Made by a program: the position numbers and the translations under genes. Shown piece by piece: positions 1-64,000 of a DNA stretch of 64,000 nucleotides. Where the stretch lies: assembly GCF_900104845.1 (NCBI RefSeq), contig NZ_FNSR01000001.1:1302001-1366000 (forward strand). Direction: 5' to 3'. The stretch comes from Paraburkholderia caballeronis. Lineage in GTDB: Bacteria; Pseudomonadota; Gammaproteobacteria; Burkholderiales; Burkholderiaceae. A model generated the notes under the pieces. It did no database searches, had not been told where the DNA came from, and saw only the letters and a list, made by a program, of their open reading frames with translations. Numbering within the stretch: the first letter of the stretch is position 1; each line of letters starts with the position of its first letter.

Positions 1-149
1 CGCCGCGAGGCGTTCCTTTACAATACGGGTCACTTCGGCGCGGCCGACGCTGCGGCGCAGCAAGCTGCGGCAAACCGCAACCAACCCGCCAACCCGTTTG
101 CCGGCGCCGTCCCGCAACTGCCAAGACACAACTGCCAAGAGACCCTTTC

Positions 150-443
150 ATGAGATTGATCGCCTGGGTGATCCGTGTGCTGGTGTTCGTGCTGCTGCTC
201 GTGCTCGCGCTCGCCAACACGCAAACCGCGACGCTGAACTTCCTCGCCGGTTATGCGTGGCAGGCTCCGCTGATCCTGATCGGCCTCGCGTTCTTCATCG
301 TCGGGTTGCTGGCCGGGCTGCTGTCGGCGCTGCCCGCGGTGTTCCGGATGCGGATGGAAAACGGCCGCCTGAAGCGCGAACTGCGCACCGCGCGCGAAGC
401 GCCGGCGCCGGTCGTCGAGCCGCCGCTGCCGCCCGTCATCTGA
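150..443 (+). CDS. lapA: LapA-family inner-membrane protein (DUF1049)
   Basis: A 97-residue protein with two hydrophobic segments (about residues 4-22 and 40-63) followed by a short charged, coiled-coil-like tail ending in a Pro-rich stretch. This is the architecture of LapA/YciS, the small inner-membrane partner of LapB, which helps set the balance between LPS and phospholipid synthesis through LpxC turnover. It lies 68 bp upstream of lapB in the same direction, the conserved arrangement. The start ATG at 150 follows a purine-rich AAGAGA. The sequence before it (1-149) is an intergenic leader in which TACAAT around 18-23 could be a -10 element; its -35 would lie at or beyond the window edge. 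The family call is firm; the detailed role is inferred from E. coli. Confidence 0.85.
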   Translation: MRLIAWVIRVLVFVLLLVLALANTQTATLNFLAGYAWQAPLILIGLAFFIVGLLAGLLSALPAVFRMRMENGRLKRELRTAREAPAPVVEPPLPPVI

Positions 444-511
444 CCTGACCGTCCTGCCGCGCGCCCTCCGGTGCGCGGTTTCCGTTTTAGTTAGCCTTCA
501 CCGTCGCCCGC

Positions 512-1687
512 ATGGATCTCGATTTCTGGTGGCTGCTCGTCATTCCGGTTGCGTTCGCGCTCGGCTGGGTGGCGTCGCGCTACGACCTGAAAGCGCTGCT
601 GTCCGAAAGCGCCAATCTGCCGCGCTCGTATTTCCGCGGCCTCAATTTCCTGCTCAACGAGCAGCCGGACAAGGCGATCGACGCGTTCATCGAGGTCGCG
701 AAACTCGACCCCGAAACGGTCGAACTGCACTTCGCGCTCGGCAACCTGTTCCGCCGCCGCGGCGAAACCGACCGCGCGATCCGCGTGCATCAGAATCTGC
801 TGTCGCGCCCGGACCTGCCGGTCAACGAGCGCGATCACGCGCTGTACGAACTAGGGCAGGACTTTTTGAAGGCCGGCCTGCTGGACCGCGCGGAAGAGAC
901 GTTCCGCTCGCTGAAGTCCGGCGACCACGCGCTCGGCGCACAGCGCGCGCTGCTGACGATATACGGGATCGAGAAGGACTGGAACCGTTCGATCGACACC
1001 GCACGCCAGCTCGAAACGATGGGCGCGGAGCCGCTCGGCCTGGAGATCGCGCAGTTCCATTGCGAACTCGCGCAGGAAGCGTTGCAGCAGAAGAAGCCCG
1101 ACGAAGCGCGCCGTCAACTGGACCTCGCGCTGAAGGCCAATCCGCATAACGTGCGCGCGACGATCCTCGGCGGCGACGTCGACGCGGCCGCCGGCGCGCC
1201 GCAGGCGGCGCTCGGCCAGTGGCGGCGCGTCGAGGAGCAGAACGCGTCGTACCTGCCGCTCGTCGCCGAGAAGGTGATGAAGGCGTACGAGGCGCTCGGC
1301 CGCGTCGAGGAGGGGGCGCAACTGCTCACGCAGTGGGTCGACCAGTATCCGTTGAACGACCTGCTCGACGTCGCGTACAAGTACGTATCCGAACTGCATG
1401 GCCCCGAGGCCGCGCATACGCTCGCGCGCACGCAGATGCAGAAGTCGCCGAACCTCGCCGGCATGACGCGGCTGCTCGAAGCGCAGCAGGCGACCGCCGA
1501 GGAGCCGCGCCGCAGCGAACTGCAGCTGATGCGCACGCTGTTGCAGCAGCGGACAAAAAATTTGCCACGCTATACGTGCCAGAATTGCGGTTTCCGGGCG
1601 CGCCTCTTCTACTGGCAATGCCCGGGATGCAGCGGCTGGGAAACCTATGCGCCCCGACGCGTCGAGCCGATCCCCGCGTCGAGCTGA
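512..1687 (+). CDS. lapB: LPS assembly protein LapB (TPR protein with rubredoxin-like metal-binding tail)
   Basis: 391 residues. An N-terminal hydrophobic anchor (residues 4-20, WWLLVIPVAFALGW) is followed by a long run of tetratricopeptide helices and a C-terminal rubredoxin-like module with two Cys pairs (CQNCGF near 353 and CPGC near 369). That order is the hallmark of LapB/YciM, an inner-membrane scaffold that in E. coli brings LpxC to FtsH and coordinates LPS assembly. The length matches the family. It sits between lapA and ugd/heptose genes, which supports an LPS role. The Shine-Dalgarno is weak, but the ATG at 512 gives the expected anchor at the very N terminus. Confidence 0.95.
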   Translation: MDLDFWWLLVIPVAFALGWVASRYDLKALLSESANLPRSYFRGLNFLLNEQPDKAIDAFIEVAKLDPETVELHFALGNLFRRRGETDRAIRVHQNLLSRPDLPVNERDHALYELGQDFLKAGLLDRAEETFRSLKSGDHALGAQRALLTIYGIEKDWNRSIDTARQLETMGAEPLGLEIAQFHCELAQEALQQKKPDEARRQLDLALKANPHNVRATILGGDVDAAAGAPQAALGQWRRVEEQNASYLPLVAEKVMKAYEALGRVEEGAQLLTQWVDQYPLNDLLDVAYKYVSELHGPEAAHTLARTQMQKSPNLAGMTRLLEAQQATAEEPRRSELQLMRTLLQQRTKNLPRYTCQNCGFRARLFYWQCPGCSGWETYAPRRVEPIPASS

Positions 1688-1780
1688 GCGCGCGGCGTCA
1701 GCGCCGCCGACGGACGCCGCGGCTCTCGCGGCTGGCGTCGGCGCGCAGTCCTTTCATCAGAAACTGTCACCGGAGCGCGT

Positions 1781-3187
1781 ATGAAAATCACCATCGTCGG
1801 TACGGGCTATGTCGGACTCGTGACCGGAGCGTGCCTCGCCGAAATCGGCCACGACGTGTTCTGCCTCGACGTCGATCCGCGCAAGATCGACATCCTGAAC
1901 GGCGGCGGCGTGCCGATCCACGAGCCCGGTCTGCTCGAAATGATCTCGCGCAACCGCTCGGCCGGGCGCATCACGTTCTCGACCGACGTCGCGGCGAGCG
2001 TCGCGCACGGCGAAGTGCAGTTCATCGCGGTCGGCACGCCGCCGGACGAGGACGGCTCCGCCGACCTGCAATACGTGCTCGAAGCGGCGCGCAGCATCGG
2101 CCGCCACATGGACGGCTTCAAGGTGATCGTCGACAAGTCGACGGTGCCGGTCGGCACCGCGCAGCGCGTGCGCGCGGTCGTCGACGAGGAACTCGCGAAA
2201 CGCGGCCTCGGCGGCAACGCCGGCCACCGGTTCTCGGTCGTGTCGAATCCCGAGTTCCTGAAGGAAGGCGCGGCGGTCGATGACTTCATGCGGCCGGACC
2301 GCATCGTGATCGGCCTCGACGAGGACGCGGACGGCACGCTCGCGCGCGAGAAGATGAAGCGCCTGTACGCGCCGTTCAACCGCAACCACGAACGCACGAT
2401 CTACATGGACGTGCGCTCCGCCGAATTCACGAAGTACGCGGCGAATGCGATGCTCGCGACGCGGATCTCGTTCATGAACGAGATGGCGAACCTCGCGGAC
2501 CGCGTCGGCGCGGACATCGAGGCGGTGCGCCGCGGGATCGGCTCCGACCCGCGCATCGGTTATCACTTCCTGTATGCGGGCTGCGGCTACGGCGGCTCGT
2601 GTTTCCCGAAGGACGTGCAGGCGCTGATCCGCACGGCCACCGAATCCGGGCAGAATCTGCGCATTCTCGAAGCCGTCGAGGACGTGAACCACGGCCAGAA
2701 GGAAGTGCTCGTGAAGAAGATCGTCGACGTGCTCGGCGACGATCTGACCGGCCGCCGTTTCGCGGTGTGGGGTCTCGCGTTCAAGCCGAACACCGACGAC
2801 ATGCGCGAAGCGCCGAGCCGTCGCGTGATCGCGGACCTGATCGGGCGCGGCGCGACCGTCAGCGCGTACGATCCGGTCGCGACCGAGGAGGCGCGCCGCG
2901 TGTTCGCGCTCGATCTCGCGGATGCGCCGGAGCAGCTCGCGCGCGTGCATTTCGCCGCGACCCAGGAGGAAACGCTCGCGGACGCGGACGCGCTCGTGAT
3001 CGTCACCGAATGGAAGGCGTTCAAGGCGCCGGACTTCACCTATCTGAAGACCGTGCTGCGCGCGCCGCGCATCTTCGACGGACGCAACCTGTACGAGCCG
3101 GACGCGATGGCGGAACTCGGCATTGACTATCACTCGATTGGGCGCCCCCATGTCTCGTTCCCGGCCGACGCCAAACCCACAGTCTGA
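1781..3187 (+). CDS. ugd: UDP-glucose 6-dehydrogenase
   Basis: 468 residues. It oxidises UDP-glucose to UDP-glucuronate in two NAD-dependent steps, supplying precursors for exopolysaccharide and for Ara4N modification of lipid A. The N-terminal NAD-binding motif GTGYVG (residues 7-12) and the catalytic-cysteine motif GGSCFPKD (about residues 268-275) are both present, and the length is normal for the UDPGDH family. The ATG at 1781 is preceded by a CGGAG Shine-Dalgarno. Its 3' end overlaps the next gene (heptose kinase) by 38 bp if that gene starts at 3150, so the two are probably translationally coupled. The family has close relatives acting on UDP-ManNAc, but the overall sequence fits UDP-glucose. 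Confidence 0.95.
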
Positions 3188-4142
3188 TAACGGATCGGGC
3201 GCGCCCGACACGATCCTGGTGCCGCGCGAACGCTTCGCCGCGTCGCGCGTGCTGGTGGTCGGCGACGTGATGCTCGACCGCTACTGGTTCGGCGACGTGA
3301 ACCGCATCTCGCCGGAAGCGCCGGTGCCGGTCGTGCACGTGCAGCGTCAGGAGGACCGGCTCGGCGGCGCGGCGAACGTCGCGCGCAACGCGGCCGCGCT
3401 CGGCGCGCATGCGGGCCTGCTGTGCGTCGTCGGCAGCGACGAGCCGGGCGAGCGCATCGTCGAACTGCTCGGCGACAGCGGCGTGCATGCGTATCTGGAG
3501 CGCGACCCGGCGCTCGCGACGACGATCAAGCTGCGCGTGCTGTCGCGGCAGCAGCAACTGCTGCGCGTGGACTTCGAGAACACGCCCGCGCACGAGGTGC
3601 TGCTTGCGGGCCTCGCGCGCTTCGACGCGCTGCTGCCGTCGTATGGCGTCGTGCTGATGTCCGACTACGCGAAGGGCGGCCTCACGCACGTCACGCAGAT
3701 GATCTCGAAGGCGCGCGCGGCTGGCCGTGCGGTGCTCGTCGATCCGAAGGGCGACGACTGGGCGCGCTATCGCGGCGCGACCGTCATCACGCCGAACCGT
3801 GCGGAACTGCGCGAGGTGGTCGGCACGTGGAAGTCGGACGACGATCTGCTCGCGCGCGTGACGAAACTGCGCGACGAACTGCGCTTCGACGCGCTGCTGC
3901 TGACGCGCTCCGAAGAGGGGATGACGCTCTTCACCGACGACGGCGTGCGGCACGAGCCGGCCGTCGCACGCGAAGTGTATGATGTGTCGGGCGCCGGCGA
4001 CACGGTGATCGCGACGCTCGCGGTCGCGCTCGGCGCAGGCCTGCCGCTCGCGCACGGCGTCGCGCTCGCGAATTGCGCGGCCGGCATCGTGGTCGGCAAG
4101 CTCGGCACCGCCACCGTCGATTACGACGAACTCTTTCATTGA
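3150..4142 (+). CDS. rfaE1: D-glycero-beta-D-manno-heptose-7-phosphate kinase (HldE kinase-domain type)
   Basis: 330 residues of a PfkB/ribokinase-fold kinase that phosphorylates heptose 7-phosphate at C1 in the ADP-heptose pathway for the LPS inner core. Visible signatures are the substrate-binding stretch near residues 50-65 ([13 protein letters not shown]) and the catalytic GAGD motif in VSGAGDTV near the C terminus. Unlike E. coli HldE there is no fused adenylyltransferase domain, so it is the stand-alone kinase. The ATG at 3150 gives the length expected for the family; an in-frame TTG at 3123 would add nine residues. It overlaps the end of ugd and is followed 99 bp later by hldD. Confidence 0.93.
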
Positions 4143-4241
4143 CGTCCGCGCGCCGCTGCCGCGCGCCGTCGGTCGAACGGGACCGCGGTGCGCAGGTCCG
4201 GCGGCGCCCGCGGAGCGAACCACACACATCGCAGGACGACC

Positions 4242-5234
4242 ATGACTCTCATCGTGACCGGCGCAGCCGGCTTCATCGGCAGCAACATCGTGAAGGCGCT
4301 CAACGAGCGCGGCGAGAACCGCATCATCGCGGTCGACAACCTGACGCGCGCGGACAAGTTCCGCAATATCGTGGACTGCGAGATCGACGATTACCTCGAC
4401 AAGACCGAGTTCGTCGAGCGGTTCGCGCGCGGCGACTTCGGCAAGGTACGGGCGATCTTTCATGAAGGCGCATGCTCGGACACGATGGAGACCGACGGCC
4501 GCTACATGATGGACAACAACTTCCGCTATAGCCAGGCGGTGCTCGACGCGTGTCTCGCGCAGCGCGTGCAGTTCCTGTATGCGTCGTCGGCGGCGATCTA
4601 CGGCGGCTCGACGCGCTTCGTCGAGGAGCGCGAAGTGGAAGCGCCGCTGAACGTGTACGGCTATTCGAAGTTCCTGTTCGACCAGGTGATCCGCCGCCGG
4701 CTGCCGTCGGCGACGAGCCAGATCGCGGGCTTTCGCTACTTCAACGTGTACGGCCCGCGCGAGACGCACAAGGGGCGCATGGCGTCGGTCGCGTTCCACA
4801 ACTTCAACCAGTTCCGCGCGGAAGGGCGCGTGAAGCTGTTCGGCGAATACAACGGCTACGGTCCGGGCGAGCAGACGCGCGACTTCGTGTCGGTCGAGGA
4901 CGTCGTGAAGGTGAACCTGTTCTTCTTCGACCATCCGGAGAAGAGCGGCATCTTCAATCTCGGCAGCGGACGCGCGCAACCATTCAACGACATCGCGACG
5001 ACCGTCGTGAACACGCTGCGCGCGCTCGACGGAGAAGCGCCGCTGTCGCTCGACGAACAGGTGCAGCGCGGGCTGCTCGAATACGTGCCGTTCCCGGACG
5101 CGTTGCGCGGCAAGTACCAGTGCTTCACGCAGGCCGACCAGACGCGGCTGCGCGCGGCGGGTTACGACGCGCCGTTCCTGTCGGTGCAGGAAGGCGTCGA
5201 CCGCTACGTTCGTTGGCTGTCCGGCCAGGTGTGA
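4242..5234 (+). CDS. hldD: ADP-L-glycero-D-manno-heptose 6-epimerase
   Basis: 330 residues of the extended short-chain dehydrogenase fold, catalysing the last step to ADP-L-glycero-D-manno-heptose for LPS core. The N terminus carries the Rossmann motif GAAGFIGSN, and the YxxxK catalytic pair is visible as YGYSK (about residues 141-145). The ATG at 4242 is preceded by AGGA at a proper distance; an upstream in-frame ATG at 4188 would add 18 residues without homology and is not preferred. It follows the heptose kinase directly, completing the heptose part of this LPS cluster. Confidence 0.95.
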
Positions 5235-5313
5235 TTCGCACTGCCGTCTCCCTACACTGAGGTCTCCTGGCTGGCGACGGTCGCCGGCCGGAGGTATCGA
5301 TGGGAGATTCCGG

Positions 5314-5646
5314 ATGATCAGAAAACTGCTTGCGGCGGCAGCCCTTGTTGCCGCCATCGGCCACGCGTTCGCGGCGGTCGACGTGAACACCGCGAACGAG
5401 GATGCGCTGCGCGGCATCAAGGGCATCGGGCCGGCGCGCGCGAAGGCGATTCTCGACGAGCGCGGCGCGCATGGCCCGTTCAAGGACGCGGCCGATCTCG
5501 GCCATCGCGTGAAGGGCCTCGGCGGCCATACGATCGAACGCCTGCAGACCGAGGGGCTGAGCGTCGGCCCGGCCTCCGGCGCGGCGACGAAGCAGGCCGC
5601 CGCGCAGACGCCGGCGCGCGCGCCGGCCGTCACCGTGAAGAAATAA
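5314..5646 (+). CDS. ComEA-like helix-hairpin-helix DNA-binding protein
   Basis: 110 residues: signal peptide (residues 1-20, cleavage after AFA), then a helix-hairpin-helix domain beginning VDVNTANEDALRGIKGIGPARA, followed by an Ala/Thr-rich tail. The HhH domain with the LxxIKGIG hairpin is typical of the small ComEA proteins that bind incoming DNA in the periplasm during natural transformation. The protein is exported, not membrane anchored. It is monocistronic-looking, 79 bp after hldD, and ends before a strong terminator. A competence role is inferred from the family; nothing else in the window belongs to that machinery. Confidence 0.85.
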   Translation: MIRKLLAAAALVAAIGHAFAAVDVNTANEDALRGIKGIGPARAKAILDERGAHGPFKDAADLGHRVKGLGGHTIERLQTEGLSVGPASGAATKQAAAQTPARAPAVTVKK

Positions 5647-5707
5647 CGCGTCCAGCGTCTTACGTAGCGTAACGTCTCCTTCAGCCGTCGCTTCGGCGAC
5701 GGGTCCA

Positions 5708-5736
5708 CCCGCGGCTGTTTATGCCGCGGGCTTTTT
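5708..5736 (+). terminator. Rho-independent terminator after the LPS/comEA cluster
   Basis: An 8-bp GC-rich stem (CCCGCGGC at 5708-5715 with GCCGCGGG at 5723-5730), a short A/T loop and a following CTTTTT. It closes the plus-strand cluster 61 bp after the comEA-like gene. Confidence 0.85.
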
Positions 5737-5851
5737 GCGTGGCGTTGGTCGTGGTTGGCCGCGCATGATCCGCGGCGCGCCGTATTCGCGACCGCGCGCC
5801 GCGCGTCCCCATCGCGACCAGGGCCGAACGGCGGTTGCGTGCCGCGTGGTT

Positions 5852-5857
5852 TAGAAT
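5852..5857 (+). promoter_or_regulatory. Candidate -10 element (TAGAAT) for cysM
   Basis: TAGAAT followed by CGGG lies 58 bp upstream of the cysM ATG. The same TAGAATCG string occurs just ahead of thyA (42248) and the small lipoprotein gene (44431), which suggests a common sigma-70 -10 form in this genome. No convincing -35 hexamer is visible, so the call is tentative. Confidence 0.4.
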
Positions 5858-5914
5858 CGGGACATCATGAATTCGCGCGCCGCCTGTCGCAGCGCGCATG
5901 ACCGCACTCCTGCC

Positions 5915-6817
5915 ATGCGATACCAGACCATTGAAGACACGATCGGCAATACGCCGCTCGTCCAACTCGTCCGTCTGCCGGACGACGAAATCCGCAGCCG
6001 CAACAACGTGATCCTCGGCAAGCTCGAAGGCAACAACCCGGCGGGCTCCGTGAAGGACCGTCCGGCGTTGTCGATGATCCGCAAGGCCGAGGAACGCGGC
6101 CGCATCAAGCCGGGCGATACGCTGATCGAGGCGACGAGCGGCAACACCGGCATCGCGCTCGCGATGGCCGCCGCGATCCGCGGCTACAAGATGGTGCTCA
6201 TCATGCCGGAGGACCTGTCCATCGAGCGTCGCCAGAGCATGGCCGCCTACGGCGCGCAGATCCTGCTGACGCCGGTGAAGGGCGGCATGGAATACGCGCG
6301 CGACCTCGCCGAGCAGATGCAGCGCGACGGCAAGGGCATCATCCTCGACCAGTTCGCGAACCCGGACAATCCGCTCGCGCACTACGAAACGACCGGCCCC
6401 GAAATCTGGCGCGACACCGACGGACGCATCACGCACTTCGTGTCGTCGATGGGCACGACCGGCACGATCATGGGCGTGTCGCAGTATCTGAAGGAGAAGA
6501 GTCCGGCGATCGAGATCGTCGGCGCGCAACCGGAAGAGGGCTCGCGCATTCCGGGCATCCGCAAGTGGCCGGAAGCGTATCTGCCGAAAATTTTCGATCG
6601 CAGCCGCGTCGATCGCGTCGAGAACGTGAGCCAGGCCGCCGCGGAAGCGATGGCGCGCCGGCTGGCGTCGGTCGAAGGGATCTTCGCGGGGATTTCGTCG
6701 GGCGGCGCATGTGAAGTCGCGCTGCGCATCGCGCGCCAGGTCGAGAACGCGACGATCGTGTTCGTCGTCTGCGACCGCGGCGACCGTTATCTGTCGACGG
6801 GCGTGTTTCCGGCCTGA
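5915..6817 (+). CDS. cysM: Cysteine synthase B (O-acetylserine sulfhydrylase B)
   Basis: 300 residues of the fold-type II PLP family. It makes cysteine from O-acetylserine and sulfide (or S-sulfocysteine from thiosulfate). The PLP lysine lies in NPAGSVKDRP (about residues 37-46), the phosphate-binding loop in TSGNTGIA, and the C-terminal GGACEVALR segment and overall length favour CysM over CysK. The in-frame ATG at 5867 adds 16 unlikely residues; 5915 gives the canonical N terminus MRYQTIEDTIGNTPLV. Transcribed alone between a terminator and the convergent mltB. Confidence 0.93.
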   Translation: MRYQTIEDTIGNTPLVQLVRLPDDEIRSRNNVILGKLEGNNPAGSVKDRPALSMIRKAEERGRIKPGDTLIEATSGNTGIALAMAAAIRGYKMVLIMPEDLSIERRQSMAAYGAQILLTPVKGGMEYARDLAEQMQRDGKGIILDQFANPDNPLAHYETTGPEIWRDTDGRITHFVSSMGTTGTIMGVSQYLKEKSPAIEIVGAQPEEGSRIPGIRKWPEAYLPKIFDRSRVDRVENVSQAAAEAMARRLASVEGIFAGISSGGACEVALRIARQVENATIVFVVCDRGDRYLSTGVFPA

Positions 6818-6879
6818 CCGGGCGCGGCGCCGAGGTTCGCGCCGCCTGTCGTTTCAACGACGCTTCAACGAAGCATATC

Positions 6880-6915
6880 GCGCCGTTCCGGCATCGTTGT
6901 CGAAACGGCGCTTTT
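6880..6915. terminator. Probable terminator between convergent cysM and mltB
   Basis: GCGCCGTT (6880-6887) can pair with AACGGCGC (6904-6911), followed by CTTTT on the plus strand. The loop is long (16 nt), so the fold is less certain than the other terminators in the window. Confidence 0.5.
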
Positions 6916-6919
6916 GCGT

Positions 6920-8212
6920 TTACTGCGGCGCGCTGTTCGGGTTGCCCGTACCGTTCACGCCATTCGCACCGTCAATGCCGTTCGCCCCACCAGGCGTCGT
7001 CATCGCCGGCCCGCCCGCAGCGGGGGTGGGGCCGCCGGTCGCGAGCATCTGCGCCTTCACGCGCTGCCCGAGCTGATAGACGGCGAGCGCGTAGAAGAAG
7101 CTGCGGTTGTAGCGCGTCAGCACGTAGAAGTTCTTCAGCCCCAGCTTGTATTCGGTCGGCCGCCCCGGCGACGGCAGGTCGATCACGGTGACCGGCGTGC
7201 CCGCTTCCGACGCGATGTCGATGTCCGGCTCGTCGAGCACGAGCCCCGAGCGCAGCAACTGTTCGAGCGGCCAGTGCGGCTCCGGCTGACCATCGGCCGC
7301 GGCCTGCGCGATGCCGATGCTGCCCGCGTCGCTCGCGATCCGCCACACGACCGGCCGCCCGTTCTCCCAGCCGTTCTCCTTCAGATAGTTCGCGACGCTG
7401 CCGATCGCATCCGCCTGGCTCGTGCGCAGATCGATCTGGTTGTTGCCTTCGTAATCGACCGCGTACTTGACGATGCTGCTCGGCAGGAACTGCGGAATGC
7501 CGATCGCGCCGGTGTACGAGCCGAGCACCGTCGAAGGATCGATTCGCGCGTCGCGCGTCCACACCAGGTAGTCTTCGAGATTCTTGCGGAACGTCGCCAT
7601 CCGGTCCGCGCGGTTCGGCGTGTCCGGATAGTCGAACGCGAGCGTCGTCAGCGCGTCGAGCACGCGGAAGTTGCCCATGTAGCGCCCGTAGATCGTCTCG
7701 ACGCCGATGATCCCGACGATCACCTCGGGCGGCACGCCGTACTGGTCGTATGCGCGTTGCAGCGTCGCCTGGTTCGCGCGCCAGAAGCGCACGCCCGCGT
7801 TGATGCGCACCGGGTCGAGGAAACGCGCCTGATACGTGCGCCAGTTCTTCGCGGTCGGCAGCGGCGACGGCGTGACGAGCTTCACCGCGGTCGCCGAATA
7901 GCTGACGCCGGCGAACAGCGCATGCAGCGCGGCCGGATCGAAGTCGTAGCGCGCGACCATGCCGTCGATGAACGCATCGACGTTCGCGTTGTTCGCGTAG
8001 CGCTGCGGGACGATTTCCTCTTCGAACGTCTGTCCTTGCGACGTCGACGGTTGCGGCTGCGCCTGCGCGACGACGAGCGGCCGCTGGGCGGGACGGGTCT
8101 GCTGCTGCGCGAAGGCGGCGCCGGTCCATCCCGGCAGCGCGGCGCAAAGGGCAAAGGCGAGGGTCGTGGTGCGCAGGCGGCCGGATGCGGACAAGGCGGT
8201 CGTGAACGTCAT
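6920..8212 (-). CDS. mltB: Lytic murein transglycosylase B
   Basis: 430 residues: signal peptide (cleavage near residue 35, AFA), then the MltB/SLT_2 domain. The catalytic glutamate is in the GVETIYGRYMG stretch (about residue 171), with the family motif GAIGIPQFLPSS further on. It cleaves glycan strands of peptidoglycan without hydrolysis, giving 1,6-anhydro ends. There is no lipobox Cys at the signal-peptide end, so it looks soluble periplasmic rather than lipid-anchored as in E. coli MltB. The C-terminal 40 residues are Gly/Asn/Pro-rich and low complexity. The start at 8212 was chosen because it opens directly into the signal peptide; the frame stays open far upstream but only as antisense to the next gene. 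Confidence 0.92.
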   Translation of the reverse strand: MTFTTALSASGRLRTTTLAFALCAALPGWTGAAFAQQQTRPAQRPLVVAQAQPQPSTSQGQTFEEEIVPQRYANNANVDAFIDGMVARYDFDPAALHALFAGVSYSATAVKLVTPSPLPTAKNWRTYQARFLDPVRINAGVRFWRANQATLQRAYDQYGVPPEVIVGIIGVETIYGRYMGNFRVLDALTTLAFDYPDTPNRADRMATFRKNLEDYLVWTRDARIDPSTVLGSYTGAIGIPQFLPSSIVKYAVDYEGNNQIDLRTSQADAIGSVANYLKENGWENGRPVVWRIASDAGSIGIAQAAADGQPEPHWPLEQLLRSGLVLDEPDIDIASEAGTPVTVIDLPSPGRPTEYKLGLKNFYVLTRYNRSFFYALAVYQLGQRVKAQMLATGGPTPAAGGPAMTTPGGANGIDGANGVNGTGNPNSAPQ

Positions 8213-8419
8213 GGGCAGGGCGATGGTCCGGAAGTGCGGTATGGAGCGCGGTGTATAACGATTCGGGCCAGTATACCCGAGCATCCTGCGCGAACCGGCG
8301 TCGATCGCGCAGGATCGGGGCCGCCGCGCTGTGGTAACGTGACGACTGTTGCGCGCGATCCGACGCGCATTGATGGATGGAGACCTGCGGCCGACCCGGC
8401 GCCGCAGCATAGACGACTC

Positions 8420-9346
8420 ATGACGACAGGCTTTTATTCCCATCCCGACTGTCTGCTGCATGAAATGGGCGAGTGGCACCCGGAGTGCCCGGCGCGTCTG
8501 CAGGCGATCGAGGATCAACTGATCGCGAGCCGCATCGACGCGCTGATCGAGCGCGACGACTCCGCGCCGCTCGCCGACGAAGCCGATCTGCTGCGCGTGC
8601 ATACGCGGGCCTACGTCGATTTCATCCGCTCGCACGCGCCGCTCGAAGGCCATGCGGAGATCGATCCCGATACGTCGATGAATCCGCATACGTGGCGGGC
8701 GGCGCTGCGCGCGGCCGGCGCGGCGATCGCGGCGACCGACGCGGTGATCGCGGGCCGCTACGAGAACGCGTTCTGCAGCGTCCGGCCGCCCGGCCACCAC
8801 GCGGAGCCGGCGCGCGCGATGGGCTTCTGCTTCTTCAACAACGTCGCGATCGCCGCGCGCCATGCGCTCGAAGTGCATGGCCTGTCGCGCGTCGCGATCA
8901 TCGACTTCGACGTGCACCACGGCAACGGCACCGAGGCCGCGTTCGCCGGCGACTCGCGCGTGCTGATGTGCAGCTTCTTCCAGCATCCGTTTTATCCGTT
9001 CTCCGGCGCCGATCATCAGGCCGCGAACATGGTCAACCTGCCGATGGCCGCGCGCACGAAGGGCATGGAAGTGCGCGAGGCGATCGACATGATCTGGCTG
9101 CCGCGGCTGCACGAATTCAAGCCGGAGATGGTGTTCATCTCGGCGGGCTTCGACGCCCATCGCGAGGACGACCTTGGCAACATGGGGCTCGTCGAGGACG
9201 ACTTCGCGTGGATCACCGCGCAGGTTCGCGAGATCGCGGACCGTCACGCGAAAGGCCGCATCGTCAGCTGTCTCGAAGGCGGTTATAACCTGTCGGCGCT
9301 CGGCCGCAGCGTCGTCGCGCATCTGCGCGCGCTCGCCGGCATCTGA
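8420..9346 (+). CDS. Histone-deacetylase-fold amidohydrolase (acetylpolyamine/HDAC-like)
   Basis: 308 residues of the arginase/deacetylase superfamily. Zinc ligands and catalytic residues are visible: the PPGHHAEP motif (about residues 133-140), DFDVHHGNGT (about 171-180) and SAGFDAH. Bacterial members deacetylate acetylpolyamines or other small acetylated substrates; the true substrate here is unknown. It is divergent from mltB across a 207-bp gap and followed 46 bp later by the enoyl-CoA hydratase gene on the same strand, with which it may be co-transcribed. Confidence 0.9.
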   Translation: MTTGFYSHPDCLLHEMGEWHPECPARLQAIEDQLIASRIDALIERDDSAPLADEADLLRVHTRAYVDFIRSHAPLEGHAEIDPDTSMNPHTWRAALRAAGAAIAATDAVIAGRYENAFCSVRPPGHHAEPARAMGFCFFNNVAIAARHALEVHGLSRVAIIDFDVHHGNGTEAAFAGDSRVLMCSFFQHPFYPFSGADHQAANMVNLPMAARTKGMEVREAIDMIWLPRLHEFKPEMVFISAGFDAHREDDLGNMGLVEDDFAWITAQVREIADRHAKGRIVSCLEGGYNLSALGRSVVAHLRALAGI

Positions 9347-9392
9347 CGCATCGTTGCGCCGCCCGCGCGGCGCGCCACGAAGGAGATTCGCG

Positions 9393-10202
9393 ATGAGCGC
9401 CGCTCCGTCCTCGCTGCCCGCCGGTCATGCGGGCGAACTCGTCACCGTCGATCACGATGCGTATGGCGTGGCCGGTGCCGCGCGCGTCACGCTGAACCGG
9501 CCCGACGCGTTCAACGCATTGTCCGACGCGCTGCTCGGCGAGCTTCAGGCGGCGCTCGACGCGCTCGCCGTTGCGGATGCGCGGGTGGTCGTGATCGCCG
9601 CGGCGGGCCGCGCGTTCTGCGCAGGCCACGACCTGAAGGAGATGCGCGCGAACCCGTCGCGCGATTATTACGCACAACTGTTCGCGCGCTGCTCGAAGAC
9701 GATGCTGACGATCCAGCGGATGCCGCAGCCGGTGATCGCGCGCGTGCACGGCGTCGCGACCGCCGCCGGCTGCCAGCTGGTCGCGATGTGCGATCTCGCG
9801 GTCGCGTCGGAGGCCGCGCGTTTCGCGGTGTCGGGCATCAACCTCGGGCTGTTCTGCTCGACGCCCGCGGTGCCGCTGACGCGCAGCCTGTCGCGCAAGG
9901 CCGCGTTCGAGATGCTGATGACCGGCGAGTTCATCGACGCGCAGACCGCGTTGCGCGAGGGGCTCGTGAATCGCGTGGTCGCGGAAGGCGAACTCGATGC
10001 GGCGGTCGCCGCGCTCGCCGCGACGATCTGCGCGAAGCCGCGCGACGCGGTGCGCGCGGGCAAGGGGCTTTTTTACCGGCAACTCGAAATGGGCATCGAG
10101 GCCGCGTATCAACTGGCCGGCCAGACGATGGCGTCCAACATGATCGCGGATTGCGCGCTCGACGGCGTGCAGGCGTTCATCGAGCGACGCGGCGCGAAGT
10201 AG
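9393..10202 (+). CDS. Enoyl-CoA hydratase/isomerase family protein
   Basis: 269 residues of the crotonase fold. The first oxyanion-hole segment is in AGRAFCAGHDLKEM (about residues 69-82) and the second in VHGVATAAGCQL. It resembles the enoyl-CoA hydratases of unknown pathway found beside HDAC-like genes rather than FadB. The ATG at 9393 is preceded by a strong AAGGAGA. Substrate cannot be read from the sequence; a role in fatty or amino-acid acyl-CoA breakdown is inferred from the family. Confidence 0.88.
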   Translation: MSAAPSSLPAGHAGELVTVDHDAYGVAGAARVTLNRPDAFNALSDALLGELQAALDALAVADARVVVIAAAGRAFCAGHDLKEMRANPSRDYYAQLFARCSKTMLTIQRMPQPVIARVHGVATAAGCQLVAMCDLAVASEAARFAVSGINLGLFCSTPAVPLTRSLSRKAAFEMLMTGEFIDAQTALREGLVNRVVAEGELDAAVAALAATICAKPRDAVRAGKGLFYRQLEMGIEAAYQLAGQTMASNMIADCALDGVQAFIERRGAK

Positions 10203-10420
10203 GCGCGGTTCGCTCGCGCGCTGCGATCCTGATACGAAACCGCGTCGCGCGACGGCCGCTAATACGCAGCCGTTATGAAAATATCCGAATTGATTCTTAA
10301 AGGAAATTTATGCTGCTGCGGTAGAATGCGCGGTCATTTCCAGTCAGCAACGGCGGCCGTCTGCCGGCGTCCGGTTCGCAGCGGCGTCCGGCGCGGCACA
10401 CCCGCCGTTTCGTTTTTTCC

Positions 10421-11455
10421 ATGATCGAACTACGCAATGTGTCGCAACGCTTCGCCGGCCCACGAGGCTGGATCGAGGCGCTGCACAACGTCAATCTGAC
10501 GATCCCGCCGGGCGAGGTGTTCGGCATCATCGGGCGCAGCGGCGCGGGCAAAAGCACGCTGGTGCGCACGGTGAACCTGCTGACGCGGCCGACCGAAGGC
10601 GACATCGTCGTCAACGGCCGCGCGCTCACCGCGCTCGCGCCGCGCGAACTGCGCGAGGCGCGCCGCGAGATCGGCATGATCTTTCAGCACTTCAACCTGC
10701 TGTCGTCGCGGACCGTATTCGAGAACGTCGCGCTGCCGCTCGAACTCGCCGGCATGAAGCGCGCGCAGATCGACGAAACGGTGCTGCCGCTGCTCGAACT
10801 CGTCGGCCTCACCGCGCAGAAGGACCGTTATCCGGCGCAGATCAGCGGCGGCCAGAAGCAGCGCGTCGGCATCGCGCGCGCGCTCGCGAGCAAGCCGAAG
10901 GTGCTGCTGTCCGACGAGGCGACCTCCGCGCTCGACCCCGAAACGACCCGCGCGATTCTCGACCTGCTGCGCAAGATCAATCGCGAACTCGGGCTGACGG
11001 TCGTGCTCATCACGCACCAGATGGAAGTCATCAAGCAGGTCTGCGACCGCGTCGCGGTGCTCGACGCGGGACGCGTGGTCGAAGAGGGGCGCGTGATCGA
11101 CGTGTTCCTGCAGCCGCGCCACGAGGTGACGCGCGCGCTGCTCGGCGACGTGATCGCGCAGGAACTGCCGCCCGCGCTGAAGGCGCGCGTCGCCGAGCGG
11201 CTGAAGACCGGCAGCGGCCATCTGCTGCGGCTCGCGTTCTCCGGCACCGGCGTCGACCAGCCGGTGCTGTCCGAAACGATCCGCCGCTTCGAACTCGACT
11301 TCAACATCCTGCACGGCCGGATCGACGAGATCCAGGGGCAGGCGTTCGGCTCGCTCGCGGTGCTCGCGGGCGGCGATCCGGTGAAGGTCGCGCAGGCGAT
11401 CACGTGGCTGCGCGAGCAGGGTGTCGTGGTGGAGGAGCTGTCGTATGTTGAGTGA
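10421..11455 (+). CDS. metN: Methionine ABC transporter, ATP-binding subunit
   Basis: 344 residues. Walker [10 protein letters not shown] (about residues 38-46), Q-loop in IFQHFNLL, signature SGGQKQR (about 143-149), Walker [15 protein letters not shown] and the switch histidine ITHQMEV are all present. The C-terminal about 95 residues match the NIL regulatory domain of MetN, which binds methionine and shuts transport down (trans-inhibition). It is first in a metNIQ operon and overlaps metI by 11 bp. The 218-bp upstream gap is A/T-rich near 10270-10327 and should hold the promoter; no riboswitch fold was recognised. Confidence 0.95.
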
Positions 11456-12098
11456 AATGTTTTCGATGTTCGTGCAGTCGTTCTGGGAGACGCTCGTGAT
11501 GGTCGGCATCTCCGGGCTCGTCGGCGCGGTGGTCGGACTGCCGCTCGGCGTGCTGCTGTATCTGACCGACCGCAACGGCGTGCTGCAGAACCTCGCGGTG
11601 AACCGCGTGATGGGCGTGATCGTGAACGCGGTGCGCTCGACGCCGTTCATCATCCTGCTCGTCGCGGTGATTCCGTTCACGCGGCTCGTCGTCGGCTCGT
11701 CGATCGGCACCGCCGCGGCGATCGTGCCGCTGACAATCTCGGCCGCGCCGTTCATCGCGCGGCTCGTCGAGACCGCGCTGCGCGAAGTCGATCGCGGGCT
11801 GATCGAGGCCGCGCAGGCGATGGGCGCGACCACGCGGCAGATCGTGTTCAAGGTGCTGCTGCCCGAGTCGCTGCCGGGCATCGTCGCGGGGCTGACGATC
11901 ACGTTCGTGTCGCTGGTCGGCTATTCGGCGATGGCCGGCGCGATCGGCGGCGGCGGCCTCGGCGATCTCGGCATCCGCTACGGCTATCAGCGCTTCCTGC
12001 CGGAAGTGATGCTGACCGTCGTCGTGATCCTGATCGTGTTCGTGCAGCTCGTGCAGTCGTTCGGCGACTGGCTCGTGCGGCGGCTGGGCCACCGCTGA
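11445..12098 (+). CDS. metI: Methionine ABC transporter, permease subunit
   Basis: 217 residues with five predicted membrane helices and the coupling EAA loop ([20 protein letters not shown]). It is the membrane channel of the D/L-methionine importer. The ATG at 11445 overlaps the end of metN, indicating translational coupling; the GTG at 11421 is in frame but unlikely. metQ follows 57 bp later. Confidence 0.95.
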
Positions 12099-12155
12099 TT
12101 TGCCGTTTAGCTGTTTCGCCGTTTCTCCGATAAAAGATCACACAGGGGTTTGGGT

Positions 12156-12953
12156 ATGCAACGTCGTTTCATGTTCCGGCTGGCCGCCGCGTTCGGCGCG
12201 GCCGCCTTGTTTGCTTCGTCGGGCGCGCACGCGGACGACGCCATCAAGGTCGGCGTGACGTCCGGTCCGCACGCGGAGGTGATGGACGTCGTGAAGACCG
12301 TCGCCGCGAAGAACGGCCTGACGATCCGCGTCATCGAGTTCTCCGACTACGTGCAGCCGAACGCGGCACTTGCGGCCGGCGACCTCGACGCGAACAGCTA
12401 CCAGCACGAGCCGTATCTGGACGCGCAGGTGAAGGACCGCGGCTACAAGCTGGTGAAGATCGCGAACACGGTCACGTTCCCGATGGGCATCTATTCGAAG
12501 AAGGTGAAGTCGCTGGCCGAACTGCCGGTTGGCGCGAAGATCGCGGTGCCGAACGATCCGACGAACGGCGGCCGCGCATTGCTGCTGCTGCAGAAGCAGG
12601 GGCTGCTGAAGCTGCGCGCGGACGCGGGCCTGAAGGCGACGCCGATCGACATCGTCGAGAATCCGCGCAAGCTGAAGATCGTCGAACTGGACGCCGCGCA
12701 GATTCCGCGCTCGCTCGGCGACGTCGACGCGGCGGCGATCAACACGAACTTCGCGATGGAAGCCGGGCTGAAGCCGAAGCAGGATGCGATCGCGATCGAA
12801 GACCCGAACGGGCCGTACGTGAACGTCATCGCGATTCGCGAAGCCGACCGGAACAAGCCGTGGGTCGCGAAGCTCGTCGCGGCGTATCACTCGCCGGAAG
12901 TGAAGCAGTACATCGACGGCAAGTACGGCGGCGCGGTGATCGCCGGCTGGTGA
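12156..12953 (+). CDS. metQ: Methionine ABC transporter, substrate-binding protein
   Basis: 265 residues of the NLPA/MetQ family. The signal peptide ends SSGAHA-DD (residues about 20-27), and the mature start IKVGVTSGPHAEVMDVVK is typical of MetQ. There is no Cys at the cleavage site, so unlike the E. coli lipoprotein this one should be soluble in the periplasm. ATG 12156 was chosen over TTG 12150, which adds only two residues. It completes the metNIQ operon and is followed by a strong terminator. Confidence 0.95.
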   Translation: MQRRFMFRLAAAFGAAALFASSGAHADDAIKVGVTSGPHAEVMDVVKTVAAKNGLTIRVIEFSDYVQPNAALAAGDLDANSYQHEPYLDAQVKDRGYKLVKIANTVTFPMGIYSKKVKSLAELPVGAKIAVPNDPTNGGRALLLLQKQGLLKLRADAGLKATPIDIVENPRKLKIVELDAAQIPRSLGDVDAAAINTNFAMEAGLKPKQDAIAIEDPNGPYVNVIAIREADRNKPWVAKLVAAYHSPEVKQYIDGKYGGAVIAGW

Positions 12954-13006
12954 CGACGCATGGCCGCAGCGTCGCCGGCAAGCGTCGGATTAGAACCATT
13001 GGTCGG

Positions 13007-13034
13007 AACCCGGGGTTGAATCCCGGGTTTTTTC
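13007..13034 (+). terminator. Rho-independent terminator after metNIQ
   Basis: An 8-bp stem AACCCGGG/CCCGGGTT (13007-13014 with 13021-13028 approximately) followed by TTTTTT. It ends 80 bp after metQ. Confidence 0.9.
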
Positions 13035-13136
13035 CGACATAAAATCGCACGATCGTTCGCTGCCGTCGTGCAGGGCCTGCGCGGATAGGCGCCGGTGAAA
13101 TTGCCCGGTGCGGGATGCGTCCCGCGGGGCTGTCGT

Positions 13137-13142
13137 TATAAT
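13137..13142 (+). promoter_or_regulatory. Candidate -10 (TATAAT) of the etfBA promoter
   Basis: A consensus TATAAT sits 40 bp upstream of the etfB ATG and downstream of the metNIQ terminator. No matching TTGACA-like hexamer is seen at 16-18 bp, so the -35 is poor or the promoter needs an activator. Confidence 0.5.
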
Positions 13143-13182
13143 GTCCGCCAGGTTGACGTATTCGTAACTTCGGAGCATGTGC

Positions 13183-13932
13183 ATGAAAATCCTTGTGCCA
13201 GTGAAACGCGTGGTCGATTACAACGTGAAGGTCCGGGTGAAGTCGGACGGCACGGGCGTCGACATCGCGAACGTGAAGATGTCGATGAACCCGTTCGACG
13301 AGATCGCCGTCGAAGAAGCGGTCCGCCTGAAGGAAGCGGGCGTGGCCACCGAAGTGATCGCCGTGTCGGCCGGCGTGACGCAGGCGCAGGAAACGCTGCG
13401 CACCGCGCTCGCGATCGGCGCGGACCGCGCGATCCTGATCGAGTCGAACGAAGACCTGCAGCCGCTCGCGGTCGCGAAGCTGCTGAAGGCGCTGGTCGAC
13501 AAGGAGCAGCCGCAGCTCGTGATCCTCGGCAAGCAGGCGATCGACGACGACTCGAACCAGACCGGCCAGATGCTCGCCGCGCTCGCGAATCTGCCGCAGG
13601 CGACGTTCGCGTCGAAGGTGACGGTGGCGGACGGCAAGGTGACGGTCGCGCGCGAAGTGGACGGCGGCGCGGAAACGCTGTCGCTGACGCTGCCCGCCGT
13701 GATCACGACCGACCTGCGCCTGAACGAGCCGCGCTACGTGACGCTGCCGAACATCATGAAGGCGAAGAAGAAGCCGCTCGAAACCGTGAAGCCGGAAGAC
13801 CTCGGCGTGGACGTGAGCCCGCGCCTGAAGACGCTGAAGGTCGCGGAGCCGCCGAAGCGCAGCGCCGGCGTGAAGGTGCCGGACGTGAAGACGCTGGTGG
13901 AAAAGCTGAAGACCGAAGCCAAGGTGCTGTAA
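13183..13932 (+). CDS. etfB: Electron transfer flavoprotein, beta subunit
   Basis: 249 residues; begins [20 protein letters not shown] and contains the ETF-beta signature [20 protein letters not shown] (about residues 168-187). With EtfA it forms a soluble FAD/AMP heterodimer that carries electrons from acyl-CoA and related dehydrogenases to ETF:quinone oxidoreductase. ATG 13183 is preferred to 13177. etfA follows after 13 bp, and an acyl-CoA dehydrogenase lies just beyond, a functionally fitting neighbourhood. Confidence 0.96.
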
Positions 13933-13945
13933 GGAGCGATTGGAA

Positions 13946-14881
13946 ATGACGATTCTGGTAATTGCCGAACACGACAATGCTTCGGTGAAGGCTGCGACGC
14001 TGAACACGGTGGCGGCGGCGCAAAAGATCGGCGGCGACGTGCACGTGCTGATCGCGGGCCACAACGCGCAGGGCGCGGCGGACGCGGCCGCGAAGATCGC
14101 GGGCGTCGCGAAGGTGCTGCTCGCGGACGCGCCGCAACTCGAAGCGGGCCTGGCGGAAAACGTCGAGGCGACGGTTCTTTCCATCGCGAAGAATTACACG
14201 CACATCCTTGCGCCGGCGACCGCGTCGGGCAAGAACGTTGCGCCGCGCATCGCCGCGAAGCTCGACGTCGCGCAGATCAGCGACATCACCGCCGTGGACA
14301 GCGCCGATACGTTCGAGCGTCCGATCTACGCGGGCAACGCGATCGCGACGGTTCAGTCGAGCGATCCGGTCAAGGTCATCACGGTGCGCACGACCGGCTT
14401 CGATCCGGCGGCGGCCGAAGGCGGCAGCGCGGCGGTCGAGAAGATCGACGCCGCGGCGGACAGCGGCCTGTCGCAGTTCGTGAGCCGCGAGGTGACGAAG
14501 CTGGACCGTCCGGAACTGACGAGCGCGCAGATCATCGTGTCGGGTGGCCGCGGCCTCGGCAGCGGCGAGAACTACACGAAGGTGCTGGAGCCGCTCGCGG
14601 ACAAGCTCGGCGCGGCGCTGGGCGCATCGCGCGCGGCGGTGGACGCGGGCTTCGTGCCGAACGACTACCAGGTCGGCCAGACCGGCAAGATCGTCGCGCC
14701 GCAACTGTATGTCGCGGTCGGGATCTCCGGCGCGATCCAGCATCTCGCGGGGATGAAGGACTCGAAGGTGATCGTCGCGATCAACAAGGACCCGGAAGCG
14801 CCGATCTTCAGCGTCGCCGATTACGGCCTCGTTGGCGATCTGTTCACCGTCGTTCCCGAACTGGTCAACGAACTCGGCTGA
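13946..14881 (+). CDS. etfA: Electron transfer flavoprotein, alpha subunit
   Basis: 311 residues. The C-terminal FAD-binding domain is clear: [31 protein letters not shown] and [20 protein letters not shown]. It binds the FAD of the ETF heterodimer. The ATG at 13946 is preceded by GGAG at a suitable distance (the TTG at 13940 adds two residues). Co-transcribed with etfB and followed by a terminator. Confidence 0.96.
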
Positions 14882-14935
14882 ACGTCGGCATAAACTGACG
14901 CAACGCTGATTCGACAGCGTCTGGCGGCACATCAA

Positions 14936-14958
14936 GGGGCGCACGAGCGCCCCTTTTT
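14936..14958 (+). terminator. Rho-independent terminator after etfBA
   Basis: GGGGCGC/GCGCCCC stem with a 4-nt loop and a run of six or seven T residues, 55 bp downstream of etfA. It separates etfBA from the acyl-CoA dehydrogenase gene. Confidence 0.9.
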
Positions 14959-14988
14959 TATTCATTGCACGCGGTAGAGGAGACTGAC

Positions 14989-16776
14989 ATGTATCACGCG
15001 CCGATCAGCGACATGCTGTTCGTGATGAAAGAGCTGGCGGGGCTCGACGAGGTTGCGGCATTGCCCGGCTACGAGGACGCGACGCCGGAAACCGCGCAGG
15101 CGGTGCTGGAGGAGGCATCGAAACTGTGCGGCGAGGTGCTCGCGCCGCTGAACGTCGAAGGCGATCGCAATCCGAGCCGTTGGGAGAACGGCAGCGTGTT
15201 CGCGACGCCGGGTTTCGCGGATGCGTTCCGCCAGTTCTCGGAGGGCGGCTGGCAGGGCGTTCAGCATCCGCCCGAATACGAGGGGCAGGGTCTGCCGAAG
15301 CTCGTCGCGACGCCGTGTGTCGAAATGCTGAATGCGGCGAATCTGTCGTTCGCGCTGTGCCCGCTGTTGACGGACGGCGCGATCGAGGCGCTGCTGACCG
15401 CCGGCAGCGAAGAGCAGAAGCAGCGTTACGTGCCGAAGCTGATCTCGGGCGAGTGGACCGGCACGATGAACCTGACCGAGCCGCAGGCCGGCTCCGATCT
15501 CGCGATGGTGCGCACGCGCGCGGAGCCGCAGGGCGACGGCACGTACCGGCTGTTCGGCACGAAGATCTTCATCACGTGGGGCGAGCACGACATGGCGAAG
15601 AACATCGTCCACCTCGTGCTCGCGCGCACGCCGAGCGCGCCCGAAGGCGTGAAGGGCATTTCGCTCTTCGTCGTGCCGAAGTTCGTCGTGAACGACGACG
15701 GCTCGCTCGGCGAACGCAACGACGTGCATTGCGTGTCGATCGAGCACAAGCTCGGCATCAAGGCGAGCCCGACCGCGGTGCTGCAGTTCGGCGACCACGG
15801 CGGCGCGATCGGCCACCTGATCGGCGACGAGAATCGCGGCCTCGAATACATGTTCATCATGATGAACGCGGCGCGTTTCGCGGTCGGCATGCAGGGCGTC
15901 GCGGTGTCGGACCGCGCTTATCAGAAGGCGGTCGCGTATGCGAAGGAGCGCGTGCAGAGCCGCCCGGTCGACGGGTCCACGAAGGAAGCGGCGACGATCA
16001 TCCATCATCCGGACGTGCGCCGGATGCTGGCGACGATGCGCGCGCTGACCGAAGCGTCGCGCGCGCTCGCGTATGTCGCGGCCGCGCAGAGCGACATCGC
16101 GCACCGGCATCCGGACGAAGCGACGCGCGCGCGGCATCAGGCGCGTTACGAGTTTTTCGTGCCGGTCGTGAAGGGGTGGAGCACCGAACTGTCGATCGAC
16201 GTCGCGAGCCTCGGCGTGCAGGTGCATGGCGGGATGGGTTTCATCGAGGAGACCGGCGCCGCGCAGTTCTATCGCGACGCGCGCATCCTGCCGATCTACG
16301 AAGGCACGACCGCGATCCAGGCGAACGACCTGATCGGCCGCAAGACGCTGCGCGACGGCGGCGCGGTCGCGAAGGCGCTGATCGGCGAGATCGGCGACAC
16401 GATCGACGCGCTCGACGCGCATGACGGCGCGGCATTCGCGTCGATGCGCACGCATCTGGCGCGCGGTCGCGACGCGTTTGCTTCGGCCGTCGATTACGTG
16501 CTCGCGAATGCGAAGCGCGATCCGAACGCGGTGTTCGCGGGCAGCGTGCCGTATCTGAAGCTCGCCGGCATCGTGCTCGGCGGCTGGCAGATGGCGCGCG
16601 CGCTGCTCGCCGCGCAGCGGTTGAAGGCCGACGATCCGAAGTTCTACGGCGCGAAGATCGCGACCGCGCAGTTCTTCGCGGAGCACCTGCTGCCGCAGGC
16701 CGTCGCGTTCGAAGCGGCGATCGTCAGCGCGAACGGCAGCGAAGGCGTGCTGGCGTTGAGCGAGGATCAGTTCTGA
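14989..16776 (+). CDS. Acyl-CoA dehydrogenase with C-terminal extension
   Basis: 595 residues, longer than classical 380-residue enzymes because it has an N-terminal segment and a C-terminal helical domain of the ACAD-C type. FAD/acyl-CoA motifs are visible: MNLTEPQAGSDLAMVRTRAE (about residues 156-175), FITWGEHD, and the C-terminal EGTTAIQANDLIGRK with the region expected to hold the catalytic base. It oxidises an acyl-CoA to the 2-enoyl form and passes electrons to ETF, encoded immediately upstream. The ATG at 14989 follows GAGGAGACTGAC, a good Shine-Dalgarno. Confidence 0.92.
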   Translation: MYHAPISDMLFVMKELAGLDEVAALPGYEDATPETAQAVLEEASKLCGEVLAPLNVEGDRNPSRWENGSVFATPGFADAFRQFSEGGWQGVQHPPEYEGQGLPKLVATPCVEMLNAANLSFALCPLLTDGAIEALLTAGSEEQKQRYVPKLISGEWTGTMNLTEPQAGSDLAMVRTRAEPQGDGTYRLFGTKIFITWGEHDMAKNIVHLVLARTPSAPEGVKGISLFVVPKFVVNDDGSLGERNDVHCVSIEHKLGIKASPTAVLQFGDHGGAIGHLIGDENRGLEYMFIMMNAARFAVGMQGVAVSDRAYQKAVAYAKERVQSRPVDGSTKEAATIIHHPDVRRMLATMRALTEASRALAYVAAAQSDIAHRHPDEATRARHQARYEFFVPVVKGWSTELSIDVASLGVQVHGGMGFIEETGAAQFYRDARILPIYEGTTAIQANDLIGRKTLRDGGAVAKALIGEIGDTIDALDAHDGAAFASMRTHLARGRDAFASAVDYVLANAKRDPNAVFAGSVPYLKLAGIVLGGWQMARALLAAQRLKADDPKFYGAKIATAQFFAEHLLPQAVAFEAAIVSANGSEGVLALSEDQF

Positions 16777-16802
16777 CGCGGTTGCGCGATACGCTGCAAT
16801 GA

Positions 16803-16832
16803 AAAACGGCACCCGCGGGTGCCGTTTTCTTT
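16803..16832. terminator. Bidirectional terminator between the acyl-CoA dehydrogenase gene and dadA
   Basis: A nearly perfect inverted repeat, AAAACGGCACCC (16803-16814) with GGGTGCCGTTTT (16817-16828). The A-run and T-run on both sides allow termination of both convergent genes. Confidence 0.88.
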
Positions 16833-16852
16833 GACTGCTGCGCCGCGGCCGC

Positions 16853-18139
16853 TTACGCGTAAGCCGGCTGATGCGCGCCGCCCGTTTCGCCGAGGTAGCG
16901 GTACACGGACAAGTCGTCCGCCTTGATCGCGGGCTTCTTGCCCGACATCAGATCCGCGAGCAGCTGGCCCGAGCCGCACGACATCGTCCAGCCGAGCGTG
17001 CCGTGGCCGGTGTTCAGGAACAGGTTCGCGAGCGGCGTGCGGCCGACGACCGGCGTGCCGTCCGGCGTCATCGGGCGCAGGCCGGTCCAGAACGTCGCCT
17101 GGGTCGTGTCGCCGCCGCCGGGGAACAGGTCGTGCACGCACATTTCGAGCGTTTCGCGGCGCGCGTCGCGCAGCGTCTTGTCGAAGCCGACGATCTCCGC
17201 CATCCCGCCGACGCGGATGCGCGAATCGAAACGCGTGATCGCGATCTTGTACGTCTCGTCGAGCACCGTCGACACCGGCGCGGCGTTCGCATCGACGATC
17301 GGCGCGGTGATCGAATAACCCTTCAGCGGATAGACCGGAATCTTCACGATGCCGGACAGCATCTGCGTCGAATACGAGCCGAGCGCGACGACGAACGCGT
17401 CCGCGCGCACCAGTTCGCCGCCGCACTGCACGCCCGCGACGCGGTCGCCGGCGACCGCGAGGCCGTCGATCGACATGCCGTAGCGGAACTGCACGCCGAG
17501 TTCGGCGGCGAGCGCCGCGAGGCGCGTCGTGAACAGCTGGCAGTCGCCGGTTTCGTCGCCGGGCAGGCGCAGGCCGCCGGTCAGCTTGTGCGACACCGCG
17601 CCGAGCGCCGGTTCCGCGCGCGACAGTTCGTTCGCGGTCAGCAGTTCGTACGGCACGTTCGCGTCCTTCAGCACCGCGATGTCCTTCGCCGCGCCGTCGA
17701 ACTGCTGCTGCGTGCGGAACACCTGCAGCGTGCCGCCGGTGCGGCCTTCGTACTGGATGCCGGTGTCCGCGCGCAGCGCCTGCAGGCAGTCGCGGCTGTA
17801 TTCGGCGAGCCGGACCATGCGGCCTTTGTTCTCCGCATAGCGTTCGGTCGTGCAGTTGCGCAGCATCTGCCACATCCATTGCAGCTGGAACGTGGTGCCG
17901 TCGAGCCGGATCGCGAGCGGCGCGTGCTTCTGGAACATCCACTTGACCGCCTTCAGCGGCACGCCCGGCGCGGCCCACGGCGCCGCGTAACCCGGCGAGA
18001 TCTGGCCCGCGTTCGCGAAGCTGGTTTCGAGCGCCGGTCCGGTTTCGCGATCCACCACCGTGACTTCGTGGCCCGCGCGCGCCAGATAATAGGCGCTGGT
18101 CACGCCGACGACGCCACTGCCCAACACGACGATACGCAT
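16853..18139 (-). CDS. dadA: D-amino acid dehydrogenase, small subunit
   Basis: 428 residues of the DAO family. The N-terminal FAD-binding motif is [30 protein letters not shown] (residues 7 onward), and the C terminus has [14 protein letters not shown], the second FAD contact. It deaminates D-alanine and other D-amino acids, feeding electrons to the respiratory chain at the inner membrane. ATG 18139 with upstream AGGGAGC. It is divergent from an Lrp/AsnC regulator across 163 bp, the usual arrangement for regulation by an amino-acid-sensing Lrp protein; no alanine racemase gene follows here. Confidence 0.94.
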
Positions 18140-18302
18140 AGCTGCTCCCTGAAATTAAACGGTCGTCCGGCGTTGCGTCGCCGGGGCGCATGGTGTCCAG
18201 GCGAAAACCGCGTCATAGCGCGGCGGACCAGTAATTAGCGCTATGCTATTGGTGTCGGTTCAGGTTTTGTTATTGTTTTTCTCCGAAATTCAGCAAAAAA
18301 TC

Positions 18303-18791
18303 ATGCGAACACAACGGCAACCGGTCCGCTCGCTCGACCGTCTCGATCACCGCATCCTGAAGTTGCTGCAACAGGACGGCCGGATGGCGATGAAGGACCT
18401 CGCGGAACAGGTCGGGCTGTCGGTCACGCCGTGCATCGAGCGGGTGAAGCGGATGGAGCGCGACGGCGTGATCACCGGCTATTACGCGCGGGTGAACCCG
18501 GCGGTGCTGGGCGCCGCGCTGCTGGTGTTCGTCGAGATCACGCTCGATCACAAGAGCGGCAACATGTTCGACCAGTTCCGCCGCGAGGTGCAGAAGATTC
18601 CCGAGGTGCTCGAATGCCATCTGGTGTCCGGCGACTTCGACTATCTGATCAAGGCGCGCATCGGCGAGATGGCCGACTACCGGAAGCTGCTCGGCGACAT
18701 CCTGCTGCAACTGCCGGGCGCGGTGCAGTCGAAGAGCTACGTGGTGATGGAGGAGATCAAGGAGACGCTGACCATCGCGGTCGGCGACTGA
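18303..18791 (+). CDS. Lrp/AsnC-family transcriptional regulator (dadA-linked)
   Basis: 162 residues. N-terminal winged helix: LDRLDHRILKLLQQDGRMAM followed by the recognition helix LSVTPCIERVKRMERDGVI (about residues 36-54). The C-terminal RAM effector domain includes GDFDYLIKARIGEMADYRKL. ATG 18303 gives the canonical length; an upstream frame from 18243 is open but adds a non-homologous hydrophobic stretch. Divergent from dadA, so it probably controls D-amino-acid catabolism from the shared 163-bp region, which is A/T-rich around 18235-18300. The inducer is not known. Confidence 0.9.
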   Translation: MRTQRQPVRSLDRLDHRILKLLQQDGRMAMKDLAEQVGLSVTPCIERVKRMERDGVITGYYARVNPAVLGAALLVFVEITLDHKSGNMFDQFRREVQKIPEVLECHLVSGDFDYLIKARIGEMADYRKLLGDILLQLPGAVQSKSYVVMEEIKETLTIAVGD

Positions 18792-18868
18792 GCGCCCTGA
18801 CCGCCGCGATGGCCATCGGCCGGACGCGCGTTCCGGCGCCGTTTTTCGCGCTCGACAACGCGGCCTGA

Positions 18869-18888
18869 TACTGTATATTTGTACAGTA
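18869..18888 (+). promoter_or_regulatory. SOS (LexA) box upstream of the radical SAM gene
   Basis: TACTGTATATTTGTACAGTA matches the classic SOS consensus at 18 of 20 positions, with CTGT-N8-ACAG intact. It is the centre of a perfect 18-bp-arm inverted repeat (18858-18875 with 18882-18899). A promoter TCGACA (18852-18857), 16-bp spacer, TATATT (18874-18879) is overlapped by the box, so LexA would block it. The box ends 49 bp before the GTG of the next gene. The palindrome may also act as an RNA hairpin after the lrp-type gene, but no T-run follows. Confidence 0.8.
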
Positions 18889-18937
18889 TCAGGCCGCGTC
18901 GCTGTGACGCGGCTCAACGTTTTTTAAGCCGCTTGCC

Positions 18938-20071
18938 GTGAACGATCCGGACCACGATTCCGATGCCTGGTTTCCCGTCGCGCCACCCGCGCCGCGCAAG
19001 GGCCGCGGCGCGGTGACCAATTTGCAGGGCCGCTACGAAGTCGATCAGCGCGAGGCGTTCGACGACGGCTGGCGGCATGGGGAGCAGGACGACGACGCTC
19101 CCGCCTTGCGCACGCAGGTGTTCACCGAACACGCGAAGAGCATCCTGACGCGCAACCAGTCGCCGGACATTCCGTTCAGCGTGTCGCTGAATCCGTACCG
19201 CGGCTGCGAGCACGGCTGCATCTATTGCTTCGCGCGGCCGACGCACAGCTACCTGGGCCTGTCTCCGGGGCTCGATTTCGAGAGCCGGATCTACGCGAAG
19301 ATCAACGCGCCGGAACTGCTCGCGCGCGAACTGTCGAAGCCGTCCTACGAACCGGAGCCGATTGCGCTCGGCGTGAACACCGACGCGTGGCAGCCGGCCG
19401 AGCGCGACCTGCGGATCACGCGGCGCGTGATCGAGGTGCTGCACGAGCGCAACCATCCGTTTGCGGCGATCACGAAGTCGTCGCTGATCGAGCGCGAACT
19501 GGACCTGCTGGCGCCGATGGCCGGGCGTCAGCAGTTCGTTGCGGCGATCACGATCACGACGCTCGACGCGGACATCGCGCGCACGCTGGAGCCGCGCGCG
19601 GCGACGCCGTCGCGCCGGCTCCGGACGATCCGCACGCTGGCCGACGCGGGCGTGCCGGTCGGCGTCAGCATCGCGCCGGTGATTCCGTTCGTCACCGAAC
19701 CGGACATCGAGCGGGTGCTGGAAGCGTGCGCGCAGGCTGGCGCGACGAGCGCGAGTTATATCGTGTTGCGGCTGCCGTGGGAGGTCGCGCCGCTGTTCCG
19801 CGACTGGCTGACCGCGCATTTCCCGGATCGCGCAGAGCGGGTGATGAGCCGCGTGCGCGACATGCGCGGCGGCAAGGACTACGATTCGTCGTTCGCGCAG
19901 CGGATGAAGGGAACCGGCCTGTGGGCCGACCTGCTGAAGCAGCGTTTCCACAACGCGGTGCGGCGGCTCGGGCTGAACGAGCGGCGTCACGGCATCCTGG
20001 ACATGTCGCAGTTCAGCCGGGGCAAGCCGGCGAAGGCGCCGCCGCAGAATCCGCAGATGGATCTGTTCTAG
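18938..20071 (+). CDS. PA0069-family radical SAM protein (Spl-related)
   Basis: 377 residues. The radical-SAM cluster motif is CEHGCIYC (C-x3-C-x2-C, about residues 89-96), embedded in NPYRGCEHGCIYCFARPTHS, as in the PA0069/SplB-like family of COG1533. The N-terminal 40 residues are polar and lead into NLQGRYEVDQREAFDDGW, a family signature. The reaction is unknown for this subfamily; the relation to spore photoproduct lyase and the SOS box in front make a DNA-repair link plausible, which is inference. The start is a GTG at 18938 with no strong Shine-Dalgarno. Transcribed alone, before rpsP. Confidence 0.85.
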   Translation: MNDPDHDSDAWFPVAPPAPRKGRGAVTNLQGRYEVDQREAFDDGWRHGEQDDDAPALRTQVFTEHAKSILTRNQSPDIPFSVSLNPYRGCEHGCIYCFARPTHSYLGLSPGLDFESRIYAKINAPELLARELSKPSYEPEPIALGVNTDAWQPAERDLRITRRVIEVLHERNHPFAAITKSSLIERELDLLAPMAGRQQFVAAITITTLDADIARTLEPRAATPSRRLRTIRTLADAGVPVGVSIAPVIPFVTEPDIERVLEACAQAGATSASYIVLRLPWEVAPLFRDWLTAHFPDRAERVMSRVRDMRGGKDYDSSFAQRMKGTGLWADLLKQRFHNAVRRLGLNERRHGILDMSQFSRGKPAKAPPQNPQMDLF

Positions 20072-20227
20072 CTGCTGGCGATGGTGGTCGCCGCGAGGAA
20101 GTTCTTTGCCGCGACCTGCGCCGAGCGAGGCGCGCCCGGCCATTCCGCGCAGCACGCGCCGAGCGCCGTCCTGAAAGGCGGCCCGGGAACCGCGATCGCC
20201 CGGTACTGTAGTTTTCCCGTTAAGTGT

Positions 20228-20256
20228 TTGTTATGGCTTTGGTTTCGGGCTATAAT
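20228..20256 (+). promoter_or_regulatory. Sigma-70 promoter of the rpsP operon
   Basis: TTGTTA (20228-20233), a 17-bp spacer, and a consensus TATAAT (20251-20256), 45 bp upstream of the rpsP ATG. This is the best housekeeping promoter in the window and fits a ribosomal-protein operon. Confidence 0.85.
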
Positions 20257-20301
20257 CGCACGTTTCAGTGTTTCCGAACCCCGGTTTTCAAGGATTCTAG
20301 T

Positions 20302-20565
20302 ATGGTCATCATCCGTCTGGCACGCGGCGGCTCGAAGAAGCGCCCGTTCTACAACATCGTCGCAACCGATTCGCGTAACCGTCGCGACGGCCGTTTCATC
20401 GAACGCGTCGGCTTCTACAACCCGGTCGCCACCAAGGGTGAAACGCTGCGCATCGCGCAGGATCGCGTCACCTATTGGCAAGGCGTTGGCGCGCAACTGT
20501 CGCCGGCTGTCGAGCGCCTCGTGAAGGAAGCGCAAAAGGCAACCGTCGCCCAGCCGGCTGCGTAA
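20302..20565 (+). CDS. rpsP: 30S ribosomal protein S16
   Basis: 87 residues, starting [20 protein letters not shown] and containing [13 protein letters not shown], both diagnostic for S16. It is the first gene of the conserved rpsP-rimM-trmD-rplS operon for ribosome assembly and tRNA modification. Length is the usual 80-90 residues. A 96-bp gap separates it from rimM. Confidence 0.97.
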
Positions 20566-20661
20566 GGCTGCTGAACAAGTCATCTGGGTTTGTCTGTGGT
20601 TTTCCCATCGTGCGCCTGTATCGACGGTGCCGATGTTTTGAGCGGGTTGTGAGGTTCGGCG

Positions 20662-21393
20662 ATGTCCGCAAGTGATACCGACAAGACGGGTGACGGATCG
20701 TCCGCCCGCCCGGCGTCCGGCGGCGACGCGGAGCGCCGCCCGCAGCGGGCGCGGCCGACGTTCGGCGCGTTCGCGCAGAAGCCCGGCCGCGGCCAGACGC
20801 CGAAAGGCGCGGTCGAACCGGTCGAAGGCCTGCGCGGCGAGTCCGATGCAAGCTGGCCCACCGACGCGATCGAAGTCGGCGCGGTGATCGATGCCTACGG
20901 CCTGAAGGGCTGGGTGAAGGTCGCGGCGCACGCTCAGGGCTCGCTCGGCGACAACGCGCTGCTGTCCGCGAAACGCTGGTGGCTCGCGAAAGACCGCGAG
21001 CGGCAGTCCGCGCCGCGCGTTGCCGCGAAGGTCCACGGCGATACGATCGTCGGCCAGCTCGGCGGCGTCGCCGACCGCGATGCGGCGCTGCTGCTGCGCG
21101 GCTGGCGCGTGTACGTAAGCCGCGACGAATTCCCCGCGCTCGAAGCCGACGAATTTTACTGGGTCGATCTGCTCGGCCTTGATGTCGTGAACGAAGCGGG
21201 CGTCGAACTCGGCAAGGTCGCCGACCTGCTCGACAACGGCGCGCATTCGGTGCTGCGCATCGAGTATCCGTCGACGGGCAAGGACGGCAAGCCGGTCACC
21301 GGCGAGCGGCTGATTCCGTTCGTCGGCGCATACGTTAAGACGGTGGATCAGGCGGCGAAGCGCATCGTCGTCGATTGGGACGCCGATTACTGA
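20662..21393 (+). CDS. rimM: 16S rRNA processing/assembly factor RimM
   Basis: 243 residues, against about 170-180 in most bacteria. Residues 1-70 are a polar, Gly/Ala/Arg-rich, probably disordered extension; the RimM domain begins near [18 protein letters not shown] (about residue 71) and the PRC-barrel half carries [13 protein letters not shown] and [11 protein letters not shown]. RimM binds S19 and helps mature the 30S head. The ATG at 20662 is the first in frame; a later start could shorten the extension but no good Shine-Dalgarno is seen inside it. trmD follows after 26 bp. Confidence 0.93.
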
Positions 21394-21419
21394 ACCTGAT
21401 TCGCTGAACGGAGAGAGCG

Positions 21420-22187
21420 ATGCAGTTCGATGTCGTCACGCTCTTTCCCGAGATGTTCCGCGCGCTGACCGACTGGGGCATCACGAGCCGGGCGGCGAAG
21501 CAGCAGCGTTATGAGTTGCGCACGTGGAATCCGCGCGATTTCACGACCGACAACTACCGGACGATCGACGATCGGCCGTACGGCGGCGGCCCCGGCATGG
21601 TGATGCTGGCGCGGCCGCTCGAAGACGCGATCGGCGCGGCGAAGGCCGCGCAGGCGCAACTGGGCGTCGAGCGCCCGCGCGTGCTGCTGATGTCGCCGCA
21701 GGGCGCGCGCCTCACGCACGAACGGGTGATGCAGTTCGCGCAGGAACCGGGCCTCGTGCTGCTGTGCGGTCGCTACGAGGCGATCGACCAGCGTCTCGTC
21801 GACCGTTGCGTGGACGAGGAAGTCAGCCTCGGCGACTTCGTGCTGTCCGGCGGCGAGTTGCCGGCGATGGCGCTGATGGACGCGGTGGTGCGCCAGTTGC
21901 CCGGCGTGCTGAACGACGCGCAGTCGGCGGTGCAGGACAGTTTCGTCGACGGCCTGCTCGACTGTCCGCACTACACGCGCCCTGAGGAATACGAAGGGAC
22001 GCGCGTGCCGGACGTGCTGATCGGCGGCCATCATGCGGAAATCGAGTTGTGGCGCCGCCGCGAGGCGCTGCGCAACACGTTTCACAAACGGCCCGACCTG
22101 ATCGGACAGGCCAGAAAGAACGGAAAGTTGAGTCGTGCCGACGAGGCATGGCTCGCGAGTCTCGCGAAAGGAGCCGACGGAGCGTAA
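21420..22187 (+). CDS. trmD: tRNA (guanine-N1-)-methyltransferase
   Basis: 255 residues of the SPOUT trefoil-knot family. It methylates G37 next to the anticodon to prevent frameshifting. Knot motifs are visible: [15 protein letters not shown] (about residues 114-128) and [23 protein letters not shown] (about 133-155), with the N terminus [19 protein letters not shown] precedes the ATG. Third gene of the rpsP operon. Confidence 0.96.
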
Positions 22188-22346
22188 TGCTTCGCCGGGC
22201 CGTGAACGGGACGCAAGGGCGGCGCCGCTTCATGCGTGAACGGCGCCAGATGTGAACCCATCCTCTATCGGGGCCGTAGTTGCCAGGATTCCTGCCGGAG
22301 TCCGGCACAGGTACGAACGCCGACAAGATGGCTCAAGGAGTCAGTC

Positions 22347-22742
22347 ATGAATCTGATTGCAAAACTCGAGCAGGAAGAAATCCAGCGCGTGCTCGGCGAA
22401 AAGACCATCCCCGAATTCGCCCCGGGCGATACGGTGATCGTCAACGTGAACGTGGTTGAAGGCACCCGCAAGCGCGTTCAGGCGTACGAAGGCGTCGTGA
22501 TCGCGAAGCGCAACCGCGGTCTGAACTCGTCGTTCATCGTTCGCAAGATCTCGTCGGGCGAAGGCGTCGAGCGTACGTTCCAGACGTACTCGCCGCTGCT
22601 GGCCAGCATCGTGGTGAAGCGTCGCGGCGACGTGCGTCGCGCGAAGCTGTACTACCTGCGCAACCTGTCGGGCAAGAAGGCTCGTATCAAGGAAAAGCTG
22701 GTGTCGAAAGACCGCGCAGCGGCTCCGGTCGAGCAGGCGTAA
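22347..22742 (+). CDS. rplS: 50S ribosomal protein L19
   Basis: 131 residues; contains [20 protein letters not shown] and [18 protein letters not shown], typical of L19, which sits at the subunit interface. The ATG at 22347 is preceded by AAGGAG. It is the last gene of the operon; the 159-bp gap from trmD is longer than the other gaps in the operon. A strong terminator follows. Confidence 0.97.
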
Positions 22743-22753
22743 AAGCTGTAAGA

Positions 22754-22782
22754 AAAAAGCACCCTCCGGGGTGCTTTTTTCT
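22754..22782 (+). terminator. Terminator of the rpsP-rimM-trmD-rplS operon
   Basis: AAAAAAGCACCC (22754-22765) pairs with GGGTGCTTTTTT (22770-22781), with a TCCG loop. It lies 11 bp after rplS. Confidence 0.93.
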
Positions 22783-22890
22783 TTTTGCACTCACAATAAC
22801 GACGAAACAGGGGACCATCGAGCCGACCGGCCGCAAGACGCCGGCAACCGCGCGTGAGGTCTGCTTCGCACGCATCGACGTGCGCGTCAT

Positions 22891-23592
22891 TTGAGAGATC
22901 CGTTGATCCGTCCCGTCTTCGAACCCGAAAGCCTGCCCGTCGAATCCACGGGCGCCGATCTGCCGCCGGTCGTACCCGAGCGGCTGACTCCCGACGGTCT
23001 GCGTGCGCGCTTCGAACTGCGCTTGCCGTGGGACCCCGAGCCGCAGGAAGCGCGCGTGACGAGCATCCGCGACCCGCGCGAGGCGGCGGTGCTGATACCG
23101 CTCGCGATTCGTCCGTCCGGCCTGAACGTACTGCTCACGCAGCGCGCCGACAATCTCAGCAATCATGCGGGGCAGATCAGCTTCCCCGGCGGCAGCCGCG
23201 AGCCCGAGGACGCGAGTCCGGTCGCGGCCGCGCTGCGCGAGGCGCACGAAGAGGTAAATCTGGACCCGTCGCGCGTCGAGGTGCTCGGCGCGTTGCCCGA
23301 CTATCTGACCGGCACCGGTTTTCGCGTGACGCCGGTTGTCGGCCTCGTGCACGAGCCGTTTTCGGTCGTTGCCGATTCGCTGGAAGTCGCGGAAATCTTC
23401 GAAGTGCCGCTGAATTTCCTGATGAACCCCGCGCACCACGAGGTGCGCCTGTTGAGATGGGAAGGCGGCGAGCGCCGTTTCTTCGCGATGCCGTATCCTC
23501 CGACCGGTGACGGCGGCGTCGGCGTCCATCATTTCATCTGGGGCGCGACGGCCGGGATGCTGCGCAACTTCTACCGTTTCCTGCGCGCATGA
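22891..23592 (+). CDS. NUDIX hydrolase, CoA pyrophosphatase type
   Basis: About 233 residues. The NUDIX box core is REAHEEVNL (about residues 110-118) and the NuCoA signature upstream reads LLTQRADNLSNHAGQISFPGG (LLTxR...H-x-GQ-xx-FPGG), marking the NudL/PCD1 subgroup that splits CoA or its derivatives to 3',5'-ADP and 4'-phosphopantetheine. The start is uncertain: no in-frame ATG precedes the domain, and TTG at 22891 (or TTG 22903) is the best available. It is independent of the ribosomal operon because a terminator separates them. Confidence 0.85.
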   Translation: MRDPLIRPVFEPESLPVESTGADLPPVVPERLTPDGLRARFELRLPWDPEPQEARVTSIRDPREAAVLIPLAIRPSGLNVLLTQRADNLSNHAGQISFPGGSREPEDASPVAAALREAHEEVNLDPSRVEVLGALPDYLTGTGFRVTPVVGLVHEPFSVVADSLEVAEIFEVPLNFLMNPAHHEVRLLRWEGGERRFFAMPYPPTGDGGVGVHHFIWGATAGMLRNFYRFLRA

Positions 23593-23740
23593 GCGGCGCG
23601 GGCGATGGAGGGTCGCGCGGCGGGCGCGCGCACTGTTGTGCGTTTGCGTCCGTGCGTTCAGGCACATCTGACCCTGTGATATCGTTGCGAAACAATTTTC
23701 TCAACCTGAATTTCCAAACCTGAATTGCACGGCGCGTCGC

Positions 23741-24676
23741 ATGACCTTCTTCTCCGTATTGCTGGCTCTCGTGATCGAACAGGTGCGTGCGCTGTCGCCG
23801 AACAATCCGGTGATGGCGCTGCTGCGCCTGCATGCGGAATGGGCCGCGCATGGCTTCGATGCGGGCAAGCAGAAGCACGGCGTGCTCGCGTGGCTCGTCG
23901 TCGTGCTGCCGTGGACCGCGGCGGTCGCGCTCGTCTATTACGTGCTGTACCACATCAGCTTCGTGCTCGCGTTCCTGTGGAACGTGGTGATCGTCTATTT
24001 CACGCTCGGCTTCCGGCAGTTCAGCCACTATTTCACCGACATCCACCTCGCACTGAACAACGACGACGTGCCGCGCGCGCGTGAAATCCTGCAGGAGTGG
24101 ACCGGCATCGAGGCGGTCGACATGCCGGTCAGCGAGATCGTCCGCCATACGCTGATTCACGCGGTGGTCGCGTCGCACCGGCACGTGTTCGGCGTGTTCT
24201 TCTGGTTCCTCGTGCCGATCGGGCCGGCGGGCGCCGTGCTGTACCGGATCGCGGAGTTCCTCGCGCGCGAATGGTCGCGCCCGGCCGACGAGCGCACCGA
24301 GGTTTTCTCTGACTTCGCGCAGTACGTGTTCTTCGTGATCGACTGGATTCCGGCGCGCCTCACGTCGCTCGGCTTCGCGATCGTCGGCAACTTCGAGGAC
24401 GCGATCTATGCATGGCGCAACCACGCGAACCAGTGGCCGGACACGAACGAAGGCGTGCTGCTCGCGGCCGGCAGCGGGGCGCTCGGCGCGCGGCTGTCGG
24501 GGCCGCTCGCGGAGCCGTCGAGCCTCGACGTGCTGACGCCGGGCGAGGGCGGCCCGGTGACGGTCGGCGACGATTGCACGCCGCGCACGCTGCAATCGGC
24601 GGTCGGCCTCGTGTGGCGCGCGGTGATCCTGTGGATGATCCTGCTGCTGATGCTGACGATCGCGCTCTGGGTCTGA
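23741..24676 (+). CDS. CobD/CbiB-family integral membrane protein
   Basis: 311 residues with several membrane segments (about residues 3-18, 48-70, 75-92, 150-172 and a C-terminal helix ending LLMLTIALWV). It resembles the CobD/CbiB-like proteins of Burkholderiales, distantly related to adenosylcobinamide-phosphate synthase and to AmpE. No cobalamin genes are nearby, so a role in B12 synthesis should not be assumed. ATG 23741; transcribed alone and closed by a terminator. Confidence 0.75.
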   Translation: MTFFSVLLALVIEQVRALSPNNPVMALLRLHAEWAAHGFDAGKQKHGVLAWLVVVLPWTAAVALVYYVLYHISFVLAFLWNVVIVYFTLGFRQFSHYFTDIHLALNNDDVPRAREILQEWTGIEAVDMPVSEIVRHTLIHAVVASHRHVFGVFFWFLVPIGPAGAVLYRIAEFLAREWSRPADERTEVFSDFAQYVFFVIDWIPARLTSLGFAIVGNFEDAIYAWRNHANQWPDTNEGVLLAAGSGALGARLSGPLAEPSSLDVLTPGEGGPVTVGDDCTPRTLQSAVGLVWRAVILWMILLLMLTIALWV

Positions 24677-24696
24677 TTCCCGATCCGCCTGCGACG

Positions 24697-24737
24697 TAAA
24701 AACGGCCCGCGCATCCCGCGCGGGCCGTTTCGTTTTG
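24697..24737. terminator. Terminator after the CobD/CbiB-like gene
   Basis: AAACGGCCCGCGC pairs with GCGCGGGCCGTTT around a short loop, followed by CGTTTT. The flanking A-run and T-run could terminate both this gene and the convergent minus-strand group beginning at 24877. Confidence 0.85.
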
Positions 24738-24876
24738 GGCAGGGCGATCGGCGCCGGAGCCGGCCGTTATCGGAATTCAGCGGCGAGGGCCGTTTGCCAG
24801 AACGGTTCCGTTGTGCCCCCCGGCGCCCCGGACCGGCGACGCGGGCCGCGCGCAAGCCGAAAAGCATCGGCCGGCA

Positions 24877-25200
24877 TCACACGTCGCGGTCGTCCCGCGC
24901 GTTGCCGCACTGCCAGCAGACGGTGAACTGCGCTTCGAGCGTCTCGCCGCAATGCTGGCAATGCCATGGCTGCGCGCCGGGCGGCGGCCCGTTCGACGCA
25001 TCCGCGAGCAGCCGCCGCGCGAGCTTCTCGTCGCGTTCGTCGACGAGCCACAGTTCCGGCGCGCATTGCTCCGCCGGAATCTCGCCGAGCGCGCCGCTCA
25101 GATAGCGGTTGTGCAACTCGCACGGCACGCCGGCCGTCGCGAGAATGTTCAGCCAGTGCTGCGCGACGATCACGTTCGGTGCGCGTGTGAGCCTGAGCAT
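24877..25200 (-). CDS. DUF2007-type protein with C-terminal zinc ribbon
   Basis: 107 residues. The N-terminal half (MLRLTRAPNVIVAQHWLNIL ... LWLVDERD) matches the DUF2007 'putative signal transducing' fold. The C terminus holds two CxxC pairs (CQHC near 81 and CWQC near 95), a small zinc ribbon. It lies 12 bp after rsgA on the same strand and overlaps nothing else. The function is not known. Confidence 0.8.
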   Translation of the reverse strand: MLRLTRAPNVIVAQHWLNILATAGVPCELHNRYLSGALGEIPAEQCAPELWLVDERDEKLARRLLADASNGPPPGAQPWHCQHCGETLEAQFTVCWQCGNARDDRDV

Positions 25201-25212
25201 GGCGGCGAGCGG

Positions 25213-26151
25213 TCAGCGCACGACCTGGCTGATCTCGTGCACGAGCTGCGCATACAGCGCGTGCCGCTCGCGCGCGATGCGCCCGTCCTCGACCGCTTCG
25301 AGAATCGCGCAGCCCGGTTCGTGCAGATGGTGGCAGTTGTAGAACCGGCAGTGCGCGAGCAGCGGCCGGAACTCCGGAAACGCGCGTTCGAGCGTGCCTT
25401 CGGTCAGGTGGTACAGCCCGAATTCCTGGAAACCGGGCGAGTCGATCAGCGAGCCGCCGCCCGGCAGCGCGTAGAGGCGCGTGAACGTCGTCGTGTGGCG
25501 GCCGCTGTTCAGCGCGGTCGAAATCTCGCGCGTCGCCACTTCCGCATCCGGAATCAGCAGGTTCACGAGCGTCGATTTGCCCATCCCGGACTGGCCGAGC
25601 AGCAGCGTCGAATGACCGTGCAGGTGGCCGGCGAGCGCGTCGCGCGCGGCTTCCGGCTGCGTGCGGATTGACACCTCGACGACCGGATAACCGAGTTCGC
25701 GATAACGCGCGAGCCGCTCGCGCGCAAGCGGCAGCGCCGCCGCGACGTCGGTTTTGTTCAGCAGGATCAGCGGTTTCAGGTCGTTCGCGTCGGCTGCGAC
25801 GAGCGCGCGGCCGAGCAGGTCTTCGCTGAAGTGCGGCTCGGTCGCGAGCACGATCAGCAGTTGATCGAGGTTCGCCGCGAAGAGCTTCGACTTGTACTGG
25901 TCCGAGCGGTACAGCAGGTTGCGCCGCTCGCTTATCTCGACGATCACGCCCTGGTCGGCGGACGTCGGCTCGTACGTCACGTGGTCGCCGACCGCGACCT
26001 CGCTCTTCTTGCCGCGCGGGAAGCATTGCAGCGGCGCGCCGCCGCCGTCCGGCGCGACGACATAGTGGCGGCCGTGCGCGGCGATCACGGTGCCGCGCGT
26101 CGGCGTACCCTCTGCGGCGGGAGCGGCGGCTTTCGGTGCGCGCCGGCTCAT
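25213..26151 (-). CDS. rsgA: Ribosome small-subunit-dependent GTPase A
   Basis: 312 residues. It has the circularly permuted GTPase order: G4 (LLNKTD, about residues 130-135) precedes G1 ([10 protein letters not shown], about 184-193) and G3 (DSPGFQEF). The C-terminal zinc-binding knuckle is [14 protein letters not shown]. An OB-fold N-terminal domain is present. RsgA checks late 30S maturation. It overlaps the upstream M48 protease gene by 4 bp (ATGA), a coupled arrangement. Confidence 0.95.
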
Positions 26152-27407
26152 GCGTGTTGCAGCAGGCGGTCGATCCGCTGCGACGCGGGCGGATGCGAGT
26201 AGTAGAACGCGGTGTAGAGCGGGTCGGGCGTCAGCGTTGACGCGTTGTCCTCGTACAGCTTCACGAGCGCGTTGATGAGGTTCTGCGCGTCGGTCTGCGT
26301 CGCGGCGAACGCGTCGGCCTCGAACTCGTGCTTGCGCGAGCTGAGGCTGCCGAGCGGCGTCACGAAGAACAGGAAGACGGGCGCCGCGAGGAAGAACAGC
26401 ACCAGCGCGAGCCCTTCGTTGCCGCCGAGCAGCGACGGCCGCACGCCGAGCCCTTCGTAGAACCACACGCGCTGCGACAGCCAGCCGAGCACCGCAAGCA
26501 GCGCGAGGCTGATCGCGAACGACACGGCCATCCGCTTGAGCACGTGACGGCGCTTGAAGTGGCCGAGTTCGTGCGCGAGCACCGCTTCGATCTCGCTGCC
26601 GGACAGCCGCGCGAGCAGCGTGTCGAAGAACACGATCCGCTTTGCCGCGCCGAAGCCGGTGAAGTACGCGTTGCCGTGCGCGGAGCGGCGGCTGCCGTCC
26701 ATCACGAACAGGCCCTTCGCCGCGAAGCCGCAGCGCTTCATCAGCGCCTCGATGCGCGCGCGCAGCGCGTCGTCCTTCAGCGGCTCGAACTTGTTGAAGA
26801 GCGGCGCGATGAAGCTCGGATACAGCACCAGCACGAGCATCTGGAACACGACCCAGACGGCCCACGTCCACAGCCACCACAGGCTGCCGGCCTGCTTCAT
26901 CAGCCACAGCACGACGAACAGCAGCGGCACGCCGAACGCCGCGCCGATCACGACGCCCTTGATGCGGTCCGCGAAGAAGATGCCCTTCGTCATCCGGTTG
27001 AAGCCGAAGCGTGCCTCGACGACGAACTGCCGGTAGTAGTCGAGCGGCAGTTCGATCGCGCCGGTGATCGCGATCACCGCGCCGATCAGCGCGATCTGGC
27101 CGACGTAGCCGCGCCCGAGCGCGTCGGAAATGCCGAGGTCGAGCGCCTGCACGCCGCCGAGCAGTGTCAGCGCGATCAGCACGACCGCGCCGAGCACGAC
27201 TTCGATCATCGTGAGCCGCGTGCGCGCGACCGTGTAGTCGGCCGCGCGCTGATGCGCGGTCAGCGGGATCGTCGAGGAGAACTGTGGCGGCACCGCGTCG
27301 CGATGCGCGGCGACGAAGCGGATCTGGCGTGACGCGAGCCACAGCCTGGTCGCGACCATCGCGACCACCGCGATCACGAAGAGGGCGCTGAAGTAAAGGG
27401 TAGGCAT
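26148..27407 (-). CDS. M48-family membrane metalloprotease (Ste24/CAAX-prenyl-protease-like)
   Basis: 419 residues, multi-pass, with N-terminal membrane helix at residues 3-20 and helices around 68-85, 105-125, 155-180 and 290-350. The zinc motif is [10 protein letters not shown] (HExxH, about residues 284-288). It resembles bacterial Ste24-type proteases and is longer than HtpX. Substrates are unknown. The ATG at 27407 has GGAG-like purines upstream. It is head-to-head with orn across 111 bp, and rsgA is coupled downstream. Confidence 0.9.
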
Positions 27408-27518
27408 CCGGGGAGTCCGTGGTATCTATGCGACAATTATATGTTCTTGCCGGCCGGGGCTGCTGCGCGTCGTCGCGCGGTCCGCGAGCCGATTCGTACC
27501 GACTCCGGGGCTTCCCTC

Positions 27519-28136
27519 ATGACTGACACCAACGCGATCGAACCCGTCGACCCGCTGCCGCCGCTCGCGCGCAGCGACATGAACCTGATCTGGCTCGACA
27601 TGGAAATGACGGGGCTCGACCCGGACCACGACCGTATCATCGAAATCGCGGTCGTCGTCACGAATTCGACGCTCGACAAGATGGTCGAAGGCCCGGTGCT
27701 CGCGATTCATCAGAGCGAAGCGGAACTCGACCGGATGGACGAGTGGAACCGCAACACGCACGGCCGTTCGGGGCTGACCGGGCGGGTGCGCGCGTCGACG
27801 GTGGACGAGGCGGAGGCGACCCGGCTGATCGTCGAATTCCTCGGCCAGTACGTGCCGCCGGGCAAGTCGCCGATGTGCGGCAACTCGATCTGCCAGGACC
27901 GCCGCTTCATGGCGCGCTGGATGCCGACGCTCGAACGCTTCTTCCATTACCGCAACCTGGACGTCAGCACGCTGAAGGAACTGTGCCGCCGCTGGCAGCC
28001 GGCGATCTACAAGGGGTTCCAGAAGCGCGCGATGCATACCGCGCTTGCGGACATCCACGAATCGATCGACGAGCTGAAGTATTACCGCGAACACTTCCTG
28101 ATTCCGGCGTCGCCGGATGCGGCTCCCGTCGCCTGA
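27519..28136 (+). CDS. orn: Oligoribonuclease
   Basis: 205 residues of the DEDDh exonuclease family, degrading 2-5-nt RNAs and pGpG to mononucleotides. The first acidic motif is [10 protein letters not shown] (about residues 26-35), and the final DEDDh histidine and aspartate lie in [12 protein letters not shown] roughly 20-residue N-terminal extension precedes the usual start MNLIWLDME, so the true start may be the ATG at 27579; 27519 is the first ATG. Divergent from the M48 protease gene. Confidence 0.94.
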
Positions 28137-28272
28137 TTCACGGCCTGCGTGCGCATCGGTCGGCTTGCGCCGCGCAAAGCCCGCCGGTGCCGCCGCGCTC
28201 ACCACGCCCCCTGGGCGCCGCAACAGTCCGAAGCAGCACCCGACCCGCGCCGCCGCGAACCGGTAACGCCCG

Positions 28273-28896
28273 TTATCCGCGCGGCGCGCGTTGCGCGCTC
28301 TTCGGCCTGAATGCCGCGACGACGGCCGGATCGGTCTCGATATACGGCCCGCCGATCAGGTCGATGCAATACGGCACCGCCGCGAAAATCCCCGGCACCT
28401 TCACCACGCCGCTGTCGTCGCGCAGCCCTTCGAGCGTCTCGCGGATCGACTTCGGCTGGCCGGGCAGGTTGATGATCAGCGCCGCGTGATCGTCCGTTTC
28501 GCGGATCACCGCGACCTGCCGCGACAGGATCGCGGTCGGCACGAAATTCAGGCTGATCTGCCGCATCTGCTCGCCGAAACCCGGCATTTCCTTCGTCGCG
28601 ACCGCGAGCGTCGCCTCCGGCGTCACGTCGCGCCGCGCGGGGCCGGTGCCGCCGGTCGTCAGCACGAGGTCGCAGCCGAGGCCGTCCACCAGCGCGGTCA
28701 GCGTCGCGGAGATCGTCGCCGCGTCGTCGTGGATCAGCCGCGTCTGTGCGCGCCACGGCGACTTCAGCGCCGCGCCGAGCCATTCGGTCAGCGCCGGAAT
28801 TCCCTTGTCCTCGTAGACGCCGGCCGTCGCGCGGTCGCTGACCGACACGAGGCCGATCACCAGTTCGTCCGGATGGCTGCGTTCAGGCTTCGTCAT
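28273..28896 (-). CDS. mog: Molybdopterin adenylyltransferase
   Basis: 207 residues of the MoaB/Mog family, which adenylylates molybdopterin before molybdenum insertion. The signature [17 protein letters not shown] is visible (about residues 79-95), and the N-terminal strand [20 protein letters not shown] is typical. It overlaps darP by 14 bp, so the two are co-expressed, although their functions look unrelated. No other molybdenum-cofactor genes occur in the window. Confidence 0.92.
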
Positions 28897-29491
28897 CGTC
28901 GTTGTCCTGATGGCCGGGTTGTCCGTCGCCGTCGTCTTCGTCGTCGGAACCGCTCGTGGTCTTGATCCACTGGAACAGTTCGCGGAAGTAGCGCGGCGGC
29001 TTGCCCTGCTGCGCCTCGCGGCGCGCGTTGCGGATCAGCGTGCGGCCTTCCTGCGGGTCCGCGGCCGGATGCACGCGGATGAACTCGGTCAGCGCCGCGT
29101 CGTCGGCGAGCAGCTGTTCGCGCGTGCGCTCGATCCAGTGCAGCCGGGCGGTCGCCGCGCGGTTCACGCCGCGATACGCTTCGAGTGCGGTGCGCAGCAG
29201 GGCGGTTTCGTCGTCGCGCAGCGAGCGCATCACGCGGCCGACGTATTGCAACTGGCGGCGCTTGCCTTCGTGGTCGGTGATCCGGCGCGCCTCGTGGACC
29301 GCGTCCGCGAGGTGTTCGGGCATCGGCATGCGCTTGAGCGCGTCCTTCGGCAGTTCGACGAGGGCCACGCCGAGTTCCTGGAGCGCGTGCATTTCGCGCT
29401 TCAGCTGCGATTTGCTCGGGCGGTCGTAGCCGTTGTCGTCGGGCTCGGCGGCCGCGTCGTGCATGGGTTGAATGCGGGTTTTGCGTGTCAT
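28883..29491 (-). CDS. darP: Ribosome-associated protein DarP (YjgA)
   Basis: 202 residues; the family motif [18 protein letters not shown] is at residues 25-42 and the helical region [19 protein letters not shown] follows. The C terminus is an acidic Asp/Glu/Gly-rich tail. DarP binds late 50S precursors and supports peptidyl-transferase-centre maturation. The first gene of a two-gene unit with mog; divergent from pmbA across about 200 bp. Confidence 0.92.
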
Positions 29492-29697
29492 GGCGCGTAT
29501 TGTATCGCGCGTGCGGCGGCGTACCGCCGCAGCGCGGGCGTCGTCGCCGACGCGAAAACGCGCGCGCCGCGCATCGGGGAAACGCGTGGCGGTGCGTGTG
29601 CGCAGTCCTTGCTATGATCGCGGGATGCGCGGACGACGCGCATCGAGCATCGACCACCAGCGGGCCGCATCGGCCCCGAACCCGGACCGTAACGACA

Positions 29698-31068
29698 ATG
29701 GCAGCAGACCTCGAAGCCCGGCAGCGATTTTTTCCGCATACGCAGGACGAACTGAAGGAGATCGCGTCGGACATCCTCCGTCACGCGAAGACGCTCGGCG
29801 CGACCGATGCGGCGACCGAAATCTCCGAAGGCGACGGCCTGTCGGTGTCGGTGCGCCGCGGCGAAGTCGAGACGATCGAGCATAACCGCGACAAGATGGT
29901 CGGCGTGACCGTCTACCTCGGCAACAAGCGCGGCAACGCGAGCACGTCGGACTTCTCGCCGCAGGCGCTGAAGGACACGGTCGCGGCCGCGTACAACATC
30001 GCGCGCTTCACCGCGGACGACGACTGCGCGGGCCTCGCGGACCGCGACCTGCTGGAAACCGCGCCGCGCGACCTCGACCTGTATCACCCGTGGTCGCTGT
30101 CCGCCGACGAGGCCGTCGAGATCGCGCGCCGCGCGGAAGACGCCGCGTTCGCGACCGACCCGCGCGTGCGCAATTCGGAAGGCGCGAGCGTATCCGCGCA
30201 GCATTCGCAGTTCGTGCTCGGCACGACGAGCGGCTTCCTGCACGGCTACCCGTATTCGCGCCACTACATCTCGTGCGCGCCGATCGCCGGCGAGGGCCGC
30301 AACATGCAGCGCGACGACTGGTACACGTCGCGCCGCAGCGCGAGCGAACTGGCCGCGCCTGAGGCGGTCGGCCGTTACGCGGCGGAACGCGCGCTCGCGC
30401 GGCTCGGCGCGCGCGGGCTCGACACGCGCAAGGTGCCGGTGCTGTTCGAGGCGCCGATCGCGGCGGGCCTGCTCGGCGCGTTCGTGCAGGCGACGAGCGG
30501 CGGCGCGCTGTACCGCAAGACCTCGTTCCTCGTCGACAGCCTCGGCAAGCCGGTGTTCGCGCCGCACATCCAGATCGTCGAGGACCCGCACGTGCCGCGC
30601 GCGGCCGGCAGCGCGCCGTTCGACGAGGAGGGCGTGCGCACGCGCCATCGCGACGTCGTGAAGGACGGCGTCGTGCAGGGTTATTTCCTGTCGAGTTATT
30701 CGGCGCGCAAGCTCGGCATGCAGACGACCGGCAACGCCGGCGGCTCGCACAACCTCGCGCTGCAAAGCTCGCTGACGCAGCCGGACGACGACTTCGAGGC
30801 GATGCTGAAGAAACTCGGCACCGGCCTGTTGCTGACCGAACTGATGGGGCAGGGCGTGAACTTCGTGACCGGCGACTATTCGCGCGGCGCGTCGGGCTTC
30901 TGGGTCGAGAACGGCGTGATCCAGTATCCGGTCGAGGAGATCACCGTCGCGTCGACGTTGCAGGAGATGTTCCGCCACATCGTCGCGGTCGGCGCGGATA
31001 CGCTGGCGCGCGGCACGCGGCAGACCGGCTCGGTGCTGATCGAGCGGATGACGGTCGCCGGGCAGTAA
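29698..31068 (+). CDS. pmbA: Metalloprotease PmbA/TldE family
   Basis: 456 residues of the TldD/PmbA family. PmbA (TldE) is the non-catalytic or regulatory partner of TldD in the heterodimeric protease that matures microcin B17 and helps degrade CcdA. Motifs include ENGVIQYPVEEITVAST near the C terminus and SEGASVSAQHSQF. As expected for the E-type subunit, no HExxxH zinc motif is visible. ATG 29698; a TATGAT -10-like hexamer lies at 29613. The TldD gene is not in this window. A terminator follows. Confidence 0.93.
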   Translation: MAADLEARQRFFPHTQDELKEIASDILRHAKTLGATDAATEISEGDGLSVSVRRGEVETIEHNRDKMVGVTVYLGNKRGNASTSDFSPQALKDTVAAAYNIARFTADDDCAGLADRDLLETAPRDLDLYHPWSLSADEAVEIARRAEDAAFATDPRVRNSEGASVSAQHSQFVLGTTSGFLHGYPYSRHYISCAPIAGEGRNMQRDDWYTSRRSASELAAPEAVGRYAAERALARLGARGLDTRKVPVLFEAPIAAGLLGAFVQATSGGALYRKTSFLVDSLGKPVFAPHIQIVEDPHVPRAAGSAPFDEEGVRTRHRDVVKDGVVQGYFLSSYSARKLGMQTTGNAGGSHNLALQSSLTQPDDDFEAMLKKLGTGLLLTELMGQGVNFVTGDYSRGASGFWVENGVIQYPVEEITVASTLQEMFRHIVAVGADTLARGTRQTGSVLIERMTVAGQ

Positions 31069-31121
31069 GCCGGGCGGTTGCGGCGCGGCGTCGATCGATG
31101 CCGCGCCCGCGCCTTGAAACG

Positions 31122-31157
31122 AAAACGGTACGCGCTGCGCGTACCGTTTTTTTTTGC
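31122..31157 (+). terminator. Terminator between convergent pmbA and folA
   Basis: AAAACGGTACGCG pairs with CGCGTACCGTTTT around a 3-nt loop, followed by nine T residues. The A-run on the left gives it some function on the other strand as well. Confidence 0.92.
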
Positions 31158-31196
31158 CAGGCGATGCGAAGCTTCAGCCGCGGATGACGCGGACCG

Positions 31197-31694
31197 TCAG
31201 TCGCGCCGCTCGTAGGTGACGAACGCGAAATCGAAGTCGTTCGGCGGATTCGCGTGCAGCGTGTCGCGCGCCGTCTCGCGCCAGTGCGCGGGATCGGGGG
31301 CGGGGAACGTCGCGTCGCCGTCGAAGTCGGCGGCGATCTCGGTGACGATCAGCTTGTGCGCCTTCTCGATGCCTTCGACGTACAGTTGCGCGCCGCCGAT
31401 CAGGAATGCCTCCGGCGCGTGGTCCTGCGCGGCGAGCGCGAGCGCCTCGTCGAGGCTCGTCGCCGTGTCGCAGCCCGGAAAGCGTTTCGACGCGTCGCGC
31501 GTGACGACGATGTTGCGCCGGCCCGGCAGCACGCGGCCGATCGATTCGTGCGTCTTGCGGCCCATCACGATCGGCGCGCCCATCGTCGTGCGCTTGAAGA
31601 ACGCGAGGTCTTCGGGCAGCCGCCAGGGCAGTTGGTTGTCGCGGCCGATCACGCCATTGCGCGCGCGGGCGACGATCAGCGTGAGCGTCGTCAT
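31197..31694 (-). CDS. folA: Dihydrofolate reductase
   Basis: 165 residues. Substrate and NADPH contacts are visible: [28 protein letters not shown] N terminus (the acidic residue in PEDLAFFK), [15 protein letters not shown] and the LIGGAQLY segment. It reduces dihydrofolate made by ThyA. ATG 31694 was chosen; an in-frame upstream start at 31724 adds ten non-homologous residues. Here folA and thyA, often neighbours in bacteria, are separated by 10.6 kb holding the Fap-like locus. Confidence 0.95.
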
Positions 31695-31799
31695 CGAACA
31701 GGTCGGGTGGAGTCTGGAGCGCACCGATTCTACCCGACGCGGGCGGCCACGGCCGTCCGCGCTAACCCGCGCCGACGTCCTGACGATCCTCCGCGCCGC

Positions 31800-33311
31800 T
31801 CACTCGTGAGCTTCCGCATCGGCATCGAACGTCGTCTTTTCGTCGCGCAGCCCGTGCGAGCCCATCAGCCGGTACAGCGTCACGCGCGAGATGCCGAGTT
31901 CGGCCGCCGCCTCTGCGAGCCGGTGCCGGTGCCGCAGCAGCGCCGCTTCGATCGCGCGCCGCTCGGCCGCCTCGCGCGCCTGCGCGAGCGTCAGCGTCTC
32001 GCTGCCGGCGAACTGCGCGAGGTCGAGGTCTTCCGCCGAGATCAGCTTGCTTTCGGCCATCACGATCGCGCGGCGCACGCGGTTGATCAACTCGCGCACG
32101 TTGCCGGGCCAGTTGTAGTTGTACATCGCCTCGATCGCGCACGGCGTGAAGCCGCGGATCCGGCGCGCGCTGTCCATCTTGAACTTGCGCAGGATGTGGT
32201 GCGCGAGGATCTCGATGTCCTTGCCGCGCGCGCGCAGCGGCGGCTCGTCCACGCGCAGCACGCACAGCCGGTGATACAGGTCCTGCCGGAAGCGCCCTTC
32301 GCGCATCGCGGTTTCGAGATCGACGTGGGTCGCGGAGATGATCCGCACGTCCACCTGAATCTGCTCGTGGCCGCCGAGCCGCTCGATCTTGCCTTCCTGA
32401 AGGAAGCGCAGCAGGCTCGCCTGGCTCTCCAGCGGCAGGTCGCCGATTTCGTCGAGGAACAGCGTGCCGCCGTCGGCCGACTCGACGCGGCCGACCTTGC
32501 GCTGGTTCGCGCCGGTGAACGCGCCGCGCTCGTAGCCGAACAGTTCGGATTGCAGCAGATGATGCGGGATCGCGCCGCAGTTGATCGGCACGAACGGCGC
32601 CTTGCGGCGCGCGGAGCGCTCGTGGATCGCGAGCGCGGTCAGCTCCTTGCCGGTGCCCGACTCGCCGGAGATGAACACGGTCGCGTCGGTGTTCGCGACC
32701 TTGCGGATCGTGCGGAACAGTTGCTGCATCGCGTCGCAGGTGCCGACCATCTCGTCGTCGTCCGGCGTAGCAGTGGCGGCCGGCGGCGCGTCCAGGTCGC
32801 ACAGCGCGACCATCCCGAGCGCGTGGTTCACGAGGTAGTCGAGCGTCGCGTGCGCGACCGGCAGCTGCACGTAGTCGAAGCAGTAATGGCGGATCAGCCG
32901 GCGCACGCCCGGATCGGCGAGGCGGTTTTCGTCGGTCAGCACGATCCAGCCGACCTGCTGAAGCCGCAGGCTCGTTTCGAGGCTCCCCAGTTCGCGCTGC
33001 CCGAAGCCGGTCAGGTCGACGACGCCCGCGCACGCGAGGTCGGGTTTCAACTGCTTCGTCGCCTCGTATGGCGTGCGCGCCGTCACCAGATCCCAGCCGC
33101 GGCTCTTCAGGTACGCGACGAGCGCCATGTCCGGCGCGCGCGCGACGTACAGCAGCGGGCGCTCGGTGGCGGGTTCGGACTGCGGAGCGCGCAGCGTGTC
33201 GTCGTGGTCCTGCGGCGCGACGGCGGATTGCGGCGGCCTCGTGACCGCGAGCCGCCGCGCGACGCTCGCGAAGGGCGTCACGTTGGCGCTCAGAGGGGAG
33301 GGTTCGCGCAC
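31800..33311 (-). CDS. Sigma-54-dependent activator with VpsR-like N-terminal domain (fap regulator 1)
   Basis: 503 residues. The AAA+ domain has Walker A GESGTGKE, the sigma-54-contact loop GAFTGA and Walker [14 protein letters not shown]; a C-terminal Fis-type HTH ends [18 protein letters not shown]. The N-terminal about 190 residues look like a degenerate, VpsR-type receiver without the usual phosphorylation site in context. The start is GTG at 33311 with AGAGG upstream. It begins 16 bp after the fapF-like stop on the same strand and is therefore the last gene of the fap-like operon. It is a close paralogue of the activator at 40731-42128. Confidence 0.88.
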
Positions 33312-33327
33312 GATGGCCTCTCGTTCG

Positions 33328-34800
33328 TCAGAAGGTGTAAGGGAAGCGGACCCCGACGACGAAGTTCGGCGCGTCGGGCGTCAGCCCGACCGACAGCGCG
33401 CCGTTGATCGTCAGGTGCTTGTTGATTACGTGGTTCAGGCCGAAATTCAGCACGGCCGCGGTCGTCTGGCTGCCCGGCACGTCGCTCCACGCGCCGCCCG
33501 GCGCTTTCGTCTTCGACTTCGGCTGCAGCGCCATCGTGTACGAGATGCTCGCGGAGTCCTTGTCCGAGAACGCGAGCGCGACGCCGCCGCCGAACTGGAT
33601 GATGTCGCCGAGCTTCACGTTCGCGGGCTGCGTCTGCCCGACCACGGACGAGATGTCCGCGAACGAGCGCGCGACGTTGTACGTGTAGGACAGGCTGCCG
33701 AACAGCACGACCGGGTCGTACGTCTTCAGCACCGACATGCCGGCCGTCACGTTCCAGAAGCCGGTGCCGGTCGGCAGTTCGCCCGGCGCGACGAGGTTCG
33801 TGTTGTCCTGCGTGAGTTGCTGCACCTTGATGCCGAACGGCGACGTGCCGGTCGGCGCTTTCACGCGCAGGCTGCCGACGACGTCGGGCAGGTTGTTGGT
33901 CTCCTTCAGGAACTGGTAGTAGATCCCGAAGTTCACGTCGCCGATGGCGTGCGAGCTGACCGACGCATCGGACAGCGTGCCGGCCGCGCCGCCCGCGCCC
34001 CCGACGATGAAGCTGCTGTTGCGGTACATGTACGGCACGTCGACGTCGACGCTGATCCGGTCGGTGAGGCCGTAGCGCGTGTCGAGGTCGGCCATCACCT
34101 GGTGCGACTTCGTCTGGCCGAGGTTGATGTTGCCGAGGAAGATCGCGTCGAGCGCGAGGAAGCCGGACAACTGCAACTGGCGACGGTCGTAATAGGTATC
34201 GCTGATGCCCCAGTCGAGCGTCAGCCGGCGGTCGAAGAGCGGCGCGTGCTCGCGCTGCACGACCGCCTGCTCGGCCTGCGTGCGGGTCGGCTCGGCGGCC
34301 TTCTGCGTCTGCCCGACCGCGGTCGTCTCGCCGGGCTGCTGCGGGCCGCTCGCGGCGGCGCTGCCGGTCGCGCCCGCGGTGACGCCGCTGTCCGGCGCTG
34401 GCGGGTTGACCGGCACGCCGGTCGCGGTGCCGGTCTGCGCGCCGGGCGCGTTCACGCCGGGCGTCGCCTGCGCGAGTTGCGGCAGAGGCGGCAGCGGCAC
34501 CGGCAGGCCGTCCGCGCCGGGTTGTTCCGCGACGCTGTCGCCGTCCGGCGCGGTCCCGCCGGACAATCCGCGTCCGCGCTGCGCCATCTCCAGGTTCGTC
34601 ACCTGGCGCTCCAGCGACTGGATCTGTCGTTGCTGCTCATCGACCACGCGCATCAGAGTGTTCAGACGATCTTCGAGTGACTGGTTCGTCAGCGCCTGCG
34701 CGCCGGCGTCCCGCGAAAACACAAAAAACAGCAGTACGGCTGCTGCGGGTATGGCGGCGAGCGCCGGCCGCCCCGCGACGGTCCTCGACATCGTGTTCAT
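33328..34800 (-). CDS. fapF: FapF-like outer-membrane beta-barrel protein with N-terminal coiled coil
   Basis: 490 residues. Signal peptide (residues 1-35, ending AGA-QA), then a coiled coil at about residues 41-73 (EDRLNTLMRVVDEQQRQIQS...), a Gly/Pro/Ala-rich linker to about residue 180, and a C-terminal barrel of alternating amphipathic strands ending in Phe (VVGVRFPYTF), the usual OMP sorting end. Coiled coil plus linker plus barrel is the plan of Pseudomonas FapF, the trimeric channel that exports amyloid subunits. The order after a C39 peptidase and FapE-like gene supports this. Distinct OMP families could share parts of the plan. Confidence 0.75.
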   Translation of the reverse strand: MNTMSRTVAGRPALAAIPAAAVLLFFVFSRDAGAQALTNQSLEDRLNTLMRVVDEQQRQIQSLERQVTNLEMAQRGRGLSGGTAPDGDSVAEQPGADGLPVPLPPLPQLAQATPGVNAPGAQTGTATGVPVNPPAPDSGVTAGATGSAAASGPQQPGETTAVGQTQKAAEPTRTQAEQAVVQREHAPLFDRRLTLDWGISDTYYDRRQLQLSGFLALDAIFLGNINLGQTKSHQVMADLDTRYGLTDRISVDVDVPYMYRNSSFIVGGAGGAAGTLSDASVSSHAIGDVNFGIYYQFLKETNNLPDVVGSLRVKAPTGTSPFGIKVQQLTQDNTNLVAPGELPTGTGFWNVTAGMSVLKTYDPVVLFGSLSYTYNVARSFADISSVVGQTQPANVKLGDIIQFGGGVALAFSDKDSASISYTMALQPKSKTKAPGGAWSDVPGSQTTAAVLNFGLNHVINKHLTINGALSVGLTPDAPNFVVGVRFPYTF

Positions 34801-34937
34801 TGTTGTTCCCCCGGATTGCCGCGGGCGCCGAACCGTCCGGCGCGACCCCCGCGCATTGCGATGCTCCTGTCTTGCTGCGGCTACATCGTGCGGGTCGCGG
34901 CCCGCTCAAGGTCTCCTCGTCATCCTTCCATTTCCCG

Positions 34938-35777
34938 CTAGCGGACGTTGCGCAGCGCCTGCAATACGCCGGTCTGCCGCAGCATCGCGCCGCTGATCTG
35001 CTGCGTCTGCAATACGAGCTGCAACTGGTTCGCGACCTGCTGGCTGTTGCCCGCCACCTGCAGCAACTGCGCGATCGAGCCGGCCTGCTGCGCGTTGCCC
35101 GGCGCGATGCTCTGCGTGGCGATGCCGGCCGGCGTCTGCAATGAAACCGTGACGCCGCCGTTCGCGAACGCGATGCCGGCCTTCACCGTGCCGGTTGCAT
35201 TGGCCGCGCTCGCGGACGGCGATGCGCTGCCGCCCGCCACGTTCGCGAACTGCGCCGCGTTGTTGCTGTAGTCGATCTGCGTGGCGTTGGTGCCGACGTT
35301 ATTGTTGCCGGCGACCTGGGTGACCTGCGATACGCCGTTCACCGACACGTTCTGGCCGCCGTTCGCGCTCGCGTCCGGATTCGCGCCGCTGTTCGCGGCG
35401 TTCGTGCCGTGGCCGGCGTCGAGCACGTGCGCGGCGGTCTGCACCTGCGCGCTGACCTGGTTCGCGGCGTTCTGCGCGACCACCAGCGAGCCTTGCGCGA
35501 CGGCGGTCGCGCCGTTCGGCAGATGCCATTGCGAGAGCAGGTTCAGCACGAACCCGGAGATCATCTGGCTGCCGGCGTATTTGCCGGTCTGGGAGGCGAG
35601 TACGTCGTCGTCGACGGACTGCCATCGAAGGGTCTGCTGCCCGGCGCCGCCGGCCGAAAGAAAGGCCGGCAGTGTTTCTGCGCCGGGGCTGTCGGCGGTA
35701 GACGCTCCGCTCGCGTGGCCGCACGCGAGCGCGCAGAGCGCGGCCGTGACGCCATACGTGGAGAGGTAGCGTTTCAT
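34938..35777 (-). CDS. fapE: FapE-like secreted protein, amyloid-associated
   Basis: 279 residues. Signal peptide (residues 1-24, cleavage after ASG-A); the rest is rich in Gln, Asn, Ala, Ser and Gly, with few charges, like a surface amyloid accessory protein. A motif VDDDVLASQTG (about residues 54-64) resembles LDDQTLSRQRG in the first gene of the operon. It starts 12 bp after the FapD-like gene without a clear Shine-Dalgarno, so translation is probably coupled. In Pseudomonas FapE is a minor fibril component. Assignment is by position and composition more than by sequence. Confidence 0.6.
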   Translation of the reverse strand: MKRYLSTYGVTAALCALACGHASGASTADSPGAETLPAFLSAGGAGQQTLRWQSVDDDVLASQTGKYAGSQMISGFVLNLLSQWHLPNGATAVAQGSLVVAQNAANQVSAQVQTAAHVLDAGHGTNAANSGANPDASANGGQNVSVNGVSQVTQVAGNNNVGTNATQIDYSNNAAQFANVAGGSASPSASAANATGTVKAGIAFANGGVTVSLQTPAGIATQSIAPGNAQQAGSIAQLLQVAGNSQQVANQLQLVLQTQQISGAMLRQTGVLQALRNVR

Positions 35778-35789
35778 GACGGTTTGGTT

Positions 35790-36503
35790 TCAGAACAGGA
35801 CGGCCTTGTCGAGGCCGAATTCAACGAAGGGGGTCGCAGCCGTGCCGTTGGCGAGCGCGGTGGAGCGCAGCTTCAGCGCGAGCGACTCGTTGTTCTGCAA
35901 CAGCGGGGAGTCCTCCCTGAACGGTTTGCCGAGAACGGCGAACACGAGGCCGTTCCACGTTTTGGCGAAGTCGCTTTCGTTGACGATGCGGTTGCCGAGC
36001 GCGGGGTCGGCGATGAAGATGCGGCCGTTTTCGGCGTGCTTGACGATCACGAAGTGCTCGTAGCCGTCGATGTTCATCAGCACCATTACTGGAATCTGCA
36101 GGTGGTAGAGCGCATCGGTGTTGACCCTGAAGCCCCGGCCGCGCATTCCGATCGTCTCGACGAACTTTTTCATGTCGAGCATCGAGAAGCCGTTCTTGAT
36201 GACCACCTCCGGCGTCGAGAACGCCATCATCCGGCGGATCAGTTCGGTTTCCGGAATATCGATTCCGTAGCCGTATTTGAGCAGCGTCGCGAGCGCGGCG
36301 GCGCCGCAGCTATAGTCGAATTGCTGGTTGACGATGCTGGTGTAGCGGATGTCTCTCATCGAACGAATGGGCTTCTTCAGCGGCACGCCGACGAGGTTAG
36401 TCGTATCGAGGGTCGATTGTGCGTGGGCCGGCGCACACAACAGGCAACTTGCCAGTGCGACGACGAAAGCCTTTGCCGCCGGGAGCGGAACGAGCCCGGA
36501 CAT
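35790..36503 (-). CDS. fapD: FapD-like periplasmic C39 peptidase
   Basis: 237 residues with signal peptide (residues 1-28, AHA-Q). The C39 catalytic cysteine is in FDYSCGAAALATLL (about residue 66), the histidine in YEHFVIVKH (about 147), and the aspartate in FIADPALGNR (about 164). C39 peptidases usually cut after double-glycine leaders and are often fused to ABC transporters; this one is free-standing and exported, as is FapD of the Fap amyloid system. A strong AGGAGACCA Shine-Dalgarno precedes the ATG at 36503. It lies just after the 49-bp hairpin array. Confidence 0.82.
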   Translation of the reverse strand: MSGLVPLPAAKAFVVALASCLLCAPAHAQSTLDTTNLVGVPLKKPIRSMRDIRYTSIVNQQFDYSCGAAALATLLKYGYGIDIPETELIRRMMAFSTPEVVIKNGFSMLDMKKFVETIGMRGRGFRVNTDALYHLQIPVMVLMNIDGYEHFVIVKHAENGRIFIADPALGNRIVNESDFAKTWNGLVFAVLGKPFREDSPLLQNNESLALKLRSTALANGTAATPFVEFGLDKAVLF

Positions 36504-36881
36504 GATGGTCTCCTGTGTCGACCAGAGTTGGCGCTTTAGCGCCTACTCTGGTCCCATGCAAAGCTGTCGATCGGAGTTGGCGCTTTAGCGCCTACTCTGG
36601 TCCCATGCAAAGCGGTCGACCAGAGTTGGCGCTTTAGCGCCTACTCCGGTCCCATGCAAAGCTGTCGATCGGAGTTGGCGCTTTAGCGCCTACTCTGGTC
36701 CCATGCAAAGCGGTCGACCAGAATTGACGCTTCAACGCCTACTCCGATCCCCTGCAAAGCCGTCGATCGGGGTCAGTGCTGTAGCGCCTGCTTCGATCCC
36801 CTGCACGATGCTCGCCGTTGATCTGCCGCACCGGCCGCCGTGACGGCGACCGGTGCGCAGCTCCCCGTGCTGCGACGCGGC
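36504..36881. other. Intergenic region between fapC-like and fapD-like genes
   Basis: This 378-bp gap holds the six-unit 49-bp repeat (36517-36810), the fapD Shine-Dalgarno (about 36509-36513) and, at 36811-36881, about 70 bp of unremarkable sequence after the fapC stop. No ORF with coding character and no separate promoter was seen. Confidence 0.85.
36517..36810. repeat. Six tandem 49-bp hairpin units (three 98-bp dimers)
   Basis: Six copies of a 49-bp unit at 36517, 36566, 36615, 36664, 36713 and 36762. The core of the first copy is a palindrome: 8-bp arms ACCAGAGT/ACTCTGGT enclosing a T/T mismatch, 5-bp arms GGCGC/GCGCC and loop TTTA; then a constant tail CCCATGCAAAGC. Units alternate in type: odd ones begin ACCAGA, even ones ATCGG, so the real period may be 98 bp. 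Copies 5 and 6, nearest fapC, are diverged; 1-4 are nearly identical. In the operon transcript each unit would form a stem-loop between fapC and fapD. Confidence 0.93.
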
Positions 36882-38465
36882 TTAATGGCCGCTGTTCAGC
36901 GCAGCGATCGCGAGGCCGTTGTGCTGCAGGTTGCCGGCGCCGCCCGCGATGTTCACGCCGATGTTGCCGCTCGCGCCGTTGAGCGTGTTCGCGCCGAGGC
37001 TCGCGGTGCCCTGGAACGCACCCGTCACGACCATGTTCGCGCTTTGCGTGTTGTTGTCGGTCGCGACCATCGCGGTCGTCAGCGCGTAACCCGGGCTCGT
37101 CGTCGTCACCGCGCCGGCAAGGCTGTTGTTCTGGATGTTGCCGACGCCCGACGCGACGTTCACCCCGACGTTGCCGGTGACGCTCGACAGCGAGTTGTCG
37201 CCGACGGATGCGTTCAGGTTGTAGTTGTTGATCCGCGCGGTGCCGGAGCCTTGCTGCGCATTGAAGATCTGCGCATTGCCGAACACGTTGCCGACGTCCA
37301 CCGACGCGAGCGCGACGTTGTTCGCCTGCGCGTTGTCGACGCCCTCGGCGATGTTGATGCCGAGGTTGCCGGACACGCCGGTCGCCGCGTTGGTGCCGGT
37401 CGTCGCGTTCAGCGTCGCCGCCTGCTGCGTGTTCGTGATCTGCGTGAAGCTGCCGGTCGTCGTTTCATCGACCGTCGTCAGCGAGTCGCTGACGTTGTAG
37501 CCCCACGAATGGCTCGACGACGTGTCCTTCGCATACGACGACGACGACGAGCGCGAGCTGTCGTTCGACTTCGTCGTGTCGTGCGAGTACGAACTGTCCG
37601 AATCGCGCGAGCGGCTCGACGAGCCGTCGACGCTCGCGTTCAGCGACGCGCTCGCGCTGCCGTTCGCATACGCGTTGTTCGCGTTCGACGAGTTTGACGT
37701 CGCGTTCGAGTCGGTCGTGCGGCCCCACGAGTTCGACGCCTGCTTCGTGCCCGAGTTGTCGTGCGAGCTGTCGCGGTTGTGATACGTGCTGCCGTCGCCG
37801 CCGACGGTGACGCTCGCGCTGCCGTTGCCGAAGGTGCCGCTGCTCGACGTCTGGATGCCGACCGTTGCCATGCCGCCGCCGTCCTGCGAGTGCGACGACG
37901 TGTTGTTCGCGACGTCGCTGTGCGACTGCGTATGGCCGCTGCTGCCGGTGTTCGACGCGTGGTTCGTCGACGAGCTGTCGCTCGTGCTGCCGTTGTTGCT
38001 CGACACGCTGTACTGGCTGCCGACGCTCGCGTTCAGGCTGTTGCCGAAGCTCGAATTGCTGCTGGCGCTCTTGCTCGTGTTCGTGTCGATCGAGTGCGAG
38101 CCAGACGACGACTTCGACGCGTCCGAGTTCTGCGACGTGCTGAAGCTGCTGTTGTTGTACGTGCCGTTCGCGCCGGTGCCGTTCACGCTCCAGTTGCGGT
38201 CGTTGTAGGTGGTCGTCACCGCGCCGATCTGGAAGCTCTGGGCCTGCGGATACAGCGTCGCGTTCGCGTTGACGGTCTGGCTGTTGTTGATGACGGCGCC
38301 GGCAGTGCTCGACACCTGGACGCAGCCGAACAGCGTCACCCATCCTTCGATGCCGACCTGCTGACCGACGGCCGTCGAATTGAACAGGAAGGGGTTGGCC
38401 GGGGCCGCGAACGCGGAACCGGTCGCCGCTGCGAAGACTGCCGCTGCAATGAGTGTGCGCTTCAT
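36882..38465 (-). CDS. fapC: FapC-like amyloid subunit (large Ser/Asn-rich secreted protein)
   Basis: 527 residues, signal peptide (residues 1-20, AFA-A). Residues about 85-320 are extremely rich in Ser, Asn, Asp, Thr and His with poly-Ser tracts. Residues about 330-527 hold three imperfect copies of a 35-residue repeat with a G-N-[LVI]-G-[IV]-N core, then -A-x-G-x-x-N-x-Q-x-N-x-[LA], as in the Fap amyloid repeats; they are separated by linkers. There is a single Cys (FGCVQV, about residue 48). This fits the major fibre subunit FapC, though the long Ser-rich domain is larger than in Pseudomonas. CGGAG precedes ATG 38465. Confidence 0.7.
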   Translation of the reverse strand: MKRTLIAAAVFAAATGSAFAAPANPFLFNSTAVGQQVGIEGWVTLFGCVQVSSTAGAVINNSQTVNANATLYPQAQSFQIGAVTTTYNDRNWSVNGTGANGTYNNSSFSTSQNSDASKSSSGSHSIDTNTSKSASSNSSFGNSLNASVGSQYSVSSNNGSTSDSSSTNHASNTGSSGHTQSHSDVANNTSSHSQDGGGMATVGIQTSSSGTFGNGSASVTVGGDGSTYHNRDSSHDNSGTKQASNSWGRTTDSNATSNSSNANNAYANGSASASLNASVDGSSSRSRDSDSSYSHDTTKSNDSSRSSSSSYAKDTSSSHSWGYNVSDSLTTVDETTTGSFTQITNTQQAATLNATTGTNAATGVSGNLGINIAEGVDNAQANNVALASVDVGNVFGNAQIFNAQQGSGTARINNYNLNASVGDNSLSSVTGNVGVNVASGVGNIQNNSLAGAVTTTSPGYALTTAMVATDNNTQSANMVVTGAFQGTASLGANTLNGASGNIGVNIAGGAGNLQHNGLAIAALNSGH

Positions 38466-38494
38466 GGTTGTCGCTCCGATACGGATGTAGTCAG

Positions 38495-39133
38495 TTAAAA
38501 AAGAGTGCCCGCCGGGGGACGGAGCACAAAACTGTTCGCCGTGACGTTGCCGGCGCCGGCTGCCTGGTTGATCTGCACGAGACCGGTGGCATTCGCGAAG
38601 GCTGTATTGCCGATACTGGCCTCGCGAATGCCCTGTGCCTCGGCGGAGCGTCCCCGGCCGCCGTTGGTCGCGGCCGCGGCGGACAATACGACGTCCGAAA
38701 CGGCCTCGACCCCAATCGCAGCAGTGCCGAGCTGCGCACTGTTGCTCTGGACATTGCCCGCGCCCGCCGACTGGTTCACCATCACCGCGCCGGACGCATT
38801 CGAAAACGCATTCGCACCGATGCTCGCGCGCGCGGTCGTCACGACCGCGCTGCCGCTCGCGTGCTGCGCATTCAGGTTCAGGTTGCCGACGGCGCCGCCG
38901 TCGGTGATCGTCAACTGGTTGGCCTGCGCGTTGTTCAGGCCGGCGGCCTCGTTGACGGCGAGCGCGCCGGTCACGCCGATGGCCGCATCGGGCGCGACGC
39001 TCGCGTTCGCGCCGACGATCGCCTGCGCGTGCGCCGAGCCGCAGAGGGCGGCCGCGACAAGCAGCGCGGCGGCGTGTGCGAATCGTGCGAACCGCGCGCG
39101 GCGGAGCGGGACGCGATGCGCGCGCGGGCTCAC
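38495..39133 (-). CDS. fapB: FapB-like secreted repeat protein (minor amyloid subunit)
   Basis: 212 residues. The start is GTG at 39133, overlapping the previous stop (GTGA), then an Arg-rich N region and hydrophobic signal core (HAAALLVAAALCGSAHA-Q). The mature part has three repeats of about 30 residues with the core VNxAAGxxNxQxN (for example VNEAAGLNNAQAN and INQAAGAGNVTAN). These resemble the repeats of the fapC-like protein, but without its Ser-rich domain. Position before fapC and size near 190 residues suggest FapB, the nucleator subunit in Pseudomonas. The exact identity is inferred. Confidence 0.62.
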   Translation of the reverse strand: MSPRAHRVPLRRARFARFAHAAALLVAAALCGSAHAQAIVGANASVAPDAAIGVTGALAVNEAAGLNNAQANQLTITDGGAVGNLNLNAQHASGSAVVTTARASIGANAFSNASGAVMVNQSAGAGNVQSNSAQLGTAAIGVEAVSDVVLSAAAATNGGRGRSAEAQGIREASIGNTAFANATGLVQINQAAGAGNVTANSFVLRPPAGTLF

Positions 39134-39660
39134 TTCATGCCTCCGAGCGCGCCGCTCAACGCGGTGGACAGCGGCGCGAGCGCGCCGGTGACGGTCGACG
39201 AGATCGTGCCGCCTATCCCGCTGACCGCGCCGACGCCAGCGCCGGCCGCGCCGAGCGCGGTGTTCGAGCCGGTCGGGTTGCCGCTCAGGATGCGCGTGAC
39301 CGCCTGCATGCCGGCGCTGTTGTTGTTCAGGATGCCGCCGGGGGCGACGCCGGTCGAACCGCGCGCGTTCGTCAGATCGGTATCCGAGACGAGCGACGCC
39401 ATCATCGGGTCGAACGAGTTTTTCGGGAACGTCGTCGCGCGCACGCTGACCGGGTCCTCGCTCTTCGGGATCGACGCGAAGGCGCTGCGCGGAGTGATGT
39501 CGCGCTCGACGATGATGTCGCCGGGGTTGACGACCTGCTGGGCCGTCGCGAGGGGGGCGGCGACGGCGGCGGCGAGGCCGAACAGCACCCCGAGCAGCGC
39601 GGCGACGCGCGTGTTGGGACACCGGCCTGTCGAGGCCGGCGTCGTGAGGCAAATAGTCAT
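39130..39660 (-). CDS. Secreted protein of unknown function in the fap-like operon
   Basis: 176 residues. Long N-terminal signal sequence (hydrophobic core LLGVLFGLAAAVAAPLATAQ, about residues 22-41), then a region with VVNPGDIIVERDITPRSAF and a Gly/Ala/Thr/Ser-rich C-terminal half ending LSTALSGALGGMK. No family was recognised. AAGGAGACCA precedes ATG 39660. It overlaps the fapB-like gene by 4 bp, so the two must be made together. It could be a divergent FapA-type chaperone, or a minor surface component; neither can be shown from sequence. Confidence 0.75.
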   Translation of the reverse strand: MTICLTTPASTGRCPNTRVAALLGVLFGLAAAVAAPLATAQQVVNPGDIIVERDITPRSAFASIPKSEDPVSVRATTFPKNSFDPMMASLVSDTDLTNARGSTGVAPGGILNNNSAGMQAVTRILSGNPTGSNTALGAAGAGVGAVSGIGGTISSTVTGALAPLSTALSGALGGMK

Positions 39661-39721
39661 CCTGGTCTCCTTCCACGGGCCGGCGCGGCTTCAGGCGTCG
39701 CGCCGGCGCTCCGCGTAGCGG

Positions 39722-40189
39722 TTATCTCCGCGTATAGCTTGCGATGTTTCCCTGAGCAGCCTGCGATGCATCGATCGGCACCGGCAGCGGCATCGGCGGT
39801 GCGATTTCGTCCCATAGCGTGACGCCGTTGCCGCGCATCAACTGCGGCGTCGCGGCGACCATCACCATGCCGACCGCGCCGCCGCGCTGGCGCGACAGCG
39901 TCTGGTCGTCGAGTTGCCCGACGCCGGCGACGGTGTCGTCGCCATGCGGCGTATCGGATGCGATCCGGCGGCGGTCTGAGATCGCGTCGGCGCTGTCCGT
40001 GGGCGCGTCGCCCGACCTGGCAACCGCTTCGTCGGTCTGCGCGGCGCGGGGCGCGTCGTTCGCCTGCGCATGCGCGCCTGGCGCTGCGACGAGCAGCGCG
40101 GCGGCGAGCGTAGCGGGCAGCAGCGCCGCGGCAAGCGCGGTGCGGCGAACGGCGAAAAGGCGTCGGGCAAGTTGGGAAACGGATCGCAT
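39722..40189 (-). CDS. Small secreted protein with LDDxxLxxQRGG motif, first gene of the fap-like operon
   Basis: 155 residues. Signal peptide (residues 1-41, ending PGAHA-QA), a polar, Asp/Ala-rich region, and then LDDQTLSRQRGG (about residues 93-104) followed by a short hydrophobic stretch AVGMVMVAATPQLM. The motif has the L-12, L-7, G-2, G-1 pattern of double-glycine leaders cut by C39 peptidases, and a C39 peptidase (FapD-like) lies in the operon. By position it would correspond to fapA, but homology was not recognised. ATG 40189 has AGGAG ten bases upstream; an open frame further upstream to 40315 is not used because the sigma-54 promoter lies inside it. Confidence 0.7.
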   Translation of the reverse strand: MRSVSQLARRLFAVRRTALAAALLPATLAAALLVAAPGAHAQANDAPRAAQTDEAVARSGDAPTDSADAISDRRRIASDTPHGDDTVAGVGQLDDQTLSRQRGGAVGMVMVAATPQLMRGNGVTLWDEIAPPMPLPVPIDASQAAQGNIASYTRR

Positions 40190-40218
40190 GGCGTGGTCTC
40201 CTGGTCGACAGCCGTTAT

Positions 40219-40234
40219 AGCGAAACGTGTGCCA
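40219..40234 (-). promoter_or_regulatory. Sigma-54 (-24/-12) promoter of the fap-like operon
   Basis: On the minus strand TGGCACACGTTTCGCT has GG and GC exactly 12 bp apart, with TGGCAC complete and a -12 element TCGCT close to TTGCT. It lies 30-45 bp upstream of the first gene's ATG, so transcription would start about 20 bp before that ATG. The two flanking sigma-54 activators make the call much stronger than the match alone. Confidence 0.78.
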
Positions 40235-40307
40235 TCGCCCGAAACCCGTTGATGCGTCTCGAACGCTTCGGCCAGTTGCAGATCCGCAAAGCGAAAACCG
40301 GCCAAAA

Positions 40308-40325
40308 CGTTTCAAACCTGAAACG
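40308..40325. promoter_or_regulatory. Inverted repeat, candidate enhancer site for the sigma-54 activators
   Basis: CGTTTCA-AACC-TGAAACG is a perfect 7-bp-arm palindrome centred about 85 bp upstream of the -24/-12 promoter, the usual distance for an activator binding site. A related half-site TGAAACACG is about 35 bp further upstream. Binding is inferred. Confidence 0.55.
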
Positions 40326-40730
40326 GTAAATGTTAATTACGACCATCTGGAATAAATCTGAAACACGGATGTCGCCGGTAAAGGGGCATAATTGCGTCCG
40401 CCATTTATTTTATTAATTGAGTTGGCAATTACTGTCGCACCCGGGCTGGAAGCCTTTCCACAGGCTGTCGCGGGCGAGCGACACATATTTTTTGCCGCGT
40501 TGGACTGCACATATAGTAAGCTTTGGCAAAACCTCAGTAGTTAGAACCAGCCCGCCACGGGCCGCGTAAAAATTACGCACACACACGCCGCAACTCGGGG
40601 AATCGCTGTCAGCAAAAAAGCATACCCGGTCGCCTTTTTCTTTCAGAAGGCGAGTGGCGATTCGTGCTGCGTGTCTGGAATTCAGGTGCGTCCGTCATTC
40701 TCAATCTGTGTTGGCAAGAGGATCTGAATA

Positions 40731-42128
40731 ATGGAACCCGCAACGCGGCAATTGGTGTACGTGACGCGTGACCCTAACGCGGCATTGCATGATCAGTTTC
40801 AGGATCGCGGCTGGACGGTGGAAGTCGTCGCCAACGCGCGCGAAGCACGGCGCGCACTGCGGGCAGGCCAGCCCGCGGGCGGACTGCTCGACCTGTCGAG
40901 CCACTTTCAGTTGAACGAAATCGGTTCGTTCGAACCGTGCCTTACGTTGCCCAACGTCGGCTGGGTCGCGGCGACGACGACCGGCCAGTTGCACGACGCG
41001 TCGCTGCGCCGGCTCGTGCGCGATTACTGTTTCGATTACGTAACAGTGCCGTGGAGCGGCGACCGGATCGTGGATTCGGTCGGCCATGCGTACGGCATGG
41101 TATCGCTCGGCGAACCCGCATCGAACGACACGACGGGCGGCAACGAAGGCGAGATGGTCGGTTCGTGCGACGCGATGCTCGCGTTGTTCCGCTCGATCCG
41201 CAAGGTCGCGATGACCGATGCGCCGGTGTTCATTTCGGGCGAGTCCGGCACCGGCAAGGAACTGACCGCGGTCGCCATTCACGAGCGTTCCGCGCGCCGC
41301 AAGGCGCCGTTCGTGCCGATCAACTGCGGCGCGATTCCGCCTCATCTGTTGCAGTCCGAACTGTTCGGCTACGAGCGGGGCGCGTTCACCGGCGCGAGCC
41401 AGCGCAAGATCGGCCGGGTCGAGTCCGCCAACGGCGGCACGCTGTTCCTCGACGAAATCGGCGACCTGCCGCTGGAGAGCCAGGCGAGCCTGCTGCGCTT
41501 CCTTCAGGAAGGCAAGATCGAGCGGCTCGGCGGCCACGAGCAGATTCCGGTCGACGTGCGGATCATCTCGGCGACCCACGTCGATCTGCGCGCGGCGATG
41601 GCCGATGGGCGCTTCCGGCAGGATCTGTATCACCGGCTGTGCGTGCTGCAGATCGACGAGCCGCCGCTGCGCGCGCGCGGCAAGGACATCGAGCTGCTCG
41701 CGCGGCACATGCTCGAACGCTTCCGCAAGGACGGCGGCCGCCGGCTGCGCGGCTTCTCGCCGGACGCGATCGCCGCGCTGCATAACTACAGCTGGCCCGG
41801 CAACGTGCGCGAGCTGATCAACCGCGTGCGCCGCGCGATCGTGATGTCCGAAGGGCGCGCGATCACCGCGCGCGACCTCGAACTGGGCGAGTACGTCGAG
41901 GTCGTGCCGGTGTCGCTCGCGCAGGCGCGCGAGGCGGCCGAGCGGCAGGCGATCGAACTCGCGCTGCTGCGCCATCGCGGCCGGCTCGGCGACGCCGCGC
42001 ACGAACTGGGGATCTCGCGCGTCACGCTGTACCGGCTGCTGTGCGCGCACGGGATGCGCCACATGCAGAGCGACGCGCTCGCGCCGCATCCGGGCGGGCT
42101 CACGTCGAACGGCGGCGCGGCGCTGTGA
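40731..42128 (+). CDS. Sigma-54-dependent activator with VpsR-like N-terminal domain (fap regulator 2)
   Basis: 465 residues. AAA+ domain with Walker [15 protein letters not shown] loop and Walker [14 protein letters not shown], then a Fis-type HTH ending [18 protein letters not shown]. The first about 130 residues form a degenerate receiver-like domain (CFDYVTVPW segment conserved with the paralogue), like VpsR-type activators, some of which bind cyclic di-GMP. It shares long identical stretches with the activator at 31800-33311, for example the whole of [20 protein letters not shown]. Divergent from the fap-like operon, so probably its direct activator. Confidence 0.9.
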
Positions 42129-42247
42129 GCCGCGCGGCGCGGCCGATGGAAGTTGCCGCCCTACGCGCGATGCGGGCGTGCGCTGGCTGCGCGGCCGACG
42201 CAGGGTGGGTCCGCCGGGGGTTTCAGGAAGCATTGCCCGCCGCTTGC

Positions 42248-42253
42248 TAGAAT
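42248..42253 (+). promoter_or_regulatory. Candidate -10 element (TAGAAT) for thyA
   Basis: TAGAATCGGGG lies 93 bp upstream of the thyA ATG, inside the 217-bp gap after the activator gene. No good -35 hexamer at standard spacing was found. Confidence 0.4.
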
Positions 42254-42345
42254 CGGGGTTTTACCCGTCCGTCATGGACGCGTCCGCGCGCCGGCGTGCG
42301 ATCCGCTGCGATCCGCGCCGTCCGTGGGAACAGGAACCCGCCCGC

Positions 42346-43317
42346 ATGAAACAGTACCTTGAGCTGGTCCGCTCAGTCCTCGACACCGGCAACTGGCAGG
42401 AAAACCGCACCGGCATCCGCACGATCAGCATGCCGGGCGCGATGCTGCGCTTCGATCTGCAGCAGGGTTTCCCGGCCGTGACGACGAAGAAGCTCGCGTT
42501 CAAGTCGGCGGTCGGCGAACTGGTCGGGTTTCTGCGCGCGTCGCGCAGCGCGGCGGAGTTCCGCGCGCTCGGCTGCAAGGTCTGGGACGCGAACGCGAAC
42601 GACAACGCGCAGTGGCTCGCGAATCCGTATCGCGAAGGCACGGACGACCTGGGCGACGTGTACGGCGTGCAGTGGCGTCGCTGGCCCGCGTACAAGGCGC
42701 TCGACACCGACGCGGCCGCGCAGATCGACGACGCGCTGTCGCGCGGTTATCACCGCGTGACGGAGTTCATCGAGGACGGCCGCCCGAAGGTGCTGCTGTA
42801 CAAGGCGATCGACCAGTTGCGCCAGTGCCTCGACACCATCATGACGAATCCGTCCGACCGGCGCATTCTGTTCCACGCGTGGAATCCGGCGCTGCTCGAA
42901 GAAATCGCGCTGCCCGCGTGCCACCTGCTGTATCAGTTTCTGCCGAACGCGGAGCGCCGCGAAATCTCGCTGTGCCTGTACATCCGCAGCAACGACGTCG
43001 GACTCGGCACGCCGTTCAACCTGACCGAAGGCGCGGTGCTGCTGCATCTGGTCGGGCGGCTGACCGGCTATACGCCGCGCTGGTTCACGTACTTCATCGG
43101 CGACGCGCACATCTACGAGAACCAGCTCGACATGCTGCGCGAGCAGTTGCGCCGCGAGCCGTACGAAAGCCCGCAACTGGCGATCTCGCCGCGGATTCCG
43201 GAATACGCGAAAACCGGCGTGTACGAGCCGGAGTGGCTGGACAAGGTCGAGCCGTCCGATTTTTCGCTGGTCGGCTACCGGCATCACGAGCCGCTGACCG
43301 CGCCGATGGCGGTCTAG
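42346..43317 (+). CDS. thyA: Thymidylate synthase
   Basis: 323 residues. It methylates dUMP with methylene-tetrahydrofolate, giving dTMP and dihydrofolate. The active-site cysteine is in [10 protein letters not shown] (about residue 192), with dUMP contacts [12 protein letters not shown] and the YIYENQ-like HIYENQLD. It is longer than the 264-residue E. coli enzyme because of an insertion in the first half, as in some other bacteria. ATG 42346 gives the usual N terminus [16 protein letters not shown]; upstream in-frame starts are not homologous. Confidence 0.95.
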
Positions 43318-43343
43318 GCGTCGTACGCGGTAGAAATTACCGA

Positions 43344-43379
43344 AGCCCGTGGGCCGCGCGCCGGTCCACGGGCTTTTTC
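43344..43379 (+). terminator. Terminator after thyA
   Basis: AGCCCGTGG (43344-43352) pairs with CCACGGGCT (43366-43374), followed by TTTT, 27 bp after the thyA stop. Confidence 0.85.
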
Positions 43380-43411
43380 GTTGTGGGGTGTCCGGAGCTG
43401 GCGCGTGGCGG

Positions 43412-44125
43412 TCACGTCGCGACGAACGCATCGAACTGCTGCTGCCCGGCCGGCGTGATGCGCAGCACGCGCGGACGGCTCGTCCGTTCGACCCAGCCGC
43501 GCGAGCTCCACGAGTCGAGCAGCGCCGCGCCGAGCGCGCCGCCCAGATGCGGCCGGCGCTCGCTCCAGTCGAGGCACGTGCACGCGAAGCGGCGCTTGCG
43601 CGCGCGCTGCGCGGCGACGTCGATGCCCCAGTCGCGCAGCCGCGCCGTGCCTGCGTCGGTCGCGTCCAGCCGGTCGCCGTCGCGCACGAGCAGGCCGCTG
43701 TCGACGAGCCGGTCGAACACGCGCACCGCGATTTCGCCCGCCATGTGGTCGTAACAGGTGCGCGCGTGGCGCAGGTCGAGCGGCACCGTGCGCGCCGTGC
43801 GCGGCACCGGCCGCTGCGGCGCGGCGGCCTGCGCGACGTTCGCGAGCGCCTCGATCGACGCGGCGATGTCCGCCGTCGCGATCCGGTAATAGCGGTGACG
43901 GCCGCGCACGTCGAGCGCGAGCAGGCCGCCGTCGGTCAGCCGCGCGAGATGCGCGCTCGCGGCGGACGGCGACAGGCCGGCGATCAGCGTCAGTTCGCCG
44001 GCGGGGCGCGCGCTGCCGTCCATCAGCGCCCACAGCATCGCGGCGCGGCCCGGGTCGGCGAGCAGCGCGCCGATCCGGGACAGGCCTGGGAAATGGCTCG
44101 AATCGTCGGGGAGCGGGGCGGGCAT
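43412..44125 (-). CDS. ArsR-family winged-helix regulator
   Basis: 237 residues. The N-terminal winged helix includes ADPGRAAMLWALMDG and the recognition-helix region LSPSAASAHLARLTDGGLL (about residues 51-69). The C-terminal about 120 residues form an extra domain with Cys residues (CYDHMAGE and CTCLDWSERRPHL), seen in the long ArsR group of Burkholderia and Pseudomonas; ligand unknown. A perfect palindrome 50-85 bp upstream is a likely autoregulatory operator. It is convergent with thyA and has no obvious target gene beside it. Confidence 0.85.
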   Translation of the reverse strand: MPAPLPDDSSHFPGLSRIGALLADPGRAAMLWALMDGSARPAGELTLIAGLSPSAASAHLARLTDGGLLALDVRGRHRYYRIATADIAASIEALANVAQAAAPQRPVPRTARTVPLDLRHARTCYDHMAGEIAVRVFDRLVDSGLLVRDGDRLDATDAGTARLRDWGIDVAAQRARKRRFACTCLDWSERRPHLGGALGAALLDSWSSRGWVERTSRPRVLRITPAGQQQFDAFVAT

Positions 44126-44466
44126 TGCGGCTCTCGTGAGGGATGGCGATGGGGGCCACTGTAGCGCAGTGGGGTATTCGACGTTTCAGGCAGTGGTGAA
44201 ACATGGAATGCCGGATTTCACCGCCGCCGGTGCGGCGCGCGGCAACGTGCGGACGCGCGTCGCTCGTTCCGGCTGACGGGCATTGCTGCTGCGGGACGGG
44301 TTGCCGTCCCTCGGTTGGCCGCGCCCGCTCGCCGCTCAGGTTCGCCGCACCGGTTGTTCAGCCGCGCCGCTCGTGGTTTTCCTCCCGCTCATCCGCGCCG
44401 ATGAACCCACGACACGCTGCCCGCCTGCGCTAGAATCGACGTCTCTTTCCCAGCGGTCATGCAGTC
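44126..44466. other. Intergenic region between the ArsR gene and the small lipoprotein gene
   Basis: 341 bp. It contains the ArsR operator palindrome (44176-44209) and a TAGAAT -10-like element at 44431-44436 in front of the lipoprotein gene. The rest is GC-rich and shows no gene, RNA or repeat. Confidence 0.7.
44176..44209. promoter_or_regulatory. Two-part palindromic operator upstream of the ArsR gene
   Basis: ATTC-N3-GTTTCA-N8-TGAAAC-N3-GAAT is perfectly symmetric in its conserved parts. It lies 51-84 bp upstream of the ArsR ATG (minus strand), a position for autorepression. Confidence 0.6.
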
Positions 44467-44601
44467 ATGAAAAGGATTCTTGCCGTTGCCGCGCTCGCGC
44501 TGCTGTGCGCGGCGTGCGCACAGGGCGGGCCGCCTTCGGGCGGCGGCGGCATCTCGATGTACGGCACCGTCGACGAAGGCATCACGTTCCACCACGACTG
44601 A
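44467..44601 (+). CDS. Small lipoprotein (44 residues)
   Basis: 44 residues: MKRILAVAALALLCAACAQG with a lipobox LCAAC (Cys about residue 17), then a Gly-rich stretch and SMYGTVDEGITFHHD. Small lipoproteins ending in a ...GTxDEGxxF motif recur in Burkholderia; the function is unknown. It is too short for standard ORF cut-offs. ATG 44467 follows GCGGTCATGCAGTC without a strong Shine-Dalgarno; TAGAAT at 44431 is a plausible -10. Confidence 0.75.
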   Translation: MKRILAVAALALLCAACAQGGPPSGGGGISMYGTVDEGITFHHD

Positions 44602-44620
44602 TCTCCGTCGCGTCAGACGG

Positions 44621-44656
44621 TTGGCAGGAATTGATGTCAATTCATGCTGACTGCCA
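44621..44656. promoter_or_regulatory. Palindromic operator candidate upstream of the GlxA-like regulator
   Basis: An inner perfect palindrome GAATTGA-TG-TCAATTC (44628-44643) is flanked by TGGCAG and CTGCCA. It is 50-80 bp before the regulator's ATG, suggesting an operator for that AraC/GlxA-type protein. It may also serve as a terminator hairpin for the lipoprotein gene, but lacks a T-run. Confidence 0.5.
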
Positions 44657-44704
44657 GCGCGGACGATGCGATGATGGTGGCATCGATTCTTCCGCGCCAT
44701 CGCC

Positions 44705-45709
44705 ATGCCCGTCCGCCATATCGTGTTCGCCGTCGCCCCCGATCTCGTGCTGCTCGACGCGTGCGGTCCGGTCGAGGCGTTCTGGCGCGCGGAGCTGACG
44801 ATGGCGGCGGCGGCCGGGCCGAACGCCGGTCCGGGGCCGCACGCGTACCGGACCACCATCGCGTCGATCGACGGCGGCGTGCTGCCGACGTTCGCCGGCC
44901 TGCCGATCGTCACGCAGCGGCTCGACGCGCTCGATCCCGAGTCGATCGACACGCTGATCGTCCCCGGCATTCCGATCGACGACGCGACCTCGCTCGACGC
45001 GCGGCTGACCGCATGGATCGCGGATTGCGCGCCGCGCGTGCGGCGTGTCGCATCGGTCTGCACCGGCGCCTTTTATCTGGCCGCCGCCGGGCTGCTCGAC
45101 GGCCGCCGCGCGGCCACGCACTGGCGCAACGCGGCGCAGCTTGCGCGCCGCTTCCCGAAGGTTCACGTCGATCCGGAGCCGATCTTCATCTGTGACGAGC
45201 GCGACGGCCGCGCGGTATGGACGTCGGCGGGCGTGACGGCCGGCATCGACCTGTCGCTCGCGCTGATCGACGCCGACTGCGGCCACGCGGTCGCGATGCA
45301 GGCCGCGCGCCGGCTCGTCGTGTTCATCAAGCGGCCCGGCGGCCAGTCGCAGTTCAGCGAGGCGCTGGCCGCGCAGGCCTCGGCGGGCGGCCCGTTCGAC
45401 GCGCTGCACGGCTGGATGGCCGCGAACCTGCACGTCGACCTGAGCGTCGAGCGGCTTGCGGAGCAGGCGCGGATGAGCCCGCGCACGTTCGCGCGCCGCT
45501 ACGCCGACGAGGTTGGCCGCACGCCCGCGCGGACCGTCGCGGCGATGCGCGTCGAAGCGGCCGCGCACGCGCTTGCGCAGTCGCGGCTGCCGCTGAAGCG
45601 GATCGCCTCGGACTGCGGTTTCGGCAGCGAGCAGAACCTGCGCCGCGCGTTCGAGCGGCGCTTCGGCGTGCTGCCGCTCGACTATCGCGCGCGGTTTTCG
45701 GCGGCATAG
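44705..45709 (+). CDS. GlxA-family transcriptional regulator (DJ-1/PfpI domain plus AraC HTH)
   Basis: 334 residues. The N-terminal domain is DJ-1/PfpI-like (LDACGPVEAFWRA; nucleophile-elbow region SVCTGAFYLAAAGLL, about residues 117-131). The C-terminal AraC domain has two helix-turn-helix parts (VERLAEQARMSPRTFARRY and KRIASDCGFGSEQNLRRAF). Such proteins sense small nitrogen metabolites, for example in carnitine or arginine breakdown; the ligand here is unknown. No obvious target operon is next to it. Confidence 0.88.
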   Translation: MPVRHIVFAVAPDLVLLDACGPVEAFWRAELTMAAAAGPNAGPGPHAYRTTIASIDGGVLPTFAGLPIVTQRLDALDPESIDTLIVPGIPIDDATSLDARLTAWIADCAPRVRRVASVCTGAFYLAAAGLLDGRRAATHWRNAAQLARRFPKVHVDPEPIFICDERDGRAVWTSAGVTAGIDLSLALIDADCGHAVAMQAARRLVVFIKRPGGQSQFSEALAAQASAGGPFDALHGWMAANLHVDLSVERLAEQARMSPRTFARRYADEVGRTPARTVAAMRVEAAAHALAQSRLPLKRIASDCGFGSEQNLRRAFERRFGVLPLDYRARFSAA

Positions 45710-45714
45710 GCTCC

Positions 45715-45878
<164 letters not shown>

Positions 45879-45944
45879 CCGCGCCCACCGCGCCAACACT
45901 CACCCCTGCGGCGTCCCTGCGACACATTGTCCTTATTGCGCCCG

Positions 45945-45950
45945 TATAAT
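45945..45950 (+). promoter_or_regulatory. Candidate -10 (TATAAT) of the thioesterase gene
   Basis: Consensus TATAAT followed by CGACG, 85 bp upstream of the ATG at 46036. The -35 match is poor. Confidence 0.5.
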
Positions 45951-46035
45951 CGACGCCTTTCCAGCCGTTTCCAACGGCTTACGATCCCGTCACGCAGGCG
46001 GGGCTAATACTCACGACCCCACGCGCGGAGCCAAC

Positions 46036-46539
46036 ATGCCTACCCCAGCCTTTCCCCTCGAACGCTCCGAGACGACGTTCCGCTTCCTCGCCGAGCCGAC
46101 CTCGGTGAACTTCGGCGGCAAGGTGCACGGCGGCGCGCTGATGAAATGGATCGACGAGACCGCGTATGCGTGCGCGGCGGTCTGGTCCGGCCGCTACTGC
46201 GTGACGGTCAGCGTCGGCAATATCCGTTTTCGCCGGCCGATCCTCGTCGGCAACATGGTCGAACTGCACGCGCGCGTCGTCGCGACCGGCCGCACCAGCA
46301 TGCACATCCACGTGACCGTGCACGCGGGCGACCCGAAGAGCGGCCAGCTGCGGCTGACGACCGACTGTCTCGTGGTGTTCGTCGCGGTCGACGAGAACGG
46401 CAATCCGATCCCCGTGCCGCCGTTCGTCCCGCAGACCGACGAGCAGCACCGCCTCGCGAAGTACGCGATGGACGTGAAGGAGGCGCTCGACGCGATCGTC
46501 GAACTGAAGCCGGAAGAGGTCGTGAAGGGCGCGGTCTGA
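46036..46539 (+). CDS. Acyl-CoA thioesterase, hot-dog fold
   Basis: 167 residues of the BFIT/BACH-type 4HBT family. The active-site stretch is NFGGKVHGGALMKWIDETAYACA (about residues 25-47), with the acidic residue in WIDE. It hydrolyses acyl-CoA thioesters, possibly of medium or long chains. ATG 46036 follows CGGAGCC. Closed by a bidirectional terminator shared with fumC. Confidence 0.9.
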   Translation: MPTPAFPLERSETTFRFLAEPTSVNFGGKVHGGALMKWIDETAYACAAVWSGRYCVTVSVGNIRFRRPILVGNMVELHARVVATGRTSMHIHVTVHAGDPKSGQLRLTTDCLVVFVAVDENGNPIPVPPFVPQTDEQHRLAKYAMDVKEALDAIVELKPEEVVKGAV

Positions 46540-46560
46540 GCCGCGCCGCGTAGTTGAAAG

Positions 46561-46589
46561 AAGCGAAGGCGGCGCGCCCGCCTTCGCTT
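46561..46589. terminator. Bidirectional terminator between the thioesterase gene and fumC
   Basis: AAGCGAAGGCGG (46561-46572) pairs perfectly with CCGCCTTCGCTT (46578-46589) around a 5-nt loop, between two convergent genes. The T-runs are short, so it may work partly as an RNA-stabilising hairpin. Confidence 0.65.
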
Positions 46590-46619
46590 CGCAGTAGAAG
46601 ACCCGCGCGGGACGCGCCG

Positions 46620-48020
46620 TCAGCGCTTGAGGTTGCCCACCATGTCCTGCGGCTTCACCCAGTCGTCGAACTGCTGTTCGGTCACGTGGCCGAGCGCGAG
46701 CGCGGCGGCCTTCAGCGTCGTGCCTTCCTTGTGCGCCTTCTTCGCGATCTGCGCGGCCTTGTCGTAGCCGATGTGCGGATTCAGCGCCGTCACCAGCATC
46801 AGCGATTCGTTCAGCAGCGTGTCGATGCGCGAGCGGTTCGGCTCGATGCCGACCGCGCAGTGATCGTTGAAACTCTGTGCGCCGTCCGCGAGCAGCCGGA
46901 TCGACTGCAGCACGTTGTGCGCGATCATCGGCCGGAACACGTTCAGTTCGAAGTTGCCGCTCGCGCCGCCGAAGTTCACCGCCGCGTCGTTGCCGAACAC
47001 CTGGCAGCACAGCATCGTCACCGCTTCCGACTGCGTCGGGTTCACCTTGCCCGGCATGATCGAGCTGCCCGGCTCGTTTTCCGGAATCGATAGTTCGCCG
47101 AGGCCGCAGCGCGGGCCGCTCGCGAGCCAGCGGACGTCGTTCGCGATCTTCATCAGGCTCGCGGCGACGGTCTTCAGCGCGCCGTGCGCGAACACCAGCG
47201 CGTCGGCGGCGGCCATCACCTCGAACTTGTTCGGCGCGGACACGAACGGCAGCCCGGTCAACTTGCCGATCGCCGCGGCGACCTGGTCCGCGAACTGCGG
47301 ATGCGCGTTCAGGCCGGTGCCGACCGCGGTGCCGCCCTGCGCGAGTTCGTACAGGTGCGGCAGCGCCGATTCGACGTGCCTGATTCCGTGATCGAGCTGC
47401 GCGACGTAGCCGGAGAACTCCTGGCCGAGCGTCAGCGGCGTCGCGTCCTGCAGGTGCGTGCGGCCGATCTTCACGATGTCCGCGAACGCCTTCGACTTTG
47501 CGTCGAGCGTGTCGCGCAGCGTCTTCAGCGCGGGCAGCAGATGCCTGACGATCCCGTAGGCGGCCGCGATGTGCATCGCGGTCGGGAACACGTCGTTCGA
47601 CGACTGGCCGCGATTCACGTCGTCGTTCGGATGCACCTTGCGCGCTTCGCCGCGTTCGCCGCCGAGCAGTTCGCTCGCGCGGTTCGCGATCACCTCGTTC
47701 AGGTTCATGTTGGTCTGCGTGCCGGAGCCGGTCTGCCAGACCGCGAGCGGGAATTCGCCCGCATGCTTGCCCGCGACGATCTCGTCGGCCGCTTCGACGA
47801 TCGCGTGCGCCTTCTTTTCGTCGAGCACGCCGAGGCCGAGGTTCACCTCGGCGGCCGCGCGCTTGATCCACGCGAGCGCGGTGACCAGTTCCGGCGACTG
47901 CTTCTCGGTCGAGATGCGGAAGTTCTGCAACGAGCGCTGCGTCTGCGCGCCCCACAGGCGCGCGGCGGGCACGGCGATCTCGCCGAACGTGTCGCGCTCC
48001 ATACGTACGTCTTCTGTCAT
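46620..48020 (-). CDS. fumC: Fumarate hydratase, class II
   Basis: 466 residues of the fumarase/aspartase superfamily; interconverts fumarate and malate. The signature [15 protein letters not shown] (about residues 319-333) is complete, and [14 protein letters not shown] (about 99-112) is the B-site/active-site loop typical of fumarase. Aspartase is excluded by overall similarity in these regions, though not with certainty. ATG 48020; in-frame starts further upstream lack homology. Confidence 0.93.
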
Positions 48021-48236
48021 GTTGACACTCCGTGTTGATTGCACGATGGCGCCGGCGCGCCCAGTGCGCGCCGGCGCTGTTGACTGGCGGTGCCGGACTC
48101 GCACGCGGTCCGCTTTGCCCGATGCGGCGGCCGCGATGGGCCGCCGCGCGAGCGGGACCGCGGCGGCTGGCTGTACAGGAATGCTGGCGCTGCGGTCGCG
48201 GAAGACCGGGGTGTCAGCGGCCGGAAAGGCTTCGCG

Positions 48237-49985
48237 TCATAGCTGGCTGTCGAGCGGCAACAGCAAGAATAGCCCGGTTAACACGTTCCGGTAGAAACCC
48301 GCATGCGGATCGAGGTTGTACGTGCGCAGCAGGCCGTTGTCACTGTCGGTCCACACGAGGCGCGACTGCGGCGCCGCGCTGCCGCGCAGTTGCGCGAGTT
48401 CGGCCGGCGTCGCGAGCGTCACGCGGTAGCTGACGGCCGGCGACGTCGCGGTGTCGAAGAGCCGCGCGGTCTGTTCGGCGAGCGGCGGACTGTCGATCAC
48501 GAGCGCGAGTTCGGTGTTCAGGTGCGCGGAGCGCGGGTCGAGGTTCAGCGAGCCGATCACGAGCGTGCGCTGGTCGATCACGTACGCCTTTGCGTGCAGG
48601 CTCGCGCGCGAACGCGAGCCGACGAGCCCGAGCCGCGGCGATTTCTGCTGCGGCTTGAACTCGTAAAGCTCGACGCCGTTTTCGAGCAGCGGCACGCGGT
48701 ACGGGCTGTAGCCGGCCTGCACCGCGACCGCGTCGGTGGCGGCGAGCGAGTTCGTCAGGATCGCGACGCGCACGCCGCGCGCGGTCAGCGCGCCGAGCAC
48801 TTTCACGCCCGCGTCGTGCGGCACGAAGTACGGCGAGAACGCGAGCACGCTGTGCTCGGCGCCGTTCATCTGGTCGATCAGCTCCTGCATCGCGTCGCCG
48901 ACCTGGCCGTCCGACGGCGCGTTGATCTTCTGCGGCGAGTCGGCGACGAAACGCGCGTTCGCCCACACGAGGCTCAACTGGTCGCCGGCGATCTGCGCGG
49001 CGAGCGGCGTCGCGTTCAGCGGTTTCGCGTTGTATGGATCGGCGTTGTCGTGCCAGTGGCGGCGCAGGTCGTCGCGCGCGACGTCGAGGTCGTGCGGGTC
49101 GAAGCGCCGGCGGTTCAGCACCGCGAGCGGATACGCGTCGTCGCTCGCCCAGTATTCGTCGAAGCTCTGCGAGATCGGCGCGGTGATCGGGCCGGCCGTC
49201 AGCAGGTCGAGGTCGCTGAACTGCAGCGTCGTGCTCGCGCTGAAGTATTCGTCGCCGAGATTGCGGCCGCCGACGATCGCGATCTGGTTGTCCGCGATCA
49301 TCGCCTTGTTGTGCATCCGGCGCGTGAACGCGTCGATGTTCGTGAACAGGTTCGCGGTGCGCGTGAACATGCTTTCGTGCGCGCTGCCGTACGGGTTGAA
49401 CACGCGGATCTCGATGTTCGGATGCGTGTCGAGCGCGGCCATCAGGCGGTCGATGTCGTGGAAGTTCAGGTCGTCGACCAGCATCCGCACGCGCACGCCG
49501 CGATCGGCCGCGTAGAGCGCCGCGCCGAGCAGCAGCTTGCCGGTCGTGTCCTCGTTCGCGATGTAGTACTGCATGTCGAGCGTTTTCGTCGCCGCGCGCG
49601 CGAGCGCGACGCGCATCTGCAGCGCGTCGGTGCCGGTCACCAGCAGGCGGAAGCCGGACTGGCCCGGATGCGCGCGTTCCGGGCCGGCGAGCGCGGCGGC
49701 GAGCGGCGTCGGCGTCGAGGTCGGCAATGCGGTGGTTGCCGAGCGCGTGTACGCGGACGCGGGCGGCCGGGTCGCGCACGCGGTCGCGAGCAGCAGGCAG
49801 GCGAGCGCGGCGGCGAGGCGACGGAGCGCGTGGCGACCCGTGCTGGCGGGGGCGCGGGCGCTCGCGGCCGGTGACGGCGTCGCGCTCGTCGTTGCCGCGC
49901 GGCGCTCTGGGGTGCGGGGATCGGGCAGGGCGGGGTGCGCGGGCAAGCGGTTCCTCCAGGGCGGGGCGGGCGTGATCGTTCGCAT
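48237..49985 (-). CDS. Phospholipase D/cardiolipin-synthase-type lipoprotein
   Basis: 582 residues. Two HKD motifs are present: MHNKAMIADNQIAIVGGRN (first half) and LHAKAYVIDQRTLVIGSLN (second half), so it is a two-domain PLD-family phosphatidyltransferase or lipase. A lipoprotein signal with lipobox LLLATAC lies at about residues 63-69, preceded by an unusually long 50-residue N-terminal extension rich in Pro, Arg and Ala; no better internal start codon was found. It is probably attached to the outer membrane. Substrate unknown; family relatives remodel phospholipids. Confidence 0.82.
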   Translation of the reverse strand: MRTITPAPPWRNRLPAHPALPDPRTPERRAATTSATPSPAASARAPASTGRHALRRLAAALACLLLATACATRPPASAYTRSATTALPTSTPTPLAAALAGPERAHPGQSGFRLLVTGTDALQMRVALARAATKTLDMQYYIANEDTTGKLLLGAALYAADRGVRVRMLVDDLNFHDIDRLMAALDTHPNIEIRVFNPYGSAHESMFTRTANLFTNIDAFTRRMHNKAMIADNQIAIVGGRNLGDEYFSASTTLQFSDLDLLTAGPITAPISQSFDEYWASDDAYPLAVLNRRRFDPHDLDVARDDLRRHWHDNADPYNAKPLNATPLAAQIAGDQLSLVWANARFVADSPQKINAPSDGQVGDAMQELIDQMNGAEHSVLAFSPYFVPHDAGVKVLGALTARGVRVAILTNSLAATDAVAVQAGYSPYRVPLLENGVELYEFKPQQKSPRLGLVGSRSRASLHAKAYVIDQRTLVIGSLNLDPRSAHLNTELALVIDSPPLAEQTARLFDTATSPAVSYRVTLATPAELAQLRGSAAPQSRLVWTDSDNGLLRTYNLDPHAGFYRNVLTGLFLLLPLDSQL

Positions 49986-50177
49986 TCGGGTGGCTGCCCG
50001 GTCAGCGACGATTCTAAGGGAAGCCGCCGGTCGGTCCGCGCGGCGCGGGGTGGCCGCGCCGCGCGATGCGCATGGCGCGTGCCTGGTCCTTGAAGTCCGG
50101 GGTGCGGATTCGTCGTTTCATGCGAGTCGGAAACATCCCCGCCAGGCGGCGCGCGACACTCGCTCGCATCAGGAACG

Positions 50178-50555
50178 ATGGGGGCGAGGATGGACGGCGA
50201 AACGGCGAGCCGCGATGTGCTGATGGTCGGACGCGGCGCATGCCGCGGGGTGCGGGTCATGAGGGGGACCGTGCTGACGGCGCGGACGGGGCGGGTCTGG
50301 GTGACGGTCGAGCGCGACGCCGCGGACTACTGGCTGTTCCCCGGCGATGCGCTGCCGCTCGCAGCGGGCGAGCGCGTGTGGATCGGCGGCTGGGACGAAC
50401 CGGTGTGCTGCGCGCTGACGCCGCTCGTGGAGCCGGAGTGCGGGGCGCTTGCGGCGATCGGTACTCGGATGATCGGCTGGGCGGTCAGGCTGCGACGGGC
50501 GTTGTCGCGACGGACGGCGGGAACGGTGCGGCAGGCGGCCACCAATCGCGTGTGA
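50178..50555 (+). CDS. DUF2917-family protein
   Basis: 125 residues. The central region RVMRGTVLTARTGRVWVTVERDAADYWLFPGDALPLAAGERVWIGGW is characteristic of the DUF2917 family, a small cupin-like beta domain. Residues 1-20 are polar, and the C terminus is Arg-rich. Function unknown. ATG 50178 has AGGAA seven bases upstream; ATG 50190 is an alternative. It is transcribed towards the octamer array. Confidence 0.72.
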   Translation: MGARMDGETASRDVLMVGRGACRGVRVMRGTVLTARTGRVWVTVERDAADYWLFPGDALPLAAGERVWIGGWDEPVCCALTPLVEPECGALAAIGTRMIGWAVRLRRALSRRTAGTVRQAATNRV

Positions 50556-50938
<383 letters not shown>

Positions 50939-51907
50939 TCACCCCCGCCGTGTCGCGACCCCCGCCGCGCGGGCCTCGTCCGCGTCGCGCCCGCTGCCGC
51001 GCGCCGGCCTGCCGGCCCAGAACCCGGCGAGCAGCGACCCCGACAGGTTGTGCCACACCGAAAACAGCGCGCCCGGCAGTGCGGCGAGCGGCGAGAAGTA
51101 CAGCTTGCCGAGCGTCGCCGCGAGCCCCGAGTTTTGCATCCCGACCTCGATCGCGAGCGTGCGGCACACCGATTCGTCGAAGCCGAGCAGGCGTCCGCCC
51201 CAGTATCCGCCGAGCAGCCCGATCCCGTTGTGCAGCACGACGCCGAGCGCGACCAGCGGCCCGACCGTCGCGATGCTCTGGTGCGTGCCGCCGACCACCG
51301 CCGCGATGATCGCGAGGATCGACACCATCGACACGAGCGGCAGCAGCGGCTCGACGCGGCGCACGAGCCCGCCCGCGACGCGGTTCACGACGAGGCCGAT
51401 CGCGATCGGCAGCGCGACGATCTGCAGGATGCTCAGCAGCATCCCGCGCACGTCGACGACGATCGACGCGTCCACGTAGAGCCGCGTCAGGAGCGGGGTC
51501 GCGAATACGCCGACGAGCGTCGACAGCGCGCTGATCGTCACCGACAGCGCGACGTCGCCGCGCGCGAGATAGATCATCACGTTCGACGCGGTGCCGCTCG
51601 CGACGCTGCCGACCAGCACCATGCCGGCGGTCAGGTCGGGCGGCATCCGCAGCAGTTTCGCGATCGCCCACGCGGCGAGCGGCATCACGAGGTAGTGCAG
51701 CACGATGCCGGCGAGCACCGGGGCGGGCCGCGTGAACACGCGCTGGAAGTCCGCGAACGACAGCGTGACGCCCATCGCGAGCATGATGATCATCAGCAGC
51801 GTCGTCACGTGCGGCGCGATGCCGGCGACGGAGCCCGGCGAAAAATACGCGCCGAGCGAAACGAGTACGGCCCAGAGCGGGAACAGACGGGTGATCGGGG
51901 CGAGCAT
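50939..51907 (-). CDS. Bile acid:sodium symporter-family transporter (BASS)
   Basis: 322 residues with about nine or ten membrane helices; the region [24 protein letters not shown] (about residues 94-117) corresponds to the sodium/substrate site of BASS proteins, and [13 protein letters not shown] is a second crossover motif. It resembles YocS/PanS-type proteins that move organic anions such as pantoate or ketopantoate; the substrate is not visible. The C-terminal about 25 residues are polar. ATG 51907. Confidence 0.87.
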
Positions 51908-52176
51908 GAACGAGGTCCGTGAGAAGTGAGTTCGTCGTTTTATCGGATGGGTCGGGCTGCACGCAGGGCGCGTGCGCGGCGCGGGTCGCGGCCGGCCACG
52001 GACGCCGCCGGCGCGGGTGATGCGGCGGGGGGCGGCGCGCGGTCCGCCGGATGTCTCCTCGTGTCCTTTTGGGGGGGCGGCCCGTCGCGCGGTGGCGGGT
52101 CATTGTAACCGGCGTGACAGGGCGGCGGGGGAGGCGGCCCGGCCACGCGCGGCCGCCGGACGGCGCGCCGGCAGCC

Positions 52177-53574
52177 CTATTGCGCCGCCCGCGCGCCGTC
52201 CGGGCGGCGGCCGCTCAGCCGGTGAAAGCGCAGCGTCATCAGCAGCGCGACGCTCGCGAGGCCGGCTGCGAGTCCCCACCACAGCCCGGGCGCGCCGAGC
52301 CCGAACCGGAATGCGAGCACGTAGCCGGTCGGAAAGCCGATGCCCCAGTAGCCGATCGTCGCCGCGACCATCGGGATGCGCGTGTCCTTCAGTCCGCGCA
52401 GGCAGCCGGAGCCGACCGTCTGCACGCCGTCGACGATCTGGAAGAGCGCGGCGACGCTGAGCAGCGTCGCCGCGAGCGCGACGGTCGGCGCGTTCGCCGG
52501 GTCGTCCAGATGCAGGTACAGCCCGACGATCCAGTGCGGCGCGGCGATCATCACGAGTCCGGACAACGACATGAAACCGACCCCGAGCGCGAGCGCGACG
52601 AACCCCGCGTGGCGCGCGGCGAGCGGCTGCCCCGCGCCGGCCCAGTAGCCGACCCGCACGTTCGCCGCCTGGCCGATCGACAGCGGCACCATGAACGACA
52701 CCGACGCGACGTTCAGCGCGATCTGGTGCGCGGCGAGCTGCGACTCGCCGAGCAAGCCCACCAGCAGGCCGGTCACGAGGAACAGCATCGCCTCGACGCC
52801 ATACGTGATCGCGACCGGCCAGCCGAGGCCGAACAGTTCGCCCATCAGCGGCATCGTCGGCCGGCGCGCGGCGACGAAGTGGCGAAAACGCGGGCGCAGG
52901 TGCAGCAGCAGCATCAGCACGAGCGTCGTCAGCCAGATCGTGATCGCGGTCGCCGCCGCCGAGCCGAGGAAACCGAGCCGCGGCAGCCCGTACGCGCCGT
53001 GGATCAGCCCGTAGTTCAGGAACGCGTTCACGAACACGCTGCCGATCGACACGCCGAGCAGCCGCCGCGCCGCGCCGATGGCCGGCAAAAACGAGCGCAT
53101 CAGCCCGACGCCGACGAGGCTCGCGGGCGCGCCCCAGCGCAGCACCGCCGCGTATTCGCCGACGTGCTGCGCGAGCGGCTGCGGCTCGCCGAACGCGGCG
53201 AGCAGCGGCGCGGCGAACGACAGCAGCGCGAACGCCGGCACCGACAGCAGCAGCGCCAGCACGAAGCCGGTCCAGTAGATGCGCGGCACGTCGCTGTCGT
53301 TGCTCGCGCCGCGCGCGTGCGCGACGCTGATGCTGACCGACGTGAGCATCCCCTGCAGCAGCGTGACGACCACGAAGAACAGGTTCGCGCCGAGGCCGCC
53401 GGCCGCGAGCGCGTCCGGGCCGAGCGAGCCGAGCAGCACGGTGTCGGTCACGCCCATCGCCATCTGCGACAGTTGCGCGATCGCGAGCGGCGCGGCGAGG
53501 CGCGCGGTGTCGGCCGCGTGGCGGGTCAGCGTGGGCGGCGTCGCGGTCTGCGCGACGGTCGGGGAGCGGGTCAT
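52177..53574 (-). CDS. MATE-family multidrug efflux pump
   Basis: 465 residues with 12 predicted membrane helices in two similar halves, as in the NorM branch. The N-terminal LAIAQLSQMAMGVTDTVLLGSLGPDALAAGGLG (first half) is typical. It exports cationic drugs or toxins with Na+ or H+. ATG 53574 was chosen; TTG 53577 is directly upstream. It is not next to a regulator; the following 136 bp lead to the S4-domain gene. Confidence 0.9.
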   Translation of the reverse strand: MTRSPTVAQTATPPTLTRHAADTARLAAPLAIAQLSQMAMGVTDTVLLGSLGPDALAAGGLGANLFFVVVTLLQGMLTSVSISVAHARGASNDSDVPRIYWTGFVLALLLSVPAFALLSFAAPLLAAFGEPQPLAQHVGEYAAVLRWGAPASLVGVGLMRSFLPAIGAARRLLGVSIGSVFVNAFLNYGLIHGAYGLPRLGFLGSAAATAITIWLTTLVLMLLLHLRPRFRHFVAARRPTMPLMGELFGLGWPVAITYGVEAMLFLVTGLLVGLLGESQLAAHQIALNVASVSFMVPLSIGQAANVRVGYWAGAGQPLAARHAGFVALALGVGFMSLSGLVMIAAPHWIVGLYLHLDDPANAPTVALAATLLSVAALFQIVDGVQTVGSGCLRGLKDTRIPMVAATIGYWGIGFPTGYVLAFRFGLGAPGLWWGLAAGLASVALLMTLRFHRLSGRRPDGARAAQ

Positions 53575-53713
53575 CAAAATGCGGGTGGCGCGGGAATCCG
53601 CGCCGCCCGAAAGGAAAAGGGAGGAAACCGCCAGCTTATGGCCAGAATGCCCCGTTGTCGATCATGAGGCACGCTAATGGTGCATTGGCCGCGGGAAAGC
53701 GGCCGGCGTGCCG

Positions 53714-53935
53714 TCACGATGCTTCGTGCACCGCGATCCGCGTGTCGCCGAACAGCACGACCTGGCCTGCGCGCACCTTGCACGTCTTGCGCAGTTCCAC
53801 TTCGCCGTCCACCTTCACCGCGCCGGACGCGACGATCTGCTTCGCGGTCCCGCCGCTGTCCGCGAGGCCGGTGATCTTCAGCAGGTTGTGCAGTTCGACG
53901 TAATCGCCGGTCAGCGTGAAATCGAGGTTGGGCAT
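53714..53935 (-). CDS. S4-domain RNA-binding protein (YbcJ-like)
   Basis: 73 residues, a stand-alone S4 domain: YVELHNLLKITGLADSGGTAKQIVASGAVKVDGEVELRKTCKVRAGQ covers nearly all of it. YbcJ-like proteins bind structured RNA; the target is unknown. ATG 53935. The frame stays open for nearly 3 kb upstream, but only as antisense to the helicase gene, so the short form is real. Confidence 0.85.
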   Translation of the reverse strand: MPNLDFTLTGDYVELHNLLKITGLADSGGTAKQIVASGAVKVDGEVELRKTCKVRAGQVVLFGDTRIAVHEAS

Positions 53936-54208
53936 GGCGGGCGTCGTACGGTCTGGATCGGAAGGGTTCGCATCATAAGCCACGCGTGGCCGCCTTGCCT
54001 GGCGCATGCGGGGTCCACCCGGTGGGCTTTCGTCGCGCGCCCCATCTGTCAGGAAATGAAACCTTCTGTAACGGTGCCGGGAAACGACGAACTTCACCCA
54101 AAAACGGCGTGTCCCTGAAAAGAGCGTGCTGCTTTTCGGTAATGCTCGCCCGGGGGCCGGCATGCGTTCCAGCCGGTCCGGAACCATAACTTCAGAGAGG
54201 ATTCCGCC

Positions 54209-54592
54209 ATGATCCAGATCCGCAAGCTGCTGACCGGCACCGCGTTGTCGATGTTTACCGCCGCCGCTTTTGCGCAGACCGCTGCGCCTGCCGCCGCAGG
54301 CGTGGACACGCCGCAGGCGGCGCCCGGGGTTGGCCTGCAAGGCGCGACGCCCGTGCCGCAGAACCTGACCGCGCCGTCGCCGACCGATCCGCTCGTGCAG
54401 AAGCGCAATGCCGATGCGCAGGCGAGCGCCGATTACCACCAGTCGAAGAAGGCCGCGAAGTCGCAGTACAAGGACCACGTGAAGGACGCGAAAACCAATC
54501 GCAAGGCCGACCGGCAGGCCGCCAACGAAGAGATGAAGGAGCAGATGCAGGGGACGCCCGCGCAGTCGCAGGGCGGCAACCCGCAGCCGTGA
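54209..54592 (+). CDS. Secreted Ala/Gln/Lys-rich small protein
   Basis: 127 residues. Signal peptide (residues 1-22, AFA-Q), then an Ala/Pro-rich linker, and a charged helical segment rich in Lys, Asp, Ala and Gln (about residues 73-110). No family was recognised. GAGAGG precedes ATG 54209. Probably a periplasmic or secreted helical protein; transcribed alone between the S4 and helicase genes. Confidence 0.7.
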   Translation: MIQIRKLLTGTALSMFTAAAFAQTAAPAAAGVDTPQAAPGVGLQGATPVPQNLTAPSPTDPLVQKRNADAQASADYHQSKKAAKSQYKDHVKDAKTNRKADRQAANEEMKEQMQGTPAQSQGGNPQP

Positions 54593-54702
54593 CGCCATGA
54601 CGGGCGCGGACCGGGGCCGTTTTCGGCGAAGCTGCCGGAAAATGGCGCCGGATCGAATCCCGATCGGCGCCGATCCGATCCCGTCCGATCCGCTTGCGGC
54701 CC

Positions 54703-54722
54703 CGATTGTATGGATATACAGT
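54703..54722 (+). promoter_or_regulatory. SOS-like (LexA) box upstream of the UvrD-like helicase
   Basis: GATTGTATGGATATACAGTA has a perfect right half (ATATACAGTA) and a left half with one change in the CTGT core (TTGT-N8-ACAG), 16 of 20 matches to the E. coli consensus. It ends 35 bp before the helicase GTG, where it could overlap the promoter. Confidence 0.6.
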
Positions 54723-54757
54723 ATGCGTCGCCGCCCACTGATCCGTAGCCCTGCGCC

Positions 54758-56917
54758 GTGTCCTCCGTAGTCGATTCCCCCTCCGCCGGCCTTGCTGCCG
54801 GCACCGATCCCGATGTCGCGCGCGACGTCGCCGCGTGGCTGTCGAAGCTGAACGACGCGCAGCGCGCGGCGGTCGAGCACGGCAGCGACCGCGCGGCCGG
54901 CGCGGCGGGGCTGCCGGGGCCGCTGCTGGTGATCGCCGGCGCGGGCTCGGGCAAGACCAGCACGCTCGCGCACCGCGTTGCGCATCTGGTGCTGAACGGC
55001 GCCGACCCGCACCGGATCCTGCTGCTCACGTTTTCGCGCCGCGCCGCGCAGGAGATGACGCGCCGCGTCGCGCGGATCGCGTCCGGCGTGCCGCGCGCGG
55101 CGGCCGCGCTCGCGCACGGCCTCACATGGGCGGGTACGTTCCACGGCGTCGGCGCGCGGCTGCTGCGCGAGTACGCGGACCGGATCGGCCTCGCGCCCGG
55201 CTTCACGATCAACGACCGCGAAGATTCGGCCGACCTGATGAACCTCGTGCGGCACGAACTCGGGCTGTCCGCGAAGGAAAAACGCTTTCCGTCGAAATCG
55301 ACGTGTCTCGCGATCTATTCGCGCGTCGTGAACACCGGCGAGCCGCTCGCGGACGTGCTCGCGCGCGCGTTCTCGTGGTGCGCCGAATGGGAGCCGCAAC
55401 TGCGCGCGCTGTTCGCCGCCTACGTGGACGCGAAGCAGAAGCAGGACGTGCTCGACTACGACGACCTGCTGCTGTACTGGTCGCACATGGCGGCCGAGCC
55501 GTCGCTCGCGGCCGATCTGTCGGGCCGCTTCGACCACGTGCTCGTCGACGAATACCAGGACACGAACCGGCTGCAGGCGTCGATCCTGCTCGCGCTGAAG
55601 CCGGACGGGCGCGGCCTGACGGTCGTCGGCGACGACGCGCAGGCGATCTACTCGTTTCGCGGCGCGACCGTGCGCAACATCCTCGACTTTCCCGCGCAGT
55701 TCGATCCGCCCGCGCGCCAGGTCACGCTGGAACGCAACTACCGCTCGACGCAGCCGATCCTCGCGGCGTCGAACGCGGTGATCGACGCGGCAACCGAGCG
55801 TTTCACGAAGAACCTGTGGAGCGACCGCGCGTCCGCGCAGCGGCCGCGCCTCGTGACCGTCGCGGACGAGGCGCAGCAGGCGCGCTACGTCGTCGAGCAG
55901 GTGCTCGAAGCGCGCGAGGCCGGAATGAAGCTGAAGAACCAGGCGGTGCTGTTTCGCGCCGCGCACCACAGCGCGGCGCTCGAAATCGAACTGGCGCGGC
56001 GCAACATCCCGTACGTGAAGTTCGGCGGGCTGCGGTTTCTGGACGCCGTCCACGTGAAGGACGTGCTCGCGGTGCTGCGCTGGGCCGAGAATCCGCTCGA
56101 CCGCGTCGCGGGTTTTCGGGTCGCGCAACTGCTGCCGGGCGTCGGCCCCGCCAATGCGGCGCGCCTGCTCGACCAGGTCGCCGCGTGCAGCGGCGCGTAC
56201 CGGACCGCCGACGCGCTCGCCGCGTTCGCGCCGCCGCCGCGCGCGGCCGAGGACTGGCCCGCGTTCGTCGCGCTGATGGACGCCGTCTGCGGCCGCCGCA
56301 CGCCGTGGCCCGGCGAATTCGAACGGGTGCGCCGCTGGTACGAGCCGCATCTGGAGCGCAACCACGAGGACGCCGCCGCGCGCCACGCGGACCTCGTGCA
56401 GATGGAGAGCATCGCGTGCACGTATCCGTCGCGCGAGCGGTTCCTGACCGAACTGACGCTCGATCCGCCGGACGCGACCAGCGACGAATCCGGCGTGCCG
56501 CTGCTCGACGAGGACTACCTGATCCTGTCGACGATCCATTCGGCGAAGGGGCAGGAGTGGCGCAACGTGTTCGTGCTGAACGGCGTCGACGGCTGCATTC
56601 CGTCGGATCTCGGCACCGGCAGCGACGACGAGATCGACGAGGAGCGGCGTCTGCTGTACGTCGCGATGACGCGTGCGAAGGAAGAGCTGCACATCGTCGT
56701 GCCGCAGCGTTTCTACGTGTACAACCAGACCGCGTCTGGCGACCGCCACGTGTGGGCGTCGCGCACGCGCTTCATTCCGGCGCCGATCCTGCCGCTGTTC
56801 GAGTCGCGCGCGTGGCCGCCCGCGCCGGTCGTCGCCGCGCCGACCGCGGCGGGACTCGCGGCGGCCGCGCAGGCGAAGATCGAGATCGGCGCGAAGCTCA
56901 GGAAGATGTGGGATTGA
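54758..56917 (+). CDS. UvrD/Rep-family SF1 DNA helicase
   Basis: 719 residues. Helicase motifs: I AGAGSGKTSTL (about residues 61-71), Ia LLLTFSRRAAQEMTRR, II VDEYQDTN, III VVGDDAQAIYSFRGA, IV LERNYRSTQ, V TIHSAKGQEW and VI LLYVAMTRAKEEL. It lacks the C-terminal Tudor-like tail of UvrD and has a short C-terminal extension, so it is a UvrD/Rep-like protein rather than UvrD itself. The start is GTG 54758. The SOS-like box in front fits a role in repair or replication restart. Confidence 0.9.
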   Translation: MSSVVDSPSAGLAAGTDPDVARDVAAWLSKLNDAQRAAVEHGSDRAAGAAGLPGPLLVIAGAGSGKTSTLAHRVAHLVLNGADPHRILLLTFSRRAAQEMTRRVARIASGVPRAAAALAHGLTWAGTFHGVGARLLREYADRIGLAPGFTINDREDSADLMNLVRHELGLSAKEKRFPSKSTCLAIYSRVVNTGEPLADVLARAFSWCAEWEPQLRALFAAYVDAKQKQDVLDYDDLLLYWSHMAAEPSLAADLSGRFDHVLVDEYQDTNRLQASILLALKPDGRGLTVVGDDAQAIYSFRGATVRNILDFPAQFDPPARQVTLERNYRSTQPILAASNAVIDAATERFTKNLWSDRASAQRPRLVTVADEAQQARYVVEQVLEAREAGMKLKNQAVLFRAAHHSAALEIELARRNIPYVKFGGLRFLDAVHVKDVLAVLRWAENPLDRVAGFRVAQLLPGVGPANAARLLDQVAACSGAYRTADALAAFAPPPRAAEDWPAFVALMDAVCGRRTPWPGEFERVRRWYEPHLERNHEDAAARHADLVQMESIACTYPSRERFLTELTLDPPDATSDESGVPLLDEDYLILSTIHSAKGQEWRNVFVLNGVDGCIPSDLGTGSDDEIDEERRLLYVAMTRAKEELHIVVPQRFYVYNQTASGDRHVWASRTRFIPAPILPLFESRAWPPAPVVAAPTAAGLAAAAQAKIEIGAKLRKMWD

Positions 56918-56992
56918 GCCGGCGGGAGCCGGCTGCGGGACGTTCTTTTTTCGTTTTTTCGCTGCCGGCGCGCCGCCGCCGCCGGCCCCGCG

Positions 56993-57754
56993 TCAGCGCG
57001 ACTGGCGCTGCGGCACGTTGCGCGCCGGCGGCGAGAAGAAGTTGCGCAGCCACGACGCGAGCCGCGTGAACATGTCGTCCGGCTCCTCGACGAAGATTTC
57101 CGGCTTCAGGAGGCGCATGTACTCCATGATCTGTTGCGCTTCCTGCTTCTGGAACGCGCCGTGCGTGATCGCGAGCCGCAGCAGCCCGCGCAGCTCGCCG
57201 AGCCGTTCGCGCGCGACGCTGCCGGTGCTCGATTCGCACGCGAGCTTCGCCTCGTAGATCCGCTGGCGCAGCGACTCCGACAGCCGCCACGCGGGCGTCT
57301 GCATCTGCTCTTCGAGCGCCTGGATGTCTTGCGCGGCCGACTTGATCTGCGACGCGAGCGGATCGATCAGCGATTCGTCGGCCTGCGCCTCGTTGACGAT
57401 CGCGGTTGCCCAGTCGCGGCACTGCTTCGCGAGTTCGTCCGGCGTCCACTCGGGGCGCGACGCGAAACCGAATCCGAACTGCGCGGCCTGACGCATCAGG
57501 ATGGCGACCACATCGGGGAATTCCTTGTCGAGCGTGCGCTTCGCCCACGCGTACTGGCCGCCCTGCAACATGCGCTGCACCGCGTTCTCGGTGAGCGGCA
57601 CCATGTTGTCGAGCAGCTTCGCGCGCAGGAAGTCCTCGAACGAAGGCGTCGCGAAGTGCGGATCGAGCTTCAGCGACACGCGCAGGAACGCGTCGAAGTC
57701 CTTGCGCAGCGACGAGATCGTTTCGTCCGTCAGTTTGAGGGTGATGTTCCCCAT
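56993..57754 (-). CDS. Conserved protein of unknown function
   Basis: 253 residues, mostly alpha-helical by composition, with no signal peptide or membrane segment. It begins MGNITLKLTDETISSLRKDF, and contains a helical stretch around EEQMQTPAWRLSESLRQRIYEAKLACES. No domain was recognised. The ATG at 57754 has weak upstream purines. It is convergent with the helicase and isolated from other genes. Confidence 0.75.
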   Translation of the reverse strand: MGNITLKLTDETISSLRKDFDAFLRVSLKLDPHFATPSFEDFLRAKLLDNMVPLTENAVQRMLQGGQYAWAKRTLDKEFPDVVAILMRQAAQFGFGFASRPEWTPDELAKQCRDWATAIVNEAQADESLIDPLASQIKSAAQDIQALEEQMQTPAWRLSESLRQRIYEAKLACESSTGSVARERLGELRGLLRLAITHGAFQKQEAQQIMEYMRLLKPEIFVEEPDDMFTRLASWLRNFFSPPARNVPQRQSR

Positions 57755-58040
57755 GTTGTTGCCCCGTGTGGTCGTTGCCGCCGGCTGGCTTGCAGACTGC
57801 GGCGAGCCCGGCGGGCGACGCCGGGCGATGCGGCAGGCGCCGCATGACCGCGCGGCCGTCGACGAGCGACGGACGGCGCGGCCGAACGGGCCTCAACGGG
57901 TTTAACGGCGGGGGGGAGCGAAACTTGAGCGTTGGGGTTAGGGGCGTTGCTCGGGTGTTCCGGCGGCATGTTTTTTGGGCAGCGGTGACGAGGTGGCGGT
58001 GGAATTCGCCGGCCGTCCCGGCCTCGCCCTCGCTCTCGCC

Positions 58041-58364
58041 CTACCGCAGCACGACGCCCTGCCAGACGAAGAACACCGCCAGCCCGACCGCGATCGTCAG
58101 CAGCGGCCGCTTCGTGATCGCGCTGACGGCGATCGCCGCGAGCGCGCCGACGAGTTGCGGGTTGCGCCAGCTCAGTTCCGCGCCGTGACCGTGCGGCGAC
58201 ACCGCCATCGGCACGATGATCGCGGTCAGCACGGTGACCGGCACGAAACCGAGCGCGGTGCGCACGAGCGGCGGAAATACGAGCCGCTCGCCGAGTACGA
58301 ATACCGCGGTGCGGATCAGCCACGTGATCGCAGCCATCCCGGCGATCAGCAACACGTAGTTCAT
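58041..58364 (-). CDS. azlD: Branched-chain amino acid export protein AzlD family
   Basis: 107 residues with four hydrophobic helices (for example MNYVLLIAGMAAITWLIRT and LLTIAVGLAVFFVWQGV). It is the small subunit of AzlCD-type exporters and overlaps the azlC-like gene by 4 bp (ATGA), a conserved feature. Substrate by family: branched-chain amino acids or analogues. Confidence 0.9.
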   Translation of the reverse strand: MNYVLLIAGMAAITWLIRTAVFVLGERLVFPPLVRTALGFVPVTVLTAIIVPMAVSPHGHGAELSWRNPQLVGALAAIAVSAITKRPLLTIAVGLAVFFVWQGVVLR

Positions 58365-59095
58365 CGGCGTGCCTCCGTCGCCGGAACGCGCGCGCCGCGC
58401 GGCAACGACAGCGCGACGCCGACCGCGACGCCCGCGAGCACCGCGCCGAGCAGCCCCAGTTTGTACGGCCAGTCCTGCCAGAAGAACGCGAGCGCGCCGG
58501 CGGTCACGGCCGCCGCGAGGTAGCGCAGCGCGACGAGCTGCGGCACGACGATCGCGATGAACGTCGCGACCATCGCGAAGTCGAGGCCGAGCGACTGGAG
58601 CCCCGGGAACGCCGCGCCGAACAGCAGGCCGACGACGGTCCAGAGCTGCCAGTTCACGTACATCGCGACGCCGGAGCCGAGGAAGTGATATGGCGAGACG
58701 TCGTCGCCGGGCGGACGGCGGCGGAAATGCGCCCACGCGACCGCGAACACCTCGTCGGTGAGCAGCCCGCCGAGCACGAGCCGCCAGCGCAGCGGCAGGT
58801 GCGACACGTACGGCGCGAGCGTCGCGCTGTACAGCACGTGGCGCAGGTTCACGATCAGCGTCGTCGCCCAGACGACCGCGAAGCTCGCATTCGATGCGAT
58901 CAGCCCGAGCGCGATGAATTGCGCGGAGCCGGCGAACACGGCGAGCGACATCATCTGGCCGTGCCACGGCGACAGCGGGCCGGACGCGACGAGCGTGCCG
59001 AAGATCACGCCGAACGGGGCGGCGCCGACCATCATCGGGATCGTGTCGCGGGCGCCGGCGACGAATTCCTGGAAACGGGCGGGATGCGGGGTCAA
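58361..59095 (-). CDS. azlC: Branched-chain amino acid export protein AzlC family
   Basis: 244 residues, large subunit of AzlCD; hydrophobic throughout, with the family region GAAPFGVIFGTLVASGPLSPW and VFAGSAQFIALGLIA (about residues 24-70). The start is TTG at 59095 with a perfect AGGAGG eight bases upstream; the next in-frame ATG is inside the conserved region, so TTG is the likely start. azlD is translationally coupled behind it. An AraC-type regulator is encoded nearby on the same strand. Confidence 0.92.
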   Translation of the reverse strand: MTPHPARFQEFVAGARDTIPMMVGAAPFGVIFGTLVASGPLSPWHGQMMSLAVFAGSAQFIALGLIASNASFAVVWATTLIVNLRHVLYSATLAPYVSHLPLRWRLVLGGLLTDEVFAVAWAHFRRRPPGDDVSPYHFLGSGVAMYVNWQLWTVVGLLFGAAFPGLQSLGLDFAMVATFIAIVVPQLVALRYLAAAVTAGALAFFWQDWPYKLGLLGAVLAGVAVGVALSLPRGARVPATEARR

Positions 59096-59259
59096 GCTGT
59101 CCTCCTGATGCGGGATCGCAGCTTAGCGGGTTGCGCGGCGGGTGGCTTGTACGTTCTTGCGGGTGGGCGGGTGCCTGACGGGAGGGGGCAGGTTGGCGTG
59201 GCGGCCGGCATGCGGTTGTGACGCGATGGCCGAAGGCGGTGATCGCGGACTTACGCTGC

Positions 59260-59294
59260 GGCGAACGGCGAACGGCGAACGGCGAACGGCGAAC
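59260..59294. repeat. Heptamer repeat: 5 x GGCGAAC
   Basis: Five perfect GGCGAAC units between the azlC and AraC-type genes. Same unit as the array at 45715. Confidence 0.9.
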
Positions 59295-59349
59295 GGCGAA
59301 CGCGTTGCCGGGCCATATCAACGCCCGACACTGCAACGCTTCCCGCGCA

Positions 59350-60225
59350 TCACGACGACTGCCAGCGCCCCGGCGGCACGCCGAACACCCGCCTGAAGTG
59401 CCGCGTGAAATGGCTCTGATCCGTGAAACCGGTCGCGGCCGCGACGTCCGCGACCAATGCCCCCGCGCGCAGCGGTCCGAGCGCGCGTTGCAGCCGGACC
59501 TGCGTGCGCCATGCGTGCGGCGGCAGGCCGGTCGCCTGCGTGAACAGCCGCGTCGCGTGGAACGGCGACAGTCCGACCGCATCCGCGAGATCGGCGACGC
59601 GCATCGGCGCGGTCATGTCGGTCGCGAGCCGCTCTTTCATCGTCTCGACGCGCGGATCGTTCGCAATCGGCCGCAGCGGTTCGGGGCGCGTGCGCGCGTA
59701 ACGGACCAGCAGGGTCGACAACGCATCGAGCAGCGCCCCTTCGACGGCCAGCGAATCCATGCCGGCTTCGTCGGCCGCGATCCCGCGAAAACCGCCGCGC
59801 TGATCCGCATCCGCTTCCAGCAGCCGATGCGCGCGCGACAGCCGGTGCGCGAGATCGAGGTCGCGGATCACGTCCGCGCCGAACCACGGCAGCGGTTGCG
59901 CGCGGCCGGCGACATCCGCCGCGAGGCCGTGCATGAACTCGATCGGCGCGTACATCACGCGATAACGCCAGCCTTCGTCGACCGCGCGCGACCCGGTGTG
60001 CAATTCGCCGGGGTTGATGACCGGCACGCTGCCGGCCTCCGCGACGTATTCGCTGCCGAGATAACGAAAGCTCTCCGCGCCGTCCTCGATCACCGGAATC
60101 GTGTACGCGTCGTGCCAGTGCGGCGTGAACGCGTGGTCGTGATACTCGGCGGTGAGCAGGTCCGCGCCGGGCAGCAACGGCGTGCGCCAGTAGCGGGCGG
60201 AATCGCGGAATCGGGTGGCGGTCAT
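59350..60225 (-). CDS. AraC-family transcriptional regulator
   Basis: 291 residues. The N-terminal half is an AraC arabinose-binding-like cupin (HDHAFTPHWHDAYTIPVIEDG, about residues 29-49). The C-terminal half has two helix-turn-helices: MRVADLADAVGLSPFHATRLFTQ and VADVAAATGFTDQSHFTRHFRRVFG. Regulators of this subgroup often control neighbouring AzlCD-type exporters; that is inferred from position. ATG 60225. Confidence 0.88.
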   Translation of the reverse strand: MTATRFRDSARYWRTPLLPGADLLTAEYHDHAFTPHWHDAYTIPVIEDGAESFRYLGSEYVAEAGSVPVINPGELHTGSRAVDEGWRYRVMYAPIEFMHGLAADVAGRAQPLPWFGADVIRDLDLAHRLSRAHRLLEADADQRGGFRGIAADEAGMDSLAVEGALLDALSTLLVRYARTRPEPLRPIANDPRVETMKERLATDMTAPMRVADLADAVGLSPFHATRLFTQATGLPPHAWRTQVRLQRALGPLRAGALVADVAAATGFTDQSHFTRHFRRVFGVPPGRWQSS

Positions 60226-60284
60226 GATCGGAGCGCGGTGCAGGGCGTCAGTGTAGCGCGCTCGCGCGGCCACAACGGGGGGGC

Positions 60285-60779
60285 TTACTTGAGCGGAATC
60301 GTCGTGCCGGACGGCATCGCCACGGCGGTCACGCTGTTCTTCGCGCTGCCGCTTGCGATCCGGTCGCTGTACGTCAGATAGACGAGCGCGTTGCGCTTCG
60401 CATCGACGACGCGCACCACGTGCAGCGTCTTGAAGACGAACGACATGCGTTCGGTGAACACGTCCGACTGCTGCTTCAGCGGGCCGGAGAAGCGGATGTC
60501 GCCGACCTGCCGGCACGCGATCGACGCCTCGGTCGGGTCTTCCGCGAGCCCGAGCGTGCCCTTGACGCCGCCCGTCCGCGCGCGCGACACATAGCAGGTG
60601 ACGCCCTGGACCTGCGGATCGTCGTATGCCTCGACGACCACGCGATCGGAGCCGGTGAAGCGGAAGTTCGTGTTGACGCTGCCGATTTCCTCCGCGTGCG
60701 CGGCGGCGAACGGAACCAGGCACGCGGCGAATGCGGACGCGCATGCGCGGGACGGCGAAAGGCGGCGGACGGTGTTCAT
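60285..60779 (-). CDS. creA: CreA-family protein
   Basis: 164 residues with a signal peptide (residues 1-28, AHA-EE) and the CreA domain: [36 protein letters not shown] and [21 protein letters not shown] periplasmic protein of unknown function in proteobacteria. ATG 60779 opens directly on the signal peptide; in-frame sequence further upstream is not homologous. Confidence 0.9.
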
Positions 60780-60934
60780 GCGGATTCCCGTAAATGACGA
60801 AGCGCCATTATCCGGCAGCGCGGCTGCTTTGCCGCGGACAGGCGAGGAGGTATCGGGCGAAGCCGTGACGCGGCTCGCGAAACGCGCGTCAAAAAGAACG
60901 ACGCGCAGGCCATGGCACAAAAGGAATGACGCAA

Positions 60935-60968
60935 AGAAAAAAGGGATTGCGCCTATGCGCAATCCCTT
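60935..60968 (-). terminator. Terminator downstream of tRNA-Asn (copy 2)
   Basis: AAGGGATTGCGC (60941-60952) pairs with GCGCAATCCCTT (60957-60968) around a CTAT loop. On the minus strand it is followed by TTTTTTCTTT, so it ends the tRNA transcript. Confidence 0.9.
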
Positions 60969-60976
60969 CGATATCT

Positions 60977-61052
60977 TGGCTCCCCGACCTGGGCTCGAAC
61001 CAGGGACCTACGGATTAACAGTCCGGCGCTCTACCGACTGAGCTATCGGGGA
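60977..61052 (-). tRNA. tRNA-Asn (anticodon GTT), copy 2
   Basis: 76 nt including an encoded CCA, with acceptor stem TCCCCGA/TCGGGGA and T loop GGTTCGAACC. The anticodon loop reads CTGTTAA, anticodon GTT (asparagine). Identical to the copy at 61128-61203. Confidence 0.95.
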
Positions 61053-61074
61053 ACAGCAGTACAACCTTTCACTA

Positions 61075-61108
61075 CATAAAAAAGCCCGTTGTGGTTAACG
61101 GGCTTTTG
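61075..61108 (-). terminator. Terminator between the two tRNA-Asn genes
   Basis: AAAAGCCCGTT and AACGGGCTTTT form an 11-bp stem. On the minus strand six T residues follow it, so each tRNA has its own terminator. Confidence 0.88.
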
Positions 61109-61127
61109 CATATCGTTGCCAGTATTT

Positions 61128-61203
61128 TGGCTCCCCGACCTGGGCTCGAACCAGGGACCTACGGATTAACAGTCCGGCGCTCTACCGACTGAGCTATCGG
61201 GGA
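61128..61203 (-). tRNA. tRNA-Asn (anticodon GTT), copy 1
   Basis: 76 nt including the encoded CCA, identical in sequence to the copy at 60977-61052. The two are in the same direction, separated by 75 bp containing a terminator, so they look like an old tandem duplication. Confidence 0.95.
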
Positions 61204-61291
61204 TCAACAAAAGCAGAGAAGCGAGATTCTATGAGGTGCGCGGCAGTCTGTCAATAGCTCGCGCACTGCCGTTCGCGGGACGGGCCGGCGC

Positions 61292-61615
61292 TCAGCGTTC
61301 GAGCAGCGACAGCTTGTCCTTCACGTCCTTGAACTCGTCGGCCTCGGGCAGCGGCGACTTCGTCTTCGTGATGCTGGGCCAGTTCTTCGCGAGGTCGGCG
61401 TTCAGTTCGATGAACTGCTGCTGGTCGCCCGGCACGTCCTCTTCGGCATAAATCGCGTTCACCGGACATTCGGCGACGCACACGGCGCAGTCGATGCATT
61501 CGTCCGGATCGATCGCGAGGAAGTTGGGACCTTCGCGAAAGCAGTCCACCGGGCACACATCGACACAGTCGGTATAGCGGCACTTGATGCAGCTTTCGGT
61601 CACAACGTGAGTCAT
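61292..61615 (-). CDS. fdxA: Seven-iron ferredoxin (3Fe-4S, 4Fe-4S)
   Basis: 107 residues. Cluster ligands are in [18 protein letters not shown] (residues 9-26) and [13 protein letters not shown] (about residues 40-52). The first motif has the extra spacing of FdxA-type 7Fe ferredoxins, and the acidic C-terminal tail is typical. It is an electron carrier in the cytosol; the partner is unknown. Divergent from pncB across 306 bp, an arrangement common in Burkholderiales. Confidence 0.93.
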
Positions 61616-61921
61616 TCAGGCAACTCCTGCATGCGGTATCGTGGGATGGCGATTATCGTGGGTTGGCGATCCGCCGAAACCGGTATTGTAACGTAACGCG
61701 AAAACTCCCATCGAGCGGCCCGCGGGCGCGCTTAGATCGTTTCGTGATTAGTTTATGGGCCTGGTTTATCGGCGGCGTGCTTGTCCCTGCCGCTTGCGGG
61801 GTCGGGTGCGTAGCGCGGTGGGCGCGCACGCATTCGGGTAACATGGGCGCACCCGACGCGCACGCGGTCCATCGACGGGAACGATGCGCGCGCTGTCCGT
61901 CCGCAGTCCGGCTGGCTCATC
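61616..61921. other. Divergent promoter region of fdxA and pncB
   Basis: 306 bp. On the minus strand TACAAT (about 61684-61689) is a possible -10 for fdxA. A short A/T-rich stretch near 61735-61770 may serve pncB. No RNA, repeat or additional gene was seen. Confidence 0.55.
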
Positions 61922-63124
61922 ATGATCATTACTTCGCTGCTCGATACCGATCTGTACAAATTCACGATGATGCAGGTGGTACTGCATCATTTCCCCGCCG
62001 CCAGCGTCGAGTACCGGTTCCGCTGCCGCACGCCGAACGTCGATCTCGTGCCGTACGTGGACGAGATCCGCGACGAGATCCGCAAGCTGTGCAAGCTGCG
62101 TTTCACCGAAGACGAACTCGACTACCTGCGCCTGCTGCGCTTCATGAAGAGCGACTTCATCGACTTCCTCGCGCTCTTCCAGCTCAACGAAAAGTACATC
62201 TCCGTCACGCCGTCGCCGAAGGGCAACGGCGAGATCGACATCGAGATCGTCGGGCCGTGGCTGCACACGATCCTGTTCGAGATCCCGGTGCTCGCGATCG
62301 TCAACGAGGTGTACTTCCGCAACACCCAGCAGCATCCGCACTACGCGGAAGGCCGCGAGCGGCTGCGCACGAAGATCGAGCTGCTCGGCGCGAAACCCGA
62401 GTTCGCGGACTGCAAGATCGCCGACTACGGCACGCGCCGGCGCTTCTCGAAGCGCTGGCACGAAGAGGTGATCCTCACGCTGAAGGACGATCTCGGCGAG
62501 CAGTTCGCCGGCACGAGCAACGTCTATTACGCGATGAAGCACGGTCTGACGCCGCTCGGCACGATGGCGCACGAGTATCTGCAGGCGTGTCAGGCGCTGG
62601 GACCCAGGCTGCGCGACTCGCAGATCTACGGCTTCGAGATGTGGGCGAAGGAATATCGCGGCGACCTCGGCATCGCGCTGTCCGACGTGTACGGAATGCA
62701 GGCGTTCCTGCGCGACTTCGACATGTACTTCTGCAAGCTGTTCGACGGCGCGCGCCACGATTCCGGCGATCCGTTCGACTGGGGCGAGCGTCTCTTGAAG
62801 CACTACGAGGAGAACCGCTGCGACCCGCGCACGAAGACGATGATCTTCTCGGACGCGCTCGACATCCCGAAGGTGCTGCGCCTGTACGAGCGTTTTCGCG
62901 GCCGCTGCAAACTCGCGTTCGGCGTCGGCACGAACCTCACGAACGACCTCGGCTACCAGCCGTTGCAGATCGTCATCAAGATGGTCCGCTGCAACGGCCA
63001 GCCGGTCGCGAAGCTGTCCGACTCGCCGGGCAAGAACATGTGCGACGACAGGGCGTATCTCGCGTATCTGCGCCAGGTGTTCGGCATCGAGCAGCCGGTG
63101 GAAGAGGAGTTCGCCGGCAAGTAG
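61922..63124 (+). CDS. pncB: Nicotinate phosphoribosyltransferase
   Basis: 400 residues. It makes nicotinate mononucleotide from nicotinate and PRPP with ATP, for NAD salvage. The N terminus [20 protein letters not shown] and the regions [24 protein letters not shown] and [12 protein letters not shown] (phosphate contacts) are diagnostic. The ATG at 61922 is followed by the usual N terminus. Length matches E. coli PncB. Confidence 0.95.
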
Positions 63125-63226
63125 CGGCGGCACGCCCCACCCGCGGACCGCGAAAGGCGCGCCGGTATAATCGGCGCGACCTGCTTTTCTTCTTCGACCC
63201 GCAACCGATACGACACGAGGATCGCC

Positions 63227-63889
63227 ATGGACACGACGGCCGCCCGCCGCAGCATACTCGCGCGCATCCGCGCCGCGCAGGGCCGCGATGCGACGCCCGC
63301 CGCGCACGAGCGGGAAGCCGTGGCGGAGTATCTCGCGCGTCATCCGCAGGGGCCGCGTCCCACGTTGCCCGACGACCTCGTCGCGCGTTTCGTCGAGCAG
63401 GCGCAGAAGATGTCGACGACCGTCGATCAGGTCGAAGGCCTCGCGGCGGCGCCGGCCGCGGTGCAGCGTTATCTCGCGTCGCATGGCCTGCCGCTGCGCG
63501 CGATCGCGTGGCAGACGCTCGCGTCGCTCGACTGGTCCGCGGAAAACCTCGCAGTCGAATTCCGCAAGCCCGAGAACGACGACCTCGTCGGCATTACCGG
63601 TTGTTTTTGCGCGACCGCCGAGACCGGTTCGCTCGCGCTGCTGTCCGGCCCCGACACGTGGGCGTCCGCGGGCCTGCTGCCCGAGACGCACATCGCGATC
63701 GTGCCTGCGTCGCGCATCGTCGCCGGCCACGAGGACGCGTTCGCGTTGATTCGCGCCGAACGCGGCGAGTTGCCCCGCGCGATCAATTTCGTGTCCGGGC
63801 CATCGCGCACCGGCGACATCGAACAGACCATCATCCTCGGCGCGCACGGTCCGTATCGCGTGCATGCGATCGTCGTGCATGGCGCGTGA
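63227..63889 (+). CDS. lutC: LutC/YkgG-family protein (lactate-utilisation type)
   Basis: 220 residues with the LutC/YkgG fold: IRAAQGRDATP N-terminal arm, LVGITGCFCATAETGSLAL (about residues 121-139) and PETHIAIVPASRIVAGHEDAF. LutC belongs to the three-part LutABC L-lactate dehydrogenase; lutA and lutB are not in the window and would be outside it if present. ATG 63227 has GAGGA eight bases upstream. The last 111 bp of the window contain no clear feature. Confidence 0.88.
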   Translation: MDTTAARRSILARIRAAQGRDATPAAHEREAVAEYLARHPQGPRPTLPDDLVARFVEQAQKMSTTVDQVEGLAAAPAAVQRYLASHGLPLRAIAWQTLASLDWSAENLAVEFRKPENDDLVGITGCFCATAETGSLALLSGPDTWASAGLLPETHIAIVPASRIVAGHEDAFALIRAERGELPRAINFVSGPSRTGDIEQTIILGAHGPYRVHAIVVHGA

Positions 63890-64000
63890 GCCTCGTCTGA
63901 ACCCGGTTCGCCGCCGCGTTTCCTTCGTTGTTTCCGGACGGCCGGCGAAGAGCGCCGGCATCGCACGCTTCGGCTTGCCGCTTGCCGTCGTCTTTGCGTT

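Follow-up and report, generated by a model that had tools for sequence, protein, structure and literature searches.

A Fap-type amyloid operon of Paraburkholderia caballeronis begins with a small exported protein that looks cut by the operon's own protease

The window (the whole stretch of 64,000 nucleotides analysed here) carries seven genes for secreted proteins that run in the same direction, as the preliminary description had claimed: all seven open reading frames were found on the minus strand between positions 33,328 and 40,189, in the transcription order orf1-fapA-fapB-fapC-fapD-fapE-fapF (Table 1). The genes were also said to be joined by overlaps or short gaps, which holds for every junction (orf1-fapA, 61 bp; fapA-fapB, a 4-bp overlap; fapB-fapC, 29 bp; fapD-fapE, 12 bp; fapE-fapF, 137 bp) but that of fapC and fapD, which lie 378 bp apart. 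A regulator gene, regR, is located 16 bp 3' of fapF. Gene order is identical in 80/80 named relatives, fapF being absent in three of them, where the contigs end early. An attenuator function was considered for the 49-bp palindromic repeats between fapC and fapD and rejected, the repeat core occurring 28 times in the genome and in 0/80 of the named relatives' loci. These repeats are a dispersed repeat and are not thought to belong to the Fap system; a search of Rfam returned zero matches.

Table 1. Genes and sequence features at the fap locus, with positions in the window.
Feature	Position	Strand	Product or location	Match or remark
regL	40731..42128	+	VpsR-domain sigma-54 activator	divergent from orf1
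sigma-54 type -24/-12 site TGGCACACGTTTCGCT	40219..40234	-	about 43 bp 5' of the orf1 start codon	predicted
orf1	39722..40189	-	155 aa, small exported protein	first gene of the operon
LDDQTLSRQRGG segment of orf1	39878..39913	-	residues 93-104	proposed FapD recognition/cutting site
proposed released orf1 peptide	39725..39877	-	residues 105-155, AVGMVMV...VTLWDEIAPP...TRR	putative release
fapA-like gene	39130..39660	-	176 aa	NF058617
fapB-like gene	38495..39133	-	212 aa, GTG start overlapping fapA	NF058557, E=1.4e-22
fapC-like gene	36882..38465	-	527 aa	NF058558, E=2.2e-13
49-bp palindromic tandem repeats	36516..36805		between fapC and fapD	dispersed repeat
fapD-like C39 peptidase gene	35790..36503	-	237 aa	PF03412, E=2e-23; NF058616, E=1.2e-60
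fapE-like gene	34938..35777	-	279 aa	NF058559, E=4.1e-11
VDDDVLASQTGK segment of FapE	35580..35615	-	residues 55-66	spacing equal to that of the orf1 segment
fapF-like outer-membrane channel gene	33328..34800	-	490 aa	NF058560, E=3.6e-107
regR	31800..33311	-	VpsR-domain sigma-54 activator	co-directional with the operon

NCBIfam Fap models match six of the seven proteins. The best E-values range between 3.9e-10 (FapA) and 3.6e-107 (FapF), all six scores being under the curated cut-offs; the gene set is thus not a chance grouping. These matches, together with the order fap(A)BCDEF including the FapB and FapC repeat proteins, support the Fap-type operon that had been proposed. The first two genes had both been described as unlike FapA. 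This applies to orf1 and not to the second gene, which is FapA-like (NF058617, E=3.9e-10, 40.3 bits against a cut-off of 110; NF058556, E=6.5e-6, also below cut-off), therefore the operon has one unusual gene rather than two. Judged by sequence, orf1 alone among the seven is outside the known Fap set.

The enlarged Ser-rich domain noticed earlier in FapC is real: it spans residues 61-365 (82 Ser in 305 residues) and precedes three imperfect repeats starting at residues 366, 431 and 500. Three such repeats were found by regular expression in the window and in 71/80 named loci, and two in the other nine; in the accessible part of PMC12822426, three FapC repeats are called almost invariable. In FapB the same approach found two repeats in the window, a third and degenerate copy being visible by eye only, and, among the 80 named loci, one repeat in 64, two in 10 and none in six. 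Like fapABCDEF of Pseudomonas, the window operon has the same six families in the same order, the catalytic residues of FapD, three FapC repeats and a FapF channel with a coiled coil and a plug helix. Unlike it, the window operon has an extra gene before fapA, a FapC in which 305 residues (27% Ser) separate residue 60 from the first repeat, and no protein that reaches its NCBIfam cut-off. Moreover, window FapC has a single Cys and hence no CxxC, the motif reported C-terminally in Pseudomonas FapC (PMC5135000, accessible part). The suggestion that this is a distinct branch is consistent with the loci that carry orf1. From the gene content we infer that the cell exports amyloid fibres for biofilm.

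The preliminary description had made its assignment depend on similarity of the C39 protein to FapD and of the last gene product to FapF; both similarities are present and the assignment therefore stands. The C39 protein is FapD-like by NF058616 and, when aligned with C39 domains of known structure, retains the catalytic residues Cys66, His150 and Asp166. The last protein matches the FapF crystal construct 5o65 (E=1.6e-83), which is also its best structural match. It comprises a coiled coil (residues 42-76), a disordered linker, a helix that would be the plug (175-184) and a barrel from residue 193; mean pLDDT of the model is 63.5, and ten-residue blocks within the barrel part (from residue 191) mostly exceed 70. 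The genome contains a single FapD match and a single FapF match.

A -24/-12 type site precedes orf1 in 75/80 to 80/80 named Fap loci, in 11/13 Fap loci outside the 80 and in 60/60 distinct Fap-less loci; the strict sigma-54 expression matched 0/80 named loci, the conserved site being recovered by a relaxed form. No sigma-70 type site was found in 33000-41000. Of the two flanking activator genes, regL is present in 80/80 named loci and regR in 73/80, the other seven lying on contigs that end early; both activators are probably c-di-GMP responsive. By description they resemble BrfA of Pseudomonas fap, which acts on fapA (PMC13101488), and BerB of Burkholderia cenocepacia, which works with RpoN (PMC5552954), enhancer-binding activators of biofilm-matrix genes in the accessible parts of these reports; unlike in those systems, two paralogous activators flank the window operon. 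The preliminary description mentioned neither the sigma-54 type site nor the two activators, nor the double-glycine-like segment of orf1.

The orf1 product has no match in Pfam or NCBIfam. Its gene lies before fapA in 80/80 named relatives' loci, and 100 of the 115 FapD-bearing genomes of the family have an orf1 match (hand count). The protein begins with a Sec-type signal peptide, judged by eye, and is little constrained upstream of its C-terminal part; its AlphaFold model (mean pLDDT 57.9) leaves little to interpret. The C39 peptidases of peptidase-bearing ABC transporters cut bacteriocin and signal peptides at double-glycine leaders of the consensus LSxxELxxIxGG. The orf1 motif LDDQxLSRQRGG resembles such sites: in the window segment, Leu, Leu and Gly-Gly fall at the consensus spacing. 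Unlike these leaders, it is preceded by a Sec-type signal plus a linker and sits about 50 residues inside the exported protein; FapD, moreover, is exported as a protein of its own and has no ABC transporter. One regular expression for the segment fits 78/80 named loci, the remaining two deviating at one position each; the 78 end in RGG (71), RGR (6) or RGS (1), and endings GR and GT were also found in loci beyond the 80.

Pseudomonas FapD is needed for Fap secretion, its target remaining unclear, and the Fap proteins are described as devoid of canonical C39 sequences (PMC5557850); its substrate is yet to be determined according to PMC6173800, and FapE is the likeliest candidate in the literature, as far as the accessible parts of these sources go. 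FapE carries a segment similar to that of orf1. In other clades an ELxDxELAxLRG-R/K-like segment was found in 30/32 FapE (28 by regular expression and two by eye) and is missing at the expected place in two (L099 and L232). In FapE and in some orf1 the last two residues of the segment are GR, GK, GS or GT instead of GG, and in FapE from orf1-bearing loci T or S, not R, precedes the G. In untrimmed HHalign runs, the only ones used since trimmed runs were biased by cutting on the segment, orf1 aligned to FapE on the segment (probability 58%, E=1e-4; 55%, E=1.2e-4 with a diverse FapE profile), against 0.4-9.2% for the FapA, B, C, D and F profiles, at signal-peptide columns. With a stricter column setting the match drops to 20%, and to 13% with diverse FapE, a value beaten by 1/200 shuffles. 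The match covers 19-32 columns around the segment and no similarity was seen beyond it, which speaks against orf1 as a FapE paralogue.

Two other proteins were considered as FapD substrates and dropped. In FapA, the motif D..L...[RH]G (SDTDLTNARG in the window) is present in 78/80 named loci; the regular expression recovers it in only 7/16 loci outside the 80, which counts against FapA as a substrate, and the FapA profile did not align with FapE at this place (0.4%, 2.6%). FapA is also reported unprocessed in Pseudomonas (PMC5557850, accessible part). FapF has a similar stretch, EMAQRGRG, where its coiled coil ends; it is one residue short, and the two distant FapF proteins that were read showed nothing like it. 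The FilB/FilC cassette, a putative pilus system, likewise pairs a C39 peptidase with a FapF-like barrel, and the NCBIfam models for FilB and FilC also match window FapD and FapF, if less strongly than the Fap models do. C39-plus-barrel pairs were found in other genomes of the family; beside five of them none of the other Fap genes had a match, and a crude scan for partners with such a segment turned up no orf1-type protein, its one hit, in a 555-aa ORF, looking like chance.

Instead of a cleavage site, the LDDxxLxxxRG segment might be an uncut docking element by which FapD or FapF holds orf1 and FapE, for chaperoning or targeting. GR or GK in place of GG in FapE and some orf1 would fit such a role, as would certain C39 domains that act without cutting (accessible parts of PMC5557850 and PMC6173800) and a short helix, of low confidence, at residues 95-101 of the orf1 model. 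However, secretion in Pseudomonas depends on the catalytic Cys of FapD, and peptide maps lack the FapE N terminus (both PMC5557850, accessible part); the window FapD keeps the Cys, His and Asp, so that we consider docking unlikely.

Where FapD is lost, the segment is generally lost from orf1. It is kept in 94/94 FapD-bearing loci with orf1 (85 tips of a regL tree with a readable orf1 and nine loci off the tree) and gone in 60/61 readable FapD-less orf1 loci, with L148 as the single exception; the Fap-less loci were found by the orf1 profile and read by the TLWDE pattern, which favours retention of the TLWDE part, and L157 and L207, without a readable TLWDE, are excluded from the 61. The regL tree, a midpoint-rooted single-gene tree without support values whose tips share ancestry, contains nine FapD-less clades, and the segment was lost in seven of the eight that have a readable orf1. 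Eleven loci that lack a usable regL are not on this tree: the nine above, which have FapD and orf1 and were read apart, plus L207 and L151, the latter with no orf1 match. In one genome (G573) with FapD elsewhere, the orf1 copy (L143) nevertheless lacks the segment. In a FapD-less clade of 11 loci the stretch directly after the segment is lost as well; given this clade and the weak constraint upstream, segment loss could be part of a wider decay of orf1.

Taken further, such decay would make orf1 a dispensable Fap accessory and its Fap-less copies pseudogenes, in which the segment fades like the rest. Graded decay in L146, L147 (which has a stop codon) and L148, all apparently recent losses, is in line with this, and so is the low constraint on what precedes the C-terminal part. 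Against it, the promoter-like site is retained in all 60 Fap-less loci tested and orf1 frames are readable in Fap-less clades of 40 and 11 loci. Moreover, codon positions just after TLWDE differ at 0.239, 0.153 and 0.338 in 38 Fap-less loci and at 0.180, 0.073 and 0.349 in 11, an excess at the third position in both sets; these rates were used instead of dN/dS (medians 0.42, 0.50 and 0.68), which came from an ungapped window across indels. Pseudogene decay thus appears improbable. Finally, orf1 might be an unrelated small gene that by chance precedes an otherwise ordinary Fap operon. This would agree with the fapABCDEF operons described in Burkholderia relatives (PMC3792158, accessible part), but is very hard to believe with orf1 before fapA in every named locus, the promoter-like site before orf1 in at least 75 of them and orf1 matches in 100 of 115 FapD-bearing genomes.

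The reading that we prefer, and hold to be fairly probable as a whole, is a Burkholderiaceae-subtype Fap operon, driven by sigma-54, in which FapD cuts orf1 and FapE and the orf1 peptide has a Fap-independent job. Sigma-54 and the flanking VpsR-domain activators would transcribe orf1-fapABCDEF from one predicted -24/-12 promoter. By homology, FapB and FapC would be the repeat-bearing amyloid subunits, FapA a chaperone and FapE an accessory subunit; FapF would form the outer-membrane channel. The orf1 protein would be exported via Sec, its LDDQxLSRQRGG motif recognised in the periplasm by FapD and cut after the last Gly, yielding a 51-residue peptide with VTLWDEIAPPxPLPxP; FapE, with its similar segment, would be the second FapD substrate. 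In lineages that lose FapD, orf1 would shed the segment and keep its C-terminal part under the same promoter site. Because the C-terminal part and the promoter site persist after FapD loss, the peptide probably has a job independent of Fap.

A broader proposal is more tentative, and we lean slightly against it in its entirety: orf1 would be the founding member of a new peptide family matured in the periplasm, the VTLWDEIAPP-type peptide being released by a free C39 protease, FapD, via a segment also used on FapE. The peptide might serve the cell, for example in matrix or signalling under sigma-54 and VpsR-type control, after amyloid loss, and would then be made without the segment; ELxDxELAxLRG-R/K would be a general FapD recognition site, Pseudomonas included.

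The Fap core of this locus is already known, fapABCDEF operons of Burkholderia relatives having been described since 2013 (PMC3792158, accessible part), and it is orf1 that looks new. A segment that orf1 has in common with FapE, and that disappears from orf1 together with the protease, tells after which residue cleavage should be sought; if orf1 is cut by FapD, this would help to answer what FapD cuts. The persistence of orf1 behind the Fap promoter site after loss of the amyloid suggests that this locus, hitherto regarded as an amyloid operon, has a second role.

The minus strand of the window between 33328 and 40189 carries seven ORFs (Table), separated, in transcription order from orf1 to fapF, by 61, -4, 29, 378, 12 and 137 bp. 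Six gave NCBIfam best matches to Fap families: FapF (E=3.6e-107), FapD (E=1.2e-60), FapB (E=1.4e-22), FapC (E=2.2e-13), FapE (E=4.1e-11) and, for the second gene, FapA (E=3.9e-10), all falling below the curated cut-offs. The C-terminal 300 residues of FapF align with the FapF crystal construct 5o65 (E=1.6e-83), also the best structural match (E=3.9e-26) of a model that runs from a coiled coil (42-76) through a disordered linker and a helix (175-184) to a barrel. An alignment of FapD to the C39 domains found in peptidase-bearing ABC transporters shows DYSCGAA, EHFVIV and ADP in position, and FapC has three repeats. Judged by sequence, the locus is therefore a Fap operon. Its core is already known: Fap operons were described from relatives of Burkholderia in 2013 (PMC3792158), and fapABCDEF or fapBCDEF order is given for >90% of 1602 clusters (PMC12822426).

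Coordinates of the Fap operon and flanking features in the window
Feature	Position	Strand	Remark
regR, VpsR-domain sigma-54 activator	31800-33311	-	same direction as operon
fapF-like	33328-34800	-	seventh gene
fapE-like	34938-35777	-	sixth gene
fapD-like	35790-36503	-	fifth gene
fapC-like	36882-38465	-	fourth gene
fapB-like	38495-39133	-	third gene
fapA-like	39130-39660	-	second gene
orf1	39722-40189	-	155 aa, first in transcription order
TGGCACACGTTTCGCT (GG-N10-GC)	40219-40234	-	~43 bp before orf1 ATG
regL, VpsR-domain sigma-54 activator	40731-42128	+	divergent from operon

Both flanking activators contain GAFTGA, the sigma-54 contact loop. The fapC-fapD gap holds, at 36516-36805, a 49-bp unit that is repeated five to six times in tandem and contains a long palindrome; its core, GGCGCTTTAGCGCC, is found 28 times in this 7.1-Mb, three-contig genome, often at 49-bp intervals, is absent from all 80 named loci, and is thus a dispersed repeat of the window's lineage. 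These named loci are the best 80 of 118 places found in a FapD genome scan and belong to Paraburkholderia, Trinickia, Burkholderia and one Burkholderiales MAG; among them the closest named FapD relatives are Paraburkholderia (identity up to 87%), making the window's genome Paraburkholderia-like. Common in the family is another type of cassette, in which a C39 peptidase (E ~1e-35 to FapD) adjoins a FapF-like barrel (E ~1e-40; L237-L241, for example) and no further Fap gene is present; a crude scan of five such cassettes found no orf1-type partner.

The first gene, orf1, had no Pfam match and no NCBIfam match at E up to 1. It has 364 homologues among 5.8 billion proteins, and every species-named one among the 120 listed is from Paraburkholderia. 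It stands directly before fapA in all 80 named loci. By hand count from listings, FapD was found at E<1e-60 in 115 of 398 sampled family genomes and an orf1 match in 100 of these 115, the remaining 15 representing three other genera. The protein consists of a hydrophobic N terminus, by eye a signal peptide, followed by a variable linker, the segment LDDQxLSRQRGG, AxGMVMVAATPQL, VTLWDEIAPPxPLPIPVD and a basic tail; AlphaFold gave a helix at 7-34 with low confidence. Positions invariant in a 25-sequence alignment include the segment's D, L, R and G and the downstream VTLWDE. Double-glycine leaders follow the familiar consensus LSxxELxxIxGG, and the orf1 segment has their spacing. The pattern [LI]D[DE]..L..[QE]RG[GRS] fits 78 of the 80 named loci, the other two being off at one position each. 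Genus g282 has an additional weak match to the orf1 profile immediately past fapF, on the opposite strand (L150, near 5247 (+); also G501).

A like segment is present in FapE. Paraburkholderia FapE reads (V/G)DDDVLAxQTGKYAG or a near variant; in other clades the segment was found in 28 of 32 FapE by regular expression and in two more (L089, L094) by eye, but not in L099 and L232. The usual form, ELxDxE(L/M)AxLRG(K/R)(Y/F), is seen in seven FapE above the FapE cut-off (L218-L224), which were taken as Pseudomonas-type. With full untrimmed profiles, orf1 aligned on the segment with FapE (probability 58%, E=1e-4) and likewise with a diverse-FapE profile (55%, E=1.2e-4), while the FapA, B, C, D and F profiles gave 3.5, 2.7, 0.4, 0.7 and 9.2%, at signal-peptide columns. 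A stricter column setting lowered the two FapE matches to 20% and 13%; at this setting the first score (29.4) was beaten by none of 200 column shuffles (maximum 21.7) and the diverse-FapE score (26.7) by one of 200 (26.9). The residue before the FapE Gly is T in 75 and S in 5 of the 80 orf1-bearing named loci, and T in 13 of 13 further orf1-bearing loci, whereas it is R in the three orf1-less loci read; this FapE trait thus shifts with the presence of orf1. A D..L...(R/H)G stretch (in the window SDTDLTNARG, 39358-39387) that resembles the orf1 segment is conserved in FapA of the window's clade; it gave no alignment with FapE in profile comparison.

Matches to orf1 occurred in 178 family genomes, 78 of them without FapD at E<1e-60. 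We assembled 63 Fap-less loci, from 62 of these 78 genomes and from G573, which has a Fap operon elsewhere and contributes a second, Fap-less copy (L143). No fapA, C, D, E or F was detected at E<0.05 in the stretches around them; a fapB scrap is kept in 19, and both regulators are present in 15, regL only in the rest. The scrap is the C terminus (LRPPAGTLF end), adjoining orf1, in L139, L140, L196 and 16 others. TLWDE was readable in 61 of the 63 loci, VTLWDE retention being favoured by the way the loci were found and read, and the segment is gone from 60 of these 61, L148 being the sole keeper. Any Fap-less orf1 whose segment was intact would be picked up more easily, not less, by the orf1-profile search. 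All 94 FapD-bearing loci with a readable orf1, comprising the window, the 80 named loci and 13 others, keep the segment: 85 are tips of a 149-tip regL tree, accounting for every FapD-bearing tip whose orf1 could be read, and the other nine lie outside it for lack of a usable regL. The tree contains nine maximal FapD-less clades; orf1 is readable in eight, and seven of these have lost the segment. Decay looks graded across Fap-less loci: the segment is intact in L148, reads LDEQMPSRQRGSAPG in L146 and LDEQALGRQGGGAVG in L147, with a stop codon within the matched stretch, and is gone in the larger clades. G573 (L143, L154) carries a complete Fap locus that includes orf1; the Fap-less copy lies on a different contig, where the two regulators are present and orf1 has lost the segment.

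The GG-N10-GC site ahead of orf1 has the -24/-12 layout. The interval from regL to orf1 contains TGGC-N8-(T/C)GC(A/T) in 75 of the 80 named loci; shuffled sequence gave 4 of 80, and a stricter sigma-54 consensus matched none of the 80. At 150-720 bp upstream of TLWDE, the site is present in 80/80 named loci (shuffled, 6), 11/13 further Fap loci (shuffled, 0) and 60/60 distinct Fap-less loci (shuffled, 1, 1 and 0 in three overlapping sets). Given this conservation, transcription probably starts before orf1, which retains the putative promoter site after loss of the amyloid genes. Just after TLWDE, Fap-less orf1 shows a third-position excess, with codon-position difference rates of 0.239, 0.153 and 0.338 (38 loci) and 0.180, 0.073 and 0.349 (11 loci); the upstream part shows little (0.347, 0.298, 0.360 and 0.291, 0.339, 0.380).

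The preliminary description proposed that the operon might be a distinct branch, and this is borne out: orf1, a long FapC and a FapE of the T/S form co-occur in the loci read. From residue 60 to the first repeat, the window's FapC has 305 residues with 82 Ser; across the 80 named loci the first repeat found begins at residue 273-431, with 11-31% Ser ahead of it, and total FapC length is 259-279 residues in three orf1-less loci. Since FapC length is reported to vary widely (PMC12392863), the long FapC is in itself a trait inside the known range.

FapD is described as a periplasmic protease whose catalytic Cys is required for FapC secretion; its target is given there as unidentified, and peptide maps do not cover the FapE N terminus (PMC5557850, PMC6173800). 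One paper puts forward a double-glycine motif in FapF as a candidate (PMC5135000). Alongside what was established computationally (gene families and order, segment, FapE likeness, segment loss with FapD, promoter-like site), we propose that FapD would cleave orf1 after RGG and FapE after (T/R)G(K/R), and that the 51-residue orf1 peptide thus freed would act in the envelope or outside. The flanking activators may link the operon to c-di-GMP, by analogy to the published c-di-GMP-linked activators BrfA and BerB (PMC13101488, PMC5552954). The open-licence literature, as far as its text was accessible, yielded no description of orf1, a joint mention of FapA, FapC and Paraburkholderia only in a survey of pseudomonads, and no joint treatment of VpsR, fap, amyloid and c-di-GMP; as far as searched, novelty lies in the seventh gene, in how it is linked to FapD and in its persistence once Fap is gone. 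As a best guess, the orf1 peptide would belong to the matrix or cell surface and be produced along with the amyloid, since it would share the amyloid promoter and its export by its own signal would persist without the channel.
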